Below, one piece after another: positions 1 to 64,000 of a DNA stretch of 64,000 nucleotides; position 1 is the stretch's first letter; each line of letters begins with the position of its first letter. The notes under the pieces were generated by a model. That model was not told the DNA's origin and made no database searches. It worked only from the letters and a program-made list of their open reading frames with translations. Origin of the DNA: Actinoplanes italicus (GTDB lineage Bacteria; Actinomycetota; Actinomycetes; Mycobacteriales; Micromonosporaceae); NCBI RefSeq assembly GCF_003001815.1, contig NZ_PVMZ01000008.1, positions 372,001-436,000 on the forward strand. Reading direction: 5' to 3'. A program made the position numbers and the translations under genes.

Positions 1-108
1 CGACTTGAAGGAGTAGGCGCCCTGGAGGCCACCCTTGCCGGTCTTGACAGTGCCGGAACCCTCGGTGAGGTTCCCTTCCCAGCGGGCAGAAGAAGAACGA
101 ATAGGCAT
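1..108 (-). CDS. OsmC/Ohr-family peroxiredoxin, N-terminal fragment cut by window edge
   Basis: Reading the minus strand from an ATG at 106-108 gives 36 uninterrupted codons to the window edge. The peptide starts MPIRSSSARWEGNLTEGSGT and continues with KTGKGGLQGAYSF. This is the typical beginning of OsmC-like organic hydroperoxide reductases, which use cysteine thiols to reduce organic peroxides in the cytoplasm. The catalytic cysteines lie further in and are outside the window. The gene is divergent from the membrane-protein gene that starts about 60 bases away, so the two promoters must overlap. The assignment rests on the N-terminal pattern only. Confidence 0.7.
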   Translation of the reverse strand, partial: MPIRSSSARWEGNLTEGSGTVKTGKGGLQGAYSFKS

Positions 109-166
109 GTCCAGAACGCTATCCGATATCTCGCTCGATGGTTCGCAGACCGGGCGAGGGGTCATC

Positions 167-865
167 ATGGTTCCCATGGCGCAGGACGACCCACATCCCG
201 AGTCGGTGATCACCTTCGGTGACGACGACGGTGCCGGTACCGAATCGGCCCGCCAGCGGTTCCTCCGCGGCCTGGCGCGCGACCGGCGGCTACCGGTGCT
301 GGTCGCAGGGCTGGGTGCGGTCGCGGCGTTCGGGTCGCTGATCTCCGAGTGGCAGACGACCACCATCGACGGGCTGATGTTCGACGCCGACGGCCTGGGC
401 GTGGAGACGATTCTGCTCACCAGGCTGCTCGACCTCGGCGGGGTCGGCGGCGGCTATCTGGGCGGACTGTCGCTGGTGGCGGTGACGATCGTGCTGACCC
501 TTTTCGGTCCGGCGCCCGGCAGGCCGTACGCCCGGTTGGCCGGTTTCGCCCTCGGGGGTGTCCTACTTGCCCTGATCATGGCGCTGGTTCAGCATCTGAA
601 CACGACGAGTGTCATGATCCCGCAGTACTACACGGCCGAGCTGGACTCGATGCGGATGGCGCACGGGCGTGGCCTGTGGTGCGCGCTCGCCGCGGTGGTC
701 GCCGCACTGATCACGCTCTGGCTCGGCCCGCGGGCCACCGGAACGCCGCAGAAATCTGTCGAAACGGTACAGAACGACCACGACGACCCACTCGATCTGA
801 GCATCACACCGGCCGCGCCGTTCGCCCGATTCCCCGGCGAGCTGGACCAGCCACACCGATCGTGA
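167..865 (+). CDS. four-helix membrane protein of unknown function
   Basis: No named family was recognised. The 232-residue product has an acidic N-terminal tail, an Arg-rich stretch and four hydrophobic segments at about residues 42-60, 93-113, 122-142 and 167-187, followed by a polar C-terminal tail. This fits a small inner-membrane protein. The ATG at 167 is chosen because a GAGG ribosome-binding site lies about seven bases upstream. The same frame is open back to 35, but an earlier start would overlap the divergent OsmC-type gene. The gene ends 55 bases before serS and could be co-transcribed with it. Confidence 0.6.
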
Positions 866-920
866 CACCGGGGGATATCCGGGTGATGATCGGACCGGGA
901 CGCCGGTAGGCTCGACAACC

Positions 921-2177
921 GTGATTGACCTGCGTCTGCTTCGTGAAGACCCCGACCTGATCCGCGCGAGCCAGCGGCTGCGCGGTGAGTCCACCGAGCT
1001 CGTGGACGCCCTGCTGCGTGCCGACGAGGAGCGCCGGGCCGCCACCCAGCGGTTCGAGACGGTCCGGGCGGAGCAGAAGTCCATCGGCAAGGAGGTCGCG
1101 AGAGCTTCCGGCGACGAGCGGGCCGCGCTGCTCGCGCGTACCAAAGACCTCGCCGTTGAAGTCAAGGCCGCCGAGGCCGCCGCCGGCGAGGCCGAGCAGG
1201 CGCTCAAGCGCGCCCACCTGGCCGTGTCGAACGTGGTCGAGGGCGCGCCGCCCGGCGGTGAGGACGACTTCGTCGTACTGCGTGAGGTCGGTGACATCCC
1301 GCGGATCGACAACCCGAAGGACCACCTGGAGATCGGTGAGGCGCTGCGCGCGATCGACACCGAGCGTGGCGCCAAGGTGTCCGGGTCGCGGTTCTACTTC
1401 CTGACCGGTGTGGGTGCCCTGCTCCAGCTCGGCATGCTCCAGCTCGCCATCCAGCAGGCCGTCGAGCACGGCTTCATCCCGTCGATCACGCCGACCCTGG
1501 TCCGGCCCGAGTCGATGGAGGGCACCGGCTACCTGGGCGCGCACGCCAGCGAGGTCTACCGGCTCGAGGCCGACGACCTGTATCTGGTCGGCACCTCGGA
1601 GGTCGCGCTCGCGGCGTACCACTCGAACGAGATCCTCGACCTCGACGGTCCGCGCCGCTACGCCGGCTGGTCGTCGTGCTACCGGCGCGAGGCCGGCTCG
1701 CACGGCAAGGACGTCCGCGGCATCCTGCGCGTTCACCAGTTCGACAAGGTCGAGATGTTCTCCTTCTGCCGCCCCGAGGACGCGGCCGAAGAGCACCGGC
1801 GCCTGCTCGCGATGGAGGAGGAGATGCTGGCCAAGGTCGAAATCCCGTACCGGGTGATCGACGTGGCGGCCGGCGACCTCGGATCCAGCGCGGTCCGCAA
1901 GTTCGACTGCGAGGCGTGGGTGCCGTCGCAGAACCGGTACCGCGAGGTCACCTCGACCTCGAACACGACCACCTTCCAGGCGCGGCGGCTCAACATCCGC
2001 TACCGCGACGAGAACGGCAAGCCGCAGACCGCGGCGACGCTGAACGGGACGCTCGCGACCACCCGATGGCTCATCCCGATCCTGGAGAACCACCAGCAGC
2101 CGGACGGTTCGGTGCGGGTGCCCAAGGCGCTCCAGCCGTTCCTCGGCGGGCGGGACGTCCTCGAACCCGTTCGTTGA
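921..2177 (+). CDS. serS: seryl-tRNA synthetase
   Basis: This class II aminoacyl-tRNA synthetase charges tRNA-Ser with serine in the cytoplasm. The product has 418 residues, usual for bacterial SerRS. Residues 1-110 are the charged alpha-helical arm that binds the tRNA variable loop. The catalytic core follows, with motif 2 around [15 protein letters not shown] and its VHQF-KVEMF continuation, then [10 protein letters not shown] and motif 3 around [18 protein letters not shown]. The start is a GTG that fits the conserved opening [15 protein letters not shown] long perfect hairpin follows the stop codon. Confidence 0.96.
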
Positions 2178-2189
2178 CCAAGACGCAAG

Positions 2190-2229
2190 CGATCGGCTAC
2201 CAGTTGTCATAGATGCTGGTAGCCGATCG
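2190..2229. terminator. 14-bp perfect hairpin after serS
   Basis: CGATCGGCTACCAG at 2190-2203 is exactly complementary to CTGGTAGCCGATCG at 2216-2229, with a 12-base loop. It begins 12 bases after the serS stop codon. There is no T-run on either side, so this is either a U-less actinobacterial terminator or an operator or leader element for the HAD gene that starts at 2286. Confidence 0.6.
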
Positions 2230-2285
2230 GGTGTACCGTTCTCCTTCCGTCCTCCACGGGGGTCTTGCGACCCACGGAGGTTTCG

Positions 2286-3095
2286 ATGAAGCCTGGGCTC
2301 CCCAAGCTGATCGCCACGGATCTGGACGGCACTCTGGTTCGCAGCGACGACACGGTCTCCTCGTACACCCATGAGGTTCTCGACCGGGTCCGCGCCGCCG
2401 GTATCCGAATCGTGGCCGCCACCGGCCGCGGTCCACGTCTCACCTCACTCACCCGCAACGACATCCGCGTCGCCGACTTCCTGGTGCTGGCGCAGGGCGG
2501 CTGGGTGCTCGACCTCGAGAACACCGGCTATCTGCGGCAGGCCCGGATTCCCGGCAAGGCCCTGGGCGAGGCGCTCGGCGCGCTGGAGTCGGTCGCCGGA
2601 CCGCTGTCGGTGATGTTCGAGGCGCTGGAGCACGACGACTCCCCGCTCTGGGGCGACTACGACCCCACCTGGCGCTACCCGGTCACCGTCGAGTCTCGCA
2701 GCCGGGCCGAGTGCCTCGGTGGCGAAGTGATCAAGGCGTTCGCCCGATCCTTCTCGCTGAACGTCGACGAGCTGCTCGCCTTCGCCCAGCGGGTGGTGCC
2801 ACCCGACCTGGCGACCGTCACCCAGGCCGGTCTCGACTACGTGGAGATCTGCCCGGCCGGCGTGGACAAGGGCACCGGACTGTCGGTGGTCGCGGAGGCT
2901 GTCGGCGTCGACCCGTCGGACGTCCTGGTCTTCGGTGACATGCCCAACGACCTGCCGATGTTCGCCTGGGCAGGCTGGGGCCGGGTCGCCGTCGCCAATG
3001 CGCACCCGTCGCTGCTGGCGGTCGCGGACGATGTGACGCTCACCAATGATCAGGACGGGGTGGCGGTCTATCTGGACCGGCTATTGTCCAGGTGA
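2286..3095 (+). CDS. HAD-superfamily (Cof-type) hydrolase
   Basis: Probably a cytoplasmic phosphatase acting on small phosphorylated metabolites; the substrate cannot be read from sequence. The 269-residue product shows motif I ATDLDGTLV with the nucleophile Asp, motif II ATGRG, the motif III Lys in DKGTGL and motif IV FGDMPNDLPMF. The long cap insertion between motifs II and III is typical of the HAD-IIB group. The ATG at 2286 has GGAGG five bases upstream and is preferred over the in-frame start at 2265. The stop codon shares one base with the start of the next gene, a related hydrolase, so the two are translationally coupled and probably arose by duplication. Confidence 0.9.
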   Translation: MKPGLPKLIATDLDGTLVRSDDTVSSYTHEVLDRVRAAGIRIVAATGRGPRLTSLTRNDIRVADFLVLAQGGWVLDLENTGYLRQARIPGKALGEALGALESVAGPLSVMFEALEHDDSPLWGDYDPTWRYPVTVESRSRAECLGGEVIKAFARSFSLNVDELLAFAQRVVPPDLATVTQAGLDYVEICPAGVDKGTGLSVVAEAVGVDPSDVLVFGDMPNDLPMFAWAGWGRVAVANAHPSLLAVADDVTLTNDQDGVAVYLDRLLSR

Positions 3096-3889
3096 TGGCA
3101 GATTTCCGGCTGGTCGCCTCCGACATCGACGGCACGCTGATCAACAGCGAGCGCAGGCTCAGTCCACGCACCCTCGATGTGCTGGCCCGGGTTCCGGTTC
3201 CGGTGGTGATCGTCACCGGCCGACCCCTGCGCTGGCTCGACCAGCTCTTCGAGCAGTTGCCGGCTCCCCTCCCGGCGATCTGCGCCAACGGCGCGGTGAT
3301 CTACGACCCGCACGCCGACGAGGTGCTACGGGCCCAGCCGCTGCCGGTCGATCTGCTGCTCGAGGTGACCAAGCGGCTGCGCGACGCCGTGCCGGACGTG
3401 TCGCTGGCCGTCGAGGTCGAGGACGGGCGGGCCTTCCTGCACGAGGACACGTGGACGATCCGCTGGGAGCACGACCGACGGGTCCGGGTCATCGCCGCAC
3501 CCGAGGAGCTGACCTTGGTGCCGGCCGTCAAGCTGCTGGCCCGCTCGTCGACGGCCGACCCCGACGACTTCCTGGAGCTGGTCAGCCGCACCCTCGGTGA
3601 CCGTGCCGAGGCCACCCGGTCGTCGTCGTCCGCCCTGGTGGAGATCTCCGCGGCCGGCGTGACCAAGGCTGCCGGGCTGGCGTGGTTCTGCGAGCGCGAG
3701 GGCGTCACCGCCGATCAGGTGGTGGCCTTCGGCGACATGCCCAACGACATCCCGCTGCTGACCTGGGCGGGGCGCGGGGTCGCGGTCGGCAACGCTCATC
3801 CCGCGCTGCGCGCGATCGCCGACGACATGACCGGCACCAACGATGCCGACGGCGTCGCCGATTACCTGGCGTCCCTCTTCAACCTCTGA
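3095..3889 (+). CDS. HAD-superfamily (Cof-type) hydrolase, second copy
   Basis: A 264-residue paralogue of the preceding gene. It has motif I VASDIDGTLIN, motif II VTGRPLRW, the motif III Lys in VTKAAGL and motif IV FGDMPNDIPLL, so the catalytic set is complete. It is presumably a cytoplasmic phosphatase or phosphoglycolate-like phosphatase of unknown substrate. The ATG overlaps the upstream TGA (TGATG), which suggests reinitiation rather than an independent ribosome-binding site. A repeat-containing non-coding stretch of about 290 bases separates it from bpa. Confidence 0.88.
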   Translation: MADFRLVASDIDGTLINSERRLSPRTLDVLARVPVPVVIVTGRPLRWLDQLFEQLPAPLPAICANGAVIYDPHADEVLRAQPLPVDLLLEVTKRLRDAVPDVSLAVEVEDGRAFLHEDTWTIRWEHDRRVRVIAAPEELTLVPAVKLLARSSTADPDDFLELVSRTLGDRAEATRSSSSALVEISAAGVTKAAGLAWFCEREGVTADQVVAFGDMPNDIPLLTWAGRGVAVGNAHPALRAIADDMTGTNDADGVADYLASLFNL

Positions 3890-3946
3890 TCCGGTACGGC
3901 TGACGTACCGTCCCATCCGTCACCGGCACCGCCGCGCGCCCTTCAA

Positions 3947-4059
3947 CGTGGTGACCTACGGTCCGATCCGCGCCGATCCGCGCCGCAAATCACCACGCGA
4001 TTCGGGTGCGCGGGGTGCGTGGTGACCTGTGGACTGATTCGCGCCGTAGGTCACCACGC
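3947..4059. repeat. palindromic GTGGTGA...TCACCAC repeats
   Basis: Two inverted-repeat elements lie side by side in the non-coding stretch 3890-4181. The first pairs CGTGGTGA (3947-3954) with TCACCACG (3990-3997). The second pairs GCGTGGTGACC (4017-4027) with GGTCACCACGC (4049-4059) around a 21-base loop. The outer half-sites both read CGTGGTGACCTACGG-like on one strand or the other. The same GTGGTGA/TCACCAC core recurs in the tandem array at 16.4 kb, so this is a dispersed family. I see no gene in this stretch. Confidence 0.65.
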
Positions 4060-4181
4060 TGGAGGGGTAGCTTCTTGGACCGCCTCAGCCCCGGCGGTGG
4101 CGCTGGGGCCGTGAGTTTCGCCCGCGTCGCTTCGGAGCTCCGGGACGGCGTAGTCCGGCGGAGCTGCGTAGCCGTACGAGA

Positions 4182-4754
4182 TCAGAGGTATTGACCTGTA
4201 TTTCCGAGGCCGTCGGCAGGGCCCTGCTTACCCGGGATGATGCCGCCCATCGGCAGGGCCGGCCGGCCCGGCACGCCGCCACGCATCTGCTCGAGCTGCA
4301 GGCGGGCGGCCATCTGCTGGGCCACGAGCGCAGCCTGGATGCCGTGGAAGAGGCCCTCCAGCCAGCCGACGAGCTGAGCCTGGGCGATGCGCAGCTCGGA
4401 CTCACTCGGCGGGGTCTCGCCCTCGAACGGCAGCGACAGGCGCTCCAGCTCCTCGCGGAGCTCGGGGGCGAGGCCGTCCTCGAGCTCGGTGATCGAACGC
4501 TGGTGGATCTCCCGCAGGCGGCCGCGGCTGGCCTCGTCGAGCGGGGCGGCCCGCACCTCCTCGAGCAGCTGCTTGATCATGCTGCCGATGCGCATGACCT
4601 TCGCGGGCTGCTCGATGAGGTTGCCCGGCTCCTCCGGGGTGAGCGAGCCGTCCGACTCGACCGTGCCCATCGGGCGGCCGTCGGGGCCCACGACGATGAC
4701 GGAGCCGTCTTCCTTGTGCTCAGTGGTGCGGGTGTCGTCGGTCATGCGATCCAT
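4182..4754 (-). CDS. bpa: bacterial proteasome activator Bpa (DUF2587)
   Basis: Bpa is an ATP-independent ring-shaped activator that docks on the actinobacterial 20S proteasome and opens its gate. The core EQPAKVMRIGSMIKQLLEEV, then APLDEASRGRLREIH, LEDGLAPELREELERL and SELRIAQAQLVGWLEGLFHG follows the mycobacterial protein (Rv3780) closely. The last residues GQYL are the known proteasome-docking tail. Residues 1-50 are a variable acidic region. Two in-frame ATGs exist, at 4754 (MDRMTDD, 190 residues) and 4745 (187 residues), and neither has a strong ribosome-binding site. No proteasome subunit genes are in the window. Confidence 0.93.
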   Translation of the reverse strand: MDRMTDDTRTTEHKEDGSVIVVGPDGRPMGTVESDGSLTPEEPGNLIEQPAKVMRIGSMIKQLLEEVRAAPLDEASRGRLREIHQRSITELEDGLAPELREELERLSLPFEGETPPSESELRIAQAQLVGWLEGLFHGIQAALVAQQMAARLQLEQMRGGVPGRPALPMGGIIPGKQGPADGLGNTGQYL

Positions 4755-4797
4755 CTTTGCGCACGGGTTCGAGCGATGCTCGTGTGGTCGGTGAGCT

Positions 4798-5619
4798 TCA
4801 GGCACGCAATTCGGCGACGGCACACTTGACGCTGCCACCGCCGCGCTTGAGCTCGGAGAGGTCGACGTGAACCGGGAGGTATCCGGCATCGCGCACCTTG
4901 TGCCCCATGGCCACGGCCTCAGTGTTGAGGATCACGTGCCGACCGTCGCTGACCAGGTTCAGGCCGAAGGCTTCGGCGTCCTCCCGGTCGGCGATCACCG
5001 CGTCCGGGAAGAGCTGGGCGAGCACCCGCTGTGAGGCCTCGGAGAACGCGCCGGGGTAGTAGGTGACGTGCCGGTCGTCGAGGGCGGCCAGCGCGGTGTC
5101 CAGGTGATAGAAGGCCGGGTCGACCAGTCGCAGCGAGATCACCGGGCGGCCCAGCACCTCCTGCGCCTCGGCGTGCGCGGCCGGGTCGGTGCGGAAGCCG
5201 TAGCCGGCCAGGACGATGCCGCCGTAGGCGTTCGGCAGGTAGGCGAAATCGCCCTCACCCTCGTTGACCTGCTCCGGAGCGATGAAGTTCCAGCTCTCCG
5301 CCGCCAGGTAGAAGGCCTGGTGGGCGACCGCCTCGGCAGCACGCTGCGGATAGCGGAACCGGGCGCCGTAGACCTTGCCGTCGACGGAGAAGGCGCCGTT
5401 CGCGGAGTAGACCATGTCTGGCAGGCCCGGCTCGGGGTCGAGGACGTGCACGACGTGACCGAGACCGGTCAGGGTGGTACGGAGCTGCTCCCACTGCTTC
5501 AGGGCGAGGCCGGCGTCGACCGCGACAGTGGTGTCCATCCAGGGGTTGATGGCGTACTCGACCGTGAAATGCTCGGGCGGACACATCAGATATGTCCTGT
5601 TACGCGGCAACCGCTCCAT
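4798..5619 (-). CDS. ddaH: dimethylarginine dimethylaminohydrolase-like amidinohydrolase
   Basis: A member of the arginine-modifying (guanidino-group hydrolase) superfamily, expected to hydrolyse N-methylated arginine or a related guanidino compound to citrulline in the cytoplasm. The sequence has RTYLMCPPEHFTVEYAINPWM, the substrate loop DMVYSANGAF, the catalytic His in FYHLDTALAAL and the nucleophilic Cys near the C-terminus in GGGSVKC. The 273-residue length fits the family. The ATG at 5619 is chosen because orthologues start just before RxYLMCPP; a TTG at 5637 is also in frame. It is divergent from an Lrp-type regulator, the same arrangement as mycobacterial Rv2323c/Rv2324, so arginine or ornithine control is likely. 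Confidence 0.85.
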   Translation of the reverse strand: MERLPRNRTYLMCPPEHFTVEYAINPWMDTTVAVDAGLALKQWEQLRTTLTGLGHVVHVLDPEPGLPDMVYSANGAFSVDGKVYGARFRYPQRAAEAVAHQAFYLAAESWNFIAPEQVNEGEGDFAYLPNAYGGIVLAGYGFRTDPAAHAEAQEVLGRPVISLRLVDPAFYHLDTALAALDDRHVTYYPGAFSEASQRVLAQLFPDAVIADREDAEAFGLNLVSDGRHVILNTEAVAMGHKVRDAGYLPVHVDLSELKRGGGSVKCAVAELRA

Positions 5620-5696
5620 GTAGCTCACGAGGTTCAAGAGTAAGTAGGGTGGGTTGCAGCAAACAGCTCTAAATCTTGCTCCTCGGAGGCGAATCG

Positions 5697-6158
5697 TTGC
5701 ACATGGACGCCGTGGACCAGCGAATCGTTGCGTTACTCGTCGCTGATGCCCGCGCTTCGTATGCCGAGATCGGCGCCAAGGTGTCGCTGTCCGCCCCGGC
5801 CGTGAAACGACGTGTCGACCGACTTCGATCCAGTGGTGTGATCAAGGGATTCACAGCCGTCATCGAGCCGTCCGCGATCGGCTGGACCACCGAGGCGTTC
5901 GTCGAGCTCTTCTGCACCGGGCGCACCACACCGGCACAGATCACCGTGGCCACCCGGCGGCATCCCGAAGTGGTCGGCGCCTACACGGTGTCCGGACAGG
6001 CGGACGCGCTCGTGCACCTGCGTGCGGCCGACATCGGGCATCTGGAACAGGCGCTGGAACGGCTCCGGGCGGAGCCGTTCGTCACCTCGACGCGGAGCAT
6101 GGTCGTGCTGTCGCGGCTGGTGGAGACACCGACCGCGATCCCGGCACCGTCGGACTAG
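5697..6158 (+). CDS. Lrp/AsnC-family transcriptional regulator
   Basis: A small DNA-binding regulator that usually responds to amino acids. The N-terminal winged helix-turn-helix (MDAVDQRIVALLVADARASYAEIG, then SAPAVKRRVDRLRSSGVIKGF) is followed by an AsnC-type ligand domain. The TTG at 5697 lies seven bases after GGAGG; an ATG two codons later (5703) is the alternative. It is divergent from ddaH and likely controls it. The stop codon TAG lies in a CTAG that also holds the stop codon of the convergent next gene, a four-base overlap. Confidence 0.9.
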   Translation: MHMDAVDQRIVALLVADARASYAEIGAKVSLSAPAVKRRVDRLRSSGVIKGFTAVIEPSAIGWTTEAFVELFCTGRTTPAQITVATRRHPEVVGAYTVSGQADALVHLRAADIGHLEQALERLRAEPFVTSTRSMVVLSRLVETPTAIPAPSD

Positions 6159-7237
6159 AGGTACATCCCCGGGCGGTGGCCCTCGTCCTCCTCGGCCTTC
6201 GGCGCGGACGGCTTGTCGCCCTCGCCGAAGAAGCGCTTGCCGCCGAACTCTCCGTGCAGCCGATCGTCCAGCTCGTCGGCGAGACCCGTCATCACCTGCA
6301 TCGCGAGCATCAGGTGGACGGCCTGGAAGTTGCGGCCGAAGACCGGGATCGACGCCCAGACCGTGTCCTGAGCGCAGTAAAGCCGGCCGATCGGCATCCG
6401 GTTGGTCAGCTCGGAGAGCTTCACGTAAAGCTGCTCGGTCGGCTCGACCTCGGTCAGGATCGGGGAGAAGACGTCGACCAGGGGCGGGTTGTCACGCACC
6501 CGAACGAAGACCATCGCGGAACCGGCCCGGATGCCGATGTCGCCGTCCGCGTCGACCTGCAGCTGGTCGACGCTCGTCTTGGACATGGTGGCCACGACCG
6601 TGCGGACCCGCTCCTCCAGCGGCACCACGTCCTCGGTGATGCCGGCCAGGGCCGCCTCCAGGGCGCCGGCCTCGTCGAGGGCGTCCAGCGCCACCTCGAT
6701 GCTCGGCTCGTGGCGGGCGGTGCCGAGCGGGCTGGCCTCGATCGGCTCGTCGTTCTCGTCGTGCACCAGGTAGACCAGGAAGGCCGGGTGCGGTGCGCCG
6801 TAGACGTCTCGCAGGGTGCGGGTGACGACGGCGGCGAACTGGCTCGCCTTGTCGTGCGAGGAGCGTAGGCCGAACGAGTCCCCCGAGCCGGGCAACACGC
6901 CCGGCGGCGACCAGCCCAGCGCCACCATGTCGGCGACGGCGGTCCGATCCATCCGGAACTCCTGCGGGAGCGCCGCGTTGCCGACGGCCAGTGCCTCGAT
7001 GACACCGTCCGGCAGGACCCGGATGCTGACCGAGTAGACCGCGGTGCCGGTGCCGGAGGCGGTGGGATCGAGGGTGAGGTCGACGTGCGAGTCCGGCTCC
7101 AGGGTCGGCAGCAGGCCGCCCAGCGAACCGGCGAACTCACGCCACGCCTGGGTGACCTTGGCCCGTAGATCGGCCGTGGTCGGCTCGTCGAGCAAACCGC
7201 CTTCGAACGTCTCGCTAGCGGCGCCTTCTGCCGTCAT
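6155..7237 (-). CDS. TY-Chap/YbjN-like protein with C-terminal MYL tail
   Basis: The product has 360 residues and looks like two type III-secretion-chaperone-like (TY-Chap/YbjN) folds in tandem. Such domains are widespread in actinobacteria and their role is unclear. No catalytic motif, signal peptide or membrane helix is visible, so it is cytoplasmic. The region around PIGRLYCAQDTVWASIPVFGRN resembles YbjN-type beta-sheet segments. The last residues GMYL fit the HbYX pattern (hydrophobic-Tyr-any) used by proteasome-docking proteins, and bpa ends GQYL about 2 kb away; a functional link is only inference. The ATG at 7237 begins MTAEGAAS. Confidence 0.65.
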   Translation of the reverse strand: MTAEGAASETFEGGLLDEPTTADLRAKVTQAWREFAGSLGGLLPTLEPDSHVDLTLDPTASGTGTAVYSVSIRVLPDGVIEALAVGNAALPQEFRMDRTAVADMVALGWSPPGVLPGSGDSFGLRSSHDKASQFAAVVTRTLRDVYGAPHPAFLVYLVHDENDEPIEASPLGTARHEPSIEVALDALDEAGALEAALAGITEDVVPLEERVRTVVATMSKTSVDQLQVDADGDIGIRAGSAMVFVRVRDNPPLVDVFSPILTEVEPTEQLYVKLSELTNRMPIGRLYCAQDTVWASIPVFGRNFQAVHLMLAMQVMTGLADELDDRLHGEFGGKRFFGEGDKPSAPKAEEDEGHRPGMYL

Positions 7238-7329
7238 GATCGCACCTCCGTTCCCGTCACCCTATCGAGCGACGGCGGGCCGCGAACGCCCGTCCCACAC
7301 CTGGCCTCATCCGTCCAGCGTGGAACGCT

Positions 7330-7560
7330 CTAAGCGGCCTTACGGAGGGCCAGTGCGCTGATCTTCGCGGCCGCCTCGGCGGGATCGGCACCGGCCGCCA
7401 CGGCCAGGCCGAGAAGGTACGCCGAAACCGGCGCCCCCGGCCGCAGGACGTTGTGCGCCACATCGCGGGCCACGTCGAGGACCTGCTTGACCGGCACGTC
7501 GGTGACGTCGAGCTCGAGCTCGGCGGCGACCTCGGCGACCCAGTCGTCCATCTCGCTCAT
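7330..7560 (-). CDS. small DUF6457-like protein paired with mobA
   Basis: A 76-residue helical protein: MSEMDDWVAEVAAELELDV, then KQVLDVARDVAHNVLRPGAP and an Ala-rich C-terminal helix. Proteins of this kind are found fused to or directly beside MobA in actinobacteria, and I assign it to that group (DUF6457) from pattern memory. Its ATG overlaps the mobA stop codon as ATGA, so it is translated right after mobA from one message. A helper role in guanylation of the molybdenum cofactor is inferred from context only. Confidence 0.7.
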   Translation of the reverse strand: MSEMDDWVAEVAAELELDVTDVPVKQVLDVARDVAHNVLRPGAPVSAYLLGLAVAAGADPAEAAAKISALALRKAA

Positions 7561-8156
7561 CGGGCCCACTCCTCAGCGGTGCGCAGATCGTCGTCGGTGT
7601 CGCAGTCGAACCACGGCGGCGGCCCCGGCCGGCGCCAGGAGACCTCGGCCACCCGGGAATGCTCCAGCAGCGCCCGGACCGGCGCGCCGTGCAGACCGCC
7701 GCGGGTCTCGGCGACGCGTGCGAGCGCGGTCCGCAGCCCGGCCGTGCGCCACACCCCGCAGAGCAGCTGCAGGTGCCCGTCGGTGTCCCGGTAGACGGCG
7801 CCGTCCATGGGGGCCGACTCGAGGGTCAGGCGCAGCACGTCGATCGCCTCGCCGGTCAGCAGCGGCAGATCGGCGGCCAGCAGCGCGGTGTAGGTGACCC
7901 GCTCGGGCACCAGGGCGAGCCCCGCCGAAGCGGCCGCGACAGGCCCGCCACCAGCGGGTTCCTCACGGGTGACGTGCACCGGAACCGGGAAGTCGGAGGG
8001 TATCCGCCCGACCACGACGCGCGGGTCGGCGTCGTGCACCGCCGCCAGCACCCGGGTGAGCATCGACTGCCCGGCCACCGTAAGGGTCGGCTTGTCGGCA
8101 CCACCCATCCGCCGTGCCGCACCACCGGCCAAGACCACCGCAGCGAATCCCCCCAC
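7557..8156 (-). CDS. mobA: molybdenum cofactor guanylyltransferase
   Basis: MobA attaches GMP from GTP to molybdopterin to form the dinucleotide cofactor. The product begins with the nucleotidyltransferase signature VLAGGAARRMGGADKPTL, with the Gly-rich loop and the conserved Lys, and continues with LLAADLPLLTGEAID, the metal-binding Asp region. The 199-residue length from the GTG at 8156 matches MobA proteins. The open frame extends further upstream but lacks family similarity there. It lies in a two-gene operon with the DUF6457-like gene and is divergent from fdhD, which needs the finished cofactor for its targets. Confidence 0.9.
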   Translation of the reverse strand: MGGFAAVVLAGGAARRMGGADKPTLTVAGQSMLTRVLAAVHDADPRVVVGRIPSDFPVPVHVTREEPAGGGPVAAASAGLALVPERVTYTALLAADLPLLTGEAIDVLRLTLESAPMDGAVYRDTDGHLQLLCGVWRTAGLRTALARVAETRGGLHGAPVRALLEHSRVAEVSWRRPGPPPWFDCDTDDDLRTAEEWAR

Positions 8157-8238
8157 GTGAGTACCGTATCCCGAGTGGGTGGCGGGTGTGACCACGCGCT
8201 CGGTTCGACGCCTTCGGGGGACCCCGTAAGCTCCCGTT

Positions 8239-9066
8239 ATGAGTCGCTCCACGACGCGTCGCACGGTGGTCAGCATCGATGTGAGCTCGTCGCCCGGCAT
8301 CCGGAGCCGTCAGGATCACCTGGCAGCAGAGGAGCCGCTGGAGATCCGGGTCCGGAAGAAGCCGCTCGCCGTGACCATGCGCACACCGGGTCACGACATC
8401 GACCTCGCGATGGGGTTCCTGCTCAGCGAAGGTGTGATCGGAGTCGCATCGGACGTGACGACGGCCCAGCTGTGCGCCGGGACCGACACCCCGAACACGT
8501 ACAACGTGGTGGACGTGGTCCTCGACCCGAACGTGCCACCGCCGGTCACCGACCCGACCCGCAACTTCTACACCACCAGCTCGTGCGGGGTCTGCGGCAA
8601 GGCCAGCATCGACGCGGTACGGACCAGGTCGCGCTTCGACGTCTCCACCGACCCGCTGGAGATCCCGGCCCGCACGCTGGCCGCGATGCCGGCGCGGCTG
8701 CGTGCCGCCCAGCGCGCCTTCGACCGCACCGGCGGCCTGCACGCGGCCGGGCTCTTCACCGCCGACGGTGATCTGCTGGTGCTGCGCGAGGACGTGGGCC
8801 GGCACAACGCGGTCGACAAGGTGCTCGGCTGGGCGCTGCGCGAGGGCAGACTGCCGCTGGCCGGGCACGTGCTGCTGGTCTCCGGGCGGGCCAGTTTCGA
8901 ACTGACCCAGAAGGCCTGGATGGCCGGGCTGCCGATGCTGGCGGCGGTATCCGCACCCAGCACGCTCGCTGTCGAGCTGGCGGAGGAATCCGGAATGACG
9001 CTTGTCGGATTCCTCCGCGAACCGAAGATGAACATCTATGCCGGAGCGCATCGCGTCACCGTCTGA
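8239..9066 (+). CDS. fdhD: formate dehydrogenase accessory sulfurtransferase FdhD
   Basis: FdhD transfers sulfur from the cysteine desulfurase IscS to the molybdenum cofactor of formate dehydrogenases. The 275-residue product holds the invariant SSCGVCGK segment with the CxxC pair (nucleotides 8579-8602), the substrate segment [18 protein letters not shown], and [14 protein letters not shown]. The ATG at 8239 starts directly after a short intergenic gap. It is divergent from mobA. No formate dehydrogenase gene is in the window, so its client enzyme must be encoded elsewhere. Confidence 0.95.
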
Positions 9067-9104
9067 CCAGCTGTTGTTCACCCGCATCTCCAACGCTTCG
9101 ACGC

Positions 9105-10745
9105 ATGCCGATATCGCGTCGCATTCTGCTGACCTCGGCGGCCGGTGCCGCCACCGTGATTCCGCTGACCGCCGCCGCCACGCCGTACCGCGGCCCGCTG
9201 CGAGCCGACCCGTTCACCCTCGGCGTCGCCTCCGGTGACCCGTCTCCTGACGGCGTAGTGCTCTGGACCCGTCTCGCCGTCGCGCCGCTCGCCGACGACG
9301 GGCTCGGCGGCATGCCGTACCGCACCGTGCCGGTGATCTGGGAACTCGCCGCCGACGAACGTTTCCGCAAGGTCGTTCGCCGCGGTGTCGTGCAGGCTCG
9401 CCCGGACCGGGGGCACAGCGTGCACGTCGAACTCGACGGCCTGGCACCGGGCCGGGAGTTCTTCTACCGGTTCCGCACCGAGCGGTACGTCTCGCCGGTG
9501 GGCCGCACCCGCACCGCGCCACCGCGATGGGCCCGTGATCTCACCCTGGCCATGTCGTTCGTCTCCTGCTCCCAGTACGAGCACGGATACTTCACCGCGT
9601 ACCGCCGGCTGGCCGAGGACGAACCGGACCTGATCCTGCACCTGGGCGACTACCAGTACGAATACGCGCCGGACACCTACAACATCCCGGGTGGCAACCC
9701 GCGCGACCACCAGGGCCCCGAGACCGTGACGCTGGCGAATTACCGGCAGCGGCACGCCCAGTACAAGACCGACCCGGACCTGCAGGCCGCCCACGCGGCC
9801 GCGCCCTGGGCGGTGGTGTGGGACGACCACGAGACCGAGAACAACTGGGCCGACGAGGTGCCCGAGCAGGCCGATCCGAACTTCCTGGTCCGCCGTGCCG
9901 CCGCGTTCCAGGCGTACTACGAGAACATGCCGTTGCGGCGCACCTCGATCCCGCGCGGCATCGACATGCAGCTGTACCGGCGGCTGCACTGGGGCAGGCT
10001 CGCCACGTTCCACATGCTCGACACCCGGCAGTACCGCGACGACCAGGGTTGCGGCGACGGTTACAAGGACTGTCCGGCCGCGTCCGACCCGGCCCGCAGC
10101 ATCACGGGCGCCGAGCAGGAGGCGTGGCTGCTCGACGGTTTCCGCCGTTCGACCGCCCGCTGGGACATCCTCGGCCAGCAGGTCTTCTTCGGGCAGCGGG
10201 ACAACAACTCCGGTCCGCAGAAGGTGCTCAGCATGGACTCGTGGGACGGGTACCAGGGGTCGCGGGACCGGATCACCCGTGGCTGGGTGGACGCCGGGGT
10301 CCGCAACCCGGTCGTGCTCACCGGCGACGTGCACGCGCACTGGGCCGACGAGCTGAAGCTGGACTGGAACGACCCGGCCTCGCGGACCGTCGGCACGGAG
10401 CTGGTCTGCTCGTCGATCACCTCGGGTGGTGACGGCGCCGACGTGGCGAGCGGCAACCACAGCTGGGCGGCCTGGAACCCGCACCTGCGCTTTTACAACA
10501 ACCAGCGCGGTTACGTCCGGACACGGATCACCGGGGAGGCGCTGACCGCCGACTTCGTGGTGCTGCCGTACGTGACGACCGCCGGGGCGCCGGCGCACAC
10601 CCGGGCCTCGTTCGTGATCGAGGACCGGGTGCCGGGCCTGCACCAGGTCGCCGACACTCCCACGCCCTCTCCGGCGCTGCGGTCGTCGGCCGCGCCGGCT
10701 GATCTCGGTGCGGAGACCGTCCGGCAGGAGACCGAGCGGCCCTGA
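9105..10745 (+). CDS. phoD: secreted PhoD-type alkaline phosphatase/phosphodiesterase
   Basis: A 546-residue phosphatase of the PhoD family, usually exported and active on phosphodiesters and monoesters with Ca/Fe cofactors. The N-terminus ISRRILLTSAAGAATVIPLT has the twin-arginine pattern and an Ala-rich hydrophobic core, so export in folded form is likely. A PhoD N-terminal beta domain follows (DPFTLGVASGDPSPDGVVLW). The metallophosphatase domain shows ILHLGDYQYE, VVWDDHETENNW, FGQRDNN and TGDVHAHW. The gene stands alone and converges with a DUF4192 gene eight bases away. Phosphate-starvation control is common for this family, but I found no clear PHO box. Confidence 0.92.
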   Translation: MPISRRILLTSAAGAATVIPLTAAATPYRGPLRADPFTLGVASGDPSPDGVVLWTRLAVAPLADDGLGGMPYRTVPVIWELAADERFRKVVRRGVVQARPDRGHSVHVELDGLAPGREFFYRFRTERYVSPVGRTRTAPPRWARDLTLAMSFVSCSQYEHGYFTAYRRLAEDEPDLILHLGDYQYEYAPDTYNIPGGNPRDHQGPETVTLANYRQRHAQYKTDPDLQAAHAAAPWAVVWDDHETENNWADEVPEQADPNFLVRRAAAFQAYYENMPLRRTSIPRGIDMQLYRRLHWGRLATFHMLDTRQYRDDQGCGDGYKDCPAASDPARSITGAEQEAWLLDGFRRSTARWDILGQQVFFGQRDNNSGPQKVLSMDSWDGYQGSRDRITRGWVDAGVRNPVVLTGDVHAHWADELKLDWNDPASRTVGTELVCSSITSGGDGADVASGNHSWAAWNPHLRFYNNQRGYVRTRITGEALTADFVVLPYVTTAGAPAHTRASFVIEDRVPGLHQVADTPTPSPALRSSAAPADLGAETVRQETERP

Positions 10746-10753
10746 TCCACCGG

Positions 10754-11728
10754 TCATCGCCGCAGTCGCCGCACCAGCTCGGGTGAGATCGCGAACCCGA
10801 TCACCCGGTGCAGCAGGTCGGACAGCTCGTGACCGGGCTCGGCTGCCAGGGCCCGGTCAACGGCCACCCGGGCCAGCGCGCCGCGGCCCAGCATCCAGGC
10901 GGTGTACCCGAGCAGGCAGGCCGGCGCGGGCACGTGGACCGGCTCGACCCGGCGCAGGACCTCGGTCCAGAGCCGGATCCGCCACTCCTGCGGGCCTGCC
11001 CGGTCGACGGCGTAGTCCTCCAGCTTCGGGTCGGCCAGCAGCACACCCAGCCAGGCCGTCTCGTCGTCGGTCAGCGTGCCGCCGGAGCGATACCGCTTCT
11101 CGGCCTCGCGCACGGCGAGACGGCCTTCCCGCCTGAGCCGTTTCGAGTCCACCGACTCGGTCACGAGATCGGCGAATCGGCTGCGTGCCCGGTCGGTGGC
11201 CGCCGTCATCGCCTGCCGAGCCGCACCATCCACCGGCGCCACCAGGGCGATCAGATCGGCGCGGCTGGGCAGGGCCACCTCACCGCGGTAGGTGGCCTCG
11301 GTCGCGATCACGCTGTCCGGGGGCAGGCAGGGCGTGCCCTCGGGCGGGCAGCAGTCGCGCTTGTCGCACGCGTACGACCACCATCGCCCCTCGTGGACCC
11401 GCAGCACGTCGTCGATATGCATGCCGAGTGCCAGCAGGGCCTCAGCCGTCCGCAACACCGCCGGAGTGATCAGGCCGGACGGGCCGTACCCGATGATCAC
11501 GACGGTTTCCGGCGCCTGGCGGTGGATCGTGGCGGCCACGTCGCCGAACTCTGCCCGCGTGGCCGCCTCGCCCAGATCAGGCGGCGGCAGGTCGAAGCAG
11601 GCACCGAAGTCGATCACCTGGTCACGCATGCCGACCACCGTGACGGCGGAGTGCGGGTGGTAACCCAGCAGGAACGGAACGGCGGCGATGAGTTCGGAGA
11701 AGTTCCGGATGGCGAATTCGGCTTTCAT
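10754..11728 (-). CDS. DUF4192-family protein
   Basis: A 324-residue actinobacterial protein of unknown function. The opening MKAEFAIRNFSELIAAVPFLLGYHPHSAVTVV, with its S-L-V/A-x-P-F-L-L-G-Y-x-P pattern, is the family mark. The middle holds a Cys-rich loop, SYACDKRDCCPPEGTPC, which could bind metal. The C-terminal part, PACLLGYTAWMLGRGALARVA...RALAAEP, is typical of DUF4192. The ATG at 11728 is used because upstream residues lack family similarity. The stop codon is eight bases from that of phoD, so the two genes converge tightly. Confidence 0.88.
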   Translation of the reverse strand: MKAEFAIRNFSELIAAVPFLLGYHPHSAVTVVGMRDQVIDFGACFDLPPPDLGEAATRAEFGDVAATIHRQAPETVVIIGYGPSGLITPAVLRTAEALLALGMHIDDVLRVHEGRWWSYACDKRDCCPPEGTPCLPPDSVIATEATYRGEVALPSRADLIALVAPVDGAARQAMTAATDRARSRFADLVTESVDSKRLRREGRLAVREAEKRYRSGGTLTDDETAWLGVLLADPKLEDYAVDRAGPQEWRIRLWTEVLRRVEPVHVPAPACLLGYTAWMLGRGALARVAVDRALAAEPGHELSDLLHRVIGFAISPELVRRLRR

Positions 11729-11840
11729 GCCGGGCAGCGTGACCGGCCCGCGATCCTCGCCGCGTGCCGTGACCGGAGCCTGTGGACGACACGCCGGGTC
11801 GTCCACAGGACGGGAAAGTGAATCCCCTGGTAGACGAGCT

Positions 11841-12341
11841 CTACGACCGGAACGGCAACTCGTGCAGTTCGAGGCCGTGGTGCCAGGGATGGGTATGCCG
11901 CTCCAGATCCATGGTGAGCTCGATGGACGAGACCACGTCATACCCGGCGGCGTGCAGGCTGCGGATCGCCTCGATGTTGCGCGACTCCGGCGAGATGGTC
12001 AGCGCGGACATGTTGCGGCGCTTGGCCTCGGCCGCGACGTGCTGAAGCAGCTTGCGCCCGACGCCCTTGTGCCGGTGCGTGATGGTCACGACGACCGGGT
12101 CGACCTCTCCGGCCCGCCCGCGCATGATCAGCCCGACCATCCCGATCACCCCGTCGTCGGCATGGTCGGCGACCCACAGTCCGGACAGGTCGAGACGGGT
12201 GAGGTACTCCTCGAAGCCCGCGCCGCCGTCGTCCCTGTGCTCGCCGTACATCTCGTTGTGCTGACGGGTGAGTTCCGTCCACAACCGCCGGCTCGCGGAG
12301 TGATCACTCGGCCGGTACGAGCGCACTACGACAGGGGTCAT
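11841..12341 (-). CDS. GNAT-family N-acetyltransferase
   Basis: A 166-residue acetyl-CoA-dependent acyltransferase. Motif A with the pyrophosphate-binding loop is visible as VVTITHRHKGVGRKLLQHVAAEAKRRN, and motif B as RSLHAAGYDVVSS. The substrate is not predictable. The ATG at 12341 starts MTPVVVRSYRPSDHSASRRLW, a usual GNAT opening. It is divergent from the fructosamine kinase gene. Confidence 0.87.
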   Translation of the reverse strand: MTPVVVRSYRPSDHSASRRLWTELTRQHNEMYGEHRDDGGAGFEEYLTRLDLSGLWVADHADDGVIGMVGLIMRGRAGEVDPVVVTITHRHKGVGRKLLQHVAAEAKRRNMSALTISPESRNIEAIRSLHAAGYDVVSSIELTMDLERHTHPWHHGLELHELPFRS

Positions 12342-12397
12342 ATCGCCATCTTGCCTCGGAATGGAGACGTACGTCACGGGAAGCGCAAGATAACCGG

Positions 12398-13282
12398 GTG
12401 GACATGGCGTACCTGCGCACGCACCCCCAGCATCTCCCGACATTCCTGACACATCAGCGGATTCGCGAGACTCCGGTGCACTCCGGAGTCTGTTCGGCGA
12501 GCCGGCTGACCCTCGACGACGGCTCCTCGATCTTCGCGAAGAGCTGGCCCTCCGGACCGGCTCCGGACGGGATGTTCGCCGCCGAAGCGGCCGGACTGAA
12601 CTGGCTGCGTGAGGCCGGGGCCGTTCCGGTGCCCGAGGTTCTGGTCGCGCTCCCGGAACTGCTCGCCATGGAGTGGGTGGAACCGGGCGAACCCTCCCCT
12701 CGGGCCGCCGAGGAATTCGGGCGCGGCCTGGCTCGGCTGCATCGGACCGGAGCCGACTCCTTCGGCGGCACACGACCCGGCCACATCGGCCCGCTACCGC
12801 TCGACAACACGCCCGGCGACTCCTGGAACTCCTGGTTCGCGGAACGGCGCCTTCTTCCGTACCTCAAGACCTCCGTTGATCGTGGCGCCCTCGAGGCGTC
12901 CGACATCGCATCGATCGAGAAGATCATCCAAACCATTCATCGGTACGGTGGAAGCGAACCGCCCGCACGCATCCACGGCGACCTGTGGCCGGGGAATGTG
13001 CTGTGGGCCGCCGACGGCCGTGCCTGGCTGGTCGATCCGGCGGCGCACGGTGGCCATCGGGAGACCGATCTGGCGACGCTCGCGCTGTTCGGCGGCGTGC
13101 CGCACCTGGACACGGTCCTCGCCGCCTATCAGGAGCAGTGGCCCCTGACCGACGGCTGGCGGGAGCGAGTGCCGCTGCACAAGCTGCACCTGTTACTGGT
13201 CCACACCGCTGCCTTCGGCGGGATGTACCGATCCGGGGTACGTGACGCGATCGCCACGTTGTCCACAGGTCGATATGCCTAG
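12398..13282 (+). CDS. fructosamine/ketosamine-3-kinase family protein
   Basis: A 294-residue member of the fructosamine kinase family, which phosphorylates sugar adducts on amines so that glycated products fall apart. The kinase-like fold shows the Lys region SSIFAKSW, the catalytic loop ARIHGDLWPGNVLW and the metal-binding AWLVDPAAHGGHRETDLATL. This last segment, with (I/L)DPA.YGHRE-like form, is specific to the family. The GTG at 12398 is used; the ATG two codons on is nearly equivalent. It overlaps the longest possible moaA frame, but the probable moaA start lies beyond it. It could act in damage repair or in metabolism of a small amino sugar. Confidence 0.82.
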   Translation: MDMAYLRTHPQHLPTFLTHQRIRETPVHSGVCSASRLTLDDGSSIFAKSWPSGPAPDGMFAAEAAGLNWLREAGAVPVPEVLVALPELLAMEWVEPGEPSPRAAEEFGRGLARLHRTGADSFGGTRPGHIGPLPLDNTPGDSWNSWFAERRLLPYLKTSVDRGALEASDIASIEKIIQTIHRYGGSEPPARIHGDLWPGNVLWAADGRAWLVDPAAHGGHRETDLATLALFGGVPHLDTVLAAYQEQWPLTDGWRERVPLHKLHLLLVHTAAFGGMYRSGVRDAIATLSTGRYA

Positions 13283-13361
13283 AGGCAGTGAGCGTGACGA
13301 GCGGCTAGATTCGATCTGTGCGCATCTCCCGGAGATCAGCCGAGCCGCCGAGGCGGCGCGC

Positions 13362-14369
13362 GTGACCGTGCTCGCCGACCGATTCGGTCGCATCGCCACC
13401 GATCTCCGTGTCTCCCTCACGGACCGGTGCAATCTGCGCTGCACGTATTGCATGCCGGCCGAGGGCCTGGCGTGGATGCCGCAGCCTCAGCAACTCACCG
13501 ATGACGAGGTGAAACGGCTCGTCCGGCTCGCGGTGGAGCACCTCGGTGTCACCGAGGTGCGGTTCACCGGCGGCGAGCCGCTGATCCGGCGGGGCCTGGT
13601 GAGCATCATCACCGAGGCCGCCCGCCTGGAGCCACGCCCGAAACTGTCGGTCACCACCAACGGCATCGGCCTCGACCGGATCGCGGTGCCGCTGCGTGAG
13701 GCCGGCCTCGACCGTGTGAACGTGTCGCTCGACACGCTCGACCCGGTCCGGTTCCACACGCTCACCCTGCGCGACCGGCATTCCGACGTGCTGGCCGGCC
13801 TACGGGCCGCGGCCGCCGCCGGTCTCACCCCCGTGAAGATCAATACGGTCCTGATGCGCGGGGTCAACGACGACGAGGCGCCGGCGCTCCTGCGGTTCGC
13901 GCTGGAGCACGGTTACCAGCTCCGGTTCATCGAGCAGATGCCGCTCGACGCCCAGCACCAGTGGGATCGCCACGAGATGGTCACGGCCGAGGAGATCCTG
14001 GCCGCGCTGGAGCCGTTCGGCCTGGAGCCGGACAATGTTTCACGTGGAACAGCGCCGGCCGAGACCTGGCTGGTCCCCGGCCATGTCGACGCCGCCGGCG
14101 AGCCGGCCCGGGTGGGCGTCATCGCGAGTGTGACCCGACCGTTCTGCGGCGACTGCGACCGAACCCGGCTCACCGCCGACGGCCAGGTGCGCAACTGCCT
14201 CTTCGCGACCGAGGAGAGCGACCTGCGCAAACTGCTCCGCGGTGGCGCATCCGACGCGGAGATCGCCGAGGCGTGGCGGGTCGCCATGTGGGGCAAGCGG
14301 GCAGGTCACGGCATCGACGACCCCAAGTTCCTTCAGCCCGTACGCCCCATGTCCGCGATCGGAGGCTGA
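13362..14369 (+). CDS. moaA: GTP 3',8-cyclase MoaA (molybdenum cofactor)
   Basis: A radical SAM enzyme that starts molybdenum cofactor synthesis by cyclising GTP. The N-terminal cluster motif is CNLRCTYC in SLTDRCNLRCTYCMPAEGL, followed by the SAM-binding VRFTGGEPLIRRGL. The C-terminal cluster for GTP binding is CGDCDRTRLTADGQVRNCLF. The protein ends in Gly-Gly, as active MoaA does. The GTG at 13362 gives 335 residues, the usual length; an ATG at 13275 is also in frame and would add 29 residues overlapping the kinase gene. The moaD gene follows after three bases. Confidence 0.95.
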   Translation: MTVLADRFGRIATDLRVSLTDRCNLRCTYCMPAEGLAWMPQPQQLTDDEVKRLVRLAVEHLGVTEVRFTGGEPLIRRGLVSIITEAARLEPRPKLSVTTNGIGLDRIAVPLREAGLDRVNVSLDTLDPVRFHTLTLRDRHSDVLAGLRAAAAAGLTPVKINTVLMRGVNDDEAPALLRFALEHGYQLRFIEQMPLDAQHQWDRHEMVTAEEILAALEPFGLEPDNVSRGTAPAETWLVPGHVDAAGEPARVGVIASVTRPFCGDCDRTRLTADGQVRNCLFATEESDLRKLLRGGASDAEIAEAWRVAMWGKRAGHGIDDPKFLQPVRPMSAIGG

Positions 14370-14372
14370 TCC

Positions 14373-14615
14373 GTGCTCACGGTGCGCTACTTCGCAGGTG
14401 CCCGCGCGGCCGCCGGCGGCACGTCCAGCGAGGAGATCGACGCCGCCACGCTGGACGGTCTGATCCAGGTGCTGACCGACCGGCACGGCGAGCGGCTGGC
14501 CGTCGTCCTGAAAGCGGCCAGCTTCCTGGTCGACGGCCTGACCTGCCACGACCGGTCGGCGGCTCTGGCGGACGGTGTGACCGTCGACATCCTGCCGCCC
14601 TTCGCCGGGGGCTGA
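14373..14615 (+). CDS. moaD: MoaD/ThiS-family sulfur carrier (molybdopterin synthase small subunit)
   Basis: An 80-residue ubiquitin-fold sulfur carrier. It begins with a GTG (MLTVRYFAGARAAAGG) and ends DILPPFAGG. The C-terminal Gly-Gly is thiocarboxylated and passed to MoaE during molybdopterin synthesis. It lies three bases after moaA, so they form one operon. Its partner MoaE is encoded 12 kb away at 26.3 kb. Confidence 0.93.
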   Translation: MLTVRYFAGARAAAGGTSSEEIDAATLDGLIQVLTDRHGERLAVVLKAASFLVDGLTCHDRSAALADGVTVDILPPFAGG

Positions 14616-14654
14616 GCGCCGGTTTTGTCGTACCCCTGCGGCAGCATCTCCGGC

Positions 14655-15215
14655 ATGCAGGTTCATGTCGCGAGTCGCCGCAGGAAACCGGAGTCGGTCC
14701 GGGCCGCATTTCCGGATGCCACCGTCATCGACGTGACCTCGCGTGGCCCCGAGCCATGGGTGCGGTTCAGCCCGTTCTTTCCGCACGGTGGCATCCCGGT
14801 GCCGTTGACCCCCGGTGTCGTCGCCGCATCGGTCGAGGGGATCTGGCAGGCACTGAAGGTGTTCGAGCAGACCGACGTCGACCCGGCGAAACTGGCGGTG
14901 ACCTCGATGACCGGGCTCAAACGCACGGTCCGCCGGCTCGGCCCGGTCCGCGGTCATCGGGCCGGTCTGCACGGCGAGACGCTGCTCGACTATCCGACCG
15001 CCCGGCACACGATCTACCTGCCGGCCTACCGGTGGGTGCTGGAGCACCGGCTGGCCGACGAGGTCGGCCGCCTCCGCGCCCTGGCCGGCCGCGGCGTGGT
15101 CCTGCTCGACTACACGACCAACGGCGATCCGGCGGACACGTCGAGCCCGCTGTCGCATGCCGCCCTGCTGGCCCGTCACCTCAGGGGTGACTGGCCCGCC
15201 GACTCCCCGTCGTGA
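14655..15215 (+). CDS. conserved actinobacterial protein (DUF6939-like)
   Basis: A 186-residue cytoplasmic protein: MQVHVASRRRKPESVRAAFP, VIDVTSRGPEPWVRFSPFFPHGGIPVP, SVEGIWQALKVFE, then TIYLPAYRWVLEH and a final VVLLDYTTNGDP. The pattern resembles a conserved actinobacterial family that I recall as DUF6939, with no known function. The RGPEPW...SPF.PHGGIPVP and VEGIWQ segments look like a ligand-binding site. The ATG at 14655 is used; a TTG at 14625 is also possible. The TGA stop codon lies in the first unit of the tandem repeat that follows. Confidence 0.62.
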   Translation: MQVHVASRRRKPESVRAAFPDATVIDVTSRGPEPWVRFSPFFPHGGIPVPLTPGVVAASVEGIWQALKVFEQTDVDPAKLAVTSMTGLKRTVRRLGPVRGHRAGLHGETLLDYPTARHTIYLPAYRWVLEHRLADEVGRLRALAGRGVVLLDYTTNGDPADTSSPLSHAALLARHLRGDWPADSPS

Positions 15216-15389
15216 CCCGCCATGTTCTCGGCGGCCGGTCCGCCGCGCCGCTGCCGTGACCCGCCACCTTCTCGGCGGCCGGTCCACCGAGCCGCTGCCG
15301 TGATCCGCCAGCGGCCCGGCAGACTGACCTGCCGAACGGCTGTTGTGACCCGCCACCTTCTCGGCGGCCGGTCCGCTGAGTCGCTGTCA
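15212..15389. repeat. tandem repeat, four units of 44-45 bp
   Basis: Units start at 15212, 15256, 15300 and 15345 and have lengths 44, 44, 45 and 45. Each begins GTGACCCGCCA-like; units 1, 2 and 4 continue with a conserved TTCTCGGCGGCCGGTCC core, while unit 3 is diverged. Inside a unit, CCGCC and GGCGG can pair as a short hairpin. The first unit contains the stop codon of the preceding gene. No spacers are present, so it is not a CRISPR array. Confidence 0.85.
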
Positions 15390-15418
15390 TGACGCGGCGT
15401 CGTGGGGGTCCGGAGATC

Positions 15419-16228
15419 TCAGGCGTCCCGGCCCTGCCAGGTCGTTATGCAGACCTCATTGCCCTCACTGTCGGCCAGGACCCGGAAGGACGGTGCCCGT
15501 TCTTCGGAGACAAGCCGGCCGCCGGCGGCGAGCGCCGCGGCCAGACGCCCCGGCACCTCGTCGTGCGGGACGCTGATGTCGAAATGGACGCGGTTACGCT
15601 GCGGCCGAGGCTCCGACATCCGCTGGAACCAGACGGCCGGTCCCTGACGCAGAGGGTCGATCAGCCGGTCCTCGGGTCCGTGCTTACCGGGCTCATCGGT
15701 GTATCCGAGCACCGCCTTCCAGAACGGCCGCACCGAGGCGATATCCAGGGCGTCGATCGCGATCTCCCACTCCTGCACCGATCGCGCGATCAGCTCGGTT
15801 CCCGGCGTCGTCTCCTGGCCGAAATCGGGTCCCGACGTCGCCGCCCGGCCAAGACCGGGTCCCGACGTAGCCGCCCGGCCGAGACCGGGTCCCGGCGTCG
15901 CCGCCCGCCCGAGACCGGGTCCCGGCGTCGTTTCCCTTCCGACGGCTTGGAGTGCGGCGGTGATCGAGTGGGCCAGTTCTGCATCGCGGGCAGTTACACC
16001 GCCGAAGGCTTGCGGCCTGAGGGTGAGGCTGACCAGTTTCGGACGCAGGTCCAGACGCAGATGCTCGTCGGCATCGGCACCACAAGCCTCGACCGCCCAG
16101 GCGGCAACCGCGGCGGCCTCCGCGAGCGAACCCACCGCCACGAACGTCCGCAACGTCCCGAGCACGAAACGCCAGCCCTGTTCACCGACCGCCTCAGAAG
16201 CCGCGGTCCGGCTCAGAAACCGCTCCAT
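15419..16228 (-). CDS. pterin-carbinolamine-dehydratase-like domain fused to a VOC (glyoxalase-like) domain
   Basis: A 269-residue two-domain protein. Residues 1-100 resemble pterin-4a-carbinolamine dehydratase (EQGWRFVLGTLRTFVAVGS, DLRPKLVSLTLRPQAFGGVTARD), but the usual catalytic His pair region reads GADADEHLRLDL, so activity is uncertain. The C-terminal half is a VOC domain (QEWEIAIDALDIASVRPFWKAVLGY, VHFDISVPHDEVPGRLAAALAAGG, DSEGNEVCITTW). A Pro/Gly linker between them, encoded at about 15800-15935, is built of 10-residue repeats of the ATSGPGLGRA type from 30-bp DNA repeats. The substrate is unknown. Confidence 0.75.
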   Translation of the reverse strand: MERFLSRTAASEAVGEQGWRFVLGTLRTFVAVGSLAEAAAVAAWAVEACGADADEHLRLDLRPKLVSLTLRPQAFGGVTARDAELAHSITAALQAVGRETTPGPGLGRAATPGPGLGRAATSGPGLGRAATSGPDFGQETTPGTELIARSVQEWEIAIDALDIASVRPFWKAVLGYTDEPGKHGPEDRLIDPLRQGPAVWFQRMSEPRPQRNRVHFDISVPHDEVPGRLAAALAAGGRLVSEERAPSFRVLADSEGNEVCITTWQGRDA

Positions 16229-16380
16229 CCCGCCAGGCTGCCAGATCGCCCGTCAGCCTGCCGCCCCGGTGACGCGGCCGCCCCGCGATGGGAAATCACC
16301 CCGGCAGGTGCCACGCCGACCGACCGCCATTCCAGCGGACCAGCCAGCACACCGCCGCGTCGGCCACCTCACTGGTTGGC

Positions 16381-16675
16381 TGCGTGGTGACCTGCGCCCA
16401 CCGGCACGCCACGGATCACCACACGGGCGGAACAACACCAAGGTGTGGTGATCTACGCCCACCGGAGCACCACAACTCACCACACGCGTGGCACCAGCAC
16501 CGCTACGCGGCGACCTACGCCCACCCGAGCACCACAGCTCACCACACGTGTTGGCCACCAATGCCCCTATGCGGGGCCTACGCCCACCGACGCACCACAG
16601 GCGTGGCACCAGCACCGCTACGCGGCGGCGTACGCCCACCGGAGCACCGCAACTCACCACGCGTTGGGGGGCGGC
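16381..16675. repeat. tandem array of about 50-63 bp units carrying GTGGTGA/TCACCAC palindromes
   Basis: Five degenerate units share the core CTACGCCCACCGGAGCACCA; in the first the core begins TGCGCCCACCGG. Several units pair GTGTGGTGA-like and TCACCACAC-like arms across about 30 bases. Two units also share GCGTGGCACCAGCACCGCTA. The lengths differ between units and the frame is not kept, so this is not coding. The stretch 16229-16856 contains this array and no gene I can support. The core recalls the palindromes at 3.95-4.06 kb. Confidence 0.75.
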
Positions 16676-16856
16676 GAGGTTGGTAGGGCGCGGGAAGCAG
16701 TCCGATCGTGCGGCGGCGCGGCGGAGGCACAGGGATGCTGAGACGGCGCTGAGGAGGAGGTGGGCCGTCTGCGGTGGCGGGTTCGGGCGGTCGGGGACAC
16801 TTGGTCAGGCAGGGTGAGGGCTCGCCCACGGGAGTGAACGGCTGGGGAGGGTTCGT

Positions 16857-18344
16857 TTGTTGGTGTTCTTCGCGGTGGTCCTGCTGACCATCGGCCTGAT
16901 CCACTTCTACCTCTGGAAGCGGCTGGTCCGTGACCCACTGCGGCCCGGGCTGGGGCGGCGGGCCGGGACGGTGCTGGCCGTGGTGCTGTTCGCTCTGGTC
17001 CCGGCGACCCTCATCGGGGTTCGCGCCGGCTACTTCCAGTGGCTGTCGTGGCCGGGCTATCTGTGGGTCGCCCTGATGTTCTACCTGCTCGTCACGCTCC
17101 TGGTGCTGGAGATCCCACGGCTGCTGACGTTGCGCCTGTGGGCCGGCTCCTCCCGTACCGCCAACGATGTCCCGACCGATGGCAGCCCTGCCGTCCGCGA
17201 GCCGGGAACCGCCAAGGATGTCCCGACCGATGGCAGCCCTGCCGTCCGCGGGCCGGGAACCGCCAAGGATGTCCCGACCGATGGCAGCCCTGCCGTCCGT
17301 GAAGCGGGCACCGCCACGGCCGTCACGGCTGCGGCCGCGCCCGCGAGCATCGTCCGCGCAGGTAAGGACGGTGCTCTTGCCCAGCCTGCCGCCGGTGGCG
17401 TCAGCAGGGCGGCGGACACCGGCCTCGGCGGGTCGGTCCCACCGGTCACGGGGGCGGCTGGCGGAACGCCGGGCGCGTCCGACGGGGGCGCCGACGGTGC
17501 GAGCGCAGACTCGGAGAAGCGCGGCATCGAGCGCCGCCTGCTGATCGCCCGGGGCACCGCGATCTTCGCGGGCCTGACCGCCGCCGGCATCACCGGCTAC
17601 GGCGTGAAGACGGCCACCGGCGCGCCGCAGATCGACCGGGTCCGGATTCCGATCGCCAAGCTGCCACGGGCGATGGACGGCACCCGGCTGGCGGTCGTGT
17701 CCGACATCCACATCGGGCCGCTGACCGGGGTCGACCATGCCCGCCGGATCGTCCGGGTCATCAACTCGGTGAACGCCGACCTGGTCTGCGTCGTCGGTGA
17801 CCTGGTCGACGGCAGCGTGGCCGAGCTGGGACGATTCGCCGCGCCGCTGGCCGGCATCGAGTCCCGGCACGGTGCGTTCTTCGTGACCGGCAACCACGAG
17901 TACTACTCCGGTGCCGAGGAGTGGATCGACGAGGTGGCCCGGCTGGGGATCCGGCCGCTGCGCAACGAGCGGGTCGAGATCAACGGACTCGACCTGGCCG
18001 GGGTGAACGACCTGACCGGCGAGCAGCAGGGCGACGCCCCGGACTTCGCCCGTGCGCTCGGCGACCGGGACACCAACCGTCCGGTCGTCCTGATGGCCCA
18101 CCAGCCGGTCGCGGCGCGGGAGGCGGCGCCGTACGGGGTGGACCTTCAGGTGTCGGGTCACACGCACGGCGGTCAGATGGCCCCGTTCAACATGCTCGTG
18201 AAACTCCAGCAGCCGGTAGTCTCCGGCTTCGGGGAGGTGGACGGCGTGCCGGTTTACGTGACCAACGGCGCGGGATTCTGGGGTCCGCCGGTCCGGGTGG
18301 GCGCGCCCCCGCAGGTCACGGTCATCGAATTGCGTGTGGCATAA
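16857..18344 (+). CDS. membrane-anchored metallophosphoesterase
   Basis: A 495-residue protein with about three N-terminal membrane helices (residues 1-16, 38-58, 64-90) and a fourth hydrophobic stretch near residue 235. A C-terminal calcineurin-like phosphoesterase domain then shows VVSDIHIGPL, VVGDLVDGS, TGNHEYYSG, LMAHQP and GHTHGGQ, a full set of metal ligands. This matches YaeI/YkuE-type enzymes, some of which act on lipid A-like or other lipids; the substrate here is unknown. The TTG at 16857 has GGGGAGG six bases upstream. The linker holds three exact-like 17-residue repeats (DVPTDGSPAVR core) from 51-bp DNA repeats at 17157-17309. Confidence 0.87.
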   Translation: MLVFFAVVLLTIGLIHFYLWKRLVRDPLRPGLGRRAGTVLAVVLFALVPATLIGVRAGYFQWLSWPGYLWVALMFYLLVTLLVLEIPRLLTLRLWAGSSRTANDVPTDGSPAVREPGTAKDVPTDGSPAVRGPGTAKDVPTDGSPAVREAGTATAVTAAAAPASIVRAGKDGALAQPAAGGVSRAADTGLGGSVPPVTGAAGGTPGASDGGADGASADSEKRGIERRLLIARGTAIFAGLTAAGITGYGVKTATGAPQIDRVRIPIAKLPRAMDGTRLAVVSDIHIGPLTGVDHARRIVRVINSVNADLVCVVGDLVDGSVAELGRFAAPLAGIESRHGAFFVTGNHEYYSGAEEWIDEVARLGIRPLRNERVEINGLDLAGVNDLTGEQQGDAPDFARALGDRDTNRPVVLMAHQPVAAREAAPYGVDLQVSGHTHGGQMAPFNMLVKLQQPVVSGFGEVDGVPVYVTNGAGFWGPPVRVGAPPQVTVIELRVA

Positions 18345-18409
18345 CCCATCAAGATCGGTAAGTGTGTTTGAGCGTGGCGAAGCTTGGCGAGACCGACGGC
18401 CGTGACAGG

Positions 18410-21400
18410 ATGCGGAGTGTGGAGGTCAGCACGAATACATATGTCGCGGACCTGCACATTCATTCTCGCTACTCGCGGGCGTGCAGCCGTGATCTGACGC
18501 TGCCCAACCTCGCATGGTGGGCGCGGCGCAAGGGCATCGCCCTGCTCGGCACCGGTGACTTCACTCATCCGGCATGGTTCGAGCACCTCAAGGAGAGCCT
18601 CGAGCCGGCCGAGCCCGGTCTGTTCCGGCTCGCCGACGAGAGCCCGGTCACCAAGCGCCTGCCGGGTTCGCTGCGTGGCACGACACCGGCCCGGTTCATG
18701 CTCAGCGTGGAGATCTCGACGATCTACAAACGCGACGACAAGACCCGCAAGGTCCACCACCTGCTGTACGCCCCCGACTTCGCCTCCGTGGAGAAGATCA
18801 ACACAGCGCTGTCCCGGATCGGCAACCTGACCGCGGACGGCCGCCCGATCCTGGGGCTCGACTCGCGGAACCTCCTGGAGATCACCCTGGAGGCCGGCGG
18901 CTATCTGGTTCCGGCGCACATCTGGACGCCGTGGTTCTCCGCGCTGGGCTCCAAGTCGGGCTTCGACGCGATCGCCGACTGCTACGCCGACCTCGCCGAT
19001 CACGTGACCGCGGTGGAGACCGGCCTCTCCTCGGATCCGGAGATGAACTGGCGGGTCTCGAGCCTCGACCGGTACCGCCTGGTCTCGAACTCGGACGCGC
19101 ACTCCCCGGCCGCCCTGGCCCGCGAGGCGACGCTGTTCACCGGCGTTCCGGACTACTTCGCGGTGAAGGACGGTGCCGGCCTGGCCGGGACGCTCGAGTT
19201 CTTCCCCGAGGAGGGCAAGTATCACGCCGACGGCCACCGCGCCTGCGGCGTGAACTGGGAACCCGCGAAGACCCGCGCCGCGAACGGCCGCTGCCCCGAG
19301 TGCGGGCGCCCGCTGACCGTCGGCGTACTGAGCCGGGTCGAGGACCTCGCCGACCGCCCGCTCGGCTTCCACAGGGACGACCACGTCGAGCACCTGATCC
19401 AGCTGCACGAGATCATCGGCGAGATCCACGGCGTCGGGCCGAAGTCGAAGACGGTCGAGTCGCAGCTCAACCACCTGGTCGCCACTCTCGGCGCCGAGCT
19501 GGACATCCTGCGTAAGGTGCCGGTCGACGAGATCGGCAAGGCGGGTGGCGACGAACTGCGGGAGGCGATCACCCGGCTGCGGCGCGGTGACGTGCGACGG
19601 GTGCCCGGGTACGACGGTGAATACGGCGTGATCACCCTCTTCGACCCGGGTGAGCTGCGTAACCGCAACAGCGCCCCGCAGGTGGAGACGCTGTTCGACT
19701 TCCCGGCCGCGACGAAACCGAAGGCCGAACCGGCCGCCGCGCCGGCGAAACCGAAGGCCAAGCCGGCCAAGGAGAAGCCGGCACCGCCACCGCTGGCACC
19801 GCCACCGAGCCCTCATGAGCCGTTCGAGCCGATGCTCGCCGGCATGGAGGAGGTCGGCACCGGCCTGCTGGACCGGCTGGACGCGATGCAGCGGGTGGCC
19901 GCGTCGGCGCCGGGCGGGCCGCTGCTGATCGTGGCGGGCCCGGGCACCGGCAAGACCCGGACACTGACGCACCGGATCGCGTACCTCTGCGCCGAACTCG
20001 GTGTCTTCCCGGAGCGATGTCTGGCGATCACCTTCACCCGGCGGGCCGCCGCCGAGCTGAAGGAGCGCCTCGAGGCGCTGCTCGGGGACGTGGCCGAGGA
20101 CATCACGGTGGGCACGTTCCACTCGCTGGGCCTGACCGTGCTGAAGGAGAACGCGAAGGCCGCCGGGCTCGGTTCGGGCTGGCGGATCGCCGACGAGCAA
20201 GAGCAGGCACAGGCCAGGGAACAGGCCGGCGACGACGACGCGGCGTACCGGAAACTGCTGCGCCAGCAGGACCTGGTGGACCTCGACGATCTGATCAGCG
20301 TGCCGGTGGCGCTGCTGCGCGACGACCCGGCGCTGGTGGAGAAGTACCGCAGGCGCTGGCAGTGGATCTTCGTGGACGAGTACCAGGACGTCGACGAGTT
20401 GCAGTACGAACTGCTGCGCCAGCTCAGCCCGCCGAACGGCAACCTGTGCGCGATCGGTGACCCGGACCAGGCGATCTACTCGTTCCGTGGCGCCGACGTG
20501 CAGTACTTCCTGCGCTTCAACTCCGACTTCGTGGACGCCCGGCTGGTACGGCTGACCCGCAACTACCGGTCGTCGGCACCGATCCTGGCCGCCGCCGTGC
20601 AGGCGATCGCACCGTCGACGCTGGTCAGTGGCCGTCGGCTGGACCCGGCACGGCTGGACCCGGAGGCGTCTCTGGTGGGCCGCTACTCGGCACGCGGTGT
20701 CGCCGACGAGGCCGACTTCGTGGTCCGCACGATCGACGAGCTGGTCGGCGGTCTGTCGCACCGTTCGCTCGACTCGGGCCGCGTCGACTCCCGCGCCGCC
20801 GCCGTCGGGAACCTGTCGTTCTCGGACATCGCGGTGCTGTACCGCACCGACGCGCAGTCCGGTCCGATCCTCGACGCGCTGTCCCGCGCCGGTATCCCCG
20901 TGCAGAAGCGTTCACACAACCGGCTGCGGGACCGCGCCGGCGTACCCGAGATCGCCCGGGAGCTACGGCACGCGGGGGGCACCGGCGGTTCGCTGACCGC
21001 CCGGGTGAAGGCCGCTGCCCGGATGCTGGTCCAGCGGTGCGCGGCGCCGACCCTCGACGGCGATCAGCTCGCCCCCGAGGATGTCCGGCTCGCCGCCGAC
21101 CTGCTGACGCCCCTGGCCGACCGGCTCGGCGACGACCTGCCGTTGTTCCTCCAGCAGCTGGCGACCGGAGCCGAGGTGGACGCGCTGGATCCGCGGGCCG
21201 AGGCGGTCAACCTGCTCACCCTGCATGCCGCGAAGGGCCTGGAGTTCCCGGTGGTGTTCCTGGCCGGTTGCGAGGACGGGCTGCTGCCGCTGCGCTGGCC
21301 GGGTTCGACGCCGTCGGAGGAGGAGACCGCGGAGGAGCGCCGGCTGTTCTTCGTGGGGCTGACGCGTGCGCAGGACCGGCTCTACGTGAGCCATGCGGCG

Positions 21401-21535
21401 AAGCGGTTCCGGCACGGCAGCGAACGCGAGCAGACACCGACGCCGTTCCTCGATGTGATCGATTCCGGACTGTTCGAGAAACTGGGCGAGGCCACCCCGG
21501 CACGACCGAAGGACAGGCAGCTCAGACTGCTGTGA
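18410..21535 (+). CDS. EndoQ-like PHP nuclease with zinc ribbon fused to UvrD/Rep-type helicase
   Basis: A 1,041-residue fusion. Residues 10-430 resemble PHP phosphoesterases with a zinc ribbon (COG1379; EndoQ): ADLHIHSRYSRACSRDLT, GTGDFTHP, VEISTIYKR, KVHHL, PAHIWTPWFSALGSKSGF, SNSDAHSP, then a ribbon with Cys at about 279, 295 and 298. EndoQ nicks DNA 5' of deaminated bases. After a Lys/Pro/Ala linker comes an SF1A helicase: Walker A VAGPGTGKTRT (about 507), FVDEYQDVDELQ, IGDPDQAIYSFRGAD, LTRNYRSS, LHAAKGLEFPVVFLAG and RRLFFVGLTRAQDRLYVS. The ATG at 18410 is chosen; in-frame GTGs at 18362 and 18419 are alternatives. It likely couples lesion incision to strand unwinding, which is inference. 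Confidence 0.88.
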   Translation: MRSVEVSTNTYVADLHIHSRYSRACSRDLTLPNLAWWARRKGIALLGTGDFTHPAWFEHLKESLEPAEPGLFRLADESPVTKRLPGSLRGTTPARFMLSVEISTIYKRDDKTRKVHHLLYAPDFASVEKINTALSRIGNLTADGRPILGLDSRNLLEITLEAGGYLVPAHIWTPWFSALGSKSGFDAIADCYADLADHVTAVETGLSSDPEMNWRVSSLDRYRLVSNSDAHSPAALAREATLFTGVPDYFAVKDGAGLAGTLEFFPEEGKYHADGHRACGVNWEPAKTRAANGRCPECGRPLTVGVLSRVEDLADRPLGFHRDDHVEHLIQLHEIIGEIHGVGPKSKTVESQLNHLVATLGAELDILRKVPVDEIGKAGGDELREAITRLRRGDVRRVPGYDGEYGVITLFDPGELRNRNSAPQVETLFDFPAATKPKAEPAAAPAKPKAKPAKEKPAPPPLAPPPSPHEPFEPMLAGMEEVGTGLLDRLDAMQRVAASAPGGPLLIVAGPGTGKTRTLTHRIAYLCAELGVFPERCLAITFTRRAAAELKERLEALLGDVAEDITVGTFHSLGLTVLKENAKAAGLGSGWRIADEQEQAQAREQAGDDDAAYRKLLRQQDLVDLDDLISVPVALLRDDPALVEKYRRRWQWIFVDEYQDVDELQYELLRQLSPPNGNLCAIGDPDQAIYSFRGADVQYFLRFNSDFVDARLVRLTRNYRSSAPILAAAVQAIAPSTLVSGRRLDPARLDPEASLVGRYSARGVADEADFVVRTIDELVGGLSHRSLDSGRVDSRAAAVGNLSFSDIAVLYRTDAQSGPILDALSRAGIPVQKRSHNRLRDRAGVPEIARELRHAGGTGGSLTARVKAAARMLVQRCAAPTLDGDQLAPEDVRLAADLLTPLADRLGDDLPLFLQQLATGAEVDALDPRAEAVNLLTLHAAKGLEFPVVFLAGCEDGLLPLRWPGSTPSEEETAEERRLFFVGLTRAQDRLYVSHAAKRFRHGSEREQTPTPFLDVIDSGLFEKLGEATPARPKDRQLRLL

Positions 21536-22205
21536 GTCCCAGGCAGGCACCGAGCAGCAGCGCGGGCCCGAACGGGATCGGGCGTGCCCGGCGAGTCACC
21601 AGCAACCAGGTGGCGATCGCGCCGTTGAGAAGGTGGGCGGTGCCGAGACCCACGGCCACCGCCGGCCAGCCCGCGAACCCGAGCAGGAACGCCAGTGCCG
21701 CGCCCAGTTTCACGTCGCCGAGGCCGAGTCCGCGCCCGGGTAGCAGGGCGATCGCCAGATAGGCGGTGCCGACCAGCAGCCCGGCTGTCAGGGCCGGAAC
21801 GATCCGGTCCGGCGCGAGCAGGGCGAGCGGGATGCCTCCGGCCAGAGCGAGGACACCGACCAGCCGGTCGGGCAGTCGCAGGCACCCGAGGTCGATCATC
21901 GCGAGAAGGAGTCCGGGGATCGCCGCGAGCAGGTGGACCGGCAGTTGCGGCACGGGGCCGAGCACCGCGGCCAGCAGTCCGGCGACCAGCGCGAGTGTCA
22001 CCGGCGGCAGATGTCCATCGGTGCAGCAGGCCGGTCCGGTGTGAATCCATCCGGATACCCCGGCGGGGAAGGGGCGGCCGCACCGGCCGCACTCGGCACG
22101 GGCCGGCGATCCGAATGGGACAGTCAGGCGATGGCCGATCCGGGGCAGGAACGCTCCGGCCGCCGCGCCGAAGAGCATCGACAAGATCACCAGTTGTGAC
22201 GACAC
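21522..22205 (-). CDS. prepilin peptidase (A24 family)
   Basis: A 227-residue polytopic membrane protease of the type IV prepilin peptidase family, which cleaves leader peptides of pilins. The N-terminal Cys motif is ECGRCGRPFP with a following ACC pair; the two catalytic Asp residues lie in MIDLGCLRLPDRL and GLGLGDVKLGAAL. Six to seven hydrophobic helices are present. The methylase-like N-terminal domain is short. The start is a GTG at 22205. Its end overlaps the helicase gene by 14 bases in convergent orientation. No pilin or secretion ATPase gene is nearby, so its substrates are encoded elsewhere. Confidence 0.85.
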   Translation of the reverse strand: MSSQLVILSMLFGAAAGAFLPRIGHRLTVPFGSPARAECGRCGRPFPAGVSGWIHTGPACCTDGHLPPVTLALVAGLLAAVLGPVPQLPVHLLAAIPGLLLAMIDLGCLRLPDRLVGVLALAGGIPLALLAPDRIVPALTAGLLVGTAYLAIALLPGRGLGLGDVKLGAALAFLLGFAGWPAVAVGLGTAHLLNGAIATWLLVTRRARPIPFGPALLLGACLGLTAV

Positions 22206-22281
22206 GAAGGTGAAAGGTATCCGATTGTCCGCCGCACGCTACGGTGGCAGGCAGCCTAAGCCGCTTCTGGAGGGACCCCCG

Positions 22282-22890
22282 ATGTCGCAGAACGGGCCGT
22301 ACCCTGGTCAGCCATGGCCGGGCGGAAGCCCCGAGCAGCCGTATTCGGAGCCGTCCGATCCCTGGCACGGGCACGAGATCCCGCAGCAGCAGGCGTTCGC
22401 GCCGCCGGCCGAGTGGAAGAGACCGGACGCCGGGCGGCAGGAGCCGGAGGCGGGGTGGCAGAAGCAGCCGGCCCGGCGTGGGTTCGCGATGGGTGCCACG
22501 GTGGCCGCGCTGAGCGTGCTGATCGGCGGCGGCGTGGCGACGGCGGCCTGGTTCACCCTCGGCGACAAGGAGGAACCGACGCCGACGGTGGCCGCCACCA
22601 CTCCGGCGCCTCGAGTCCCACGGCCGCAGACCAGTGCGGACGCCCGGTTCGCAGCGAAGGGTCAGTGCGTCCGCAACGAGGGTACGAACACCGAGCCCAA
22701 GCTACGGATCGTGGAGTGCACGGGCAACACGTACGAGATCTTGAAGCGCATCGACGGCAAGACCACCGGTGAGCGGGACGCGGTGCGAAAGTGTGGAACC
22801 GTTCCGAAGTACACCAAGTGGTACTACTACGACACTGAGTACGACGACGTCGATTTCGTCTTGTGCCTGCGCGAGTATCAGCCCGTCTAG
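22282..22890 (+). CDS. LppU-like single-pass membrane protein
   Basis: A 202-residue protein with a Pro/Gln-rich cytoplasmic N-terminus, one membrane helix (about residues 70-92, ATVAALSVLIGGGVATAAWF) and an exported C-terminal domain. That domain, AKGQCVRNEG...LRIVECTGNTYEILKRIDG...CGTVPKYTKWYYYD...DFVLCLREY, has four Cys that can form two disulfides, and is like LppU/SCO3897-type proteins of actinobacteria. The function is unknown. The ATG at 22282 is preceded by GGAGGGA at six bases. Its TAG stop codon belongs to a TCTAGC half-site of the operator-like palindromes that follow. Confidence 0.72.
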   Translation: MSQNGPYPGQPWPGGSPEQPYSEPSDPWHGHEIPQQQAFAPPAEWKRPDAGRQEPEAGWQKQPARRGFAMGATVAALSVLIGGGVATAAWFTLGDKEEPTPTVAATTPAPRVPRPQTSADARFAAKGQCVRNEGTNTEPKLRIVECTGNTYEILKRIDGKTTGERDAVRKCGTVPKYTKWYYYDTEYDDVDFVLCLREYQPV

Positions 22891-22895
22891 CCTTT

Positions 22896-22913
22896 TCTAG
22901 CGCGAATGCTAGA
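22896..22913. promoter_or_regulatory. operator-like palindrome 1 (TCTAGC...GCTAGA)
   Basis: TCTAGCGCGAATGCTAGA is an 18-bp inverted repeat with perfect six-base arms. An almost identical 18-bp site lies 46 bp downstream, and both precede the ATPase gene that starts at 22982. CTAG is rare in high-GC genomes, so five copies in about 75 bases are unlikely by chance. I read it as a binding site for a dimeric repressor or activator. Confidence 0.6.
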
Positions 22914-22941
22914 CCAACTTAGAGGATGATATCGAGCCGAC

Positions 22942-22959
22942 TCTAGCGCTGACGCTAGA
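22942..22959. promoter_or_regulatory. operator-like palindrome 2 (TCTAGCG...CGCTAGA)
   Basis: TCTAGCGCTGACGCTAGA has perfect seven-base arms and shares the consensus TCTAGCGCNNNYGCTAGA with the site at 22896. It ends 22 bases before the ATPase start codon, so a bound protein would block transcription or sit at the promoter. The regulator is unknown. Confidence 0.6.
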
Positions 22960-22981
22960 TAGCCCGATACGGTGCTACGTC

Positions 22982-24187
22982 ATGGATCCGGTGCGGAACC
23001 CGTACGCTCCCGGCGCCGGTCAGCGTCCACCCGAGCTCGCCGGACGCGGCCGTGAGCTGGACGCCTTCGACATCGTCCTGGAGCGGGTGGCCCGCGGCCG
23101 GCCCGAGCGCAGCCTGGTACTGACCGGCCTGCGCGGTGTCGGCAAGACAGTGCTGCTCAACACCCTGCGCTCGGCCGCGATCGGCCGGCTGTGGGGCACC
23201 GGCAAGATCGAGGCCCGGCCGGATCAGTCGCTGCGCCGCCCGGTCTCCGGCGCGCTGCACATGGCGATCCGCGAGCTGGCCCCGCACCACCGCGACCCGG
23301 ATCGGGTGGACGAGGTGCTCGGTGTGCTCAAGGCGTTCGCGCTGCGGGCCAACGACGGTAACGCCAAGTTGCGCGACCGCTGGGCACCGGGCATCGACGT
23401 GCCGGCGGCCCGTGGCCGGGCCGACTCGGGCGACATCGAGATCGACCTGGTCGAGCTCTTCACCGACGCCGCCTCGCTCGCCACCGACGTGGGCACCGGC
23501 ATCGCGCTCTTCATCGACGAGATGCAGGACCTGAGCGCGACCGACGTGTCGGCGCTCTGCGCGGCCTGTCACGAGCTGTCGCAGCTGGGAGCGCCGCTCA
23601 TCGTGGTGGGCGCCGGGCTGCCACATCTGCCGGCCGTGCTGTCGGCCGCCAAGTCGTACTCGGAACGGCTCTTCCGCTATGCCCGCATCGACCGCCTGGA
23701 CCGGGACGCCGCCGATCTGGCGCTCGGAGTGCCGGCCGAGCGGGAGGACGTGGACTACGACCAGGAAGCGCTCGACCTGCTCTACGAGAAGTCCGGTGGC
23801 TACCCCTACTTCGTGCAGGCGTACGGCAAGGCGACCTGGGACCACGCGCCGCAGTCGCCGATCACCGCCGATGATGTCCGGGTTGCCGCCCCTGAGGCCG
23901 AGGGCGAGCTGGCAGTCGGGTTCTTCGGTTCCCGGTTCGAACGTGCCACCCCCGCCGAGCGGGAGTACATGCGGGCCATGGCGGCGCTCTCCGACGATCC
24001 GGGCAACGACATGGACGCCGCGGTGCCGACCTCGGAGATCGCCATCTCACTCGGCCGGAAGCCGGCGAGCCTGTCCCCGGCCCGCGATGCACTGATCAAA
24101 AAAGGTCTCATTTACTCCGGGGAACGGGGAACTGTCGCGTTCACCGTCCCGCACTTCGGCCGCTACCTCAGGACACAGCCGGTGTAA
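22982..24187 (+). CDS. Orc1/Cdc6-like AAA+ ATPase with C-terminal winged helix
   Basis: A 401-residue cytoplasmic ATPase. Walker A is LTGLRGVGKTVLLN (residues about 46-60), Walker B ALFIDEMQDLS, and sensor-like residues follow in IVVGAGLPHLP. The C-terminal third looks like a winged helix (TSEIAISLGRKPASLSPARDALIKKGLIYSGERGTVAFTVPHFGRYL). This resembles the archaeal Orc/Cdc6-type or MNS/STAND-like ATPases common in actinobacteria, whose roles are mostly unknown. The ATG at 22982 is close behind the two CTAG palindromes, which probably control it. A small DoxX-like gene follows after 28 bases. Confidence 0.78.
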   Translation: MDPVRNPYAPGAGQRPPELAGRGRELDAFDIVLERVARGRPERSLVLTGLRGVGKTVLLNTLRSAAIGRLWGTGKIEARPDQSLRRPVSGALHMAIRELAPHHRDPDRVDEVLGVLKAFALRANDGNAKLRDRWAPGIDVPAARGRADSGDIEIDLVELFTDAASLATDVGTGIALFIDEMQDLSATDVSALCAACHELSQLGAPLIVVGAGLPHLPAVLSAAKSYSERLFRYARIDRLDRDAADLALGVPAEREDVDYDQEALDLLYEKSGGYPYFVQAYGKATWDHAPQSPITADDVRVAAPEAEGELAVGFFGSRFERATPAEREYMRAMAALSDDPGNDMDAAVPTSEIAISLGRKPASLSPARDALIKKGLIYSGERGTVAFTVPHFGRYLRTQPV

Positions 24188-24215
24188 GACCGCGTGTGCG
24201 GGTATAACCGGATCC

Positions 24216-24725
24216 ATGAGGCCCGTTCGCAGCGCCGCGCGCGCCATGCTGGCATCGATCTTCGTCGTCGACGGCATCCGGACCCTGACGCGGCCGGAGT
24301 CCCGCGTCCAGGCGGTCCGCCCGCTCACCGACCGGGTCACCCCGCTGCTCGAGCGGACCGACCCACGCCTTCCCACCGATCCGGTCACCCTGGTCCGCGT
24401 CAAGGCCGCGGCCGACGTGCTGGCCGGGCTGGCGCTGGCCACCGGCCGGTTCACGCGGCCCGCAGCGGCGGTTCTGGCCGCCGGGCTGATCCCGCACACG
24501 GCGACCGGCGGCCGCGACCGGGATCAGATGCTGCGCAATCTCGGGCTGCTCGGCGGGCTGCTTCTGGCGGCCGTCGACACCGAGGGGCGCCCGGGTATTC
24601 GCTATCGGACAACGCACGCGGTGGACCGGAGCCAGCGCTCGGTTCGGCGCGCGTTGCGTACCGCCCGAAGGGAAGCCAAGATCGCCGCCGCGTCTGCTGT
24701 GGCAGCGCGCAGATTGCCCGGCTAA
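24216..24725 (+). CDS. DoxX-family membrane protein
   Basis: A 169-residue protein with hydrophobic segments at about residues 8-20, 65-80, 88-98 and 105-125 and a basic C-terminal tail. The opening ARAMLASIFVVDGIRTLTRPE and VRVKAAADVLAGLALATGRFTR are typical of DoxX-like four-helix proteins, which are linked to respiratory or redox functions; its own role is unknown. A stretch of 181 bases without a gene follows. Confidence 0.75.
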   Translation: MRPVRSAARAMLASIFVVDGIRTLTRPESRVQAVRPLTDRVTPLLERTDPRLPTDPVTLVRVKAAADVLAGLALATGRFTRPAAAVLAAGLIPHTATGGRDRDQMLRNLGLLGGLLLAAVDTEGRPGIRYRTTHAVDRSQRSVRRALRTARREAKIAAASAVAARRLPG

Positions 24726-24906
24726 CAACCTTCTTGCGGCCTTTGCGTTAAAGCGGACGAGGGGCCGCGCGGTCGGTCTGCGCCTTCTAAGCTCGCTTCC
24801 GCTCGGCTACGACCTGCCGCCGTTTCCGACCGCTTCGCCCCTCGCGCGAAAGGGCGGGTCGACCGGCAGAACGTGCCGTGCCCGGGGACGAGACGGGGGT
24901 CGCGCC

Positions 24907-26268
24907 ATGCCGGCGAACGAGGAGAACGAGCACAGCGCTGCGCGCGTGCGGACCGGGTTGGTCGCCGTCGGCGTCCTTCTCACGGTCGCGATCATCACCC
25001 TTTATCTGCAGCGGTACGGCTTGAGCACGTTAGCCGTCGAACATGAGGCGATCCGGGGCTGGCTGGCCGGTGACGGCCTCTACGCGTACCGCTCCCCGGA
25101 CAACGAAGCGGGCGCCGCCCTGCCCCCCGCCCTGGCGCTGATGCTCGCGCCCCTGACCCTGCTGCCGTTGCGCGCCGCCGGCTGGCTGCTGGCCCTGGCC
25201 GGTCTGACCGCCCTGGTGCTCACCATCCGGATCGTCACCGGGCCGGTCGCCCGCCGCTACGGGCGCCGCCACAGCCCGTTCGTCGTGACCGCCACCGCCC
25301 TGGCCCTGATGGCCGAACCGGTCCGCGCCGCGATCGGGTTCGGCCGCCCGGAGCTGCTGATCTTCGCCCTTCTCGCGGCCGATCTGGTCGCGCTGCGCCG
25401 CACGTCCCGGACCCGCCACCGGTCACTGGCCGCCGTGCTCGGCTCCGGCCGGTCCGGCGCCCGCCGCGTTCCCGGGCAGTCACGCTCGGAGGTCGACCCG
25501 ACGGCTCCCGGATCGTTGCGCCGGGCCTGGTACGCGGGGACCTGGGCAGGCGTCGGGACCGGACTGGCGACCGCCCTCAGCCCGGCCGCGATCCTGTTCA
25601 TCGTCCATCTGTTCATCACCAGGCAGCGCCGCGTGGCGGTCACCGCCCTGGCGACCGCGACGGTGGTCACCCTCACGGCGCTGCTCCTGGCACCGGCGGA
25701 AACCCTGGCGTGGTACGGGACGACGATGTGGGAACTCGACCGTCCGGCCCCGGTGAGCGACCACGACAACCAGTCCCTGGCCGGTGTGATGGCCCGGCTG
25801 TACGGCTTCCCGGCGCCGCCCGTCCTCGTGTGGCTCTCGTTCGGCGTCCTGCTGGTGGCCGTCGGGCTGATCCGGGCCCGCTCGGCACACGCCGACGGCG
25901 ACGAGGTGGCCGCGTTCACGCTGATCGGCCTCACCACCGCCGTCGCCGGCCCGGTGACCACCGCCGCGGAGAGCCTCTGGCTCCTCCCCGCCGTGCTCAT
26001 CCTGGCCGACACCGGCGTACGCAGCCGGTCGAGTGTCCGGCTGCCCCGCTCGGCCCGGTTCACCGGCACCGGCTATCTGGCCGCGGCCGTCGCCGGTTAC
26101 CTGGTCCTGATCAGCACCCCGGTCTGGTCGCTGCGTTGGAACGTGCCGGCTTTCGCCCTGATCGTGCTGGTCAACGCGCTGCCATGGCGGCACGGCACAC
26201 CGACCCTGCCGACCCGGCGACCCACAACGACCCGTCGGGCGGCGATCCCCCTGCCTCGCGGCGGCTGA
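24907..26268 (+). CDS. GT87-type polyprenyl-phosphate-mannose-dependent mannosyltransferase-like protein
   Basis: A 453-residue membrane protein with about ten helices. The pattern AIRGWLAGDGLYAYRSPD near the N-terminus, IGFGRPELLIFALLAADL, and SDHDNQSLAGVMARLYG in the second half (the GNQS-like signature) fit alpha-1,2-mannosyltransferases of the GT87/DUF2029 family. These use polyprenol-phosphate-mannose on the outer membrane face to build lipoglycans. A loop rich in Arg/Ser (about residues 165-205) interrupts the helices. The acceptor is unknown. It is convergent with moaE. Confidence 0.8.
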   Translation: MPANEENEHSAARVRTGLVAVGVLLTVAIITLYLQRYGLSTLAVEHEAIRGWLAGDGLYAYRSPDNEAGAALPPALALMLAPLTLLPLRAAGWLLALAGLTALVLTIRIVTGPVARRYGRRHSPFVVTATALALMAEPVRAAIGFGRPELLIFALLAADLVALRRTSRTRHRSLAAVLGSGRSGARRVPGQSRSEVDPTAPGSLRRAWYAGTWAGVGTGLATALSPAAILFIVHLFITRQRRVAVTALATATVVTLTALLLAPAETLAWYGTTMWELDRPAPVSDHDNQSLAGVMARLYGFPAPPVLVWLSFGVLLVAVGLIRARSAHADGDEVAAFTLIGLTTAVAGPVTTAAESLWLLPAVLILADTGVRSRSSVRLPRSARFTGTGYLAAAVAGYLVLISTPVWSLRWNVPAFALIVLVNALPWRHGTPTLPTRRPTTTRRAAIPLPRGG

Positions 26269-26332
26269 CCGATGTGACCGCCGTGGGCAGAACGTTCTGT
26301 CTGCCGAGACGGACCGATGTCACCGCCGACGG

Positions 26333-26767
26333 TCAGGGGCAGTTGACCCATTCCTCGGTGCCGTCCTTGAAGACCTGACGCTTCCAGATCGGCAGCCGGG
26401 CCTTGGCCTCGTCGACCAGCCGCCCACAGGCCGCGAACGCGGCCGCGCGGTGCGCCGTGCTGACCGATGCGACCAGCGCGACATCACCGATGCCGAGGGT
26501 GCCGATGCGGTGCGAGATCGCCACCGCGTAGACGGCCGGGTCGGCGGCGATCTCCTCGGCCACCTCGCGCAGGATCGCCGCGGCGGTGGGATGGCCTTCG
26601 TACTCCAGCAGGGTGACACCGCGGCCGTGGTCGTGGTCGCGGACTACGCCCTGGAAGGAGACGACAGCACCGGCCCGGCGGTCGGCGACCGCGGCCTCGT
26701 GTGCGGCCAGGTCGAGCGGCTCGTCGACCACGGCGGTCAGGGTCACCACACCGGTGGTGGTGGTCAT
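26333..26767 (-). CDS. moaE: molybdopterin synthase large subunit MoaE
   Basis: MoaE inserts sulfur from the MoaD thiocarboxylate into precursor Z to form molybdopterin. The 144-residue product shows GAVVSFQGVVRDHDHG, LEYEGHPTAAAILREVAEEI, AISHRIGTLGIGDVALV, STAHRAAAFAACGRLVDEAK and the catalytic Lys segment PIWKRQVFKDGTEEWVNCP. The ATG overlaps the moeA stop codon by four bases, so it is the last gene of the moaC-moaB-moeA-moaE operon. Confidence 0.95.
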   Translation of the reverse strand: MTTTTGVVTLTAVVDEPLDLAAHEAAVADRRAGAVVSFQGVVRDHDHGRGVTLLEYEGHPTAAAILREVAEEIAADPAVYAVAISHRIGTLGIGDVALVASVSTAHRAAAFAACGRLVDEAKARLPIWKRQVFKDGTEEWVNCP

Positions 26768-27981
26768 GGGCGCTCTCCGGGCAGCAACGGAAGGGGCAGG
26801 AAGGGAACCGTGTCACCGGCCGCGGCCTGCGTGCCGGGACGGACGACGACGAAACCGTGCGAGTTGGCGAGGCCCCGGAGCATGGCGGATCCGACGTGCC
26901 CGGCCGGGGTCGCGGTGTGCCCGGCGACGTCGAGAGTGGCCAGCGCCAGGTGGGTGAAGCCGCCACGCCCCGCGACGTCACTCCCGGCGGTGACCGACGG
27001 CAGCGGCGGCAGAGCCCGGCCGTTCAGTCCCGCGAGCAGCGGCGCGACCAGCGTGACCAGGGCGATCACCGCGGACTGCGGGTTGCCGGGGAGCCCGGCG
27101 AGGAACCGGTCGCGTCCGTCGGGGCCGGGCACCCGGGCGAGCAGCATCGGGAAGCCGGGGCGTACGGCGACGGTGTTGACCAGGTACGACGCACCGAGCT
27201 CGGCCAGCGCCGGATGCAGGTGGTCGACCGGTCCGTGCATGGTGCCGCCGGTGGTGCAGACCAGGTCGGCGGTGTCGAGCGCGGACCGGATCGCGTCGAG
27301 GTGTGCGGTGAGGGTGTCCTTGACCGGCCCGGTCACCGATTCCACCCGGGCGCCGTATCGGCGCAGCCAGCCGGGCACCTGCGGACCGAGCGAGTCCCGG
27401 ACCCGGCCGGCGCCGGGCGGCCCGGCGGTGAGCAGCTCGTCGCCGAAGACGAGCATGGCGGCACTCGGGCGTGAGCGGACCGCGAGAGTCTCGTAGCCGC
27501 AGGTCGCGGCAACGCCGATGATCGCCGGGTCGACGGCCGTACCGGCGGGAAAGAGCTCCTCGCCGAGGTCCGCCTCCTCACCGGGAAGCCGCCAGTCGGG
27601 GAGGGTCCGCGGCTCTCCGGAGACCCGGCCGTCGGCACCGGTGACCGAGTCCTCGATCCGGATCAGGGCGGTGGCGTGCTCCGGAACCATCGCGCCGGTG
27701 GCGATCTCGACACAGTCGCCGTCCGCGGTGAGCGGCGGTGGTGTGCCTCCGGCCAGAACCCGGCCGACCGGACGCCACGGACCGGCGCCGCGCACCGCCC
27801 AGCCGTCGATGCTCGACGTCGGGAAGGCGGGCAGGTCGGTGAGGGTGCGCAGGGGTTCGGCGAGGGTCCGGCCGTCGGCCTCGGCCAGCGGGATCGTCTC
27901 CGCGCCGCGAGCTGCCGCCCGGCCCGCCTCATAGGCGAGCGTGCGCGCCAGTTCCCAGTCCACAGGGGTCGACTCGGTCAC
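26764..27981 (-). CDS. moeA: molybdopterin molybdenumtransferase MoeA
   Basis: MoeA inserts molybdate into adenylylated molybdopterin. The 405-residue product shows PLRTLTDLPAFPTSSIDGWAV, the GxxxP-rich VLAGGTPPPL, EIATGAMVPEHATALIRIED, VFGDELLTAG, CTTGGTMHGP and FLAGLPGNPQSAV. The usual TGGxSxG loop reads TTGGTMHG here, which is slightly atypical. It lies between moaB and moaE; the four-base overlap with moaE marks translational coupling. Confidence 0.94.
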   Translation of the reverse strand: MTESTPVDWELARTLAYEAGRAAARGAETIPLAEADGRTLAEPLRTLTDLPAFPTSSIDGWAVRGAGPWRPVGRVLAGGTPPPLTADGDCVEIATGAMVPEHATALIRIEDSVTGADGRVSGEPRTLPDWRLPGEEADLGEELFPAGTAVDPAIIGVAATCGYETLAVRSRPSAAMLVFGDELLTAGPPGAGRVRDSLGPQVPGWLRRYGARVESVTGPVKDTLTAHLDAIRSALDTADLVCTTGGTMHGPVDHLHPALAELGASYLVNTVAVRPGFPMLLARVPGPDGRDRFLAGLPGNPQSAVIALVTLVAPLLAGLNGRALPPLPSVTAGSDVAGRGGFTHLALATLDVAGHTATPAGHVGSAMLRGLANSHGFVVVRPGTQAAAGDTVPFLPLPLLPGERP

Positions 27982-27997
27982 TGGGAAAGCCTAGCGC

Positions 27998-28474
27998 TCA
28001 GTGGTCGCCACCCCGGATCTGGTCCACGGTGTGTACGAGGAGCGGACCGAGTACGGCCAGCCCGTCCTTGGCACCGCCGGTGGATCCGGGCAGGTTGACG
28101 ATCAGGGTGCGCCCGGCCACTCCGGCGAGCCCGCGGGAGAGGGCCGCTGCGGGCACCCGATCTCGGCTGTGGGCGCGGATCGCCTCGGCGATGCCGGGGA
28201 TCTCGAAGTCGAGCAGGCCGCGAGTCGCCTCGGGCGTGCGGTCGGTCGGGGTGACTCCGGTTCCGCCGCTGGTCAGGACGACGTCGACACCATCGGCGAT
28301 CGCGGTGCGCAGGGCTTCGGCGACAGGGTCCCCATCGGGTACGACCACGGGGTTCTCGTCCACGTCGCATCCGAGTTCGCGGAGCCCGGCGACGAGGCGG
28401 GGCCCGCTGGTGTCGGCGTAGACGCCGGCCGCGGCCCGGTTGGAGGCGACGATCACTCGGGCCCGGATGGTCAC
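27998..28474 (-). CDS. moaB: MoaB/Mog-family molybdopterin adenylyltransferase
   Basis: This enzyme adenylylates molybdopterin before metal insertion. The 158-residue product has VIVASNRAAAGVYADTSGP, VVPDGDPVAEALRTAI, VLTSGGTGVTPTDRTPEAT and NLPGSTGGAKDGL, matching MoaB/Mog. A GTG at 28474 overlaps the moaC stop codon (GTGA), so translation is coupled; the frame is open further upstream but that part lies within moaC. The gap to moeA is 16 bases. The choice between the names moaB and mog is a matter of convention. Confidence 0.93.
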   Translation of the reverse strand: MTIRARVIVASNRAAAGVYADTSGPRLVAGLRELGCDVDENPVVVPDGDPVAEALRTAIADGVDVVLTSGGTGVTPTDRTPEATRGLLDFEIPGIAEAIRAHSRDRVPAAALSRGLAGVAGRTLIVNLPGSTGGAKDGLAVLGPLLVHTVDQIRGGDH

Positions 28475-28962
28475 GGCCGGTCCTCCGGGCGTACCCAATC
28501 TCCGGTCTTGCCGCCTTCTTTTCGCAGCACCCGGACGGCTTCCAGGCTCGCCGCGGGGTCGACGGCCTTGATCATGTCGATCATGGCGAGACCGGCCGTC
28601 GCGACCGCGGTGAGGGCTTCCATCTCGACCCCCGTGCGGTCGGCGGTCTTGGTGATGGCGGTGATCTCGACGGTGTCGCGAGTGGTGCTCAGCTCCACCT
28701 TGACCCCGTGCAGCCCGATCGGGTGGCACAGCGGGATCAGGTCGGGGGTCTTCTTGGCCCCCATGATCCCGGCGAGGCGGGCCACCGCGAGCGCGTCGCC
28801 CTTGGGCAGGCCGTCGCGCAGCAACAGATCGATCACCTCGGCGGTGGTCCGGACCCTGCCCGCGGCGATGGCCCGGCGGTCGCTCACCGCCTTGGCGGAA
28901 ACGTCGACCATGCGCGCGGCACCGGTCTCGTCAACGTGGGTCAACTGGGTTCCCTGGGACAT
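28471..28962 (-). CDS. moaC: cyclic pyranopterin monophosphate synthase MoaC
   Basis: MoaC works with MoaA to make cyclic pyranopterin monophosphate (precursor Z) from the cyclised GTP product. The 163-residue product has LTHVDETGAARMVDVSAKAV, GDALAVARLAGIMGAKKTPDLIPLCHPI, VEITAITKTADRTGVEMEALTAV and MIDMIKAVD, with the conserved His, Glu and Lys residues present. It is the first gene of a four-gene operon. Its promoter must lie in the 340-base region shared with the divergent GGDEF-EAL gene. Confidence 0.96.
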   Translation of the reverse strand: MSQGTQLTHVDETGAARMVDVSAKAVSDRRAIAAGRVRTTAEVIDLLLRDGLPKGDALAVARLAGIMGAKKTPDLIPLCHPIGLHGVKVELSTTRDTVEITAITKTADRTGVEMEALTAVATAGLAMIDMIKAVDPAASLEAVRVLRKEGGKTGDWVRPEDRP

Positions 28963-29304
28963 ACCGGGAGCTTAGTTCTCATCACCGCCGCAGCGGCTTC
29001 ACACTTCGTCCACACAGCTCAGGGATGCTTCGGCGATAGCGGAAATAGAATTCCGGGTAAGCGAATGAACGATTCTCATTGCACTGGGTTTCCATTCAGA
29101 AACTGTCCGTAACAGGACGCCATCCTGTTATCGCATTCTGCGCATACCGACACGATCCACTGGAAAACACCTCCACTCAGTCCTAAGTTATGTCCTGTCA
29201 GGACGACACGGGACAAAAGGGAGGTAATCACCATGCGTGACGCCAAAGAGTGGGCCTGAAGAACGCCTGATGCGCGGACAGACAGTTATCAATTACCTTG
29301 GGGC
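28963..29304. promoter_or_regulatory. divergent control region with two TCCTGT palindromes
   Basis: This 342-base stretch separates moaC and the GGDEF-EAL gene and is less GC-rich than its surroundings. AACAGGA (29111-29117) pairs with TCCTGTT (29123-29129). GTCCTG (29192-29197) pairs with CAGGAC (29199-29204) around one base. Both sites share the half-site TCCTGT/ACAGGA, as expected for operators of one regulator. An eight-codon open frame with a very strong ribosome-binding site follows at 29233. Confidence 0.55.
29233..29259 (+). other. possible eight-codon leader peptide
   Basis: ATG at 29233 opens MRDAKEWA followed by TGA at 29257. It is preceded by GGGAGGTAATCACC, almost the full complement of the 16S rRNA 3' end, and this is a stronger site than that of the large gene starting 46 bases later. 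It could be a translated leader that tunes GGDEF-EAL expression, or a standby ribosome site. It is too short for coding statistics. Confidence 0.35.
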
Positions 29305-31845
29305 TTGAGCGACGACTCGATTGCGCTGAGCAACGACAAGGACCGCATGTCTCAGGACAACGACGAAGACAACGTGACCGATCGGCAGCTACGGCTGCTC
29401 GTCGGTCTCGTCGTCGTTCTGGGCCTCTGCACGACCGCCGGCCTCGGGGCCTACACGCTGCTGCGTCTTCCCGACCCACCGCCGGCCCCACTGACCCTCG
29501 CCGCCCTCTGCGGCCTCATGATCATCGCGCATCGGACGCGGGTCTACGTCCGGGTCAAGTCGAACATCGACGGCAACACATGGGCGGAAGTTCCGGTCCT
29601 CATCGGACTGACCCTCATTCCAGCGCCATGGGTCGTCTTCTCCGCTATCGCCGCAATCGTCGTAGTGCGCTGCCTGAAGTGGCTCGGTCCGCAGAAAACG
29701 GCATTCGGTATAGCCAAGGAGGCTTTGACCACCGGATCGGCGGCCGCCGTATTCCTCGCGCTGGGTGTCCATGCCGATCTGTCCCAGCCGGCGTTCCCGG
29801 TGCTGCCGATCGTGCTGGCGCTGGCCGCCTACATCGTGGTCGACCACCTGGTGTTCGTCCCGGTGCTCTCGGTCGCCACCGGCAGCAGCGCATGGCAGGT
29901 GGCGCTGCACGACTGGGCCAGCAAGGTCATCCTCCACCTCGGCGAACTGGTCGCCGCCCTGCTGGTGGTCGGGGTGTTCGCCACCGGCACCAACCCGCTG
30001 CTCCTGCTGGTCGTCCCGCTCGTTGTGGTGTGTATGCACCTGTGGCAGTCCCGCAGCGTTCGCACCCGCGAGGAACGCGAGTCCTGGCAGCGTCTGGCCA
30101 AGGCCACCGACGAGCTCAACGCCGTCGACCTCACCCAGGTCCTGCACTCGGCGACGACCCGCGCCGCTCAGATCTTCTCCGCGGCCGAGGCCGCCATCGA
30201 CCTGACCGGCCGCAGGGTCCGGGCCACCGAGTCGCAGGTCCTGGCGGACGGACCGATCCCCGCCGATGACGTGCCGCCGCCGGACGAGACCACCGTCGAT
30301 CTGATCGCGCACGACGGCAGTGTCCGGGTCGGGGTGCTGCGGCTGCGGTTCGGAGGGTCGGTCCGGCTGACCGAGGTGGAGCAGTACAAACTCCGGACCT
30401 TCGCCTCCGCGGTGTGCACCGCCATCCGCAACGCCCAGGCCTACGCCGAGCTGGCACGCATCGCCGCGGAGAACGCCCATGCCGCCACCCACGACCCGCT
30501 GACCGGCCTGGCCAACCGCCGCCGGCTCTACGACCGTGCCGAGCGGCTGTTCCGCCCATCCGCCCGGTCCGGTCTGTTCGCCCTGCTCCTGATCGACCTG
30601 AACCACTTCAAAGAGGTCAACGACACGCTCGGCCACGCCGCCGGCGACCACGTGCTGCGGGAGGTGGCGGGCCGTCTGCGTGACGCGGCCGCCCCCGGAG
30701 ATCTGGTCGCCCGGCTCGGCGGTGACGAGTTCGCGGTGCTGCTCACCGGCCTGCCCACACCTGCGCTGGCCGGGCACCGGGCCACCGGCATGCTCGCCGC
30801 CCTGGACGCGAGCATCGAGGTCGAGGGGATGCGGCTCACGGTCGAGGCGGCCGGTGGCATCGCCCTGGCCGCCGGCACCGGCAGCGTCGAGGAGCTGATG
30901 CGCCGTGCCGACATCGCGATGTACCAGGCGAAACGCGCCGGCGAGCAGACCGTCGTGTACGCGCATGCCCGGGACACCGCCGACCTGGAGCGACTGCTAC
31001 TCACCGGCGAGCTTCGCCGGGCCGTGGCCGAGCACGAGTTCACCGTCGACTTCCAGCCGATCGTCGATCTCGGCACCGGCGAGGTGGTGGCGGCCGAGGC
31101 ACTGGCCCGCTGGCACCACCCCGACCAGGGCAGTCTCAGCCCGGTGCGGTTCCTGGAGACGGTGGAGCGCTCCGGGCAGCTTCCGGCGTTCGCCGACGCG
31201 GTGCTGGAGCAGTCGCTGATCGCCCGTCAGAGCTGGCAGGAGGCCGGCTTCGACCTGCCGGTGGCGGTCAACGTGTCGCCGCGCAGTCTGCTCGACCCGA
31301 CGTTCCCCGGCGCGGTGCTGGCCCGCCTGGCCCGGCACGACGTGCCCGCCGACCGGCTCGTCCTCGAACTCACCGAGACGCTCACCGTCAGTCAGCTCGA
31401 CGTGGTCGAACGTACCCTCGCCGAACTGCGCAACGCCGGCGTCCGCCTGGCCATCGACGACTTCGGGACGGGCGTCTCGTCGCTGTCCGTGCTGTCCCGG
31501 ATCCCGGTGCACCAGCTCAAGATCGATCGCGAGTTCGTGGCCGGCGTCCAGACCTCGACCGAGGCCGCCGCGGTCGTCCGGACGACCGTCGACCTGGCCC
31601 GCAACCTGCACCTCACGGTCGTGGCCGAAGGTGTCGAGAGCGAGCCGCAGCGGCGCGCTCTCTGGTCGCTGGGCTGTACGTCCGGCCAGGGGCACCTGTT
31701 CGCCCGGCCGTACTCCGCCGCCCGCTTCCTCAGCACCCTGCAGCGTGGCTCGGGTGGGCGGCCCGGTGTTCTGGCGGTGGCACTGCACGACGAGGGCTCG
31801 GTGGTCCGTCTGCCGGCGCGCCGTCTGCCAAACTTGCCCGCGTGA
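29305..31845 (+). CDS. membrane GGDEF-EAL protein (cyclic di-GMP turnover)
   Basis: A protein of 846 residues. Residues about 25-240 form six to eight membrane helices; about 245-395 is a GAF-like sensor region ending in coiled coil. A GGDEF domain follows (DPLTGLANRRRL, IDLNHFKEVNDTLGHAAGDHVL, motif RLGGDEFAVLL at about 472), then an EAL domain (FQPIVDLGTGEVVAAEALARW at about 598, ELTETL, IDDFGTGVSSLS, KIDREFV, AEGVES). Both active-site motifs are intact, so it may make and break cyclic di-GMP. The start is a TTG at 29305 or an ATG at 29347. The next gene overlaps its stop codon. Confidence 0.92.
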   Translation: MSDDSIALSNDKDRMSQDNDEDNVTDRQLRLLVGLVVVLGLCTTAGLGAYTLLRLPDPPPAPLTLAALCGLMIIAHRTRVYVRVKSNIDGNTWAEVPVLIGLTLIPAPWVVFSAIAAIVVVRCLKWLGPQKTAFGIAKEALTTGSAAAVFLALGVHADLSQPAFPVLPIVLALAAYIVVDHLVFVPVLSVATGSSAWQVALHDWASKVILHLGELVAALLVVGVFATGTNPLLLLVVPLVVVCMHLWQSRSVRTREERESWQRLAKATDELNAVDLTQVLHSATTRAAQIFSAAEAAIDLTGRRVRATESQVLADGPIPADDVPPPDETTVDLIAHDGSVRVGVLRLRFGGSVRLTEVEQYKLRTFASAVCTAIRNAQAYAELARIAAENAHAATHDPLTGLANRRRLYDRAERLFRPSARSGLFALLLIDLNHFKEVNDTLGHAAGDHVLREVAGRLRDAAAPGDLVARLGGDEFAVLLTGLPTPALAGHRATGMLAALDASIEVEGMRLTVEAAGGIALAAGTGSVEELMRRADIAMYQAKRAGEQTVVYAHARDTADLERLLLTGELRRAVAEHEFTVDFQPIVDLGTGEVVAAEALARWHHPDQGSLSPVRFLETVERSGQLPAFADAVLEQSLIARQSWQEAGFDLPVAVNVSPRSLLDPTFPGAVLARLARHDVPADRLVLELTETLTVSQLDVVERTLAELRNAGVRLAIDDFGTGVSSLSVLSRIPVHQLKIDREFVAGVQTSTEAAAVVRTTVDLARNLHLTVVAEGVESEPQRRALWSLGCTSGQGHLFARPYSAARFLSTLQRGSGGRPGVLAVALHDEGSVVRLPARRLPNLPA

Positions 31846-33089
31846 TCAAGCTGTCGGACCGCGCGGTCGATCTCCTCCTGTATTCGCTCTCCGCGGTCTT
31901 CGCGCTGGTCACGGCACTGACGTCGACACTGATGCCACACCGGGCGTGGGGTGCGATCGCGGCATGCGGCTATCTGGCCGCCCTGCTGCTCGTGTTCCTG
32001 GTCCGGCAACGCGGCGTGCTGACCTGGGCCGCCTGGGGCGCGGTGGCGCTGCTGCCTCTGGTCGTCCAGGCCGTGCAGCGCGCCGGTGGGCGTACCGACC
32101 GGGCGCAGGAGGAGGTCGTGGTCGTCGAGCATATGGGCGAGTCACTGCTGCACAGCGGAACGCCCTATCTGAGCCGTATGGAGATCGCCGCGATCCCGCT
32201 CGACGAACGTCTGCTCGGCTACCGCCCGTACCAGCCCGGCATGTCGATCTTTGGTCTGCCGCGGGCTCTCGCCGGCGATCACTGGTGGACCGACGCACGC
32301 ATCTGGTTCGCGATCATCACGGTGGCCACGGTCGCTGCGGCGCTCACCCTCCTGCGTGATTCAACCCCTTCGGCGGTACGGGTGAAGCGCGCGCTCCCCT
32401 CGTTCGTGCCGGAGCGCCCGGCCCTGGTGCGGGCCATGCAGGCCGCCACGGTCCTCCCGGTGACCGCGCTGACCCTGGCGACCGGCGGCGACGACATCCC
32501 GGTCCTGGGTCTCTGCCTGCTCGCCCTGGCCCTCGCCGCGACAAACCGGCCCGGCTGGGCGGGTGTGGCCGTCGGGGCGGCCGCCGCGTGCAAACTCTTC
32601 GCGCTCCCGGTGGTCGCCGTCCTGGTCGTCCACGCGATCGCGACCGGGACGTGGCGCCGGCTCCTTCCCGGTGCGCTCGGTCTGCCCGTGCTGGCCCTGA
32701 TCCCGCCGCTGCTGGTGAACTCCGACGCCCTGATCGAGAACGTGCTCCGCTTCCCGCTCGGTCACGGTCTGGTGACCAGTCCGGCCCAGTCGCCGTTCCC
32801 CGGCTATCTGATCGCGCAGTCCGTGCCGAACGGGCGCTACGTTGCCGTCGGCCTGCTGGTGGCCGCGGCCGCCGTGATCGGGGTGCTGCTGCTGCGCCGT
32901 CCGCCGCGGACCGCCCGCTCGGCCGCGCTCTTCTGCGGCTGGGGACTTCTCACCGCGATCCTGTTGATGCCGACGACACGATTCGGTTACCTGCTCTACC
33001 CGGCCGCTTTGCTGCTATTTGCCCCAGCACTCAGCAAGGACACAGCTTCTTCGGCCCCACGGAATGACACGGCCTTGTACCGTCAATGA
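31842..33089 (+). CDS. polytopic membrane glycosyltransferase-like protein (DUF2029/GT87-like)
   Basis: A 415-residue protein with about ten hydrophobic helices. A periplasmic-side loop, VVVVEHMGESLLHSGTPYLSRME, then GYRPYQPGMSIFGLPRALAGDHWWTDARIW, has the conserved-acid look of GT-C enzymes. The stretch GWAGVAVGAAAACKLFALPVVAV is like GT87 proteins. A mannosyltransferase role is plausible but not proven. The GTG overlaps the stop codon of the GGDEF-EAL gene (GTGA), suggesting one operon in which cyclic di-GMP signalling and envelope glycosylation are linked. Confidence 0.7.
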   Translation: MIKLSDRAVDLLLYSLSAVFALVTALTSTLMPHRAWGAIAACGYLAALLLVFLVRQRGVLTWAAWGAVALLPLVVQAVQRAGGRTDRAQEEVVVVEHMGESLLHSGTPYLSRMEIAAIPLDERLLGYRPYQPGMSIFGLPRALAGDHWWTDARIWFAIITVATVAAALTLLRDSTPSAVRVKRALPSFVPERPALVRAMQAATVLPVTALTLATGGDDIPVLGLCLLALALAATNRPGWAGVAVGAAAACKLFALPVVAVLVVHAIATGTWRRLLPGALGLPVLALIPPLLVNSDALIENVLRFPLGHGLVTSPAQSPFPGYLIAQSVPNGRYVAVGLLVAAAAVIGVLLLRRPPRTARSAALFCGWGLLTAILLMPTTRFGYLLYPAALLLFAPALSKDTASSAPRNDTALYRQ

Positions 33090-33090
33090 A

Positions 33091-33474
33091 ATGCAGATGA
33101 CCTGTCCCAAGTGTCACGGTGAGATGCGGGTCTACGAGCGCAGTGGCGTCACGATCGACCAGTGCACCGAGTGCCGCGGAATCTTCCTTGACCGTGGCGA
33201 GCTGGAGAAGCTCTTCGCCGTCGAGGCCAATTACAACCGGCCCCCGGCCGGCGGCCAGGTTCCGCCGCCCCCCGCCCCGCATCAGCAGCACCCCCAGCAC
33301 CAGCCGGGCTACCCGCCGCCCCCGCCCCCGCCGCCGCCCGCCTACGGTCAGCCGCACGCCTACCCGCCGCCCGTCCCGGCCTATGGCCACCACGGCCACT
33401 ACCGGCGCGCTCCCGGTTACGGGCACCACGGCCACTACCGGCGCCGGGGCTTCCTGCACGACCTGTTCGACTAA
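33091..33474 (+). CDS. zf-TFIIB-type zinc-ribbon protein with Pro/His/Tyr-rich tail
   Basis: A 127-residue protein. Residues 4-45 are a zinc ribbon, CPKCHGEMRVYERSGVTIDQCTECRGIFLDRGELEKL, the zf-TFIIB type of unknown role. The rest is Pro-rich, with two near-identical YGHHGHYRR segments and a final RGFLHDLFD. The His/Tyr-rich tail may bind metal or RNA. The ATG at 33091 directly follows the upstream stop codon, so it continues the operon. The stop codon lies in the first unit of a short tandem repeat. Confidence 0.8.
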   Translation: MQMTCPKCHGEMRVYERSGVTIDQCTECRGIFLDRGELEKLFAVEANYNRPPAGGQVPPPPAPHQQHPQHQPGYPPPPPPPPPAYGQPHAYPPPVPAYGHHGHYRRAPGYGHHGHYRRRGFLHDLFD

Positions 33475-33531
33475 TCCTTGGTCGTCCTGTTCGACTGATC
33501 CCTGGTCGTCTTCGACTGATCCCTGGTCGTC
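33463..33531. repeat. short tandem repeat (24, 24, 21 bp) spanning a stop codon
   Basis: Three units begin at 33463, 33487 and 33511, each containing TTCGACTRATCCYTGGTCGT. The unit lengths are multiples of three, so each carries an in-frame stop codon (TAA, TGA, TGA) after Phe-Asp. CGAC and GTCG inside a unit can form a small hairpin. The array starts inside the zinc-ribbon gene and covers its 3' end. Confidence 0.85.
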
Positions 33532-33580
33532 GAAGTAACGCGGGTGCGGCCGGCATGCGCGATGTGCGACGTTGTGTCGC

Positions 33581-34297
33581 ATGTCGGCCGATCCCGTGGA
33601 AGTCGCCGCTCGCCTCGTCGGTGAGCGATTCCCGCACGCACACGCCGCGTTCCTCGGCGGCAGTTCGCCGACCGCCCGCCGCACCCCGTGGTCCGACCTG
33701 GACATCGTGGTCGTCCTGGACGGGCCGCCGGCACCGTTCCGGGAGACCCTGCGCCACTCCGGTCAACTCGTCGAGTGGTTCGTGCAGACTCCGGGCTCGC
33801 TTCGGCATTACTGGCGGCACGACACCGTACGACGGCGCACTCCACTGCTGCGGATGGTCGCCGAGGGCGTGATCCTGACCAGTACCGACGGCGCCGCCGA
33901 GGGCTACCGCGCCCGGGCCTGTGCGCTGCTCGCCGCCGGGCCCGCCGCACCGACCGCCACCACCGTCGACATGCAGCGCTATCTGGTCACCGACCTGGTC
34001 GACGATCTGCGCGGCTGTTCCGATCCGGTGGAGATCTCCTATCTCGCGGCGACACTGGTGCTCGCCGCCTCCGACCTGCTGCTGCTCGCCGGGAACCGCT
34101 GGTCGGCGCGAGGCAAGTGGCTGCCTCGCCGGCTGGCTGAGATCGACCCCGAACTGCCGGGCCGGCTCGCGGCCGCACAGCAGACCGTCCTGGCCGACCG
34201 GGAGCCTCTCGTGGCGGCGGTCCTGGCCGTGCTGCACCGGGTCGGCGGCCCGCTTCAGGAGGGTTTCCGGCTCGAGGGCGAGGATCCGAGCCGATAA
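33581..34297 (+). CDS. nucleotidyltransferase-fold protein
   Basis: A 238-residue cytoplasmic protein with the polymerase-beta-type signature AAFLGGSSPTARRTPWSDLDIVVVLD (GGS...SDxD), followed by a third acidic position near QLVEWFV. The C-terminal half is helical. It may adenylylate a small molecule, as aminoglycoside nucleotidyltransferases do, or be a MNT-type toxin-antitoxin relative; no antitoxin partner is adjacent. The ATG at 33581 is used; a TTG three codons earlier is possible. Confidence 0.75.
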   Translation: MSADPVEVAARLVGERFPHAHAAFLGGSSPTARRTPWSDLDIVVVLDGPPAPFRETLRHSGQLVEWFVQTPGSLRHYWRHDTVRRRTPLLRMVAEGVILTSTDGAAEGYRARACALLAAGPAAPTATTVDMQRYLVTDLVDDLRGCSDPVEISYLAATLVLAASDLLLLAGNRWSARGKWLPRRLAEIDPELPGRLAAAQQTVLADREPLVAAVLAVLHRVGGPLQEGFRLEGEDPSR

Positions 34298-34318
34298 TTT
34301 TCCGCCGTCATTGCGAAA

Positions 34319-34399
34319 GCTCCGGGTACGCAGAGTCATGTCGCCGATCAAAGCGACGCTCCACAGTGCACGAATCACCTGCGTGAACCCGGAGCTTCA
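34319..34399. other. 81-base structured element with nested stems
   Basis: AAGCTCCGGGT (34319-34329) pairs with ACCCGGAGCTT (34389-34399), and ACGCAG (34330-34335) with CTGCGT (34381-34386), leaving a two-base bulge. Inside, GTCGC and GCGAC form a further five-base stem. It starts 22 bases after a stop codon. It could be a complex terminator, a structured RNA or a small mobile relic with inverted ends. The surrounding 34298-34596 stretch has no gene. Confidence 0.5.
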
Positions 34400-34465
34400 G
34401 TACCGCGCCGGAATGCCCCCAGTGGGATTGATCACTCTCAGTAGTGACAAACCGAAGTCACATCG

Positions 34466-34479
34466 TCACTTTAAAGTGA
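34466..34479. promoter_or_regulatory. perfect 14-bp palindrome upstream of the YbaB gene
   Basis: TCACTTTAAAGTGA is exactly self-complementary and sits in an AT-rich island about 120 bases before the start of the YbaB-like gene. GTGAC and GTCAC pair just upstream (34444-34460). It is probably an operator or part of the promoter. Confidence 0.5.
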
Positions 34480-34596
34480 GCTATTTCGATAGGTCTCTCT
34501 TTTCGTGTGCGTTACGAAGTTACCGGAATACGCAACGTCGCCGATCTTGGGTATTCTCACGTCCGCCCCCCTGTCGCGGCGAACGGAGGAACACCC

Positions 34597-34935
34597 GTGA
34601 CTGAAACCACTGATCAAGCCGCCGACCCCAACCTGCGCAACGACCTCGAAGACATCTACGGCCGGTATGAGGAACTTCGTTCCGGTGTGGACGAACTTCA
34701 GCGCAGCGTCGCCACGATGCAGGTCAGCGCCGAATCCGAGACCGGCGAGATCCGGGCCACTGTGGACGCTGACGGACTTCTCATCGACCTCCGGCTCAAC
34801 CCGGACGCCTGCAGGGAATGGTCCCCCGAAACCCTCGCCCGCGTGATCGTGGAAACCGTTCAGCACGCATCCGCCGGCAAATCCCGGCAGATCGAACAAC
34901 TGGTCACCAATCACCGCTCCAACGAGGACGCATAA
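34597..34935 (+). CDS. YbaB/EbfC-family nucleoid-associated protein
   Basis: A 112-residue helical protein: LRNDLEDIYGRYEELRSGVDELQRSVATMQVSAES, then GEIRATVDADGLLIDLRLNP and WSPETLARVIVETVQHASAGKSRQIEQLV. This is the YbaB/EbfC pattern, a dimeric DNA-binding fold. Actinobacteria carry several copies, some near type VII secretion genes; none is nearby here. The GTG at 34597 has GGAGGA six bases upstream. It ends before a strong bidirectional terminator shared with dnaB. Confidence 0.78.
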   Translation: MTETTDQAADPNLRNDLEDIYGRYEELRSGVDELQRSVATMQVSAESETGEIRATVDADGLLIDLRLNPDACREWSPETLARVIVETVQHASAGKSRQIEQLVTNHRSNEDA

Positions 34936-34946
34936 CGCCGCTTCAT

Positions 34947-35007
34947 GTCCGGCTGGCTGTCACCGCTGTCTCGAGACGGTCGAGACAGCGGTGAGAACCA
35001 GCCGGAC
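34947..35007. terminator. bidirectional terminator between YbaB gene and dnaB
   Basis: GTCCGGCTGG (34947-34956) pairs with CCAGCCGGAC (34998-35007), and CACCGCTGTCTCGA (34961-34974) pairs with TCGAGACAGCGGTG (34980-34993) around a five-base loop. It lies between two convergent genes. A run of four A follows on the plus strand. Confidence 0.85.
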
Positions 35008-35016
35008 AAAAGCCGT

Positions 35017-36471
35017 TCAGATGGCCATGTCGACGAAGCGGGAGAGGTGCAACTGCGCCGCCACTGTGATGGTGTCGGTGGGGCCGTTACGGTGCTTGGC
35101 CACGATGAAGTCGGCCTCGCCCGCGCGCGGTGACTCCTTGTCGTAGTAGTCGTCACGGTGGAGCAGGATCACCACGTCGGCGTCCTGCTCGATGGAGCCG
35201 GACTCACGAAGGTCGGACAGCTGAGGGCGCTTGTCGGTGCGCTGCTCAGGACCACGGTTCAGCTGACTCACGCCGATCACCGGGCACTCGATCTCCTTGG
35301 CCAGCAGCTTGAGACCACGGGACAGCTCCGAGACCTCCTGCTGACGGCTCTCGGTCTTCTTCGGCGAGGACATCAGCTGGAGATAGTCGATGACCAGCAG
35401 CCTGAGGTTGTGACGCTGCTTGAGCCGGCGCGCCTTCGCCCGGATCTCCATCAGGTTCATGTTGGGCGTGTCGTCGACGAAGATCGGCGCCTGACTGATC
35501 TCGCCCATCCGCCGGGCCAGTTTGGTCCAGTCGTCGTCGGAGAGCTGGCCGGAGCGCAGCGTGTGCAGCGGCACCCTGGCCTCGGCGGAGAGCAGACGCA
35601 TGACCATCTCGATCTTGCTCATTTCGAGCGAGAAGATGGCGCTGGCGTGACCGTGCTGGATCGCCGCGTTCCGGGCGAAGTCCATGCTGGCGGTCGACTT
35701 ACCGAGACCGGGACGACCGGCCACGATGATCAGCTGACCGGCGTGCAGGCCGTTGAGCAGACGGTCGAGGTCGGCGAATCCGGTCGGGACGCCGGTCATG
35801 ACGCCACCGGACGCGCCGACCGCCTCGATCTCGTCGAGGGTGGGCTGGAGCATGTCGCCGAGGGCCGCGAAGTCTTCGCTGACGCGTTTCTCGGTGACGT
35901 CGTAGATCGCCTGCTGGGCCAGGTCGACGATGTCGTCGACGTCACGGCCGCCGTTGCCGCCCGTGCCGTAACCCAGCTGGACGATCTTGGTGCCCGCCTC
36001 GACCAGGCGGCGCAGGATGGCACGCTCGGAGACGATTCGGGCGTAGTAGGAGGCGTTCGCCGCGGTCGGCACGCTCTCGATCAGGGTGTGCAGGTACGGC
36101 ACGCCGCCGACCCGCTGCAGATCACCCGAGTCGGCCAGCGCGGCGGCCACCGTCAGTGCGTCGGCAGGCTCACCACGGCCGTACAGGTTGAGGATGACGT
36201 CGAAGATCGTGGCGTGCACCGGACGATAGAAGTCGTTGACCTTGAGGATCTCGACCACGTCGGCGATCGCATCCTTGGACAGCAGCATGCCGCCGAGCAC
36301 GCCCTGCTCGGCCGCGACATCCTGCGGCGGCGCCTTGTCGAACTGACCGCCGTCCGATCCACCACCGCCCTTGCCGCCGCCTCCGCCGCCACCGCCGGTG
36401 AAGTTCCCACCGCCGCCACCGGGCTGGGACGGTGGCCGCGACTCAGGCCTCGCGTCGTCGGTGATCGACAC
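35017..36471 (-). CDS. dnaB: replicative DNA helicase DnaB
   Basis: The hexameric helicase that unwinds the replication fork. Of 484 residues, about 45-150 form the DnaB N-terminal (primase-binding) domain (PPQDVAAEQGVLGGMLLSKDAI). The RecA-like core has Walker A VAGRPGLGKST (about residue 250), Walker B LLVIDYLQLM, VSQLNRGPEQR and the C-terminal ADFIVAKHRNGPTDTI. There is no intein. The first 40 residues hold an unusual poly-Gly run (PGGGGGNFTGGGGGGGG). The start is a GTG at 36471. A cluster of DnaA-box-like sites lies upstream. It is divergent from a giant disordered protein gene. Confidence 0.97.
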   Translation of the reverse strand: MSITDDARPESRPPSQPGGGGGNFTGGGGGGGGKGGGGSDGGQFDKAPPQDVAAEQGVLGGMLLSKDAIADVVEILKVNDFYRPVHATIFDVILNLYGRGEPADALTVAAALADSGDLQRVGGVPYLHTLIESVPTAANASYYARIVSERAILRRLVEAGTKIVQLGYGTGGNGGRDVDDIVDLAQQAIYDVTEKRVSEDFAALGDMLQPTLDEIEAVGASGGVMTGVPTGFADLDRLLNGLHAGQLIIVAGRPGLGKSTASMDFARNAAIQHGHASAIFSLEMSKIEMVMRLLSAEARVPLHTLRSGQLSDDDWTKLARRMGEISQAPIFVDDTPNMNLMEIRAKARRLKQRHNLRLLVIDYLQLMSSPKKTESRQQEVSELSRGLKLLAKEIECPVIGVSQLNRGPEQRTDKRPQLSDLRESGSIEQDADVVILLHRDDYYDKESPRAGEADFIVAKHRNGPTDTITVAAQLHLSRFVDMAI

Positions 36472-36645
36472 CGGTTTCCCCCTCTACTCGGCCATGGCCG
36501 CCTCGAAAATCGGACCGTCCCGGACAACCCCTTCGACTGATCCCGGACCGGATTCAGTGCTTCGTTCCGATCAAAGTCCGCTTGTGAGGCTGGACCACTG
36601 TACGAATCCCGTTGCCACCAGCCCAACTGCCGCGGTGGATGAGCC

Positions 36646-36723
36646 TCTGGACAACCTGTGGACATCTCCGGTGACTCCTGTGGGTAGCCCTGTGCACACC
36701 GTGTGGATAACTCTTGGGGACAA
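36646..36723. promoter_or_regulatory. cluster of DnaA-box-like sites in the dnaB leader
   Basis: One perfect box, TGTGGATAA (36702-36710, complement TTATCCACA), lies with TCTGGACAA (36646), TGTGGACAT (36657) and TGGGGACAA (36715), each one base off TGTGGACAA. Two weaker sites are TGTGGGTAG (36679) and TGTGCACAC (36691). All point the same way. They lie 175-250 bases before dnaB, in the 36472-36894 stretch that holds no gene. DnaA control of dnaB, or a DnaA-titrating cluster, is possible. Confidence 0.5.
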
Positions 36724-36894
36724 CCAACCCGAGCAGGGGATTCGTCATTCCTGCCTGTGGAGGGCAGAAACAGTTCAGGATCAGCGGAAATACCGACTCC
36801 CGTGAGCAAGCCGTCGCACTGAGGCGTTGCGGTTCCGCTTCGGGCACGTCACCCTTTTCAGGTGGACCAACGGGAGTGGGACTACGGGACCCGC

Positions 36895-39800
36895 ATGTCG
36901 CGCCCTCGGCGCGCTGCGGGATCTTGGCCCACCCGTGAATCGGAGCCCGAGGAACCGGAGTCCCGTTGGTCGTCCCTGACCGACACCGGAAGCATGGCTC
37001 CGAGCGACGAGGCACTCGCCTGGCAGCGCCGTGCCGACGACTGGGCACAGCAGGCCGAGGTCGAGCCTTACAACGGTGGCGGCGGCCAGGCCATCGAGCC
37101 GGCCAACCGGTGGTCCTCCGAGGTCACCACCACCGGCCGCCCGACCTTCCCGGCCGACGGCGTCGGCTGGCGCACCGAGACCGCCGAGTGGCGGGCCACC
37201 GGGGCACGCTGGCGGCAGACCACCGAGTGGCGTTCGGCCACCGGCTCGCACGTCTGGCGGTCCACCACCGAGGCCTGGCGCTCCGAGGACGAGGCCGCCC
37301 AGGAACGGGAGAAGCCGTCCATCCCGGGTACCGCGTGGGAGACCGGCTCGGAGAGCGACGCCGCCACTCCGTCCTGGCGGCGGTCCGCCCCCGAGACCCC
37401 GTCGTGGCGGCAGCCCGAGCCCGACCCGCCGTCCTGGCGGCAGTCCGAGCCGGAGGCACCCTCCTGGAGGCGGAACGACCCGGACACGTCGTCGTCCTGG
37501 CAGCGCCGCTCCGACCTTCCGGCCGCGACCACCCCGGTCGAGCAGACCCCGTCCTGGCGGCAGCCGTCCGCCCCGACACCGTCCGCCCAGACACCGTCCT
37601 GGCAGCAGCCGTCCACCCAGACGCCCTCCGCCCAGACTCCTTCCTGGCAGCAGCCCCAGCAGACACCGTCGTGGCAGCAGCCGTCCACGCAGACACCGTC
37701 GTGGCAGCAGGAACCGGCAGCCCAGACACCGTCCTGGCAGCAGCCCCAGCAGACGCCCTCCTGGCAGCAACCGTCCGCACCGGCGCAGTCCCGGCGCCGC
37801 GGCGCCGACACCGGATCCTGGTCCACCGCGGCGGCCTCCGGCCCGGCATGGTCGGACCGTCCGGGCCCGGGCGACGGCCGTCCCGGTCCGGGGGAGAACA
37901 CCACCGGACTGACCCGCTGGGAACGCACCGAGGCGCCCGGCTGGCAGCGATCGCCCGCTGAGGACGCCCGGCACCTGGTCCGTGACGACGACCGTGCCGC
38001 CTGGAACAGGGATGCCGGTTACACCGATCGTGCGGGTTACGGCGAGCGGCCGACCCGTGCCGGCCGCCGGCGGGCCGCTGAGAATCAGGCCGCGCCCTCC
38101 GGTGGCTCCGGCTGGTCGAGCGGCGCGGACGACGACTGGGCCGGGCACACCGACACCGGCAGCATTCCGGTCTTCGACGACCGGGAGGACGCTCCGGAGG
38201 CTCCGGCCTGGGGTGCGCGCTCCGAGGCTCCGTCGCGCCGTGACCGGCGTCGGCAGGCGGAGGAGTCCCGTCCCGAACCGCCGCGGGCCGAGCCCGGTGG
38301 ACGCCGCGGTTCTCAGGGCGGACGGCAGCCTCGCTACAACGCCAACCCGACCAACTGGCGCGAGGACACCGCGTCGTGGGACGCCGAGCAGGACACCAGC
38401 AACTGGACACGCGACCCCGACACCGGCCAGTGGAGCCGTGCCGAGGACGATCCGCGCGTTCTCGCATGGCGTGCCGAGGCGGCGCGTCGCGAGGCGATGA
38501 GGGACGACGAGCCGGAGAACACCGGCCGACGGGGCCGGCGGGCCGATCCGCCCGGCGGTGTGCCCGGCGGGCCGCTGCCGAGCAGCTCGATCCCGGCCCG
38601 TGACGCCGGAGGCTCCGGCTGGGCAGCCAGCGGCCCGATGGACGACGGGCCGACCCGGCGGCGTCGGCCCGACGACCCGTACCGCACCGACGGCTTCGGT
38701 GGCGGACGTCGTCGCGCGTCCGACTCCGCGCCGCCCGAGGAACCGATCAGCTCCGAGGCCTGGCAGGCCGCGCCCGAGCCCCGGCAGACCCGGCAGAACC
38801 GCCGCATGGGCGGTGCCCCGGACGGCCGGCGACCCGGTCCGATGCCGCCGCAATGGTCCGACAACGGTGTGCCGGAGCCGCGTCGCCAGGCGTACCCGGA
38901 CGATTCTCCGGCGGAGTCTCCGCGCTGGCAGGACCCCGGTTACGGCGGTGGGCAACGTGAGCTCCCGTCCGGCGGGGGTTTCGGCCAGTCGCGTCCCGAA
39001 CAGCCGCCCCGCAGTGGCTTCGGCAGTGCCGCCCGTGAGCTGCCGGCCGGTCCGTCGGCGCCGCCGCAGCGGCCCGCCTACGGTGCCCGTGAGCTGCCGG
39101 CCGGCCCATCTGCCCAGCAGCAGCCCGGCTACGGCGCCCGGGAGTTGCCGGCCGCCCCCGCCAGTGGGCCGGCGTGGCAGGAACCGCAGCGTCCGGCGTA
39201 CGGCGGCCCTCCGCCCGGCCAGTCGTGGCTGGAGCAGGAGCGACAGCAACGTCAGGCGCCGCAGCGGCCCGCCTACGGCAGTCCGGCCGGTGGTGAGACG
39301 TCGTGGACCGACCAGGAGCGCCAGCGCCCCCAGGGAGCTCAGGGGCCGTCCTACGGCGGTTCTGGTGTGCCGTCGCAGCCGTCCGGCTACGACATGCCCT
39401 CCGAGCCCCGCCGTCCCGGCTACGGGTCCGCTCGCGCGTTACCGGCGGGCAGCTCGGCACCGGCCTCCGGCCCGGCCTGGGCGGCGCAGCAGAAACCGGT
39501 CTACGGCAACGCACCGGTGTCGTCGCCCGGTGACCCGTCGGCACGCTGGACCGATCCGCTGACCGACACGTCGTCCCGGCGCGGCCGGAACGATCGCGAC
39601 GATCCGCCACCGCCCGCCGGTGGTGGCTTCGGTGGCCGTCCGCCTCTCGCGGACTGGCTCGCCGCAGAACGCGCGGGCCGGCGTGGGGCCGGGGCCGAGT
39701 ATCGAGGCGCCGGGCAGGACGGTGAGACCGACTGGCGCCGCGAGCTGTCCCGCCAGAGCGATCTGGCCGAGGGCGAGTCCCGCCGTTACGACACGTCGGA

Positions 39801-40362
39801 CTTTCCTCCCTTTCGGCCAAGCGGTTCAGCCGCGGTCGACGGATCGGCGAATCTGGCCCTGAGCGCCACCTCGGTGATCCAGGCACCGCGTACCGCGGAC
39901 GGTGCCGGAGCGGAGGAGGACACCTCGTGGCCTCCCCGCCGGAACACCGGTGCCTTCCAGGGAACCGGCGCCTACGAGCGCCGGCCGATGGTCGGCGACT
40001 TCCCGTCGAACCGGCAGAACGACCTTCTCGACCCGGACGACGACGAGGAGCAGGAGGACCAGGAGAGCAGCCCGCTCGCCGCGGTCGGTTACACCGTCGT
40101 CTGGTACGGCGTGCCGGTCGTACTCTTCGTGGCGGGCATCTTCCTGCTCAACAGCGGCCAGCGCGATCACGCCCTGGAGACGCTCGCCGACGCCGCGCCG
40201 GAGTTCGGCATCTCGCTGGCGTTGAGCATGCTGGTCGCCTACGGCCTGCGTACAGCCACGACCGCCTGGAAGTCGGCGAGCGTGGGCCTGGCCGCGGCCG
40301 TGGTCGGCGGCGGTCTCGCCACCGTGCTGTCCTCCGCCATCACCGGCAACAGCCTCAGCTGA
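36895..40362 (+). CDS. giant disordered Trp/Gln/Pro/Ser-rich protein with C-terminal membrane domain
   Basis: About 1,155 residues, with no family recognised. Residues 1-1050 are low-complexity. Residues 156-300 hold eleven PSW units, many as TPSWQQP, separated by Gln/Thr/Ala/Pro spacers. Residues about 700-760 carry three copies of ARELPA with YGA/PAYG motifs. A strongly acidic stretch (LDPDDDEEQEDQESS) precedes three membrane helices at about 1065-1090, 1105-1128 and 1133-1152. The ATG at 36895 is chosen; a GTG at 36862 is in frame. It is divergent from dnaB and convergent with rplI. It may be a membrane-tethered scaffold with Trp as sticker residues, which is speculative. Confidence 0.75.
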   Translation: MSRPRRAAGSWPTRESEPEEPESRWSSLTDTGSMAPSDEALAWQRRADDWAQQAEVEPYNGGGGQAIEPANRWSSEVTTTGRPTFPADGVGWRTETAEWRATGARWRQTTEWRSATGSHVWRSTTEAWRSEDEAAQEREKPSIPGTAWETGSESDAATPSWRRSAPETPSWRQPEPDPPSWRQSEPEAPSWRRNDPDTSSSWQRRSDLPAATTPVEQTPSWRQPSAPTPSAQTPSWQQPSTQTPSAQTPSWQQPQQTPSWQQPSTQTPSWQQEPAAQTPSWQQPQQTPSWQQPSAPAQSRRRGADTGSWSTAAASGPAWSDRPGPGDGRPGPGENTTGLTRWERTEAPGWQRSPAEDARHLVRDDDRAAWNRDAGYTDRAGYGERPTRAGRRRAAENQAAPSGGSGWSSGADDDWAGHTDTGSIPVFDDREDAPEAPAWGARSEAPSRRDRRRQAEESRPEPPRAEPGGRRGSQGGRQPRYNANPTNWREDTASWDAEQDTSNWTRDPDTGQWSRAEDDPRVLAWRAEAARREAMRDDEPENTGRRGRRADPPGGVPGGPLPSSSIPARDAGGSGWAASGPMDDGPTRRRRPDDPYRTDGFGGGRRRASDSAPPEEPISSEAWQAAPEPRQTRQNRRMGGAPDGRRPGPMPPQWSDNGVPEPRRQAYPDDSPAESPRWQDPGYGGGQRELPSGGGFGQSRPEQPPRSGFGSAARELPAGPSAPPQRPAYGARELPAGPSAQQQPGYGARELPAAPASGPAWQEPQRPAYGGPPPGQSWLEQERQQRQAPQRPAYGSPAGGETSWTDQERQRPQGAQGPSYGGSGVPSQPSGYDMPSEPRRPGYGSARALPAGSSAPASGPAWAAQQKPVYGNAPVSSPGDPSARWTDPLTDTSSRRGRNDRDDPPPPAGGGFGGRPPLADWLAAERAGRRGAGAEYRGAGQDGETDWRRELSRQSDLAEGESRRYDTSDFPPFRPSGSAAVDGSANLALSATSVIQAPRTADGAGAEEDTSWPPRRNTGAFQGTGAYERRPMVGDFPSNRQNDLLDPDDDEEQEDQESSPLAAVGYTVVWYGVPVVLFVAGIFLLNSGQRDHALETLADAAPEFGISLALSMLVAYGLRTATTAWKSASVGLAAAVVGGGLATVLSSAITGNSLS

Positions 40363-40369
40363 AAACGAG

Positions 40370-40403
40370 AACGGCGCGCCGGGCAGAAGCCCAGCGCGCC
40401 GTT
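40370..40403. terminator. bidirectional terminator between the giant gene and rplI
   Basis: AACGGCGCGC (40370-40379) pairs with GCGCGCCGTT (40394-40403); inside, GGGC and GCCC pair around AGAA. A run of A precedes and TTT follows, so it can serve both convergent genes. Confidence 0.85.
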
Positions 40404-40421
40404 TCGGCGTAGTACGAACGA

Positions 40422-40871
40422 CTACTTAGCGGCCACCACGTTCACGGGGAACGTTGCGGTCACCTCGGGGTGCAGCTTGACCTGGACGTTGTACGAGCCC
40501 GTGGTCTTGATGTGACCCGGGAGCTCGAGACGACGACGGTCGAGAGCCGGGCCGCCGGCGGTCTTGACCGCGTCGACGATCTCGGCCGGGGTGATCGAGC
40601 CGAACAGACGGCCACCGTTGCCGGAGCGCGCCTTCAGCGTGACCTTGAGGCCGGCCAGCTGGCCCTTGACCTCGTTGGCCTGGCCCAGGTCACGGATCTC
40701 ACGAGCCTCGCGGGCCCGCTTGATCACGACGACCTGCTTCTCGGCGCCCTTGGTCCACTGGATCGCGAACCCCTGCGGGAGCAGGTAGTTGCGGCCGTAA
40801 CCGTTCTTCACCTCGACGATGTCGCCGGGGGTGCCGAGGCCGGAAACTTCCTGCGTGAGGATGATCTTCAT
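40422..40871 (-). CDS. rplI: 50S ribosomal protein L9
   Basis: L9 bridges domains of the large ribosomal subunit near the L1 stalk. The 149-residue product has the N-terminal domain [36 protein letters not shown], the long connecting helix (residues about 45-75) and a C-terminal domain ending in [12 protein letters not shown]. It is the last gene of rpsF-ssb-rpsR-rplI, 14 bases after rpsR. Confidence 0.97.
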
Positions 40872-40885
40872 CTCGGTGCCCCCTC

Positions 40886-41125
40886 TCAGCGAGCCGTGGC
40901 CGTGTACGGCAGGAGCGCCATCTCGCGGGCGTTCTTGACCGCGCGGGCGATCTGACGCTGCTGCTGGGAAGTCACACCGGTGACGCGGCGGGCACGAATC
41001 TTGCCGCGGTCGGAGATGAACTTCCGCAGGAGCGCGGTGTCCTTGTAGTCGATGTAGGTGATCCCGTCCTTGTCGAGCGGGTTCACCTTCTTCTTCGGCT
41101 TGCGAAGCGCAGCGGCCTTAGCCAT
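40886..41125 (-). CDS. rpsR: 30S ribosomal protein S18
   Basis: S18 binds S6 on the 30S platform. The 79-residue product shows [64 protein letters not shown], a typical S18. There is no CxxC zinc motif, so this is the zinc-free form. The gene lies between ssb and rplI. Confidence 0.97.
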
Positions 41126-41165
41126 TGCTCAAACTCCTGTTGATGATCGGGAAGCCCGGGTGGGC

Positions 41166-41756
41166 TCAGAAGGGAGGCTCATCGTCGCCGAACGAGGAGT
41201 TGCCGCCGCCCCCACCGGAGCGGCCGCCGGAGGCCGGAGCAGCCGTGGACCAGGGGTCGTCGAAGTCGTTGCTGTTGCCCCGACCGCCGCCGCCACTGTT
41301 GTTGTTGCCGCCACTGAACTGCCTGTTGCCACCGCCACCACCGGAGCCGTAACCGCCCCCGGAGTTGCCGAAGCCACCGCCGCCGCCGGAACGGACCGCC
41401 TTTTGCACCGTCGCCGTGGCGTAGCGCAGAGAGGGACCGATCTCGTCGACCTCGAGTTCGTAGGAGGAACGCTTCTCGCCCTCTTTGGTCTCGTAAGACC
41501 GCTGACGCAGCCGGCCCTGCACGATCACCCGGGCGCCGCGCTGCAGCGACTGGACGACGTGCTCGGCGGCCTCACGCCAGATGTTGCAGGTGAGGAAGAG
41601 TGCCTCGCCGTCTTTCCACTCGCCGCTCTGCCGGTCCAGCGTCCGCGGCGTCGAGGCGATGCGGAACGAGGCGACACCCGCGCCCGAGTTGGTGTAACGC
41701 ATCTCAGGGTCGTTGACCAGGTTGCCAACGACCGTGATTACGGTTTCTCCAGCCAT
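41166..41756 (-). CDS. ssb: single-stranded DNA-binding protein
   Basis: SSB coats single-stranded DNA in replication and repair. The 196-residue product has the OB fold ([83 protein letters not shown]), a Gly/Asn-rich linker and the acidic tip DDEPPF that recruits partner proteins. The ATG at 41756 is preceded by GAGGAG. It is 40 bases upstream of rpsR and downstream of rpsF. Confidence 0.97.
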
Positions 41757-41822
41757 GAAACTTCTCCTCGCCGCTTCGTGTCGTTGATGCAAAGGGTCTC
41801 AGGACCCTCTGACAAAAACGGC

Positions 41823-42113
41823 TCAGCGGGTCTCGGGACGGATGACCTTGGTGCGCAGGATGGACTCGTTGAGCCGGAGCTGACGGTCCAGCTCGGCCAC
41901 GGCCTCGGGCGTCGCCTGCAGGTCAACGACCGCGTAGATGCCTTCGGCCTTCTTGTTGATCTCGAACGAGAGCCGGCGACGGCCCCAGACGTCGAGCTTC
42001 TCCACCGAGCCACCCGCGGTCCTGATCACGTTCAGGTACTGATCGAGCGACGGGGCGACGGTGCGCTCCTCGAGCGAAGGGTCGAGGATCACCATGAGTT
42101 CGTAATGACGCAA
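41823..42113 (-). CDS. rpsF: 30S ribosomal protein S6
   Basis: S6 forms a heterodimer with S18 on the small subunit. The 96-residue product starts [30 protein letters not shown], followed by [59 protein letters not shown]. The start is a rare TTG at 42113, nine bases after AGGAGGT. The leader can fold so that both this ribosome site and the start codon are paired, which suggests translational autoregulation. Confidence 0.95.
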
Positions 42114-42171
42114 GACTGTCTCACCTCCTGTGGGCTGAGCGGCCACGGTCTCTCCGTGGCAGGAGGTCTTG
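42111..42171 (-). promoter_or_regulatory. rpsF leader hairpin that can hide the ribosome-binding site
   Basis: In the message, CAAGACCTCCTG (from 42171 to 42160) can pair with CAGGAGG (42130 to 42124) and then TCTTG containing the start codon, enclosing the hairpin GCCACGG-AGAGA-CCGTGGC (42142-42160; the arms share base 42160 with the outer stem). An S6:S18-binding leader that represses rpsF is established in many bacteria; whether this is one is inference. The stretch 42114-42407 otherwise contains only the terminator below. Confidence 0.55.
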
Positions 42172-42268
42172 TGTCGCTCGCAGAAGAAAGCCGTGGGACA
42201 CCTGCGCCCACGGCGAACACACTGCGAACCGAGCCAGCATACCCACGAGGGGCACGGGACCCAAAAGC

Positions 42269-42297
42269 GGCGACCCCGTCCGTGGGACGGGGTCGCC
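42269..42297 (-). terminator. terminator after the secreted-protein gene
   Basis: GGCGACCCCGTCC (42269-42281) pairs perfectly with GGACGGGGTCGCC (42285-42297) around three bases. On the minus strand it is followed by GCTTTTGG, a short U-run, so it terminates the gene at 42408-43385 and isolates rpsF. Confidence 0.85.
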
Positions 42298-42407
42298 GAT
42301 GGAGAGCCGCGGGGCGTCCGGCCCGATTCGTTGGGTGGGACCTGGGGAGGAACGACCACACCGATGAGGTTGGACGCGTACGCCCCGCGGAGCTTCTGAA
42401 GAAGAGC

Positions 42408-43385
42408 TTACGCCATATTTGTACGAGATGCACGTTGCGACACGATTGCCCGAATCGCGGCGGTTGCCACGCCGAGGACGCACACCAGTGCCGTGAGTCC
42501 GAGCAGACCCAGCGGGTGCCCGTCCTCGATCCGGCCGACCGCGGCCACCGGCTCGGCCGCCCGGAATCCGCTCGGCTCGGTCGCCTCCCCCACGGGGACG
42601 GCGCCCTCGGTGCCGGTCTCCGTGGCCGACGGCACGACCGCGCGGACCTGCGGCGGAGCCTGCGGCACGATCGTCTTCCGGTCACCGGGTGGCATGCCGG
42701 CGAACGCGGGGGCGCCGATTCCGGCCGTACCGCGAAGGGATTTGCCCTTGATCCGTGCCGCAACGGTCGGGATCGTCGTCGCCGTCCGCGTCTCGGCCGG
42801 GCGCCGGACTCCCCTCCTGGAATCCCCCGATGAGGTACGGACGGGACGCGACGCCGGGGCGATCGTGTCCGGCAGCGCCGACCCCGCGGAGGTACCCGAC
42901 GGCGAGCCTGAGCCGGCCGCCGGTTTCGACATGACCGCCGACGCGCCCCCGGTCGCCGGCGCCGGTGCCGGTCCCGGCTGCTCGGACGAGGCCGACGGCG
43001 CGGCCGTGACCATCACCGGCAGCGCCGCCTCACCCAGCGAACAGTCCGGAGTGAGAAGGACCGCCGTGGTGCCGCGCCGGAACACCACCTCGGCGGCGCC
43101 GTCGGCCGGGATCGTGCCCCTCGGCGCACCGGCGAGCTTGAGCTGCGCGTCGTGGCCGGTCTGATTCACCACCCGGACCACACTGCTGGCCGGCACCGTC
43201 ATCGACTCGACGCTCGGCTTGGAACCGCAGGACAGGCCCAGCACGCCCGCACCGCCGAAACTCACCTGACGGTCGTTGGCCTCGACCTGTTCGGCGCTCG
43301 CCGTCCCGTTCGTGAGCAGCGGGGCGCCGAAGATCAGGCCACTCAGCCCCAGCGCCGCCATCCGGTATCGGAACTGCCGCGACAT
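42408..43385 (-). CDS. exported protein with Pro/Ser/Thr linker and C-terminal membrane anchor
   Basis: A 325-residue protein. It has a signal peptide (AALGLSGLIFGAPLLTNGTASA), then a beta-rich domain with two Cys (LGLSCGSKPSVESMTVPASSVVRVVNQTGHDAQLKL, TAVLLTPDCSLGEA) that looks cupredoxin-like but lacks clear copper ligands. A disordered 150-residue Pro/Ser/Ala linker follows, then one membrane helix (LGLLGLTALVCVLGVATAAI) and a short basic tail. It is probably a cell-surface protein of unknown role. It is divergent from endonuclease IV and followed by a strong terminator. Confidence 0.65.
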   Translation of the reverse strand: MSRQFRYRMAALGLSGLIFGAPLLTNGTASAEQVEANDRQVSFGGAGVLGLSCGSKPSVESMTVPASSVVRVVNQTGHDAQLKLAGAPRGTIPADGAAEVVFRRGTTAVLLTPDCSLGEAALPVMVTAAPSASSEQPGPAPAPATGGASAVMSKPAAGSGSPSGTSAGSALPDTIAPASRPVRTSSGDSRRGVRRPAETRTATTIPTVAARIKGKSLRGTAGIGAPAFAGMPPGDRKTIVPQAPPQVRAVVPSATETGTEGAVPVGEATEPSGFRAAEPVAAVGRIEDGHPLGLLGLTALVCVLGVATAAIRAIVSQRASRTNMA

Positions 43386-43513
43386 GCACCATCCCCCAGT
43401 TCAACGCCGGCCCGCGCCGGCATCCGTCAAGCGTGATCAATGGAGCTAACGACTCGTGGCGGAGGCCGGTGACGCGAGGGGGAACCGTCGTACCCGCGTC
43501 GTAGGCTCGTCCC

Positions 43514-44290
43514 ATGCGCATCGGAGCCCACGTCGATTCAGCCGACCCACTGGCCGAGGCCGCCGCCCGTGGCGCCGAGGCCGTGCAGTTCTTCCTGACC
43601 GACCCGCAGAAATACAATTCGCCCAAACCACGTGAGGACGCGGAGCTCATCCGCGCCTCCGAGGTCGACGTCTATGTGCACGCGCCATACATCGTGAACG
43701 TCGCCTCCCCCAACAACCGGATCCGCATCCCGAGCCGCAAGCTGCTGATGGCCCACGCCAAGGCCGCCGCCGAGCTGGGCGCGAAAGGCCTGATCGTGCA
43801 TGGCGGGCACGTCGGCGCCGGCGCCGATCTCGCGGCCGGCTTCGTGAATTGGCGGAAGGCCTTCGAGTATGCGGAGAGCGAGGGCGGCCTGCCCCTGCCG
43901 GTGCTGATCGAGAACACCGCGGGCGGCGACAACGCCTGTGCCCGGCGGTTCGACGACCTGGCCCGGCTGTGGGAGGCGGTCGGCTCGTTCGGTGCCGGCT
44001 TCTGCCTGGACACCTGCCACGCCTTCGCCGGCGGGGAGGACCTGATCGGCATCGTCGACCGGGTCAAGGCGATCACCGGACGGATCGACCTGATCCACGC
44101 CAACGATTCGAAGGGTGGATTCGACTCGGGCCAGGACCGGCACGACAACCTGGGGAGTGGGAAGATCGACCCCGAGTTGGTGGTCGCCGCCATCCGTGCC
44201 TCCGGCGCTCCGGCCATTGTGGAGACGCCCGGCGGGGTGGAGGGTCAGACCGCCGACATCGCCCTGCTGCGGGAGCGGGCGGGCAACTGA
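43514..44290 (+). CDS. nfo: deoxyribonuclease (endonuclease) IV
   Basis: A zinc-dependent apurinic/apyrimidinic endonuclease that cuts 5' of abasic sites in base excision repair. The 258-residue TIM-barrel product has MRIGAHVDSADPLAEAAARGAEAVQFFLTDP, VHAPYIVNVASPN, GLIVHGGHVGAG, LIENTAGG, FCLDTCHAFAGG, HANDSKGGFDSGQDRHDNLGSGKID and IVETPGG. These include the His, Glu and Asp metal ligands. The ATG at 43514 follows a short gap. A GT-C-like gene begins 22 bases downstream. Confidence 0.95.
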   Translation: MRIGAHVDSADPLAEAAARGAEAVQFFLTDPQKYNSPKPREDAELIRASEVDVYVHAPYIVNVASPNNRIRIPSRKLLMAHAKAAAELGAKGLIVHGGHVGAGADLAAGFVNWRKAFEYAESEGGLPLPVLIENTAGGDNACARRFDDLARLWEAVGSFGAGFCLDTCHAFAGGEDLIGIVDRVKAITGRIDLIHANDSKGGFDSGQDRHDNLGSGKIDPELVVAAIRASGAPAIVETPGGVEGQTADIALLRERAGN

Positions 44291-44312
44291 CGCACCGCCG
44301 ACGGGGAGGGTC

Positions 44313-46826
44313 ATGACCGAGCAGCCGAAGCCGACCGCGCCCGCGCCCGCTCCCGAGGAGCCCGCGCGCCGGCGGCGTTTCGGGCTGTTCCGCGGCGGTC
44401 GCCCGACGGCCACGAAGAACACCGCGCCACCTGTCACGGCCTCTGCGGTAGCCGTGGCCGAGAAAACCGACAAACCAGAGACAAAAGATCCAAAGAAGAC
44501 CGACGAGGGTACGAAGAAGCGACAGCCACTGCCGACGACGCGTCCGCCCGGCGCCCCGCCGGACCCGTGGTCGGTCTTCGCCGCGACACAGGATCAGCAG
44601 CCCGGCCGCCTGCGCCGCGGTCTGCGGGCGGCCCTGCGCACGCTCATCCGGGAATACGCGCTGATGGTCTATGCGGGCTGCCTGCTGGCCGTGGCGATGA
44701 CCTGGCCCACCCTGCGCTACCCGATGTACACGCTTCCGCAGGACCTCGGCGACCCGTCCCGGCAGGCCTGGCAGATGTCCTGGCTCGGGCACATCCTGAT
44801 CACCGATCCGGTCCGGCTGTGGCAGTCGAACGCGTACTTCCCGGCCGCCGACGCCTTCGCGTTCGGTGACAACCTCCTCGGCTACGCGCTCGCCGGGATA
44901 CTCGGCACCGGCCCGAGCGCTGCGATCCTGCGCTACAACATCGTGTTCGTGCTGGCCCACGCCCTGCTCGTGATCGGCGCCTACGCTCTGGTGCGACAGC
45001 TCGGCGCCCGGAAGACCGGTGCGGCGGTGGCCGCCGTGGCGTTCGCCTACGCCCCGTGGCGGCTCGCGCAGGAGGGCCACCTCGACATCATCTCGGCGGG
45101 CGGCATCCCGCTGGCGCTGGCCATGCTGGTCCGCGGGCACGGTTACTCCCTGCGGTACGGCTTCCGCGCCGATCGACGCAGTGCCGCGTGGGCGATCACC
45201 GGCTGGCTCGTCGCGATCTGGCAGCTCACACTCGGCTTCTCGCTGGGCGTTCCGTTCGCGTACGTGCTGGGTCTGCTTCTGCTCTGTCTCTTCGTCGCGG
45301 GCGTGGTGCACCACCTTCGGCCGATGCCCAAGGAGGCGCGCCCGGAGAAGACCGGATCCAGGAAGGCCCTGTTCACGAAGGCCCTGTTCACGAAAGCCGT
45401 GTTCACGAAGGCTCGGCCCAAGAAGGACGACAAGTCATCGGGTACCGATCCATCGGCTGCGGGGAAGGCCGATCCGTCGGCTGCGGGGAAGGCCGATCCA
45501 TCGGCTGCGGGGAAGCAGGCTGAGGCGAAGGCCCACGAGGCACCGCCTGCTCCGGAGGTCGGCAAGGCGTCGGCTGATCCGGAGGTCGGCAAGGCCTCGG
45601 TTGCTCCGGCGATCGGCAAGGTGCAGCCACTGACGGAGGCGGGCCGGGCCCAGGCGATCGCGAAGGCCGGTAAGCCGCTCAAGGACACCACCGTTCAGCC
45701 TGCTCTGGATCTGTCCAAGGCGGACGTTCTGGAGAGCCCACGCCGACGGAACCCGGCCAGGTTCTTCCGGTTCCTCCGGTTCTTCCTGCCTCCGCCCAAA
45801 CCCGACCCCGCCAAGTCGCGCAAGCCACGCCGCAAGCCGCTCATCGGCGTACTGCTCACCAACGTCAACATCATGGGCGCGACGATCTTCACAGCGGTCG
45901 GCATCCTGATCGCGGTGCCCTACATCCGGCGTGACGACACCGGCTCCCGCCTGCAGGAGATCACCTTCTTCTCCCCGCCACTGCGCAGCCTGCTGATCGG
46001 TCCGGCCGAATCACGAATCTGGGGCGCCGCGCACGAGACACCACGCACGTCGCTCGGCTGGGCGGCAGAGATGTCCCTGCTGCCGGGGTTCACCCTGTAT
46101 GCGCTGGCCCTGGCAGGTCTGTTCCTGTCGATCTGGCGGCTCCGGCACCGCCTGCTGCTGGCGACCGGCCTGGCCGCCGCGATCGTGCTCACCCTGGGGA
46201 CGAACTTCTTCGACGGCCGCTGGACGTACATGCCGCTGTTCGGACACTTCCCGGCCTCGTTCGACCTGCGCATCCCGGGTCGCCTGATGCTCTGGGTGAC
46301 CCTGCTGCTGGCGATCCTGGCCGCCGGAGCGGTCGACGACTTCGTCCGCCGCGCCGAGCACCTGGCCGCCCTGCGTATCCCGCCGTGGCCGGGCCCATGG
46401 CTGCGCCTGGCCACCCTGATCCCGCTGATCCTGGTCGCACTGGAGGGCTGGAACACCACGGCTCACCCGGTCGTCCCAGCACAGCCGGCCGCGCTGCGAA
46501 CCGTACCCGGCCCGATGCTCGTGCTGCCCACAGCCGAGCTCACCGACCAGACCGTCCAACTCTGGACCACTACGAGGTTCCAGGACGTCACAAACGGTGG
46601 CGGCAGCTTCAACGCCCAGGCCCAGGCCGAAATGCGCGCCAAGGTCGCCACGTTCCCCGACGCCACCAGCGTGGCCTATCTCGACTCGCTGGGCGTCCGG
46701 CGGGTACTGCTGCTCAGCGACCACATCGCCGGCACCGCCTGGGAAGACGCCGGCGATCTGCCGGTCGAGAGCCTGGGCCTCCGGCGCGAGGACGTACCCG
46801 GCGCCGTCGTATTCACCCTCGACTAG
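44313..46826 (+). CDS. large GT-C-like membrane protein with repeat-containing cytoplasmic insert
   Basis: An 837-residue protein with no confident family. A basic N-terminal region (1-105) precedes a first set of helices to about residue 335. TLRYPMYTLPQDLGDPSRQAWQMSW, WLGHILITDPVRLWQSNAYFP and a conserved Asp/Glu-rich loop recall GT-C mannosyl- or arabinosyltransferases. A Lys/Ala-rich insert (about 345-510) holds three short repeat families: KALFT, DPSAAGKA and PEVGKAS. More helices and an exported C-terminal domain (about 725-837) follow. The ATG at 44313 has GGGGAGGG upstream. The TAG stop codon lies in a tandem repeat. Confidence 0.68.
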   Translation: MTEQPKPTAPAPAPEEPARRRRFGLFRGGRPTATKNTAPPVTASAVAVAEKTDKPETKDPKKTDEGTKKRQPLPTTRPPGAPPDPWSVFAATQDQQPGRLRRGLRAALRTLIREYALMVYAGCLLAVAMTWPTLRYPMYTLPQDLGDPSRQAWQMSWLGHILITDPVRLWQSNAYFPAADAFAFGDNLLGYALAGILGTGPSAAILRYNIVFVLAHALLVIGAYALVRQLGARKTGAAVAAVAFAYAPWRLAQEGHLDIISAGGIPLALAMLVRGHGYSLRYGFRADRRSAAWAITGWLVAIWQLTLGFSLGVPFAYVLGLLLLCLFVAGVVHHLRPMPKEARPEKTGSRKALFTKALFTKAVFTKARPKKDDKSSGTDPSAAGKADPSAAGKADPSAAGKQAEAKAHEAPPAPEVGKASADPEVGKASVAPAIGKVQPLTEAGRAQAIAKAGKPLKDTTVQPALDLSKADVLESPRRRNPARFFRFLRFFLPPPKPDPAKSRKPRRKPLIGVLLTNVNIMGATIFTAVGILIAVPYIRRDDTGSRLQEITFFSPPLRSLLIGPAESRIWGAAHETPRTSLGWAAEMSLLPGFTLYALALAGLFLSIWRLRHRLLLATGLAAAIVLTLGTNFFDGRWTYMPLFGHFPASFDLRIPGRLMLWVTLLLAILAAGAVDDFVRRAEHLAALRIPPWPGPWLRLATLIPLILVALEGWNTTAHPVVPAQPAALRTVPGPMLVLPTAELTDQTVQLWTTTRFQDVTNGGGSFNAQAQAEMRAKVATFPDATSVAYLDSLGVRRVLLLSDHIAGTAWEDAGDLPVESLGLRREDVPGAVVFTLD

Positions 46827-46913
46827 AGGAAGCTGCGAGAGTCGAAACTCCGGTAGAGGAAGCTGCGGGAGTCGAAACTCCGGTAGAGGAAGCTGCCGGA
46901 GTCGAAACTCCGA
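46824..46913. repeat. three 30-bp tandem repeats beginning at a stop codon
   Basis: Units at 46824, 46854 and 46884 all begin TAGAGGAAGCTGC and end GAGTCGAAACTCC-like. The first TAG is the stop codon of the preceding gene, and because the period is 30 the TAG is in frame in each unit. GGAGT and ACTCC form a hairpin with a CGAA loop in units 2 and 3. Confidence 0.9.
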
Positions 46914-47280
46914 CAGCCAGGCGCGGCCACGAACCTCGTACGTGGTCACGCCGTTCACGGCCCTTCCCGCGTACCCCCACTCGATCATGCGCCCGCACGC
47001 GATCACGCACCCCCACAGTCGCAGATCTCGGACGATCGTCGCGACCCGCCGCGATCTTGTACGCGTCTTGTGGGTCCGGCGGCCGTTCAGTCCCGGCGGC
47101 CACCAACGCCCAAGATCCGCAACAGTCGGCCGATGTTGGATAGCGCACTCGCCAGGGCGGTCATCGCCGCACAAGGTCTCCCGAGCAGCAACGCCCCTAC
47201 AAAATCCAGGTGAGTTCAAACGGGCACAGCGGCTAGACACCTTCTACGGTCAGGGTCTGAGGCTGGTGGGGATAGCCTGT

Positions 47281-47572
47281 CCCGGACCGCCTGATCGCCC
47301 AGCCGTGCCCAGTGAACCCTTCCCCGGACCGCCTGATCGCCCAGCCGTGCCCAGTGAACCCTTCCCCGGACCGCCTGATCGCCCAGCCGTGGGCGGTGAA
47401 CCCTTCCCCAGGCTGTTGATCGCCCAGCCGTGCCCGGCGAACCCTTCCCCGGACCGCCTGATCGCCCAGCCGTGGGCGGTGAACCCTTCCCCAGGCTGTT
47501 GATCGCCCAGCCGCGCCCGGCGAACCCTTCCCCAGATCGCCTGATCGCCCAGCCTTGGGCAACGAACCCTTT
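47281..47572. repeat. 42-bp minisatellite, seven units
   Basis: Units begin at 47281, 47323, 47365, 47407, 47448, 47490 and 47531, sharing TGATCGCCCAGCCGTG and CGAACCCTTCC-like blocks. Units 4 and 6 are 41 bp, so no frame is kept across the array, and I do not call it coding. The whole stretch 46914-48195 has no gene I can support; short open frames on the minus strand (for example 47803-48036) lack recognisable similarity. Confidence 0.85.
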
Positions 47573-48195
47573 ACCGGGCCGGAGGCCGCGATATCCCGGA
47601 GCCCGGCTCCAAAAACGGCCCTAGTTGATCGTCCAGCACCGAGCCGCGGCGGTAACCGACCCCCCGCGGCCCCGGAGCCCACGACGGTAACGACGAGGAG
47701 GTCCACACTGCCGATCCGTGGACGCCCACCGTCGCCATCACGACGGCAGGGTCACGCACAACCTCTACGTGCGACCCGCCGCCGCAGCACCGGGTGGCTC
47801 GGCTACAAACTCGCGGCCCCGGCCCGGTCCTGACTCCGGAAGCTCTGACACCCGAGGGCACGCAGCGCTCGACGTCGTTGCGGACCGTACAGGTGGATAA
47901 CGCCGAGTAGATGCACCCAGCTGGCAATTACCTTTCGGCCTAGGTCGATGCCAGCCAGCAACTGCCTAGTGCGGTGACCACCAACCTTCGCCGAGTCAGC
48001 CCGGGGCAGAAACCTGGACCGATACGCGACCGGCAACCCGGGTCGACGTTCATGGCCATCCCAGACTCGGACCCCGGCCGCGATAGACGCCGGCCGGTAG
48101 CCACACCTCAGAACCGCGACGGATTCCGACCCGCCACCAACCCCGGCAGGACAGACAACGATCGACCGCCGCCCCGACGACCCGCGGAGCCGACT

Positions 48196-49725
48196 TCAAC
48201 CACCGATCGGAGCGGCAGCCTCATCCTTGTGAACCGGCGGCGGGGGCGGAGCCGGGGCTTCCAACGAGGGTCCCAACCCGAAGGTCCGACGCAACCCGGT
48301 GATCCACGGCTGCTCAGGCCCGTCGAGCACCCCCGCGTCCGGGTCAGCACCCCCGTAGGACTCCCGGACCACGTCGAGTTCCGGCCGCCAGATCTCCCGG
48401 ACAACGAACCCGCAAAGGACTGCCACAGTGACGAATCGCGCCGTGGAAGCGAGCACGAACGTGCCCTCCGGAATGACCGACTTGCCGCCGGCACCGATCA
48501 GCTCGGCATAGAACGCCGCAAGGTAGCCGATCTCGGCGACGGTCCAGGCCACGACCGCGCCCCACTTCGGGCGCGCCAGGGCGATCAGCGGAACCAGCCA
48601 CAGCACGTACTGCTGAGACCAGACCTTGCTGAACAGCAGGAAGCACGCGACGACCAGGAAGGCGAGCTGGCTGAGCCGGGGCCGACGCGGCGCCAGGAGA
48701 CCGAGCATCAGAATCCCGAGACAGCAGAGGCCGAACATGGCGTACGACAGACGGTTGAGCTCGGGGATGTGGTCACTGAGCCACTGGAACGGGCCCTGAT
48801 CGCCCGCGGTGCCGGTGTTCCATTTGCTGTCCAGGTAGCGGCCGATGTACCAGAAGGTGCCCCAGTCGATCGGCCGCTCGTCGTTGAGGCGGAAGAATCT
48901 CAGCCAGCTCTCGTGCCACAGGATCATGACCGGCAGGTTGACCAGTAGCCAGGTGACACCGGCGGCCGTGAACGAGCTGAAGAAGGACCGCAATCGGCCG
49001 TTCCGCAACGCCAGGATCAGGATCGGCCCGAGGATGAACACCGGCCACAGTTTCGCCGCGGCCCCGAGCCCGAAGAAGACACCTGCCCAGATCGGATGCC
49101 GTTTCGCCCACAGCGCCAGGCCGACCGCGAAGAGACCGATGGCCAGAAAGTCCCAGTTGATCGTGGCGGTGACCACGACGATCGGGGACACCGCGAAGAT
49201 CGCCGCGTCCCATGGCCGTCGCCGCCGGAGTGAGAGCACGATCGCGACGCTCATGACCGCGAGCAGTGACAGCACCAGCGCGTTGGCGTTGTAGAACCAG
49301 CTGCCCTGGTTGATGTCGGGGTGAGTCTCGCCGTAGGCGTGCACCGGCAGTCCGAGCGCGCCCATGAAGTACCCGGTGACAACCGGGTACTCGACGGGGT
49401 GGTCCTGGTAGGGGACCTTGCCCTCGTTGAGTCCCTCGGCGAAGTAGAGGGCCAGCACATCGGTGTAGCAGTACCGCGTGTACTGGACGTTCTTCTGCCA
49501 GTTGCCGTCCATGCAGGGCGACTTCTGCACCCAGGACAGGGCCAGGATGAGGCAGGCGAGGGCCATCACGATCCGCGGCGCGGTCCAGAACCGGCCGGGG
49601 CGGGAGTCCGGCGGCACGGCGTGTGCGCCGAGCGGCCCGCCGATGGCTTCGGAGAGCCCGCGCACGAAACCGTCCGAGGTCGCTCTGGAGACGTCGGGCC
49701 GTTCTGTGGGTGGTTGGGCGCTCAT
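48196..49725 (-). CDS. GT87-type membrane mannosyltransferase-like protein
   Basis: A 509-residue polytopic protein with about ten helices. The first loop, CMDGNWQKNVQYTRYCYTDVLALYFAEGLNEGKVPYQDHPVEYPVVTGYFMG, with its E-Y-P motif, and GVFFGLGAAAKLWPVFILGPILIL match the GT87/DUF2029 protein that follows ponA1 in mycobacteria (Rv0051). The C-terminal 70 residues are cytoplasmic and Pro-rich. It probably transfers mannose from a polyprenol carrier; the acceptor is unknown. It lies downstream of ponA, separated by a terminator. Confidence 0.82.
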   Translation of the reverse strand: MSAQPPTERPDVSRATSDGFVRGLSEAIGGPLGAHAVPPDSRPGRFWTAPRIVMALACLILALSWVQKSPCMDGNWQKNVQYTRYCYTDVLALYFAEGLNEGKVPYQDHPVEYPVVTGYFMGALGLPVHAYGETHPDINQGSWFYNANALVLSLLAVMSVAIVLSLRRRRPWDAAIFAVSPIVVVTATINWDFLAIGLFAVGLALWAKRHPIWAGVFFGLGAAAKLWPVFILGPILILALRNGRLRSFFSSFTAAGVTWLLVNLPVMILWHESWLRFFRLNDERPIDWGTFWYIGRYLDSKWNTGTAGDQGPFQWLSDHIPELNRLSYAMFGLCCLGILMLGLLAPRRPRLSQLAFLVVACFLLFSKVWSQQYVLWLVPLIALARPKWGAVVAWTVAEIGYLAAFYAELIGAGGKSVIPEGTFVLASTARFVTVAVLCGFVVREIWRPELDVVRESYGGADPDAGVLDGPEQPWITGLRRTFGLGPSLEAPAPPPPPVHKDEAAAPIGG

Positions 49726-49814
49726 GTCTTGGCATCATGCCGCATCCGGGGCTCCGGAGGGCGACCGGCCACGTGCGGCACACCGATCTTCATGAGATCC
49801 ACAGGTCCCGATAA

Positions 49815-49854
49815 GACGAAGGCGCCCACCCCGTCGGGGGTGGACGCCTTCGTC
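49815..49854. terminator. terminator after ponA
   Basis: GACGAAGGCG (49815-49824) pairs with CGCCTTCGTC (49845-49854), and CCACCCC with GGGGTGG inside, leaving a four-base loop. It sits just beyond the ponA stop codon and would end its message before the GT87 gene. Confidence 0.85.
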
Positions 49855-49865
49855 AGATGGGGTCG

Positions 49866-52544
49866 CTAACGGGGACCTGGTCCGCCGCCGTTACCGGCTC
49901 CGCCGTTGCCGGCGTTCCCGTCCTCGTCGTCATCGTCGCCGCCGGGCCCGCCGGGCCCGCCGGGTCCACCGGCCGCCTGGCACAGCGTGCTGGTCGGATT
50001 CAGCTGGCAGAAGACGCTGTTCTGGTCGATGCCGGGTGTTTCCACAGGCTTGACGCCGTTGCCCTTCGTGGCGTCACCGGTCCTGATGCGCTCCGGGAAC
50101 TTCTCCTCTTCCCACTTCATCGCCTCGGAGGCGGTCTCGAGGAATTCCTCCCAGATCGCGGCAGGGGTGCCGGACCCGAACATGTTGCCGCCGTCCTTCT
50201 CCTTCAGCGCGACACGCTTGCCGGCGCCACCGACCCAGACGGTCGCGGCCAGCTGCGGGATGCCACCGACGAACCAGGTGTCACCGCTGAGACGCTTACC
50301 GTCGACCTTGATCTCCCAGGTGCCACTCTTGCCGACCGATTCACGGCCGGAGACCGTGTTACCGGCGGCGACGGGGATCTTCTTCAGTACGCCCAGCAGG
50401 TCGGACATCTTGGCCGCGTCGAAGACCCGGTCGCCCTTCTTCGGGGCGGTGTAGAGGACCTTCTCGGCACCGGTCTTCGGGTCGCGCTGACGCACCTGCT
50501 TGACGAAGTGAGCGTCGTGCTTCACACCGGCGTTCACGATGGTGGCGACACCCTGCGCGTGCTCCAGCGGCACCACGCGGTACTGACCGAAGGCGACCTC
50601 ACGGTCGAAGCTGCTGGACATCTTGCTGCCGTTGGCCTTGGTCAGGTCGATCTTCTTGCCGCTGTCGGTCCACATCGTGCCGACACCGGCGTCGCGGGCC
50701 GCCTCGATGACCTTGTCCTGCCCGAGCTGGTCGGCGATCCAGTAGAACGGGAAGTTGTACGACTTGACGGTCGCGAACTCCAGGTCACAGTTGGTGTTCT
50801 TGCCCTGGCACAGCGTCTTGTCGTCGGCACCGGCGTTGCTGATCACATCGCCGTTCGCCTTCTTCTTGGTCGCGTCCCAGATCGTGTCGAACGAGTAGTC
50901 CGCCCGCAGGCCGGCCGCCAGCGTGTAGATCTTGAAGGTCGAGCCCGGGGACTGACCACCGCTGCCGTCGTCGGGGACGCCACTGCCGTCACCCTTCATG
51001 TAGCCGCCGTAGTCGATGCCGTTCGGGTCCTCGCCGCCGTAGTACCCGAGCACCTCACCGGTCTTCGGGTCGATGCCGACCACGGCGGCCTGGTACGTGT
51101 CCGGCCGCTTGTACATCGGCGAGGTCTTGCTCAGGCGCGAGCCGGCCTTCTCGGCCGCCTGCTGGACCTTCGGGTTGATCGTGGTGGTGATCGTGTAGCC
51201 GCCCTTGTCCAGCATCTCCTCGGTGATGCCGAGCTTGTTCAGCTCGAACAGGACGTGACGCATGACCATGCTGACCGGCTTGTTCTCCAGAGCGTTCTTG
51301 GAGGTGGTGGTCGGCGGGTTGACCTTGGGGTACACACGCTTGTCGAACTGCTCCTGGGTGATGGCGCCCAGCTCGAGCATGTTCTTGAGGGTGTACTCCC
51401 AGCGCTGCTTGGCCTCGGTCTCGTTGTTGGCCGGGTCGTAGCCGGGGTGCGTGTCCGTCTTGTACGGCTGCTTGATGATCGAGGCGAGAACCGCGGCCTG
51501 GTAGGGGTTGATCGTGTTCGACTTGTTCTTGACGACCGTCGCGTTGAAGTAGCCGTTCGCCGCCGACTCGACGCCGTACCGTCCACGACCGAGGTCGATG
51601 AAGTTCATGTACATGCCAAGGATCTCGTCCTTGTCGTACTCGGACTCCAGCTTGCGGGCGATGACCGCCTCGCGCAGCTTCCGGCTGTAGCTGATCTCTT
51701 TCTCGTCAGCCACGTGCCGGGCGTACTGCTGGGTGATCGTCGACGCGCCCTGCAGCTCGCCGCCGGTGAAGTTGTTCCACGCGGCCCGGGCGATGCCCTT
51801 CATGTCGATGCCGTTGTGGCTGCGGAAGTTCATGTCCTCCGCGGCGATCACGGCGTTCATGATGTTCGGGCTCATCTGCTGGTACGGCACGTTGATCCGG
51901 GGCGAGCCGGTCTTCTGCAGCGCCTTGCCGTCGGAGAGGAGGATCGTGTTCATCTGATCCTCGGCCTTGGGCGGCGGCAGCTTGATGTCGTCGAAGAAGT
52001 ACGTGCCTCCGACGATGCCGACGCCGAGCATGATGACCAGCACCGCGGCGGCCGCGGTCAGGATGTTGGCGCGGCGGTGCTTCTTGTCCGCCTTGCCGCG
52101 TCCCTTCTTGCCGCCGCTGCCACCGGAACCGCCGGAGCCACCGCCACCGCCCGGCCCGCCGGGACCACCCGGTCCACCGGGGGACACGGAGGCACGGCCG
52201 CCGACCGGGGCGGCACCGACCGAGGCCCGGCCTCCGACGGACGCGGCGCCCACCGAGGCGCGGCCCGGAGAGGCCGAGCCCACTGCGGCACGGCCCGGCG
52301 ATGCCGAGCCCACCGCTGCGGAACCCACGGATGCGGAGCCGACCGACGCCCGGGCGGCGGATGCGGAGCCCACCGACGCCCGCCCCGACGACCCTGGGAC
52401 CGAGGCGGCACCGGATGGACGCCGGTAAGCGTCCGGTCCGGGCTTGGCCCCGTTCCGTGGTTCGTCGTCAGGCGTGGAAGCAGCGGACGGCCCGGGTACT
52501 TGGACCCGGGCTCGTGCGGACTGCGAATCGCCGTACGCGTTCAT
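49866..52544 (-). CDS. ponA: bifunctional class A penicillin-binding protein (PBP1/PonA type)
   Basis: This enzyme polymerises and cross-links peptidoglycan. The 892-residue product has a long cytoplasmic Ser/Val/Gly/Ala repeat tail (about 45-120, units like ASVGSASPGRA) and a Gly-rich stretch, then one membrane helix near 158-178. The glycosyltransferase domain (GT51) shows VIAAEDMNFRSHNGIDMKGIARA and GASTITQQYARH. The transpeptidase domain has SPGSTFK (about 533), KSYNFPFYW and VGKSGTWE, the three active-site motifs. The C-terminal tail is Gly/Asp-rich, without PASTA repeats. DUF5318 and padR-ino1 follow upstream, as in mycobacteria. Confidence 0.95.
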   Translation of the reverse strand: MNAYGDSQSARARVQVPGPSAASTPDDEPRNGAKPGPDAYRRPSGAASVPGSSGRASVGSASAARASVGSASVGSAAVGSASPGRAAVGSASPGRASVGAASVGGRASVGAAPVGGRASVSPGGPGGPGGPGGGGGSGGSGGSGGKKGRGKADKKHRRANILTAAAAVLVIMLGVGIVGGTYFFDDIKLPPPKAEDQMNTILLSDGKALQKTGSPRINVPYQQMSPNIMNAVIAAEDMNFRSHNGIDMKGIARAAWNNFTGGELQGASTITQQYARHVADEKEISYSRKLREAVIARKLESEYDKDEILGMYMNFIDLGRGRYGVESAANGYFNATVVKNKSNTINPYQAAVLASIIKQPYKTDTHPGYDPANNETEAKQRWEYTLKNMLELGAITQEQFDKRVYPKVNPPTTTSKNALENKPVSMVMRHVLFELNKLGITEEMLDKGGYTITTTINPKVQQAAEKAGSRLSKTSPMYKRPDTYQAAVVGIDPKTGEVLGYYGGEDPNGIDYGGYMKGDGSGVPDDGSGGQSPGSTFKIYTLAAGLRADYSFDTIWDATKKKANGDVISNAGADDKTLCQGKNTNCDLEFATVKSYNFPFYWIADQLGQDKVIEAARDAGVGTMWTDSGKKIDLTKANGSKMSSSFDREVAFGQYRVVPLEHAQGVATIVNAGVKHDAHFVKQVRQRDPKTGAEKVLYTAPKKGDRVFDAAKMSDLLGVLKKIPVAAGNTVSGRESVGKSGTWEIKVDGKRLSGDTWFVGGIPQLAATVWVGGAGKRVALKEKDGGNMFGSGTPAAIWEEFLETASEAMKWEEEKFPERIRTGDATKGNGVKPVETPGIDQNSVFCQLNPTSTLCQAAGGPGGPGGPGGDDDDEDGNAGNGGAGNGGGPGPR

Positions 52545-52680
52545 TCCCTCACACCTACCGGTCGCGGGGGCGCTGCCGTACGGCCCGGACAGGCCGTCCC
52601 GACACTGCGCCTCGAGCGGGCGTTCTGTGTCGACCGTTTTCCGGTCACAAACTCGTACACGTTAGCGGCATCGATCTGGT

Positions 52681-53148
52681 TCATCTCCGAACCTCCCCGC
52701 TGTGTGTCGACGGACCTGTCCGGTGGGGTCCCCCTCCACCGGACGAGACCATAACGTCGGTGTGCAACATCTCGTCTGCGGCGAGGCCGTCGCGGCCGAG
52801 AACGAACCTCTCGATGAGGTGGTTCCACGAGCAGGAACGGCACACCTCGACGACGAAGACTTGAAACTCACGCAGCGTCATCGCAAGCACGGGGAGCTCG
52901 GCCAATTTCCGAGCCTGGCCGGCGGACTGCTTGAGCTCGTCGCCATAGACGTAGTGCACCAGTGTCAGGTTGTCCCGGCGGCAGATCGGGCACCGTTCGT
53001 CGGTCGGCTCGCCATGGAACGTAGCGGCGTTTCTCAAGTAAGGAGACGCGTCGCAGACCTCGAGCGTGCCGATCCGGCCGTTTTTGACGTCACGCAGGAC
53101 TGCCCGCCTCTGTAGCGAGTAGTCGACAACCTGCCGCTGCGTACGCAT
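52681..53148 (-). CDS. DUF5318 protein
   Basis: A 155-residue conserved actinobacterial protein of unknown function. It shows RQVVDYSLQRRAVLRDVKNGRIGTLEVCDASPYLRNAATFHGEPTDERCPICRRDNLTLVHYVYGDELKQ, and then FVVEVCRSCSWNHLIERFVLG. Two CxxC pairs (CPIC, CRSC) suggest zinc binding. The mycobacterial counterpart Rv0049 lies beside ponA1. The gene is divergent from padR and precedes ponA in the same direction with a gap of about 135 bases, so the two may be co-transcribed. Confidence 0.85.
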   Translation of the reverse strand: MRTQRQVVDYSLQRRAVLRDVKNGRIGTLEVCDASPYLRNAATFHGEPTDERCPICRRDNLTLVHYVYGDELKQSAGQARKLAELPVLAMTLREFQVFVVEVCRSCSWNHLIERFVLGRDGLAADEMLHTDVMVSSGGGGPHRTGPSTHSGEVRR

Positions 53149-53260
53149 GGCGAAGAGAGTACGCGGTCCCCGCCGCTGCGGCGACCGTCATCACACAGCG
53201 TGGCGCGGCAACTGCACAGCATGGCTGAGTTGCACAGGTTCGCGTCCCGATCTACGGTTG

Positions 53261-53283
53261 CGATGTATCGAGCCGATACATCG
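53261..53283. promoter_or_regulatory. PadR operator
   Basis: CGATGTATCG (53261-53270) and CGATACATCG (53274-53283) form a perfect 10-base inverted repeat around AGC. It contains the ATGTAT/ATACAT half-sites typical of PadR-type operators and lies 23 bases before the padR start codon. Autorepression of padR-ino1 is the natural reading. Confidence 0.75.
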
Positions 53284-53306
53284 GGACACAGTTCGAGGGA
53301 GGGCCA

Positions 53307-53912
53307 GTGCTGGAATTGGCGATCCTCGGCCTCCTTCAGGAGGCCCCGATGCACGGGTACGAGCTCCGCAAGGAACTCGCCACCAAACTCGGCACACTCC
53401 GCGCCGCGATCAGTTACGGCACTCTGTACCCCACTCTCAAACGGCTGAAGCTCGCCGGCTGGATCAGTGAGGCCGAGGCCAACAGCGACATCATTCCCCC
53501 GATGACCAGCAAGCGGGGGCGGGTTGTCTACAAGATCACGGCAGAAGGCAAGGAGCACTTCGCCGATCTGCTCACCCAGACCGGCCCGGAGACCTACGAC
53601 GACGCCGGGTTCGGGGTGCACTTCACCTTCTTCTCGCGCACCGATCGCGCCACCAGGCTCCGCATTCTGGAAGGCCGGCGCCGGCGCATCGAGGAGCGCC
53701 GGGAGGGGCTCCGCGAGATCCTGGCCCGCGCCGCCGATCGCCTCGACGCCTACACCCTGGAGCTTCAGCGCCACGGCCTGGAGGCGTGTGAGCGTGAGGT
53801 CCGCTGGCTGGAAGAGCTGATCACCAACGAGCGCTCCGGTCGTACCCCCGCTTTCCGTCAACGTACGGAGAGCACCCCAGAACCACCGCGTCCGCCCCTG
53901 GACCGGCCGTGA
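53307..53912 (+). CDS. PadR-family transcriptional regulator
   Basis: A 201-residue DNA-binding regulator. The winged helix is [53 protein letters not shown], the PadR signature. A C-terminal helical part ([24 protein letters not shown]) would dimerise. The GTG at 53307 is preceded by GAGGGAGGG. A perfect inverted repeat just upstream is likely its own operator. It stands ahead of ino1 as in mycobacteria (Rv0047c-Rv0046c), so it probably controls inositol synthesis. Confidence 0.92.
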
Positions 53913-53935
53913 TGAACAACAAGGAGGCAAACGCG

Positions 53936-55015
53936 ATGGGCTCCGTCCGCGTCGCCATCGTCGGTGTGGGTAACTGCGCCTCGTCCCTCGTGCAGGGCGT
54001 GGAGTACTACAAGAACGCCGATCCCAACGACCGCGTCCCGGGTCTCATGCACGTGACCTTCGGCGAATACCACGTATCAGACGTGAAGTTCGTCGCGGCG
54101 TTCGATGTGGACGCCAAGAAGGTCGGCATGGACCTCAGTGAGGCGATCGTCGCCAGCGAGAACAACACGATCAAGCTGACCGACGTGCCGCCGACCGGCG
54201 TCACCGTGCAGCGCGGCCCGACCTTCGACGGTCTGGGCACGTACTACCGCGAGATCATCGAGGAGTCGCAGGCCGAGCCGGTCGATGTGGTGCAGGCCCT
54301 GAGGGACGCCGAAGTCGACGTCCTGGTCTCCTACCTCCCGGTGGGCTCCGAGGAGGCCGACAAGTTCTACGCGCAGGCCGCCATCGACGCCGGTGTGGCC
54401 TTCGTGAACGCGCTGCCGGTGTTCATCGCCTCCGACCCGGAGTGGGCGCAGAAGTTCACCGACGCCGGTGTCCCGATCGTCGGCGACGACATCAAGAGCC
54501 AGGTCGGCGCCACCATCGTGCACCGCGCGCTGGCGAAGCTGTTCGAGGACCGCGGTGTCGAGCTGCTGCGCACGTACCAGCTCAACTTCGGCGGCAACAT
54601 GGACTTCATGAACATGCTGGAGCGCAACCGCCTGGTCTCGAAGAAGATCTCGAAGACCCAGTCGGTCACCAGCCAGATCCCACACGAGATGATCAAGAGC
54701 GACGTGCACATCGGCCCGTCCGACCACGTGCCGTGGCTCGACGACCGCAAGTGGGCGTACATCCGTCTCGAGGGTCGCTCCTTCGGTGACACCCCGCTGA
54801 ACGCCGAGCTCAAGCTCGAGGTGTGGGACTCGCCGAACTCGGCCGGCGTGATCATCGACGCGGTCCGCGCCGCGAAGATCGCCAAGGACCGCGGCATCGG
54901 TGGCCCGATCCTGTCGGCGTCCTCCTACTTCATGAAGTCGCCGCCCGTGCAGTACAGCGACCACGACGCCCACGCGGCCGTCGAGGCGTTCATCAAGGGC
55001 GACATCGAGCGCTGA
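53936..55015 (+). CDS. ino1: myo-inositol-1-phosphate synthase
   Basis: Converts glucose-6-phosphate to inositol-1-phosphate with NAD. Inositol is needed for phosphatidylinositol and mycothiol in actinobacteria. The 359-residue product has the Rossmann motif [86 protein letters not shown] and [14 protein letters not shown]. The ATG at 53936 is chosen because AAGGAGG lies eight bases upstream; an earlier GTG/ATG is in frame. It ends before a strong terminator. Confidence 0.96.
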
Positions 55016-55028
55016 CCCGATCGCGCTG

Positions 55029-55061
55029 AAAAGGCCGGCCCGCGATGTGGGCCGGCCTTTT
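55029..55061. terminator. bidirectional terminator ino1/ogt
   Basis: AAAAGGCCGGCCC (55029-55041) pairs perfectly with GGGCCGGCCTTTT (55049-55061) around seven bases. It has the A-run and T-run of a classic intrinsic terminator for both directions. Its last base overlaps the ogt stop codon. Confidence 0.95.
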
Positions 55062-55516
55062 CATGTCCAGGACCGGAGCAGGGCCACTCCCGCCTCCAGT
55101 TCCAGGAGGCGGCGTTTGCGGTCGAGGCCGCCGCCGAAGCCGACCATCTTGTTGCCGGCGCCGACCACTCGATGGCAGGGCACGATCACCGGGACCGGAT
55201 TGTGGTTGCAGGCCGTGCCGACGGCGCGGGCCGCACCCGGGTCGCCGAGGGCGGTGGCGATCGCGCCGTAGGTGATCGTCTCGCCGTACGGGATCCGGGC
55301 GATCTCCGCCCAGACCGCCTGCTCGAACTCGGAGCCACCGCGCAGCTCGAACGGCACGGTGAAGTCGGTCAGCTCACCGGCGAAGTAGGCGCGCAGCTCC
55401 TCCGCCGCCGGATGGTCGGTGGTCGGGCCCGGCCGGGCGGCGAAACGCACACCCACCACGGACGGGCCGTCGACGACCACGCCGAGCGGACCGATCGGCG
55501 ACTCGATGACGTACAT
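55061..55516 (-). CDS. ogt: methylated-DNA-protein-cysteine methyltransferase
   Basis: Removes alkyl groups from O6-alkylguanine in DNA by transfer to its own Cys. The 151-residue product has FEQAVWAEIARIPYGETITYGAIATALG, ARAVGTACNHNPVPVIVPCHRVVGAGNKMVGFGGGLDRKRRLLELE, with the active-site PCHRV. The ATG at 55516 is used; the frame is open further upstream but without similarity. It lies downstream of a small secreted-protein gene on the same strand. Confidence 0.93.
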   Translation of the reverse strand: MYVIESPIGPLGVVVDGPSVVGVRFAARPGPTTDHPAAEELRAYFAGELTDFTVPFELRGGSEFEQAVWAEIARIPYGETITYGAIATALGDPGAARAVGTACNHNPVPVIVPCHRVVGAGNKMVGFGGGLDRKRRLLELEAGVALLRSWT

Positions 55517-55535
55517 GCGCCAAGTCTGCCTCGAA

Positions 55536-56276
55536 CTACCTGACCTTGACGGCGTCACCGACGGCGTCCGCGTCGCGCTTCCAGTCACCCTCGTAGACGG
55601 CCTTCCAGACGCCGCTGCGGGTGGCGGTGAACCGCTTGCTGTAGGCACCCCGGCTGTTCGTGGTGACGGCACCCCGGTACGTCCAGGTGGAGGCCCCGTT
55701 CGCCCGGAAGTACACCTTCACGGTCGCCTTGGCGTACGTCTTCCCGTTGACCTTCAGCACGCCCTTGGCGGTGATCTTCTGTCCCTTGCGCACCGGCTCG
55801 GGCGACGCGTTCAGCGTCAGCTTCGACGGCCGTTTGACGGAGACGTCGAAGAAGACCGGGTCGATGTACGTGGCCTCGCCCGGCCCGGTGTAGACGCCAC
55901 CGGACACGACGGCCAGGTAGCGGCCGGAGTGGTCGCTTCCACACAGCGGCACCGCGCCCCGGTACGTGGTGGTCGTCCCCACCCGGGTGAGGCTCCGGCC
56001 GCGCAGGTAGTCGTCGAAAGGCGACGGCCCCTCCAGATCGACGCGGACTCCGCTCGGCGCCGGGCTTCCGGCCGGGATGGGCGCGCTCAGCACCGCGGTG
56101 AAGGTCACATTCGTGCAGCCGGCCTTGGAGCTGAGAACGACAGTGTCCCGGCTGACCGAGGCGGACTCGATGACGATGGCGGGGTCCGCGGCTCGCGCCG
56201 GTGAGCCGACCAGGAGCGCTGCGGCGGGTGTGACGGCCAGCAGTGCCGCCAGGGCGCGGGTTCGTACGGCGATCAT
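55536..56276 (-). CDS. secreted beta-domain protein of unknown function
   Basis: A 246-residue protein with a signal peptide (MIAVRTRALAALLAVTPAAALLVGSPARAADPA). Two beta-sandwich-like parts follow. The second (LTLNASPEPVRKGQKITAKGVLKVNGKTYAKATVKVYFRANGASTWTYRGAVTTNSRGAYSKRFTATRSGVWKAVYEGD) resembles Ig-like repeats that occur in many actinobacterial exported proteins. Two Cys may be disulfide-linked. The role is unknown. It is divergent from the SigE-type sigma gene, and the promoter is shared in a gap of 99 bases. Confidence 0.72.
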   Translation of the reverse strand: MIAVRTRALAALLAVTPAAALLVGSPARAADPAIVIESASVSRDTVVLSSKAGCTNVTFTAVLSAPIPAGSPAPSGVRVDLEGPSPFDDYLRGRSLTRVGTTTTYRGAVPLCGSDHSGRYLAVVSGGVYTGPGEATYIDPVFFDVSVKRPSKLTLNASPEPVRKGQKITAKGVLKVNGKTYAKATVKVYFRANGASTWTYRGAVTTNSRGAYSKRFTATRSGVWKAVYEGDWKRDADAVGDAVKVR

Positions 56277-56375
56277 GGACAGGACGCTACCGTCTCGACG
56301 CCACATCCGTAACTGCCGGAAAGACGGATGCAAAGATCTGGATCCCATGCGCGTCATGCCCGGCGGAGGTGACCG

Positions 56376-56888
56376 GTGAGGCAGTCACTCGAGGACGAGT
56401 TCACCGCGTTCGTCGCGGCCAGGGGGCAGTCACTGCTCAGGATCGCGCACGCGTTGACGGGGGATCGCGAGGCCGCCCAGGACCTCGTGCAGGGTGCGCT
56501 GGCCAAGGCGTACGCCAAATGGCCGCGTATTCACACCGACGCCGAGGCGTACGTCCGGAAGATCATCTACAACGACCGTGCGTCCGCCTGGCGTCGTCCC
56601 GGCCGGCAGAACGAGGTGACGGTCGCCGAGGTGCCCGACGTAGCCACGTCCGATCACCACGATCAGCACGTCGCCGACCGGCTCACCGTCCAGCGGGCGC
56701 TGCTCTCGCTTCCGGCCCGGCAGCGGGCCGTGCTGGTCATGCGCTACCTGGAGGACCGCTCGGTGGAGGAGACCGCCGAGGCTCTCGGCTGCCGGCCCGG
56801 AACGGTGGCCAGTCAGGCGTCCCGGGCCCTGGTGAAACTGCGCGGCCTGGTCGGTGACCGGCTCACGTCGATGGGGGGAGCCCGATGA
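56376..56888 (+). CDS. SigE-family RNA polymerase sigma factor
   Basis: A 170-residue ECF-type sigma factor of the SigE group common in Micromonosporaceae and Streptomyces. Region 2 is FTAFVAARGQSLLRIAHALTGDREAAQDLVQGALAKAYAKWPRI, and region 4 is ALLSLPARQRAVLVMRYLEDRSVEETAEALGCRPGTVASQASRALVKLR. The GTG at 56376 has GGAGG six bases upstream. Its stop codon overlaps the start of the next gene (ATGA), a membrane protein that is probably its anti-sigma partner. Confidence 0.92.
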   Translation: MRQSLEDEFTAFVAARGQSLLRIAHALTGDREAAQDLVQGALAKAYAKWPRIHTDAEAYVRKIIYNDRASAWRRPGRQNEVTVAEVPDVATSDHHDQHVADRLTVQRALLSLPARQRAVLVMRYLEDRSVEETAEALGCRPGTVASQASRALVKLRGLVGDRLTSMGGAR

Positions 56889-57991
56889 GGGACCTGGAGG
56901 AGAGCTTGCGCGACGCCGTACTCGACCTCGCCGACGACGCACCGCTCGCGTACGACCTGGCGGCCGTGGCCCGTACCCGTGGGCGGCGGATCCGGCAACG
57001 ACGCCGTGCCGCCCTCAGCGCGTTCGTCGTGGTCATGGTCGCCGCCGTCGCCGTGCCGTACGTGGCGTTGCGCCGTGAGCCTCCGCAGCGGGTGGTGGAG
57101 CCGGCCCCGACGGTCACCGTCGCTCCCTCGATCGTTCCCCGCGCCCTGCCCGAGTTCACCGTCAAGAGCCCGTACCGGCTGCCCGGCGGCGCGACGGTCA
57201 GCATGTTGACGCTGCCCGGCGCCGACGACAGCAAGACATACGTGTCACTCGACCGCTCCACCGGCCGGTACCGGCAACTGGCCTTCGCCTACGACCCGCT
57301 GGGCATGTCACCGGACGGCCGGCTGTTCGCGGGTTCGACGGGCCGGGGGAAGGTACGCATCTTCGACGCCGACGACCGCACGGTGGACACCGTCGACGTA
57401 CGCATGCGGTTCGACTTCCACTCGAAGCCGGAGTGGTCGCCGGACGGGTCCCGGCTGTTGCTGCCGACCGAGGAGGGTTTCGCCGTCTACGACGTTGCGA
57501 CCAGGTCGCATCGTGTGTTCAACCGGCCGGACATCCGCTACTTCTGTCCCGACCTGTGCTACTTCACCTGGCTGCCGAACGGTCGCGAGGTGGCCGTCGC
57601 GCACCGCGACGAGGGTGTGCGGCGGACGGAGGAACGAGCCGACGTCATCAAGTCGGTGGTCGTGTATTCGGCCGACACCGGGGTCGAGGTGCGCAGCATC
57701 CCGATGACCGGGGCGCCGGTCAGCACGGACGCCTGGTCCCCGGACGGCCGCTCGGTGCTGATCCAGGTGCAGCAACCGGACTTCAACACGTCGACCCGTA
57801 TCGCGGGCACCGACACGGGTGCCCTGCGCGGCGACCCGATCACCGGCCGGGCGATGTTCCTGCCCGACGGGCGCATCCTGACCGTCGGCAATCGCTACGC
57901 CGAGCTGCTCACCGCCGACGGCGTCCCGCTGGAGGAGATGAAGCTGCCGAGCCAGTTCGACGACGTGATCGTCACCGTGACGCGAAGCTAG
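56885..57991 (+). CDS. membrane-anchored beta-propeller protein, likely partner of the sigma factor
   Basis: A 368-residue protein: a short cytoplasmic part (1-40) that could hold the sigma factor, one membrane helix (about 42-62, AALSAFVVVMVAAVAVPYVAL), then an exported WD40/TolB-like beta-propeller with repeated SPDGR/SPDGS blades (LGMSPDGRLFAGST, PEWSPDGSRLLLP, DAWSPDGRSVLIQ). The arrangement sigma-then-membrane protein with ATGA coupling suggests an anti-sigma factor, although no ZAS motif (HxxxCxxC) is visible. Its stop codon is inside a tandem repeat. Confidence 0.75.
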   Translation: MRDLEESLRDAVLDLADDAPLAYDLAAVARTRGRRIRQRRRAALSAFVVVMVAAVAVPYVALRREPPQRVVEPAPTVTVAPSIVPRALPEFTVKSPYRLPGGATVSMLTLPGADDSKTYVSLDRSTGRYRQLAFAYDPLGMSPDGRLFAGSTGRGKVRIFDADDRTVDTVDVRMRFDFHSKPEWSPDGSRLLLPTEEGFAVYDVATRSHRVFNRPDIRYFCPDLCYFTWLPNGREVAVAHRDEGVRRTEERADVIKSVVVYSADTGVEVRSIPMTGAPVSTDAWSPDGRSVLIQVQQPDFNTSTRIAGTDTGALRGDPITGRAMFLPDGRILTVGNRYAELLTADGVPLEEMKLPSQFDDVIVTVTRS

Positions 57992-58040
57992 GCGACAGAC
58001 GTGAGGCGGAGCTAGGAGACGTGGCGCGAAGCTAGGCGAT
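57977..58040. repeat. tandem repeat carrying stop codons for both convergent genes
   Basis: Units at 57977 (24 bp), 58001 (20 bp) and 58021 (20 bp) share GTGANGCGRAGCTAGGNGA. The first TAG (57989-57991) stops the plus-strand gene; the CTA at 58032-58034 in the third unit stops pcnA on the minus strand. Confidence 0.85.
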
Positions 58041-59462
58041 GTGACCCTGCTCACGGGCCCACTTGAGGAGCTCCGCCTCGGCCTCGTCACGGTCCAGCGG
58101 CCCCCGGTCGAGCCGGAGCTCCTTCAGGTGACGCCACGCCTGGCCCACGATCGGGCCGGGCGGCACACCGAGCAGCTCCATGATCGCGTTGCCGTCCAGG
58201 TCGGGGCGGACCTTGGCCAGGTCCTCCTCGGCCGCGATCCGGGCGATCCGCTCCTCCAGCGCGTCGTAGTCGGTGGCCAGCTGGGCGGCCTTGCGCCGGT
58301 TGCGGGTCGTCACGTCGGAGCGGGTCAGTTTGTGCAGCCTCGACAGCAGCGGGCCGGCGTCGGTGACGTACCGCCGCACCGCCGAATCTGTCCACTCGCC
58401 CCGGCCATACCCGTAGAACCGCAGGTGGAGGGCGACCAGCCCGACCACCTCGGAGGTCACGTCCTTGGGGTACTTCATGGCTTTCATCCGTTGTTTGGTC
58501 AGCCGGGCGCCGACCACCTCGTGGTGGTGGAAGCTGACCCGGCCGTCGCGGCCGACCGCCTTGGTCGCGGGCTTGCCGATGTCGTGCATCAGCGCGGCCA
58601 TCCGCAGGACGAAGTCGGGCGCCGTGTCGCCCTCGAGGCGCATCGCGTTGCTGACCACGATCAGCGTGTGCTCGTAGACGTCCTTGTGCTGGGCGTGCTC
58701 GTCGATCTCCAGTTTCAGACCGGCGATCTCCGGCAGGAACCGGTCGGCCAGCCCGGTGTCGACCAGCAGCCGCAGACCGGTGAGGGGATCGGCCGCGCAC
58801 ATCAGCTTGGTGAACTCGTCACGGATCCGTTCCGCGGTGATCCGGTCCAGATCAGCGGCCATGTCTCGCATGACCGCGACGACCGTCTCGTCCACTGTGA
58901 AACGGAGCTTCGCGGCGAACCGGGCGGCACGCAGCATCCGAAGTGGATCGTCGCCGAACGAGATCGACGGCGCGTCCGGTGTGCGGATCACCCCGGCGGC
59001 GAGGTCGCGCAGGCCGCCGAACGGGTCGGTGAACACGTGCCCGGGCACCGACACCGCCATCGCGTTGATGGTGAAGTCGCGGCGTGACAGATCGTCGATG
59101 AGCGAGGTGCCGTAGGAGACCACCGGGTTCCGGGTCACCCCGTCATACGACTCGGCCCGGTAGGTGGTGATCTCGATCCGGGCGCCGTTCTTCTGGATGC
59201 CGATCGTGCCGAACTCGCGACCGGTCTCCCAGATCGCGTCGGCCCAGCCGTTCACCAGGGCGAGGGTCTGCTCGGGGCGGGCGTCGGTGCAGAAGTCGAG
59301 GTCGTCGCTGAGACCTTCGAGGAGTGCGTCCCGGACCGAGCCCCCGACCAGATGCAACTCGTGTCCGGCGTCGGCGAACCGCCGCCCGAGCTCGTCGGCG
59401 ACGGGGGACACGCGGAGCAGCTCGGCTACCGCTTTCTGCTGGGCGGAGTTCAACACAGACAT
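58032..59462 (-). CDS. pcnA: CCA tRNA nucleotidyltransferase (PcnA-like)
   Basis: Adds or repairs the 3' CCA end of tRNAs. The 476-residue product has HELHLVGGSVRDALLEGLSDDLDFCTDA (with the metal-binding DxD), RRDFTINAMAV, FGDDPLRMLRAARFAAKLRF and an HD domain near LMHDIGKP. It matches mycobacterial Rv3907c in type and neighbourhood (close to murJ). The ATG at 59462 is preferred to earlier in-frame starts. Confidence 0.95.
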   Translation of the reverse strand: MSVLNSAQQKAVAELLRVSPVADELGRRFADAGHELHLVGGSVRDALLEGLSDDLDFCTDARPEQTLALVNGWADAIWETGREFGTIGIQKNGARIEITTYRAESYDGVTRNPVVSYGTSLIDDLSRRDFTINAMAVSVPGHVFTDPFGGLRDLAAGVIRTPDAPSISFGDDPLRMLRAARFAAKLRFTVDETVVAVMRDMAADLDRITAERIRDEFTKLMCAADPLTGLRLLVDTGLADRFLPEIAGLKLEIDEHAQHKDVYEHTLIVVSNAMRLEGDTAPDFVLRMAALMHDIGKPATKAVGRDGRVSFHHHEVVGARLTKQRMKAMKYPKDVTSEVVGLVALHLRFYGYGRGEWTDSAVRRYVTDAGPLLSRLHKLTRSDVTTRNRRKAAQLATDYDALEERIARIAAEEDLAKVRPDLDGNAIMELLGVPPGPIVGQAWRHLKELRLDRGPLDRDEAEAELLKWAREQGHIA

Positions 59463-59578
59463 GGGGTCACCAGGGTATCTGGCCGTCCTTGTTCGGGCGG
59501 TGGGCGGGGCGGTCGGATGGGGTGGCGCGATGGGACGGCGGCGTGGCACCGAGAGTTGCGGCCGGGCAGGATGGCGGC

Positions 59579-60457
59579 ATGCCGGTTTCCGAGGTTCTGC
59601 GCCTCCTGTCCGAGGATCCCGCCTTCTGGACCGGTGGGACGACCGGGATCGAAGGCCTCCCCGAGCAGCTGCACATCTCTTTCCCCGTGGTGGGTGGCTA
59701 CTCGCTGGTGCTGGACATCGATCTGGTCACCGGCGACCGGCACCTGGGGCTGCGGCGGCCCGCCTCCAGCGAGCCGGTCCAGATGGGCTGGGCGCCCGCC
59801 GACGGCCCCTACCCGGCCTCGCTGCGCTGGTGGGAGCTGGAGTCCTTCGCCCGCGTGATCGCGCTGGAGGACCCGATGCTGCCGCATCCGGGGCTGGTGA
59901 CGGCGCTGCTGTCACCGTTCGCGCCGGCCGGCGCCGACGACGATCCGGCCGAGATCGCGGCGGTGCGCGAGGCGGCGTACCGCTCGCTGCGCCGGGAGGT
60001 GCCGGAGACCACCCCGTGCGTTCCGGAGCAGGCTCCGCTGCCGCTCTTCGCCGACCAGCGGTGGTGGCCGACGCCTCCGGTCCCGTCACCGCAGGTGCTC
60101 GACGAGGCCGCGATCGCGGATCTGAGCGCACCGGCCGAAGCGCGGCTCCAGGTCCGCACGGCCGCCCGCTTCCCCCATGAGGACCTTTCCGATCTGGTAC
60201 GCCGCGCGAGTGCCGTTCTCACGCTGCTGCCACACCATGGGGCGTACGCCGGGACGCGTCCCCTGGCCAGGCGGATCGCCGAGTCGGGTGACCTGGCCGG
60301 AGTGCCGGCGCTCCTGGGCGCGCTGACGGAGGCGGGCTGTGATCATCCGACCGTCCTGGATGCGCTGAGTGAGCCTCTCGTCCCGCTCGAGGCATGCTGG
60401 ATGGTGGAGACCCTGGCCGGCGCGGAACCCGGCACCCTCCTGCGTCACCACGTGTGA
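59579..60457 (+). CDS. conserved hypothetical protein upstream of murJ
   Basis: A 292-residue cytoplasmic protein with no recognised family. It begins MPVSEVLRLLSEDPAFWTGGTTGIEGLPEQLHISFPVVGGYSLVLDIDL, and has a Trp-rich middle (PASLRWWELESFARVIAL) and a helical C-terminal half (LARRIAESGDLAGVPALLGALTEAGCDHPTVLDAL). No signal peptide, membrane helix or catalytic motif is evident. In mycobacteria a MutT gene lies at this place; this is not one. It is divergent from pcnA and 49 bases before murJ, so it may share the murJ promoter. Confidence 0.6.
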   Translation: MPVSEVLRLLSEDPAFWTGGTTGIEGLPEQLHISFPVVGGYSLVLDIDLVTGDRHLGLRRPASSEPVQMGWAPADGPYPASLRWWELESFARVIALEDPMLPHPGLVTALLSPFAPAGADDDPAEIAAVREAAYRSLRREVPETTPCVPEQAPLPLFADQRWWPTPPVPSPQVLDEAAIADLSAPAEARLQVRTAARFPHEDLSDLVRRASAVLTLLPHHGAYAGTRPLARRIAESGDLAGVPALLGALTEAGCDHPTVLDALSEPLVPLEACWMVETLAGAEPGTLLRHHV

Positions 60458-60506
60458 CTTTTGCCTTTATGGTGACTCCATCATCGGCAGGGTTCTGGAG
60501 GCTTGG

Positions 60507-62240
60507 GTGAACGGCGGCCTGTACCGCAGCACGCACGCGGCGCCGGACGGTCAACCGCCCGCGCAGGAGGGCGTGACCGTCGTCTCGGTCGAGGAACCGG
60601 CTCCGGCACCGCAGCCGGGGCAGGACGGTGGCGGCAGCACCGCGGGTCAGAGCGCGATCATGGCGGTCGGCAGCCTGGTCAGCCGGGTCATCGGGTTCGT
60701 CCGTAACGCGCTGATCGGCATGGTCCTCGGCGAGGCGGTCGGTGACGCGTACACCGGCGCTCAGTTCCTGCCCGGTCAGATCTACGAGCTGCTGCTCGGC
60801 GGCATCCTCTCCAGCGTGCTGATCCCGCTGCTGGTCCGGCGGCGCAAGGCCGACCCGGACGGCGGCCAGGAGTTCACCCAGCGACTGCTCTCCTTCGCGG
60901 TGGTCATGCTCGGCCTCGCGACCGCCCTCGTGGTGCTCGCCGCGCCGCTGATCACCGCGATCCAGACGAGCGGCGACAAGACCGAACCGGCCTTCCGTGA
61001 CCTGGTCACGAACTTCTCGTACCTGATCCTGCCGATCATCTTCTTCACCGGCGTGTCGGCGCTGATCGGAGCCGTCCTCAACGTGCGCGGCCACTTCGCC
61101 GCACCGATGTGGGCGCCGATCCTCAACAACATCGTCGTGATCGCGGTGTGCGGGGTGTTCCTGCTGACCTTCGGGACGGACAAGGAGCTCACCCCGGAGA
61201 ACATCAGTGGTGCCGAGCTGGTCCTGATCGGCGCGGGCACCCTGCTGGGCATGGTGGTACAGGCGATCGGCCTGCTCCCGGCGCTGCGCAAGGTCGGGTT
61301 CCGGTGGAAGTGGCGCTGGGCCCCGCGCGAGCTCGGGCTGCGCGAGATCGGTCACCTGGCCGGCTGGATGCTCTGCTACGTGGCGGCCAACCAGATCGCC
61401 GTGTTCGCGCTGGTCCGCGCACTCAACAGCGCGGGCGGCGAGGACAACCCCGGTGCCCTGGCCTTCAACAACGTCTTCCTGCTGATGATGATGGCGCACG
61501 GGATCATCGGCGTCTCGGTGATGACGGCTTTGCTGCCGAAGATGAGCGCGGCCGCCGCCGAGGGCCGGCTCGACGAGGTCAGCGACGACCTGAGCCGCGG
61601 CATCAAACTGGTCTCCGCGGCGCTGGCCCCGATCGTGGTGGCGTACGCCGTGCTGAGCGGGCCGATCGCGGTCTTCCTCTTCCAGGGCGGGCGCATCACC
61701 AACGCGGACGCGCTGGACATGGGCACGGTCCTGACCGTCGCGGCGTTCGCCGTGCTGCCGCTGTCGATCAGCTTCCTCTGCACGAACGTCTTCTACGCGC
61801 TGCAGGGCAACAAGACCGCCGCGCTGATCAACCTGCCGGTGGTCGCGGCCCGCATCACCGGGTATTTCGTGCTCGCCGCGATCCTCGACGAGTCCCTGAC
61901 CGCGGCCGGGATGACCGCCGCCAACGGCATCTCCTACCTGCTGTCCGCGCTGATCTCGCTGGCCGTCCTGCGGCGCCGGATCGGCCGGCTGAACCTGGGC
62001 TCGGTGTTCGTGGCCCTGCTCAAGGTCGTGCTGGCCGCCGGTGTGGCGGCCGGGCTGGCGCTGCTCGTGGTGCGGCTGCTGCCCGGCTCGGGTGCGCCGG
62101 ACGGCCGGGTCGAGGCGCTGGTGCAGCTGGCGGTCGGTGGCGTGGTGATCCTGATCGTGTATCTGGGCGCGGCGCTGCTGTTGCGTGTCCGGGAGGTCAG
62201 CCAGGTGGTCGGAATGGTACGTCGGAAGATCGGGCGCTGA
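60507..62240 (+). CDS. murJ: lipid II flippase MurJ
   Basis: Flips lipid II across the membrane for peptidoglycan synthesis. The 577-residue product has about fourteen helices in the MviN/MurJ fold, with IMAVGSLVSRVIGFVRNALIGMVLGEAVGDAYTGAQFLPGQIYELLLGGILSSVLIPLLVRR, QIAVFALVRALNSAGGEDNPGALAFNNVFLLMMMAHGIIGVSVMTALLPKMS and NVFYALQGNKTAALINLPVV. A charged Pro-rich tail (1-50) precedes the first helix. The GTG at 60507 has TGGAGG five bases upstream. A pseudokinase gene follows, as separate protein here; in mycobacteria the two are joined. Confidence 0.95.
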   Translation: MNGGLYRSTHAAPDGQPPAQEGVTVVSVEEPAPAPQPGQDGGGSTAGQSAIMAVGSLVSRVIGFVRNALIGMVLGEAVGDAYTGAQFLPGQIYELLLGGILSSVLIPLLVRRRKADPDGGQEFTQRLLSFAVVMLGLATALVVLAAPLITAIQTSGDKTEPAFRDLVTNFSYLILPIIFFTGVSALIGAVLNVRGHFAAPMWAPILNNIVVIAVCGVFLLTFGTDKELTPENISGAELVLIGAGTLLGMVVQAIGLLPALRKVGFRWKWRWAPRELGLREIGHLAGWMLCYVAANQIAVFALVRALNSAGGEDNPGALAFNNVFLLMMMAHGIIGVSVMTALLPKMSAAAAEGRLDEVSDDLSRGIKLVSAALAPIVVAYAVLSGPIAVFLFQGGRITNADALDMGTVLTVAAFAVLPLSISFLCTNVFYALQGNKTAALINLPVVAARITGYFVLAAILDESLTAAGMTAANGISYLLSALISLAVLRRRIGRLNLGSVFVALLKVVLAAGVAAGLALLVVRLLPGSGAPDGRVEALVQLAVGGVVILIVYLGAALLLRVREVSQVVGMVRRKIGR

Positions 62241-62486
62241 TTCCCTGATATACCCCCCGAACAGGTAATTCCTGACTCATCCGGCATTCGGCCACTCGCT
62301 GCGGGTTCCCAGGCATCGGTGCCGCGCCGGGGGGACGACCTGCCGGAGCATGGCCGAGTGCGGGTATGGTCGGTGGCGGCATGTGCGCGGGAGCCCGCGG
62401 TCCCTGCGCCCGAGAGGCGGCCCGATGAGCTCGAGCACCGGCGGACGACTTTCAGCACCGAGCATTGCACCACCGAGGGAGGACTG

Positions 62487-64000
62487 GTGACCCAGGTCGG
62501 CGAAGGCCACGAGACTGCGGCCGACGAGGCTGGACCGGTCTTGACCTTCGGTGCTCCCACCGCCGGTGAGGTCCTGGCCGAGCGCTATCAGCTGGAAGAA
62601 CACGTCAACAACGACAGCGCCGGCCGGCAGGTGTGGCGCGGTATCGACGTGATCCTGCGGCGCCCGGTCGCCATGGTGCTCCGGCACCCCGGCGGCGACT
62701 CCGCCACCGAGATGCTCCAGGCCGCGGTCGCCGCGAGCCGGGTGATCCACCCCAATCTGGCCGGCGTCTACGACGCGATCGACGAGCAGCAGCGGGCCTA
62801 TGTGGTCCGTGAGTGGGTCGAGGGCGAATCGCTGCGTGACCTGGTCGCCGCCGAGGGGCCGCTCGACCCGGCCCGCGCCATCACGATCGCGCACTCGGTG
62901 GCCGACGCGCTCACCGCTGTGCACGCCACCGGCATGATCCACGGCAACGTGCACCCCGGGAGCACGCTGATCGCCGACGACGGCCGGGTGGTCCTGGCCG
63001 ACGCGCGGGCCCACGAGGCGGACAGCACCGAGTCCGACGTGCGGGCGGTCGGCGGCATCCTCTACTTCGCGCTCACCGGCCACTGGCCGCACAACGAGGT
63101 GGGCCGCTCCGCGCTTCCCGACGCCAACCGGGACAGCTCCGGCAACCCGGCGGCGCCGCGGCAGATCCGGGCGGGCGTCCCGGCGTACCTCGACGATCTC
63201 ACCATGGACCTGCTCGACCGCCGGGTGGCCGCACCGGTCTCCGACGCGCTCACCTCGGAGCTGGGCCGGCTGGACGCCGCCGCCGAGGACGAGGAGTTCG
63301 AGGACGTCGGCCCGCTGCGGTTCGTCCAGGGCGGTTCGTCGTCCTCCGGCGAGCAGATGCGCAGCGCTCCCAAGATCCTGGTCGGCGTGGGTGCCCTGAT
63401 CGTCATCGCGATCATCGGCCTGATCTTCGGCATCCGGGCGATCAACAAGACGAGCGACACCAACGCGGCCAATTCGGGTACACCCACGGCCGCGTCGACC
63501 GGTGACAGCGGCGGCGAGACCGCGCCGCCGCGTGATCCCGACAAACTGAAGCTCAGCGGCGACATGGTCCGGCTCGTCGACCCGCCGCCGGGTGACCGCA
63601 AGGACGCCGACGAGGCTGAGCTCACGGTCGACGGCGACCCGAACACCGGATGGTCGACACAGACGTTCTACAACCGCCCGAACTTCGGTAACACGAAGGA
63701 CGGCATGGGCATCCTGATCAACCTGGGCGAGCCCCGGTCGCTGTCCGAGGTGCGGGTGGTGACGTCGGCGCCCGGCGTGACGATGGACGTCCGGACCGGT
63801 ACCGAGGACCCCGGTAACAGCTCCAACGGTGACAAGAAGCTGCTGCAGCAGTTCAAGTCGCTCTCCGACGAGAAACCGGAGAAGAGCGGCGGCACGAAGT
63901 GGACCTACCCCGGCTTCGAGCCGAACCAGAAGTACCAGTACGTGCTGGTCTTCCTGACCGAGCTGCCCCCGAACGAGGATGGCGACGGCTTCAAGGTCAG
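62487..64000 (+). CDS. MurJ-associated pseudokinase with exported discoidin-like domain, cut by window end
   Basis: An open frame of 504 codons runs off the window. Residues 30-270 are a Ser/Thr kinase fold (GEVLAERYQLEEHVNND, REWVEGESLRDLV) whose catalytic loop is HGNVHPGSTL instead of HRDxKPxN, whose DFG is ADA, and whose VAIK Lys is lost (PVAMVL), so it is a pseudokinase. A membrane helix (about 296-318) and an exported beta domain (VDGDPNTGWSTQTFYN, ILINLGEPRSLSEVRVV; discoidin-like) follow. The order matches the C-terminal half of mycobacterial MviN (Rv3910), which recruits FhaA when phosphorylated. The GTG at 62487 has GAGGGAGG upstream. Confidence 0.88.
   Translation, partial: MTQVGEGHETAADEAGPVLTFGAPTAGEVLAERYQLEEHVNNDSAGRQVWRGIDVILRRPVAMVLRHPGGDSATEMLQAAVAASRVIHPNLAGVYDAIDEQQRAYVVREWVEGESLRDLVAAEGPLDPARAITIAHSVADALTAVHATGMIHGNVHPGSTLIADDGRVVLADARAHEADSTESDVRAVGGILYFALTGHWPHNEVGRSALPDANRDSSGNPAAPRQIRAGVPAYLDDLTMDLLDRRVAAPVSDALTSELGRLDAAAEDEEFEDVGPLRFVQGGSSSSGEQMRSAPKILVGVGALIVIAIIGLIFGIRAINKTSDTNAANSGTPTAASTGDSGGETAPPRDPDKLKLSGDMVRLVDPPPGDRKDADEAELTVDGDPNTGWSTQTFYNRPNFGNTKDGMGILINLGEPRSLSEVRVVTSAPGVTMDVRTGTEDPGNSSNGDKKLLQQFKSLSDEKPEKSGGTKWTYPGFEPNQKYQYVLVFLTELPPNEDGDGFKV

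Follow-up and report, generated by a model that had tools for sequence, protein, structure and literature searches.

An EndoQ-type nuclease fused to a UvrD/PcrA-type helicase in Actinoplanes italicus: a predicted clamp-tethered system for deaminated bases

Known forms of endonuclease Q (EndoQ) are single enzymes of archaeal or Bacillus type, and what follows their nick is left open in the papers cited here. Within a 64,000-nucleotide stretch of the Actinoplanes italicus genome (hereafter the window), an EndoQ-type nuclease is joined to a UvrD-type helicase, which raises the question of what a single polypeptide containing both parts would do in a bacterium. The reading that we prefer, to which we assign a probability of roughly 0.6, is that of a clamp-tethered enzyme that would nick 5′ of deaminated bases and peel off the lesion strand. 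A literature search found no description of an EndoQ-UvrD fusion architecture.

Two domains in one reading frame

The 1041-residue protein starts at the ATG at 18410, although the open frame itself reaches back to a GTG at 18362 (Table 1). The presence of EndoQ and a UvrD helicase in one protein, as proposed in the initial annotation, was confirmed by Pfam, NCBIfam, phmmer searches of the PDB, and fold comparison, and the identities of the two domains are near certain. A genome scan from which 80 loci were kept showed the two parts fused in 78 of them, so the fusion is neither a chance joining nor a chimeric assembly.

Table 1. Features of the fusion gene, in positions of the window
Feature	Position	Strand	Basis or remark
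EndoQ-UvrD fusion gene, 1041 aa	18410..21535	+	ORF reading; fused in 78/80 related loci
EndoQ domain, residues 13-410: PHP catalytic core, zinc ribbon, C-terminal helical part	18446..19639	+	phmmer, Foldseek
Zinc ribbon H276-x2-C279 ... C295-x2-C298	19235..19303	+	alignment; archaeal first Cys is His here
Pro/Ala/Lys-rich linker, residues 421-482, predicted disordered	19670..19855	+	pLDDT <50; length and sequence vary among relatives
UvrD/PcrA-type SF1A helicase, residues about 490-1020	19877..21469	+	Pfam, NCBIfam, PDB matches, fold
Walker A GPGTGKT, residues 510-516	19937-19957	+	helicase part; DEYQD at residues 656-660
2B subdomain remnant, residues 845-918	20942..21163	+	motif IV-V span 126 residues
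Putative sliding-clamp (DnaN) binding motif QLRLL, residues 1037-1041 (C-terminus)	21518..21532	+	conservation, literature consensus

When residues 1-440 were compared with the PDB by phmmer, residues 13-410 aligned along the length of Pyrococcus furiosus EndoQ (PfuEndoQ, PDB 5zb8; E 4.6e-42). The best three distinct PDB sequences were all EndoQ (E 4.6e-42 to 2.4e-41, query 13-410 on chain 5-382), and the sole match of another kind was phosphoglycerate kinase (E 0.37). The predicted structure of the domain, which is 30% identical to PfuEndoQ and has pLDDT >85 in most ten-residue blocks, superposes on 5zb8 with a TMt of 0.86 and an rmsd of 2.8 Å (Foldseek); among the best 50 of 1221 fold matches, no PHP protein other than EndoQ appears. 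Sequence and fold both favour EndoQ over other PHP proteins, as initially proposed, and a different PHP protein as the N-terminal domain was ruled out. The NCBIfam profile TIGR00375 matches residues 107-408 (E 1.5e-42), beginning at position 72 of its 374 and scoring 146.3 bits, below the cut-off of 326.6 bits; none of 396 genomes from the phylum has a match above this cut-off, compared with 2 of 14 control genomes. The orientation of the two halves to each other is not fixed by the structure model (pTM 0.55).

Described EndoQ proteins (PfuEndoQ, 5zb8 and 7k30; TkoEndoQ; MacEndoQ; Bacillus pumilus EndoQ; COG1379, TIGR00375) match this domain in whole-length sequence and fold, and have in common with the fusion the catalytic and base-gate residues, a zinc-ribbon pattern, and a C-terminal clamp-type motif. 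The fusion differs from them by its added helicase, by the placement of the putative clamp motif after that helicase, and by a His in place of the first ribbon Cys.

Predicted lesion pocket and helicase motor

Roles of individual EndoQ residues were taken from a review, according to which each Ala mutant of Pfu E76, H84, and H139 is dead, while G169 and S171 form, with H139, a steric gate against T and A (PMC8307549). By alignment, Pfu E76, H84, H139, G169, and S171 correspond to E101, H116, H170, G205, and S207 of the fusion protein, all of which, like D229 and H231, are invariant in the aligned fusions (55/55). The active-site residues E76, H84, H139, and D193 (Pfu numbering) are likewise retained in all 55, and H16 (Pfu H8) is replaced by Gln in two of them; the metal ligands are present in the EndoQ domain. 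In the zinc-ribbon part of the pattern, the reading is HxxC...CxxC and not CxxC...CxxC, with the three Cys retained in 55/55 fusions and His at the first position in 54/55. Histidine is itself able to bind zinc.

The C-terminal half matches the Pfam families UvrD-helicase (5.9e-66) and UvrD_C (1e-30), and its closest solved structures, by PDB search and fold comparison, are PcrA (4.5e-82) and UvrD. Helicase motifs are kept across phyla, with G512, K515, T516, D656, E657, Q659, R720, R986, and others invariant. The motor fold and motifs are thus those of the SF1A helicases PcrA, UvrD, and UvrD1, from which the fusion differs by reduced 1B and 2B subdomains, by a putative terminal clamp motif, and by a score far below the cut-off of the PcrA equivalog TIGR01073 (374.9 vs 911.2 bits). 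Measured by alignment, the motif IV-V span comprises 126 residues, compared with 221 in the PcrA of the same genome, and has a median of 118 (range 102-178) in 55 fusions. This measure replaces earlier pattern-based 1B and 2B spans (48/55 sequences, medians 87 and 119), which were unusable on the genome's own PcrA. The complete UvrD/Rep-type helicase of the initial annotation stands as regards its motifs but lacks a full 2B as in PcrA. Shortening of 2B is not confined to the fusion: the second UvrD-like helicase of the genome has 142 residues in the same span.

Sequence conservation is lower in the helicase half than in the EndoQ half (mean pairwise identity 50% vs 65%). Such variability, together with the action of UvrD/PcrA helicases in conflict resolution and R-loop suppression that parts of the literature describe, would suit a nuclease that has drifted to another nick substrate, such as flaps, R-loops, or replication-transcription conflicts, and now serves as a general clamp-bound nickase-helicase. 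We consider this improbable, however, given that the pocket and metal residues are unchanged.

Spread, origin, and chromosomal setting

The fused relatives, drawn from the best 80 among 585 confirmed loci, carry about ten phylum labels, so that the suggestion of an actinobacterial feature was not borne out. An EndoQ tree of 53 rows, including 8 standalone sequences, fits one fusion origin (100/99), and the divergences of the EndoQ and helicase parts are correlated (r 0.89, 1485 pairs), although relatedness alone explains part of this. The fusion was found in 127/150 genomes of the host's family, being missing or shortened in part of it, and its genomic place is conserved there; 124 of the 127 genomes have one match each, and the other three have two pieces. 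Across a sample of the phylum the gene is rare, occurring in 7/392 genomes, two of which belong to the host's family. None of the eight neighbours tested with Pfam is a repair gene, and an operon with repair genes was accordingly rejected. In other actinobacteria, frames near loci L056, L060, and L067 were recognised by eye as what we take to be lsr2, clpC, and mutY, and those near locus L051 as, presumably, lsr2 and clpC.

A nuclease joined to a UvrD-like helicase also recalls Gabija (GajA-GajB) and other nuclease-helicase defence pairs, and the fusion could be pictured as an anti-phage enzyme, Gabija-like in one chain and directed, for instance, against phage DNA that contains uracil or hypoxanthine. 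PADLOC GajB models do match the helicase half, but these matches reflect UvrD homology. One review, citing other work, mentions the suggestion of an antiviral role for bacterial EndoQ (PMC8307549). No Gabija match was obtained among nine neighbouring frames. Some of these frames do match viperin, PDC-S10, and mad8 models (E 3.2e-14 to 6.3e-05), but Pfam identifies the proteins concerned as a radical-SAM molybdenum-cofactor protein, a metallophosphoesterase, and an AAA protein. The nuclease of GajA is of the OLD/TOPRIM type, and the fusion instead has a PHP/EndoQ nuclease in one chain and is chromosomal and conserved. No relative was found among 72,556 plasmid or 50,697 phage records, and none was confirmed in viral contigs. 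The chromosomal location and the lack of such matches make housekeeping repair likelier than defence; with the family-wide presence and conserved place, a defence island or mobile gene is unsupported, and we judge the anti-phage role very improbable.

C-terminal motif, companion repair genes, and proposed mechanism

The pattern QLxL[FLIMV] forms the C-terminal end of 48/55 fusions, compared with 1/1209 control frames, and Q1037 is invariant in all 55 aligned fusions. On this basis the terminal QLRLL is likely a sliding-clamp (DnaN) motif, with Leu at the Phe position of the clamp-binding consensus QL[SD]LF or QxxLF (PMC12309361); it sits on a low-confidence tail of the structure model. Archaeal EndoQ binds PCNA, and is stimulated by it, via a C-terminal PIP box (PMC4858679). 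The fusion resembles this lesion nickase recruited to the clamp by a C-terminal motif, differing in that its predicted motif is of the bacterial DnaN type and its helicase is built in. The motif is absent from seven standalone EndoQs of Pseudomonadota.

Because UDG-family proteins, EndoV, and a PcrA of its own above the curated cut-off (an 867-residue frame) are also encoded in the host genome, the fusion would be an extra route. Among 14 fusion genomes examined, UDG-family proteins occur in all and EndoV in five, so uracil repair does not depend on the fusion alone; separate PcrA-like helicases likewise occur in all 14, above the curated cut-off in four. Replacement of UDG or PcrA by the fusion was thereby ruled out. 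The description 'self-contained' repair machine overstates the case: the protein has neither polymerase nor ligase, and its C-terminal motif suggests a link to the sliding clamp.

The retention of UDG-family proteins in every one of these genomes, and the clamp motif, would also be compatible with an EndoQ domain that is mainly a nickase for abasic sites or oxidised pyrimidines in long-patch repair close to replication forks, with deaminated bases as a minor substrate. This account is unlikely, if less so than the alternatives above: the gate that keeps out T and A (Pfu H139, G169, S171) is unchanged in 55/55 fusions, as would fit selection on base identity.

For the preferred clamp-tethered enzyme acting on deaminated bases, we infer cleavage, substrate range, monomer activity, unwinding polarity, clamp binding, and the order of steps as follows. 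Its targets would be uracil and hypoxanthine, perhaps also xanthine or an abasic site. The EndoQ domain would flip the deaminated base into the pocket and cut the phosphodiester 5′ of it, yielding a 3′-OH and a 5′-phosphate on the lesion strand, the ends that an EndoQ cut leaves (PMC4357722). The helicase would load at the nick, move 3′ to 5′ on the intact strand, and peel off the lesion-bearing strand; with much of PcrA's autoinhibitory 2B subdomain missing, it may function as a monomer, and Rep monomers are activated by 2B deletion (PMC13238157). The C-terminal QLxLL/F motif would hold the enzyme on DnaN, where a clamp-bound polymerase could extend the 3′-OH.

There is perhaps an even chance that the fusion represents an old, phylum-crossing, undescribed repair class, in which a lesion nickase and a pre-activated helicase, docked on the clamp, would provide a glycosylase-free route for deaminated bases beside BER and EndoV, with the C-terminal motif kept despite the intervening helicase. 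A conserved fusion of this kind would reveal which steps follow the nick in bacteria, would offer a one-protein system for such repair, and predicts a UvrD-type helicase that is possibly monomer-active through loss of much of 2B. Both the C-terminal clamp motif and the multi-phylum spread of the fusion go beyond what the initial annotation had described.

The fused protein and its EndoQ domain

The initial annotation had proposed that an EndoQ-like nuclease and a UvrD-type helicase are joined in one protein, and the frame agrees, since translation from the ATG within the open reading frame yields that polypeptide, as listed in the table. Pfam, NCBIfam and PDB sequence searches match EndoQ N-terminally and a UvrD-type helicase C-terminally. 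A long minus-strand frame opposite the gene is presumably the shadow frame commonly seen across from high-GC coding sequence. The host genome measures 11.15 Mb, and among the matches listed, Actinoplanes sp. KI2 is the nearest named relative, with 85% identity in the EndoQ domain. No description of an EndoQ-UvrD fusion was found in titles and opening abstracts of the papers listed for EndoQ, COG1379 and PHP-UvrD, nor any mention in the excerpts of PMC4357722, PMC6202378, PMC11354406, PMC4858679, PMC3820547, PMC12309361, PMC13238157 and PMC8307549; the 2017 Bacillus pumilus EndoQ paper or two EndoQ structural papers may mention one.

Features of the fusion gene, its surroundings and a standalone relative
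Feature	Coordinates	Strand	Remark
Metallophosphoesterase gene	16857-18344	+	upstream of fusion gene
Opposing long frame	18254-20761	-	presumed shadow frame
Open reading frame	18362-21535	+	ATG at 18410
Fusion gene	18410-21535	+	1041 residues
Linker segment QVETLFDF	~19700-19724		
Peptidase_A24 prepilin-peptidase-like gene	21522-22205	-	Pfam E 4.7e-06
Standalone EndoQ (locus L023)	L023 8377-9612	-	ends in QLSLL

In the PDB sequence search, PfuEndoQ 5-382 aligned with residues 13-410, and no other credible PHP entry was returned for residues 1-440, leaving EndoQ as the sole credible PHP match in that database. An AlphaFold model (mean pLDDT 84.8, pTM 0.55), built on an alignment of 55 fusions (the window protein and 54 of 70 full-length loci, close relatives thinned by hand), superposes on P. 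furiosus EndoQ (5zb8) with a target TM of 0.86, an rmsd of 2.8 Å and 30% identity. Pfu E76, H84 and H139, essential in EndoQ, and H139, G169 and S171, the gate excluding T and A (PMC8307549, in excerpt), correspond to E101, H116, H170, G205 and S207, each kept in 55/55 fusions. The same holds for D229, the counterpart of Pfu D193; because Asn occupies this position in the solved 7k30 chain, Pfu D193 is taken to be the residue reported for P. furiosus. H16 is His in 53 fusions and Gln in two. The catalytic and gate residues named in PMC8307549 are thus retained, whereas His replaces the first Cys of the zinc ribbon in 54/55.

Helicase half, C-terminal motif and proposed mechanism

The closest solved relatives of the helicase half are PcrA, M. 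tuberculosis UvrD1 and UvrD, and its Walker A and Walker B residues, R720 and R986 are invariant across the alignment. The motif Ic-II span comprises 85 residues, whereas PcrA of this genome has 130 and the genome's second UvrD-like helicase 135; the motif IV-V span comprises 126, against 221 and 142. For the two spans, the 55 fusions have medians of 100 (range 58-131) and 118 (range 102-178), respectively. Much of PcrA's 2B is therefore absent, although a reduced 2B is no exclusive trait of the fusion, as the 142 residues of the second helicase indicate, and a full-sized 1B is retained in some fusions. Because 2B is autoinhibitory and its deletion activates Rep monomers (2026 review, PMC13238157, in part), its reduction suggests that the fusion helicase may be a pre-activated monomer. 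Two fusions (L078 and L080) carry variant P-loops, ADPGSGKT and GPGAGKT.

UvrD-type helicases move 3' to 5'. EndoQ cleavage produces a 3'-OH and a 5'-phosphate (excerpts of PMC4357722), and because the lesion strand to be displaced starts at the 5'-phosphate, such a motor would have to track the intact strand, thereby displacing the lesion strand; tracking the nicked strand would instead carry it away from the lesion. We favor movement along the intact strand, as this would expose the lesion and leave the 3'-OH for a clamp-bound polymerase.

The protein ends in QLRLL, within a low-confidence tail of the model (residues 1028-1041). QLxL[FLIMV] occurs within the last 16 residues of 63 of 71 full-length fused frames; endings among the other eight include QMELF, QMSFDF, QQRLF, QPRLL, QDSLF and QLSF, with one frame-shifted locus (L035) and one in which extra residues follow QLSLL (L050). 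Q1037 is present in 55/55 aligned fusions, 48 of which end at most two residues from the motif, compared with 1/1209 control frames (at least 250 residues, same 80 loci, many not genes). The sliding-clamp consensus is QL[SD]LF or QxxLF (PMC12309361, in part), archaeal EndoQ binds PCNA through a C-terminal PIP box, and bacterial homologues of EndoQ have already been noted to end in clamp motifs (both PMC4858679, in part); new here is a putative clamp motif positioned after a helicase. In many Micromonosporaceae fusions (L028, L029, L032 and others), QETLFD directly follows the EndoQ domain and fits QxxLF, possibly as a second, internal clamp motif; the window's linker segment fits inexactly.

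Distribution and history of the fusion

A scan of GTDB contigs gave at least 589 pattern matches, at least 585 of them confirmed, from which the best 80 loci were kept. A P-loop beyond residue 400 was found by the first pattern in 76, and the two variant P-loops raise the fused loci to 78 of these 80, a share that applies to the most similar of at least 585 loci rather than to all relatives; the fusion suggested by the initial annotation therefore recurs. In the other two (L085, L098), no helicase was found within 900 bases downstream. Contig ends truncate four fused loci (L061, L074, L081, L099), and the frame is broken in two others (L035, L095). By record titles, whose bin labels can be wrong, fused members belong to Actinomycetota, Binatota, Myxococcota, Elusimicrobiota, Pseudomonadota, Gastranaerophilales, Planctomycetota, Verrucomicrobiota, SAR324 and a Chloroflexi-labelled bin.

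Within Micromonosporaceae, 127/150 genomes have a match, in a frame of at least 979 residues in 120; five of the seven shorter frames come from assemblies split into 380 or more contigs. In one genus of the family (g247), the gene is absent from 9/12 listed genomes and shortened in two of the other three (G463 and G479, each assembled into 40-50 contigs), a pattern suggestive of gene decay. The phylum sample yielded matches in 7/392 genomes, two of them from Micromonosporaceae: five in frames of at least 1057 residues, one running to a contig end (G028) and one standalone (G275, another family; locus L023), where the first PHP motif starts GFDYIHS instead of ADLHIHS, perhaps through a flaw in the assembly or the reading frame. 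Of 249 genomes from the phylum of G547 (Alphaproteobacteria bin L075), 20 match, 10 in frames of at least 1018 residues, eight in frames of 410-514 and two partially. Seven of the eight short frames showed no helicase match in the stretch analyzed (contigs L118 and L121 being short) and no clamp motif at the end; the eighth (L124) is cut by a contig end. tblastn detected no relatives among 72,556 plasmid records or 50,697 phage records; none of 34 IMG/VR pattern matches encodes one.

In a carefully built 53-row EndoQ tree, comprising neither the long-branched L023 nor Bacillus or archaeal EndoQ, a single branch separates the 46 fused rows (the window and 45 hand-picked loci) from the others (100/99; present in 100% of 200 bootstrap trees). 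A quick 54-row tree including L023 requires two changes, and with L023 included the AU test does not reject a single clade of fused rows (p-AU 0.32). Between the two halves, pairwise identities are correlated (r 0.89). Together, the grouping and this correlation suggest that the fusion is old and mostly of one origin; the tree leaves root and direction aside.

Genomic neighborhood and co-resident repair genes

UDG-family proteins and a separate PcrA-like helicase (over the curated cut-off in four) occur in 14/14 fusion genomes examined, and EndoV in 5/14. The neighborhood is conserved across 25 Micromonosporaceae loci (L025-L049). Of the eight neighbors searched with Pfam, one has no match; the others are a metallophosphoesterase, a prepilin peptidase, an AAA protein, a glycosyltransferase, two molybdenum-cofactor proteins and a DUF4192 protein. 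The metallophosphoesterase is matched in 25/25 loci and the prepilin-peptidase-like gene, convergent with the fusion gene and overlapping its end by 14 bases, in 6/25. Outside the family, matches to window neighbors are only scattered (L050, L052, L062, L074, L077, L087). Near four actinobacterial fusions outside the family (L051, L056, L060, L067) lie frames that, by eye, we take to be lsr2- and clpC-like, with a presumably mutY-like frame within ~7 kb in three of them. Between its hydrophobic N-terminus and catalytic domain, the window's metallophosphoesterase has a 17-residue unit (TAKDVPTDGSPAVREPG-like) repeated three times in tandem.
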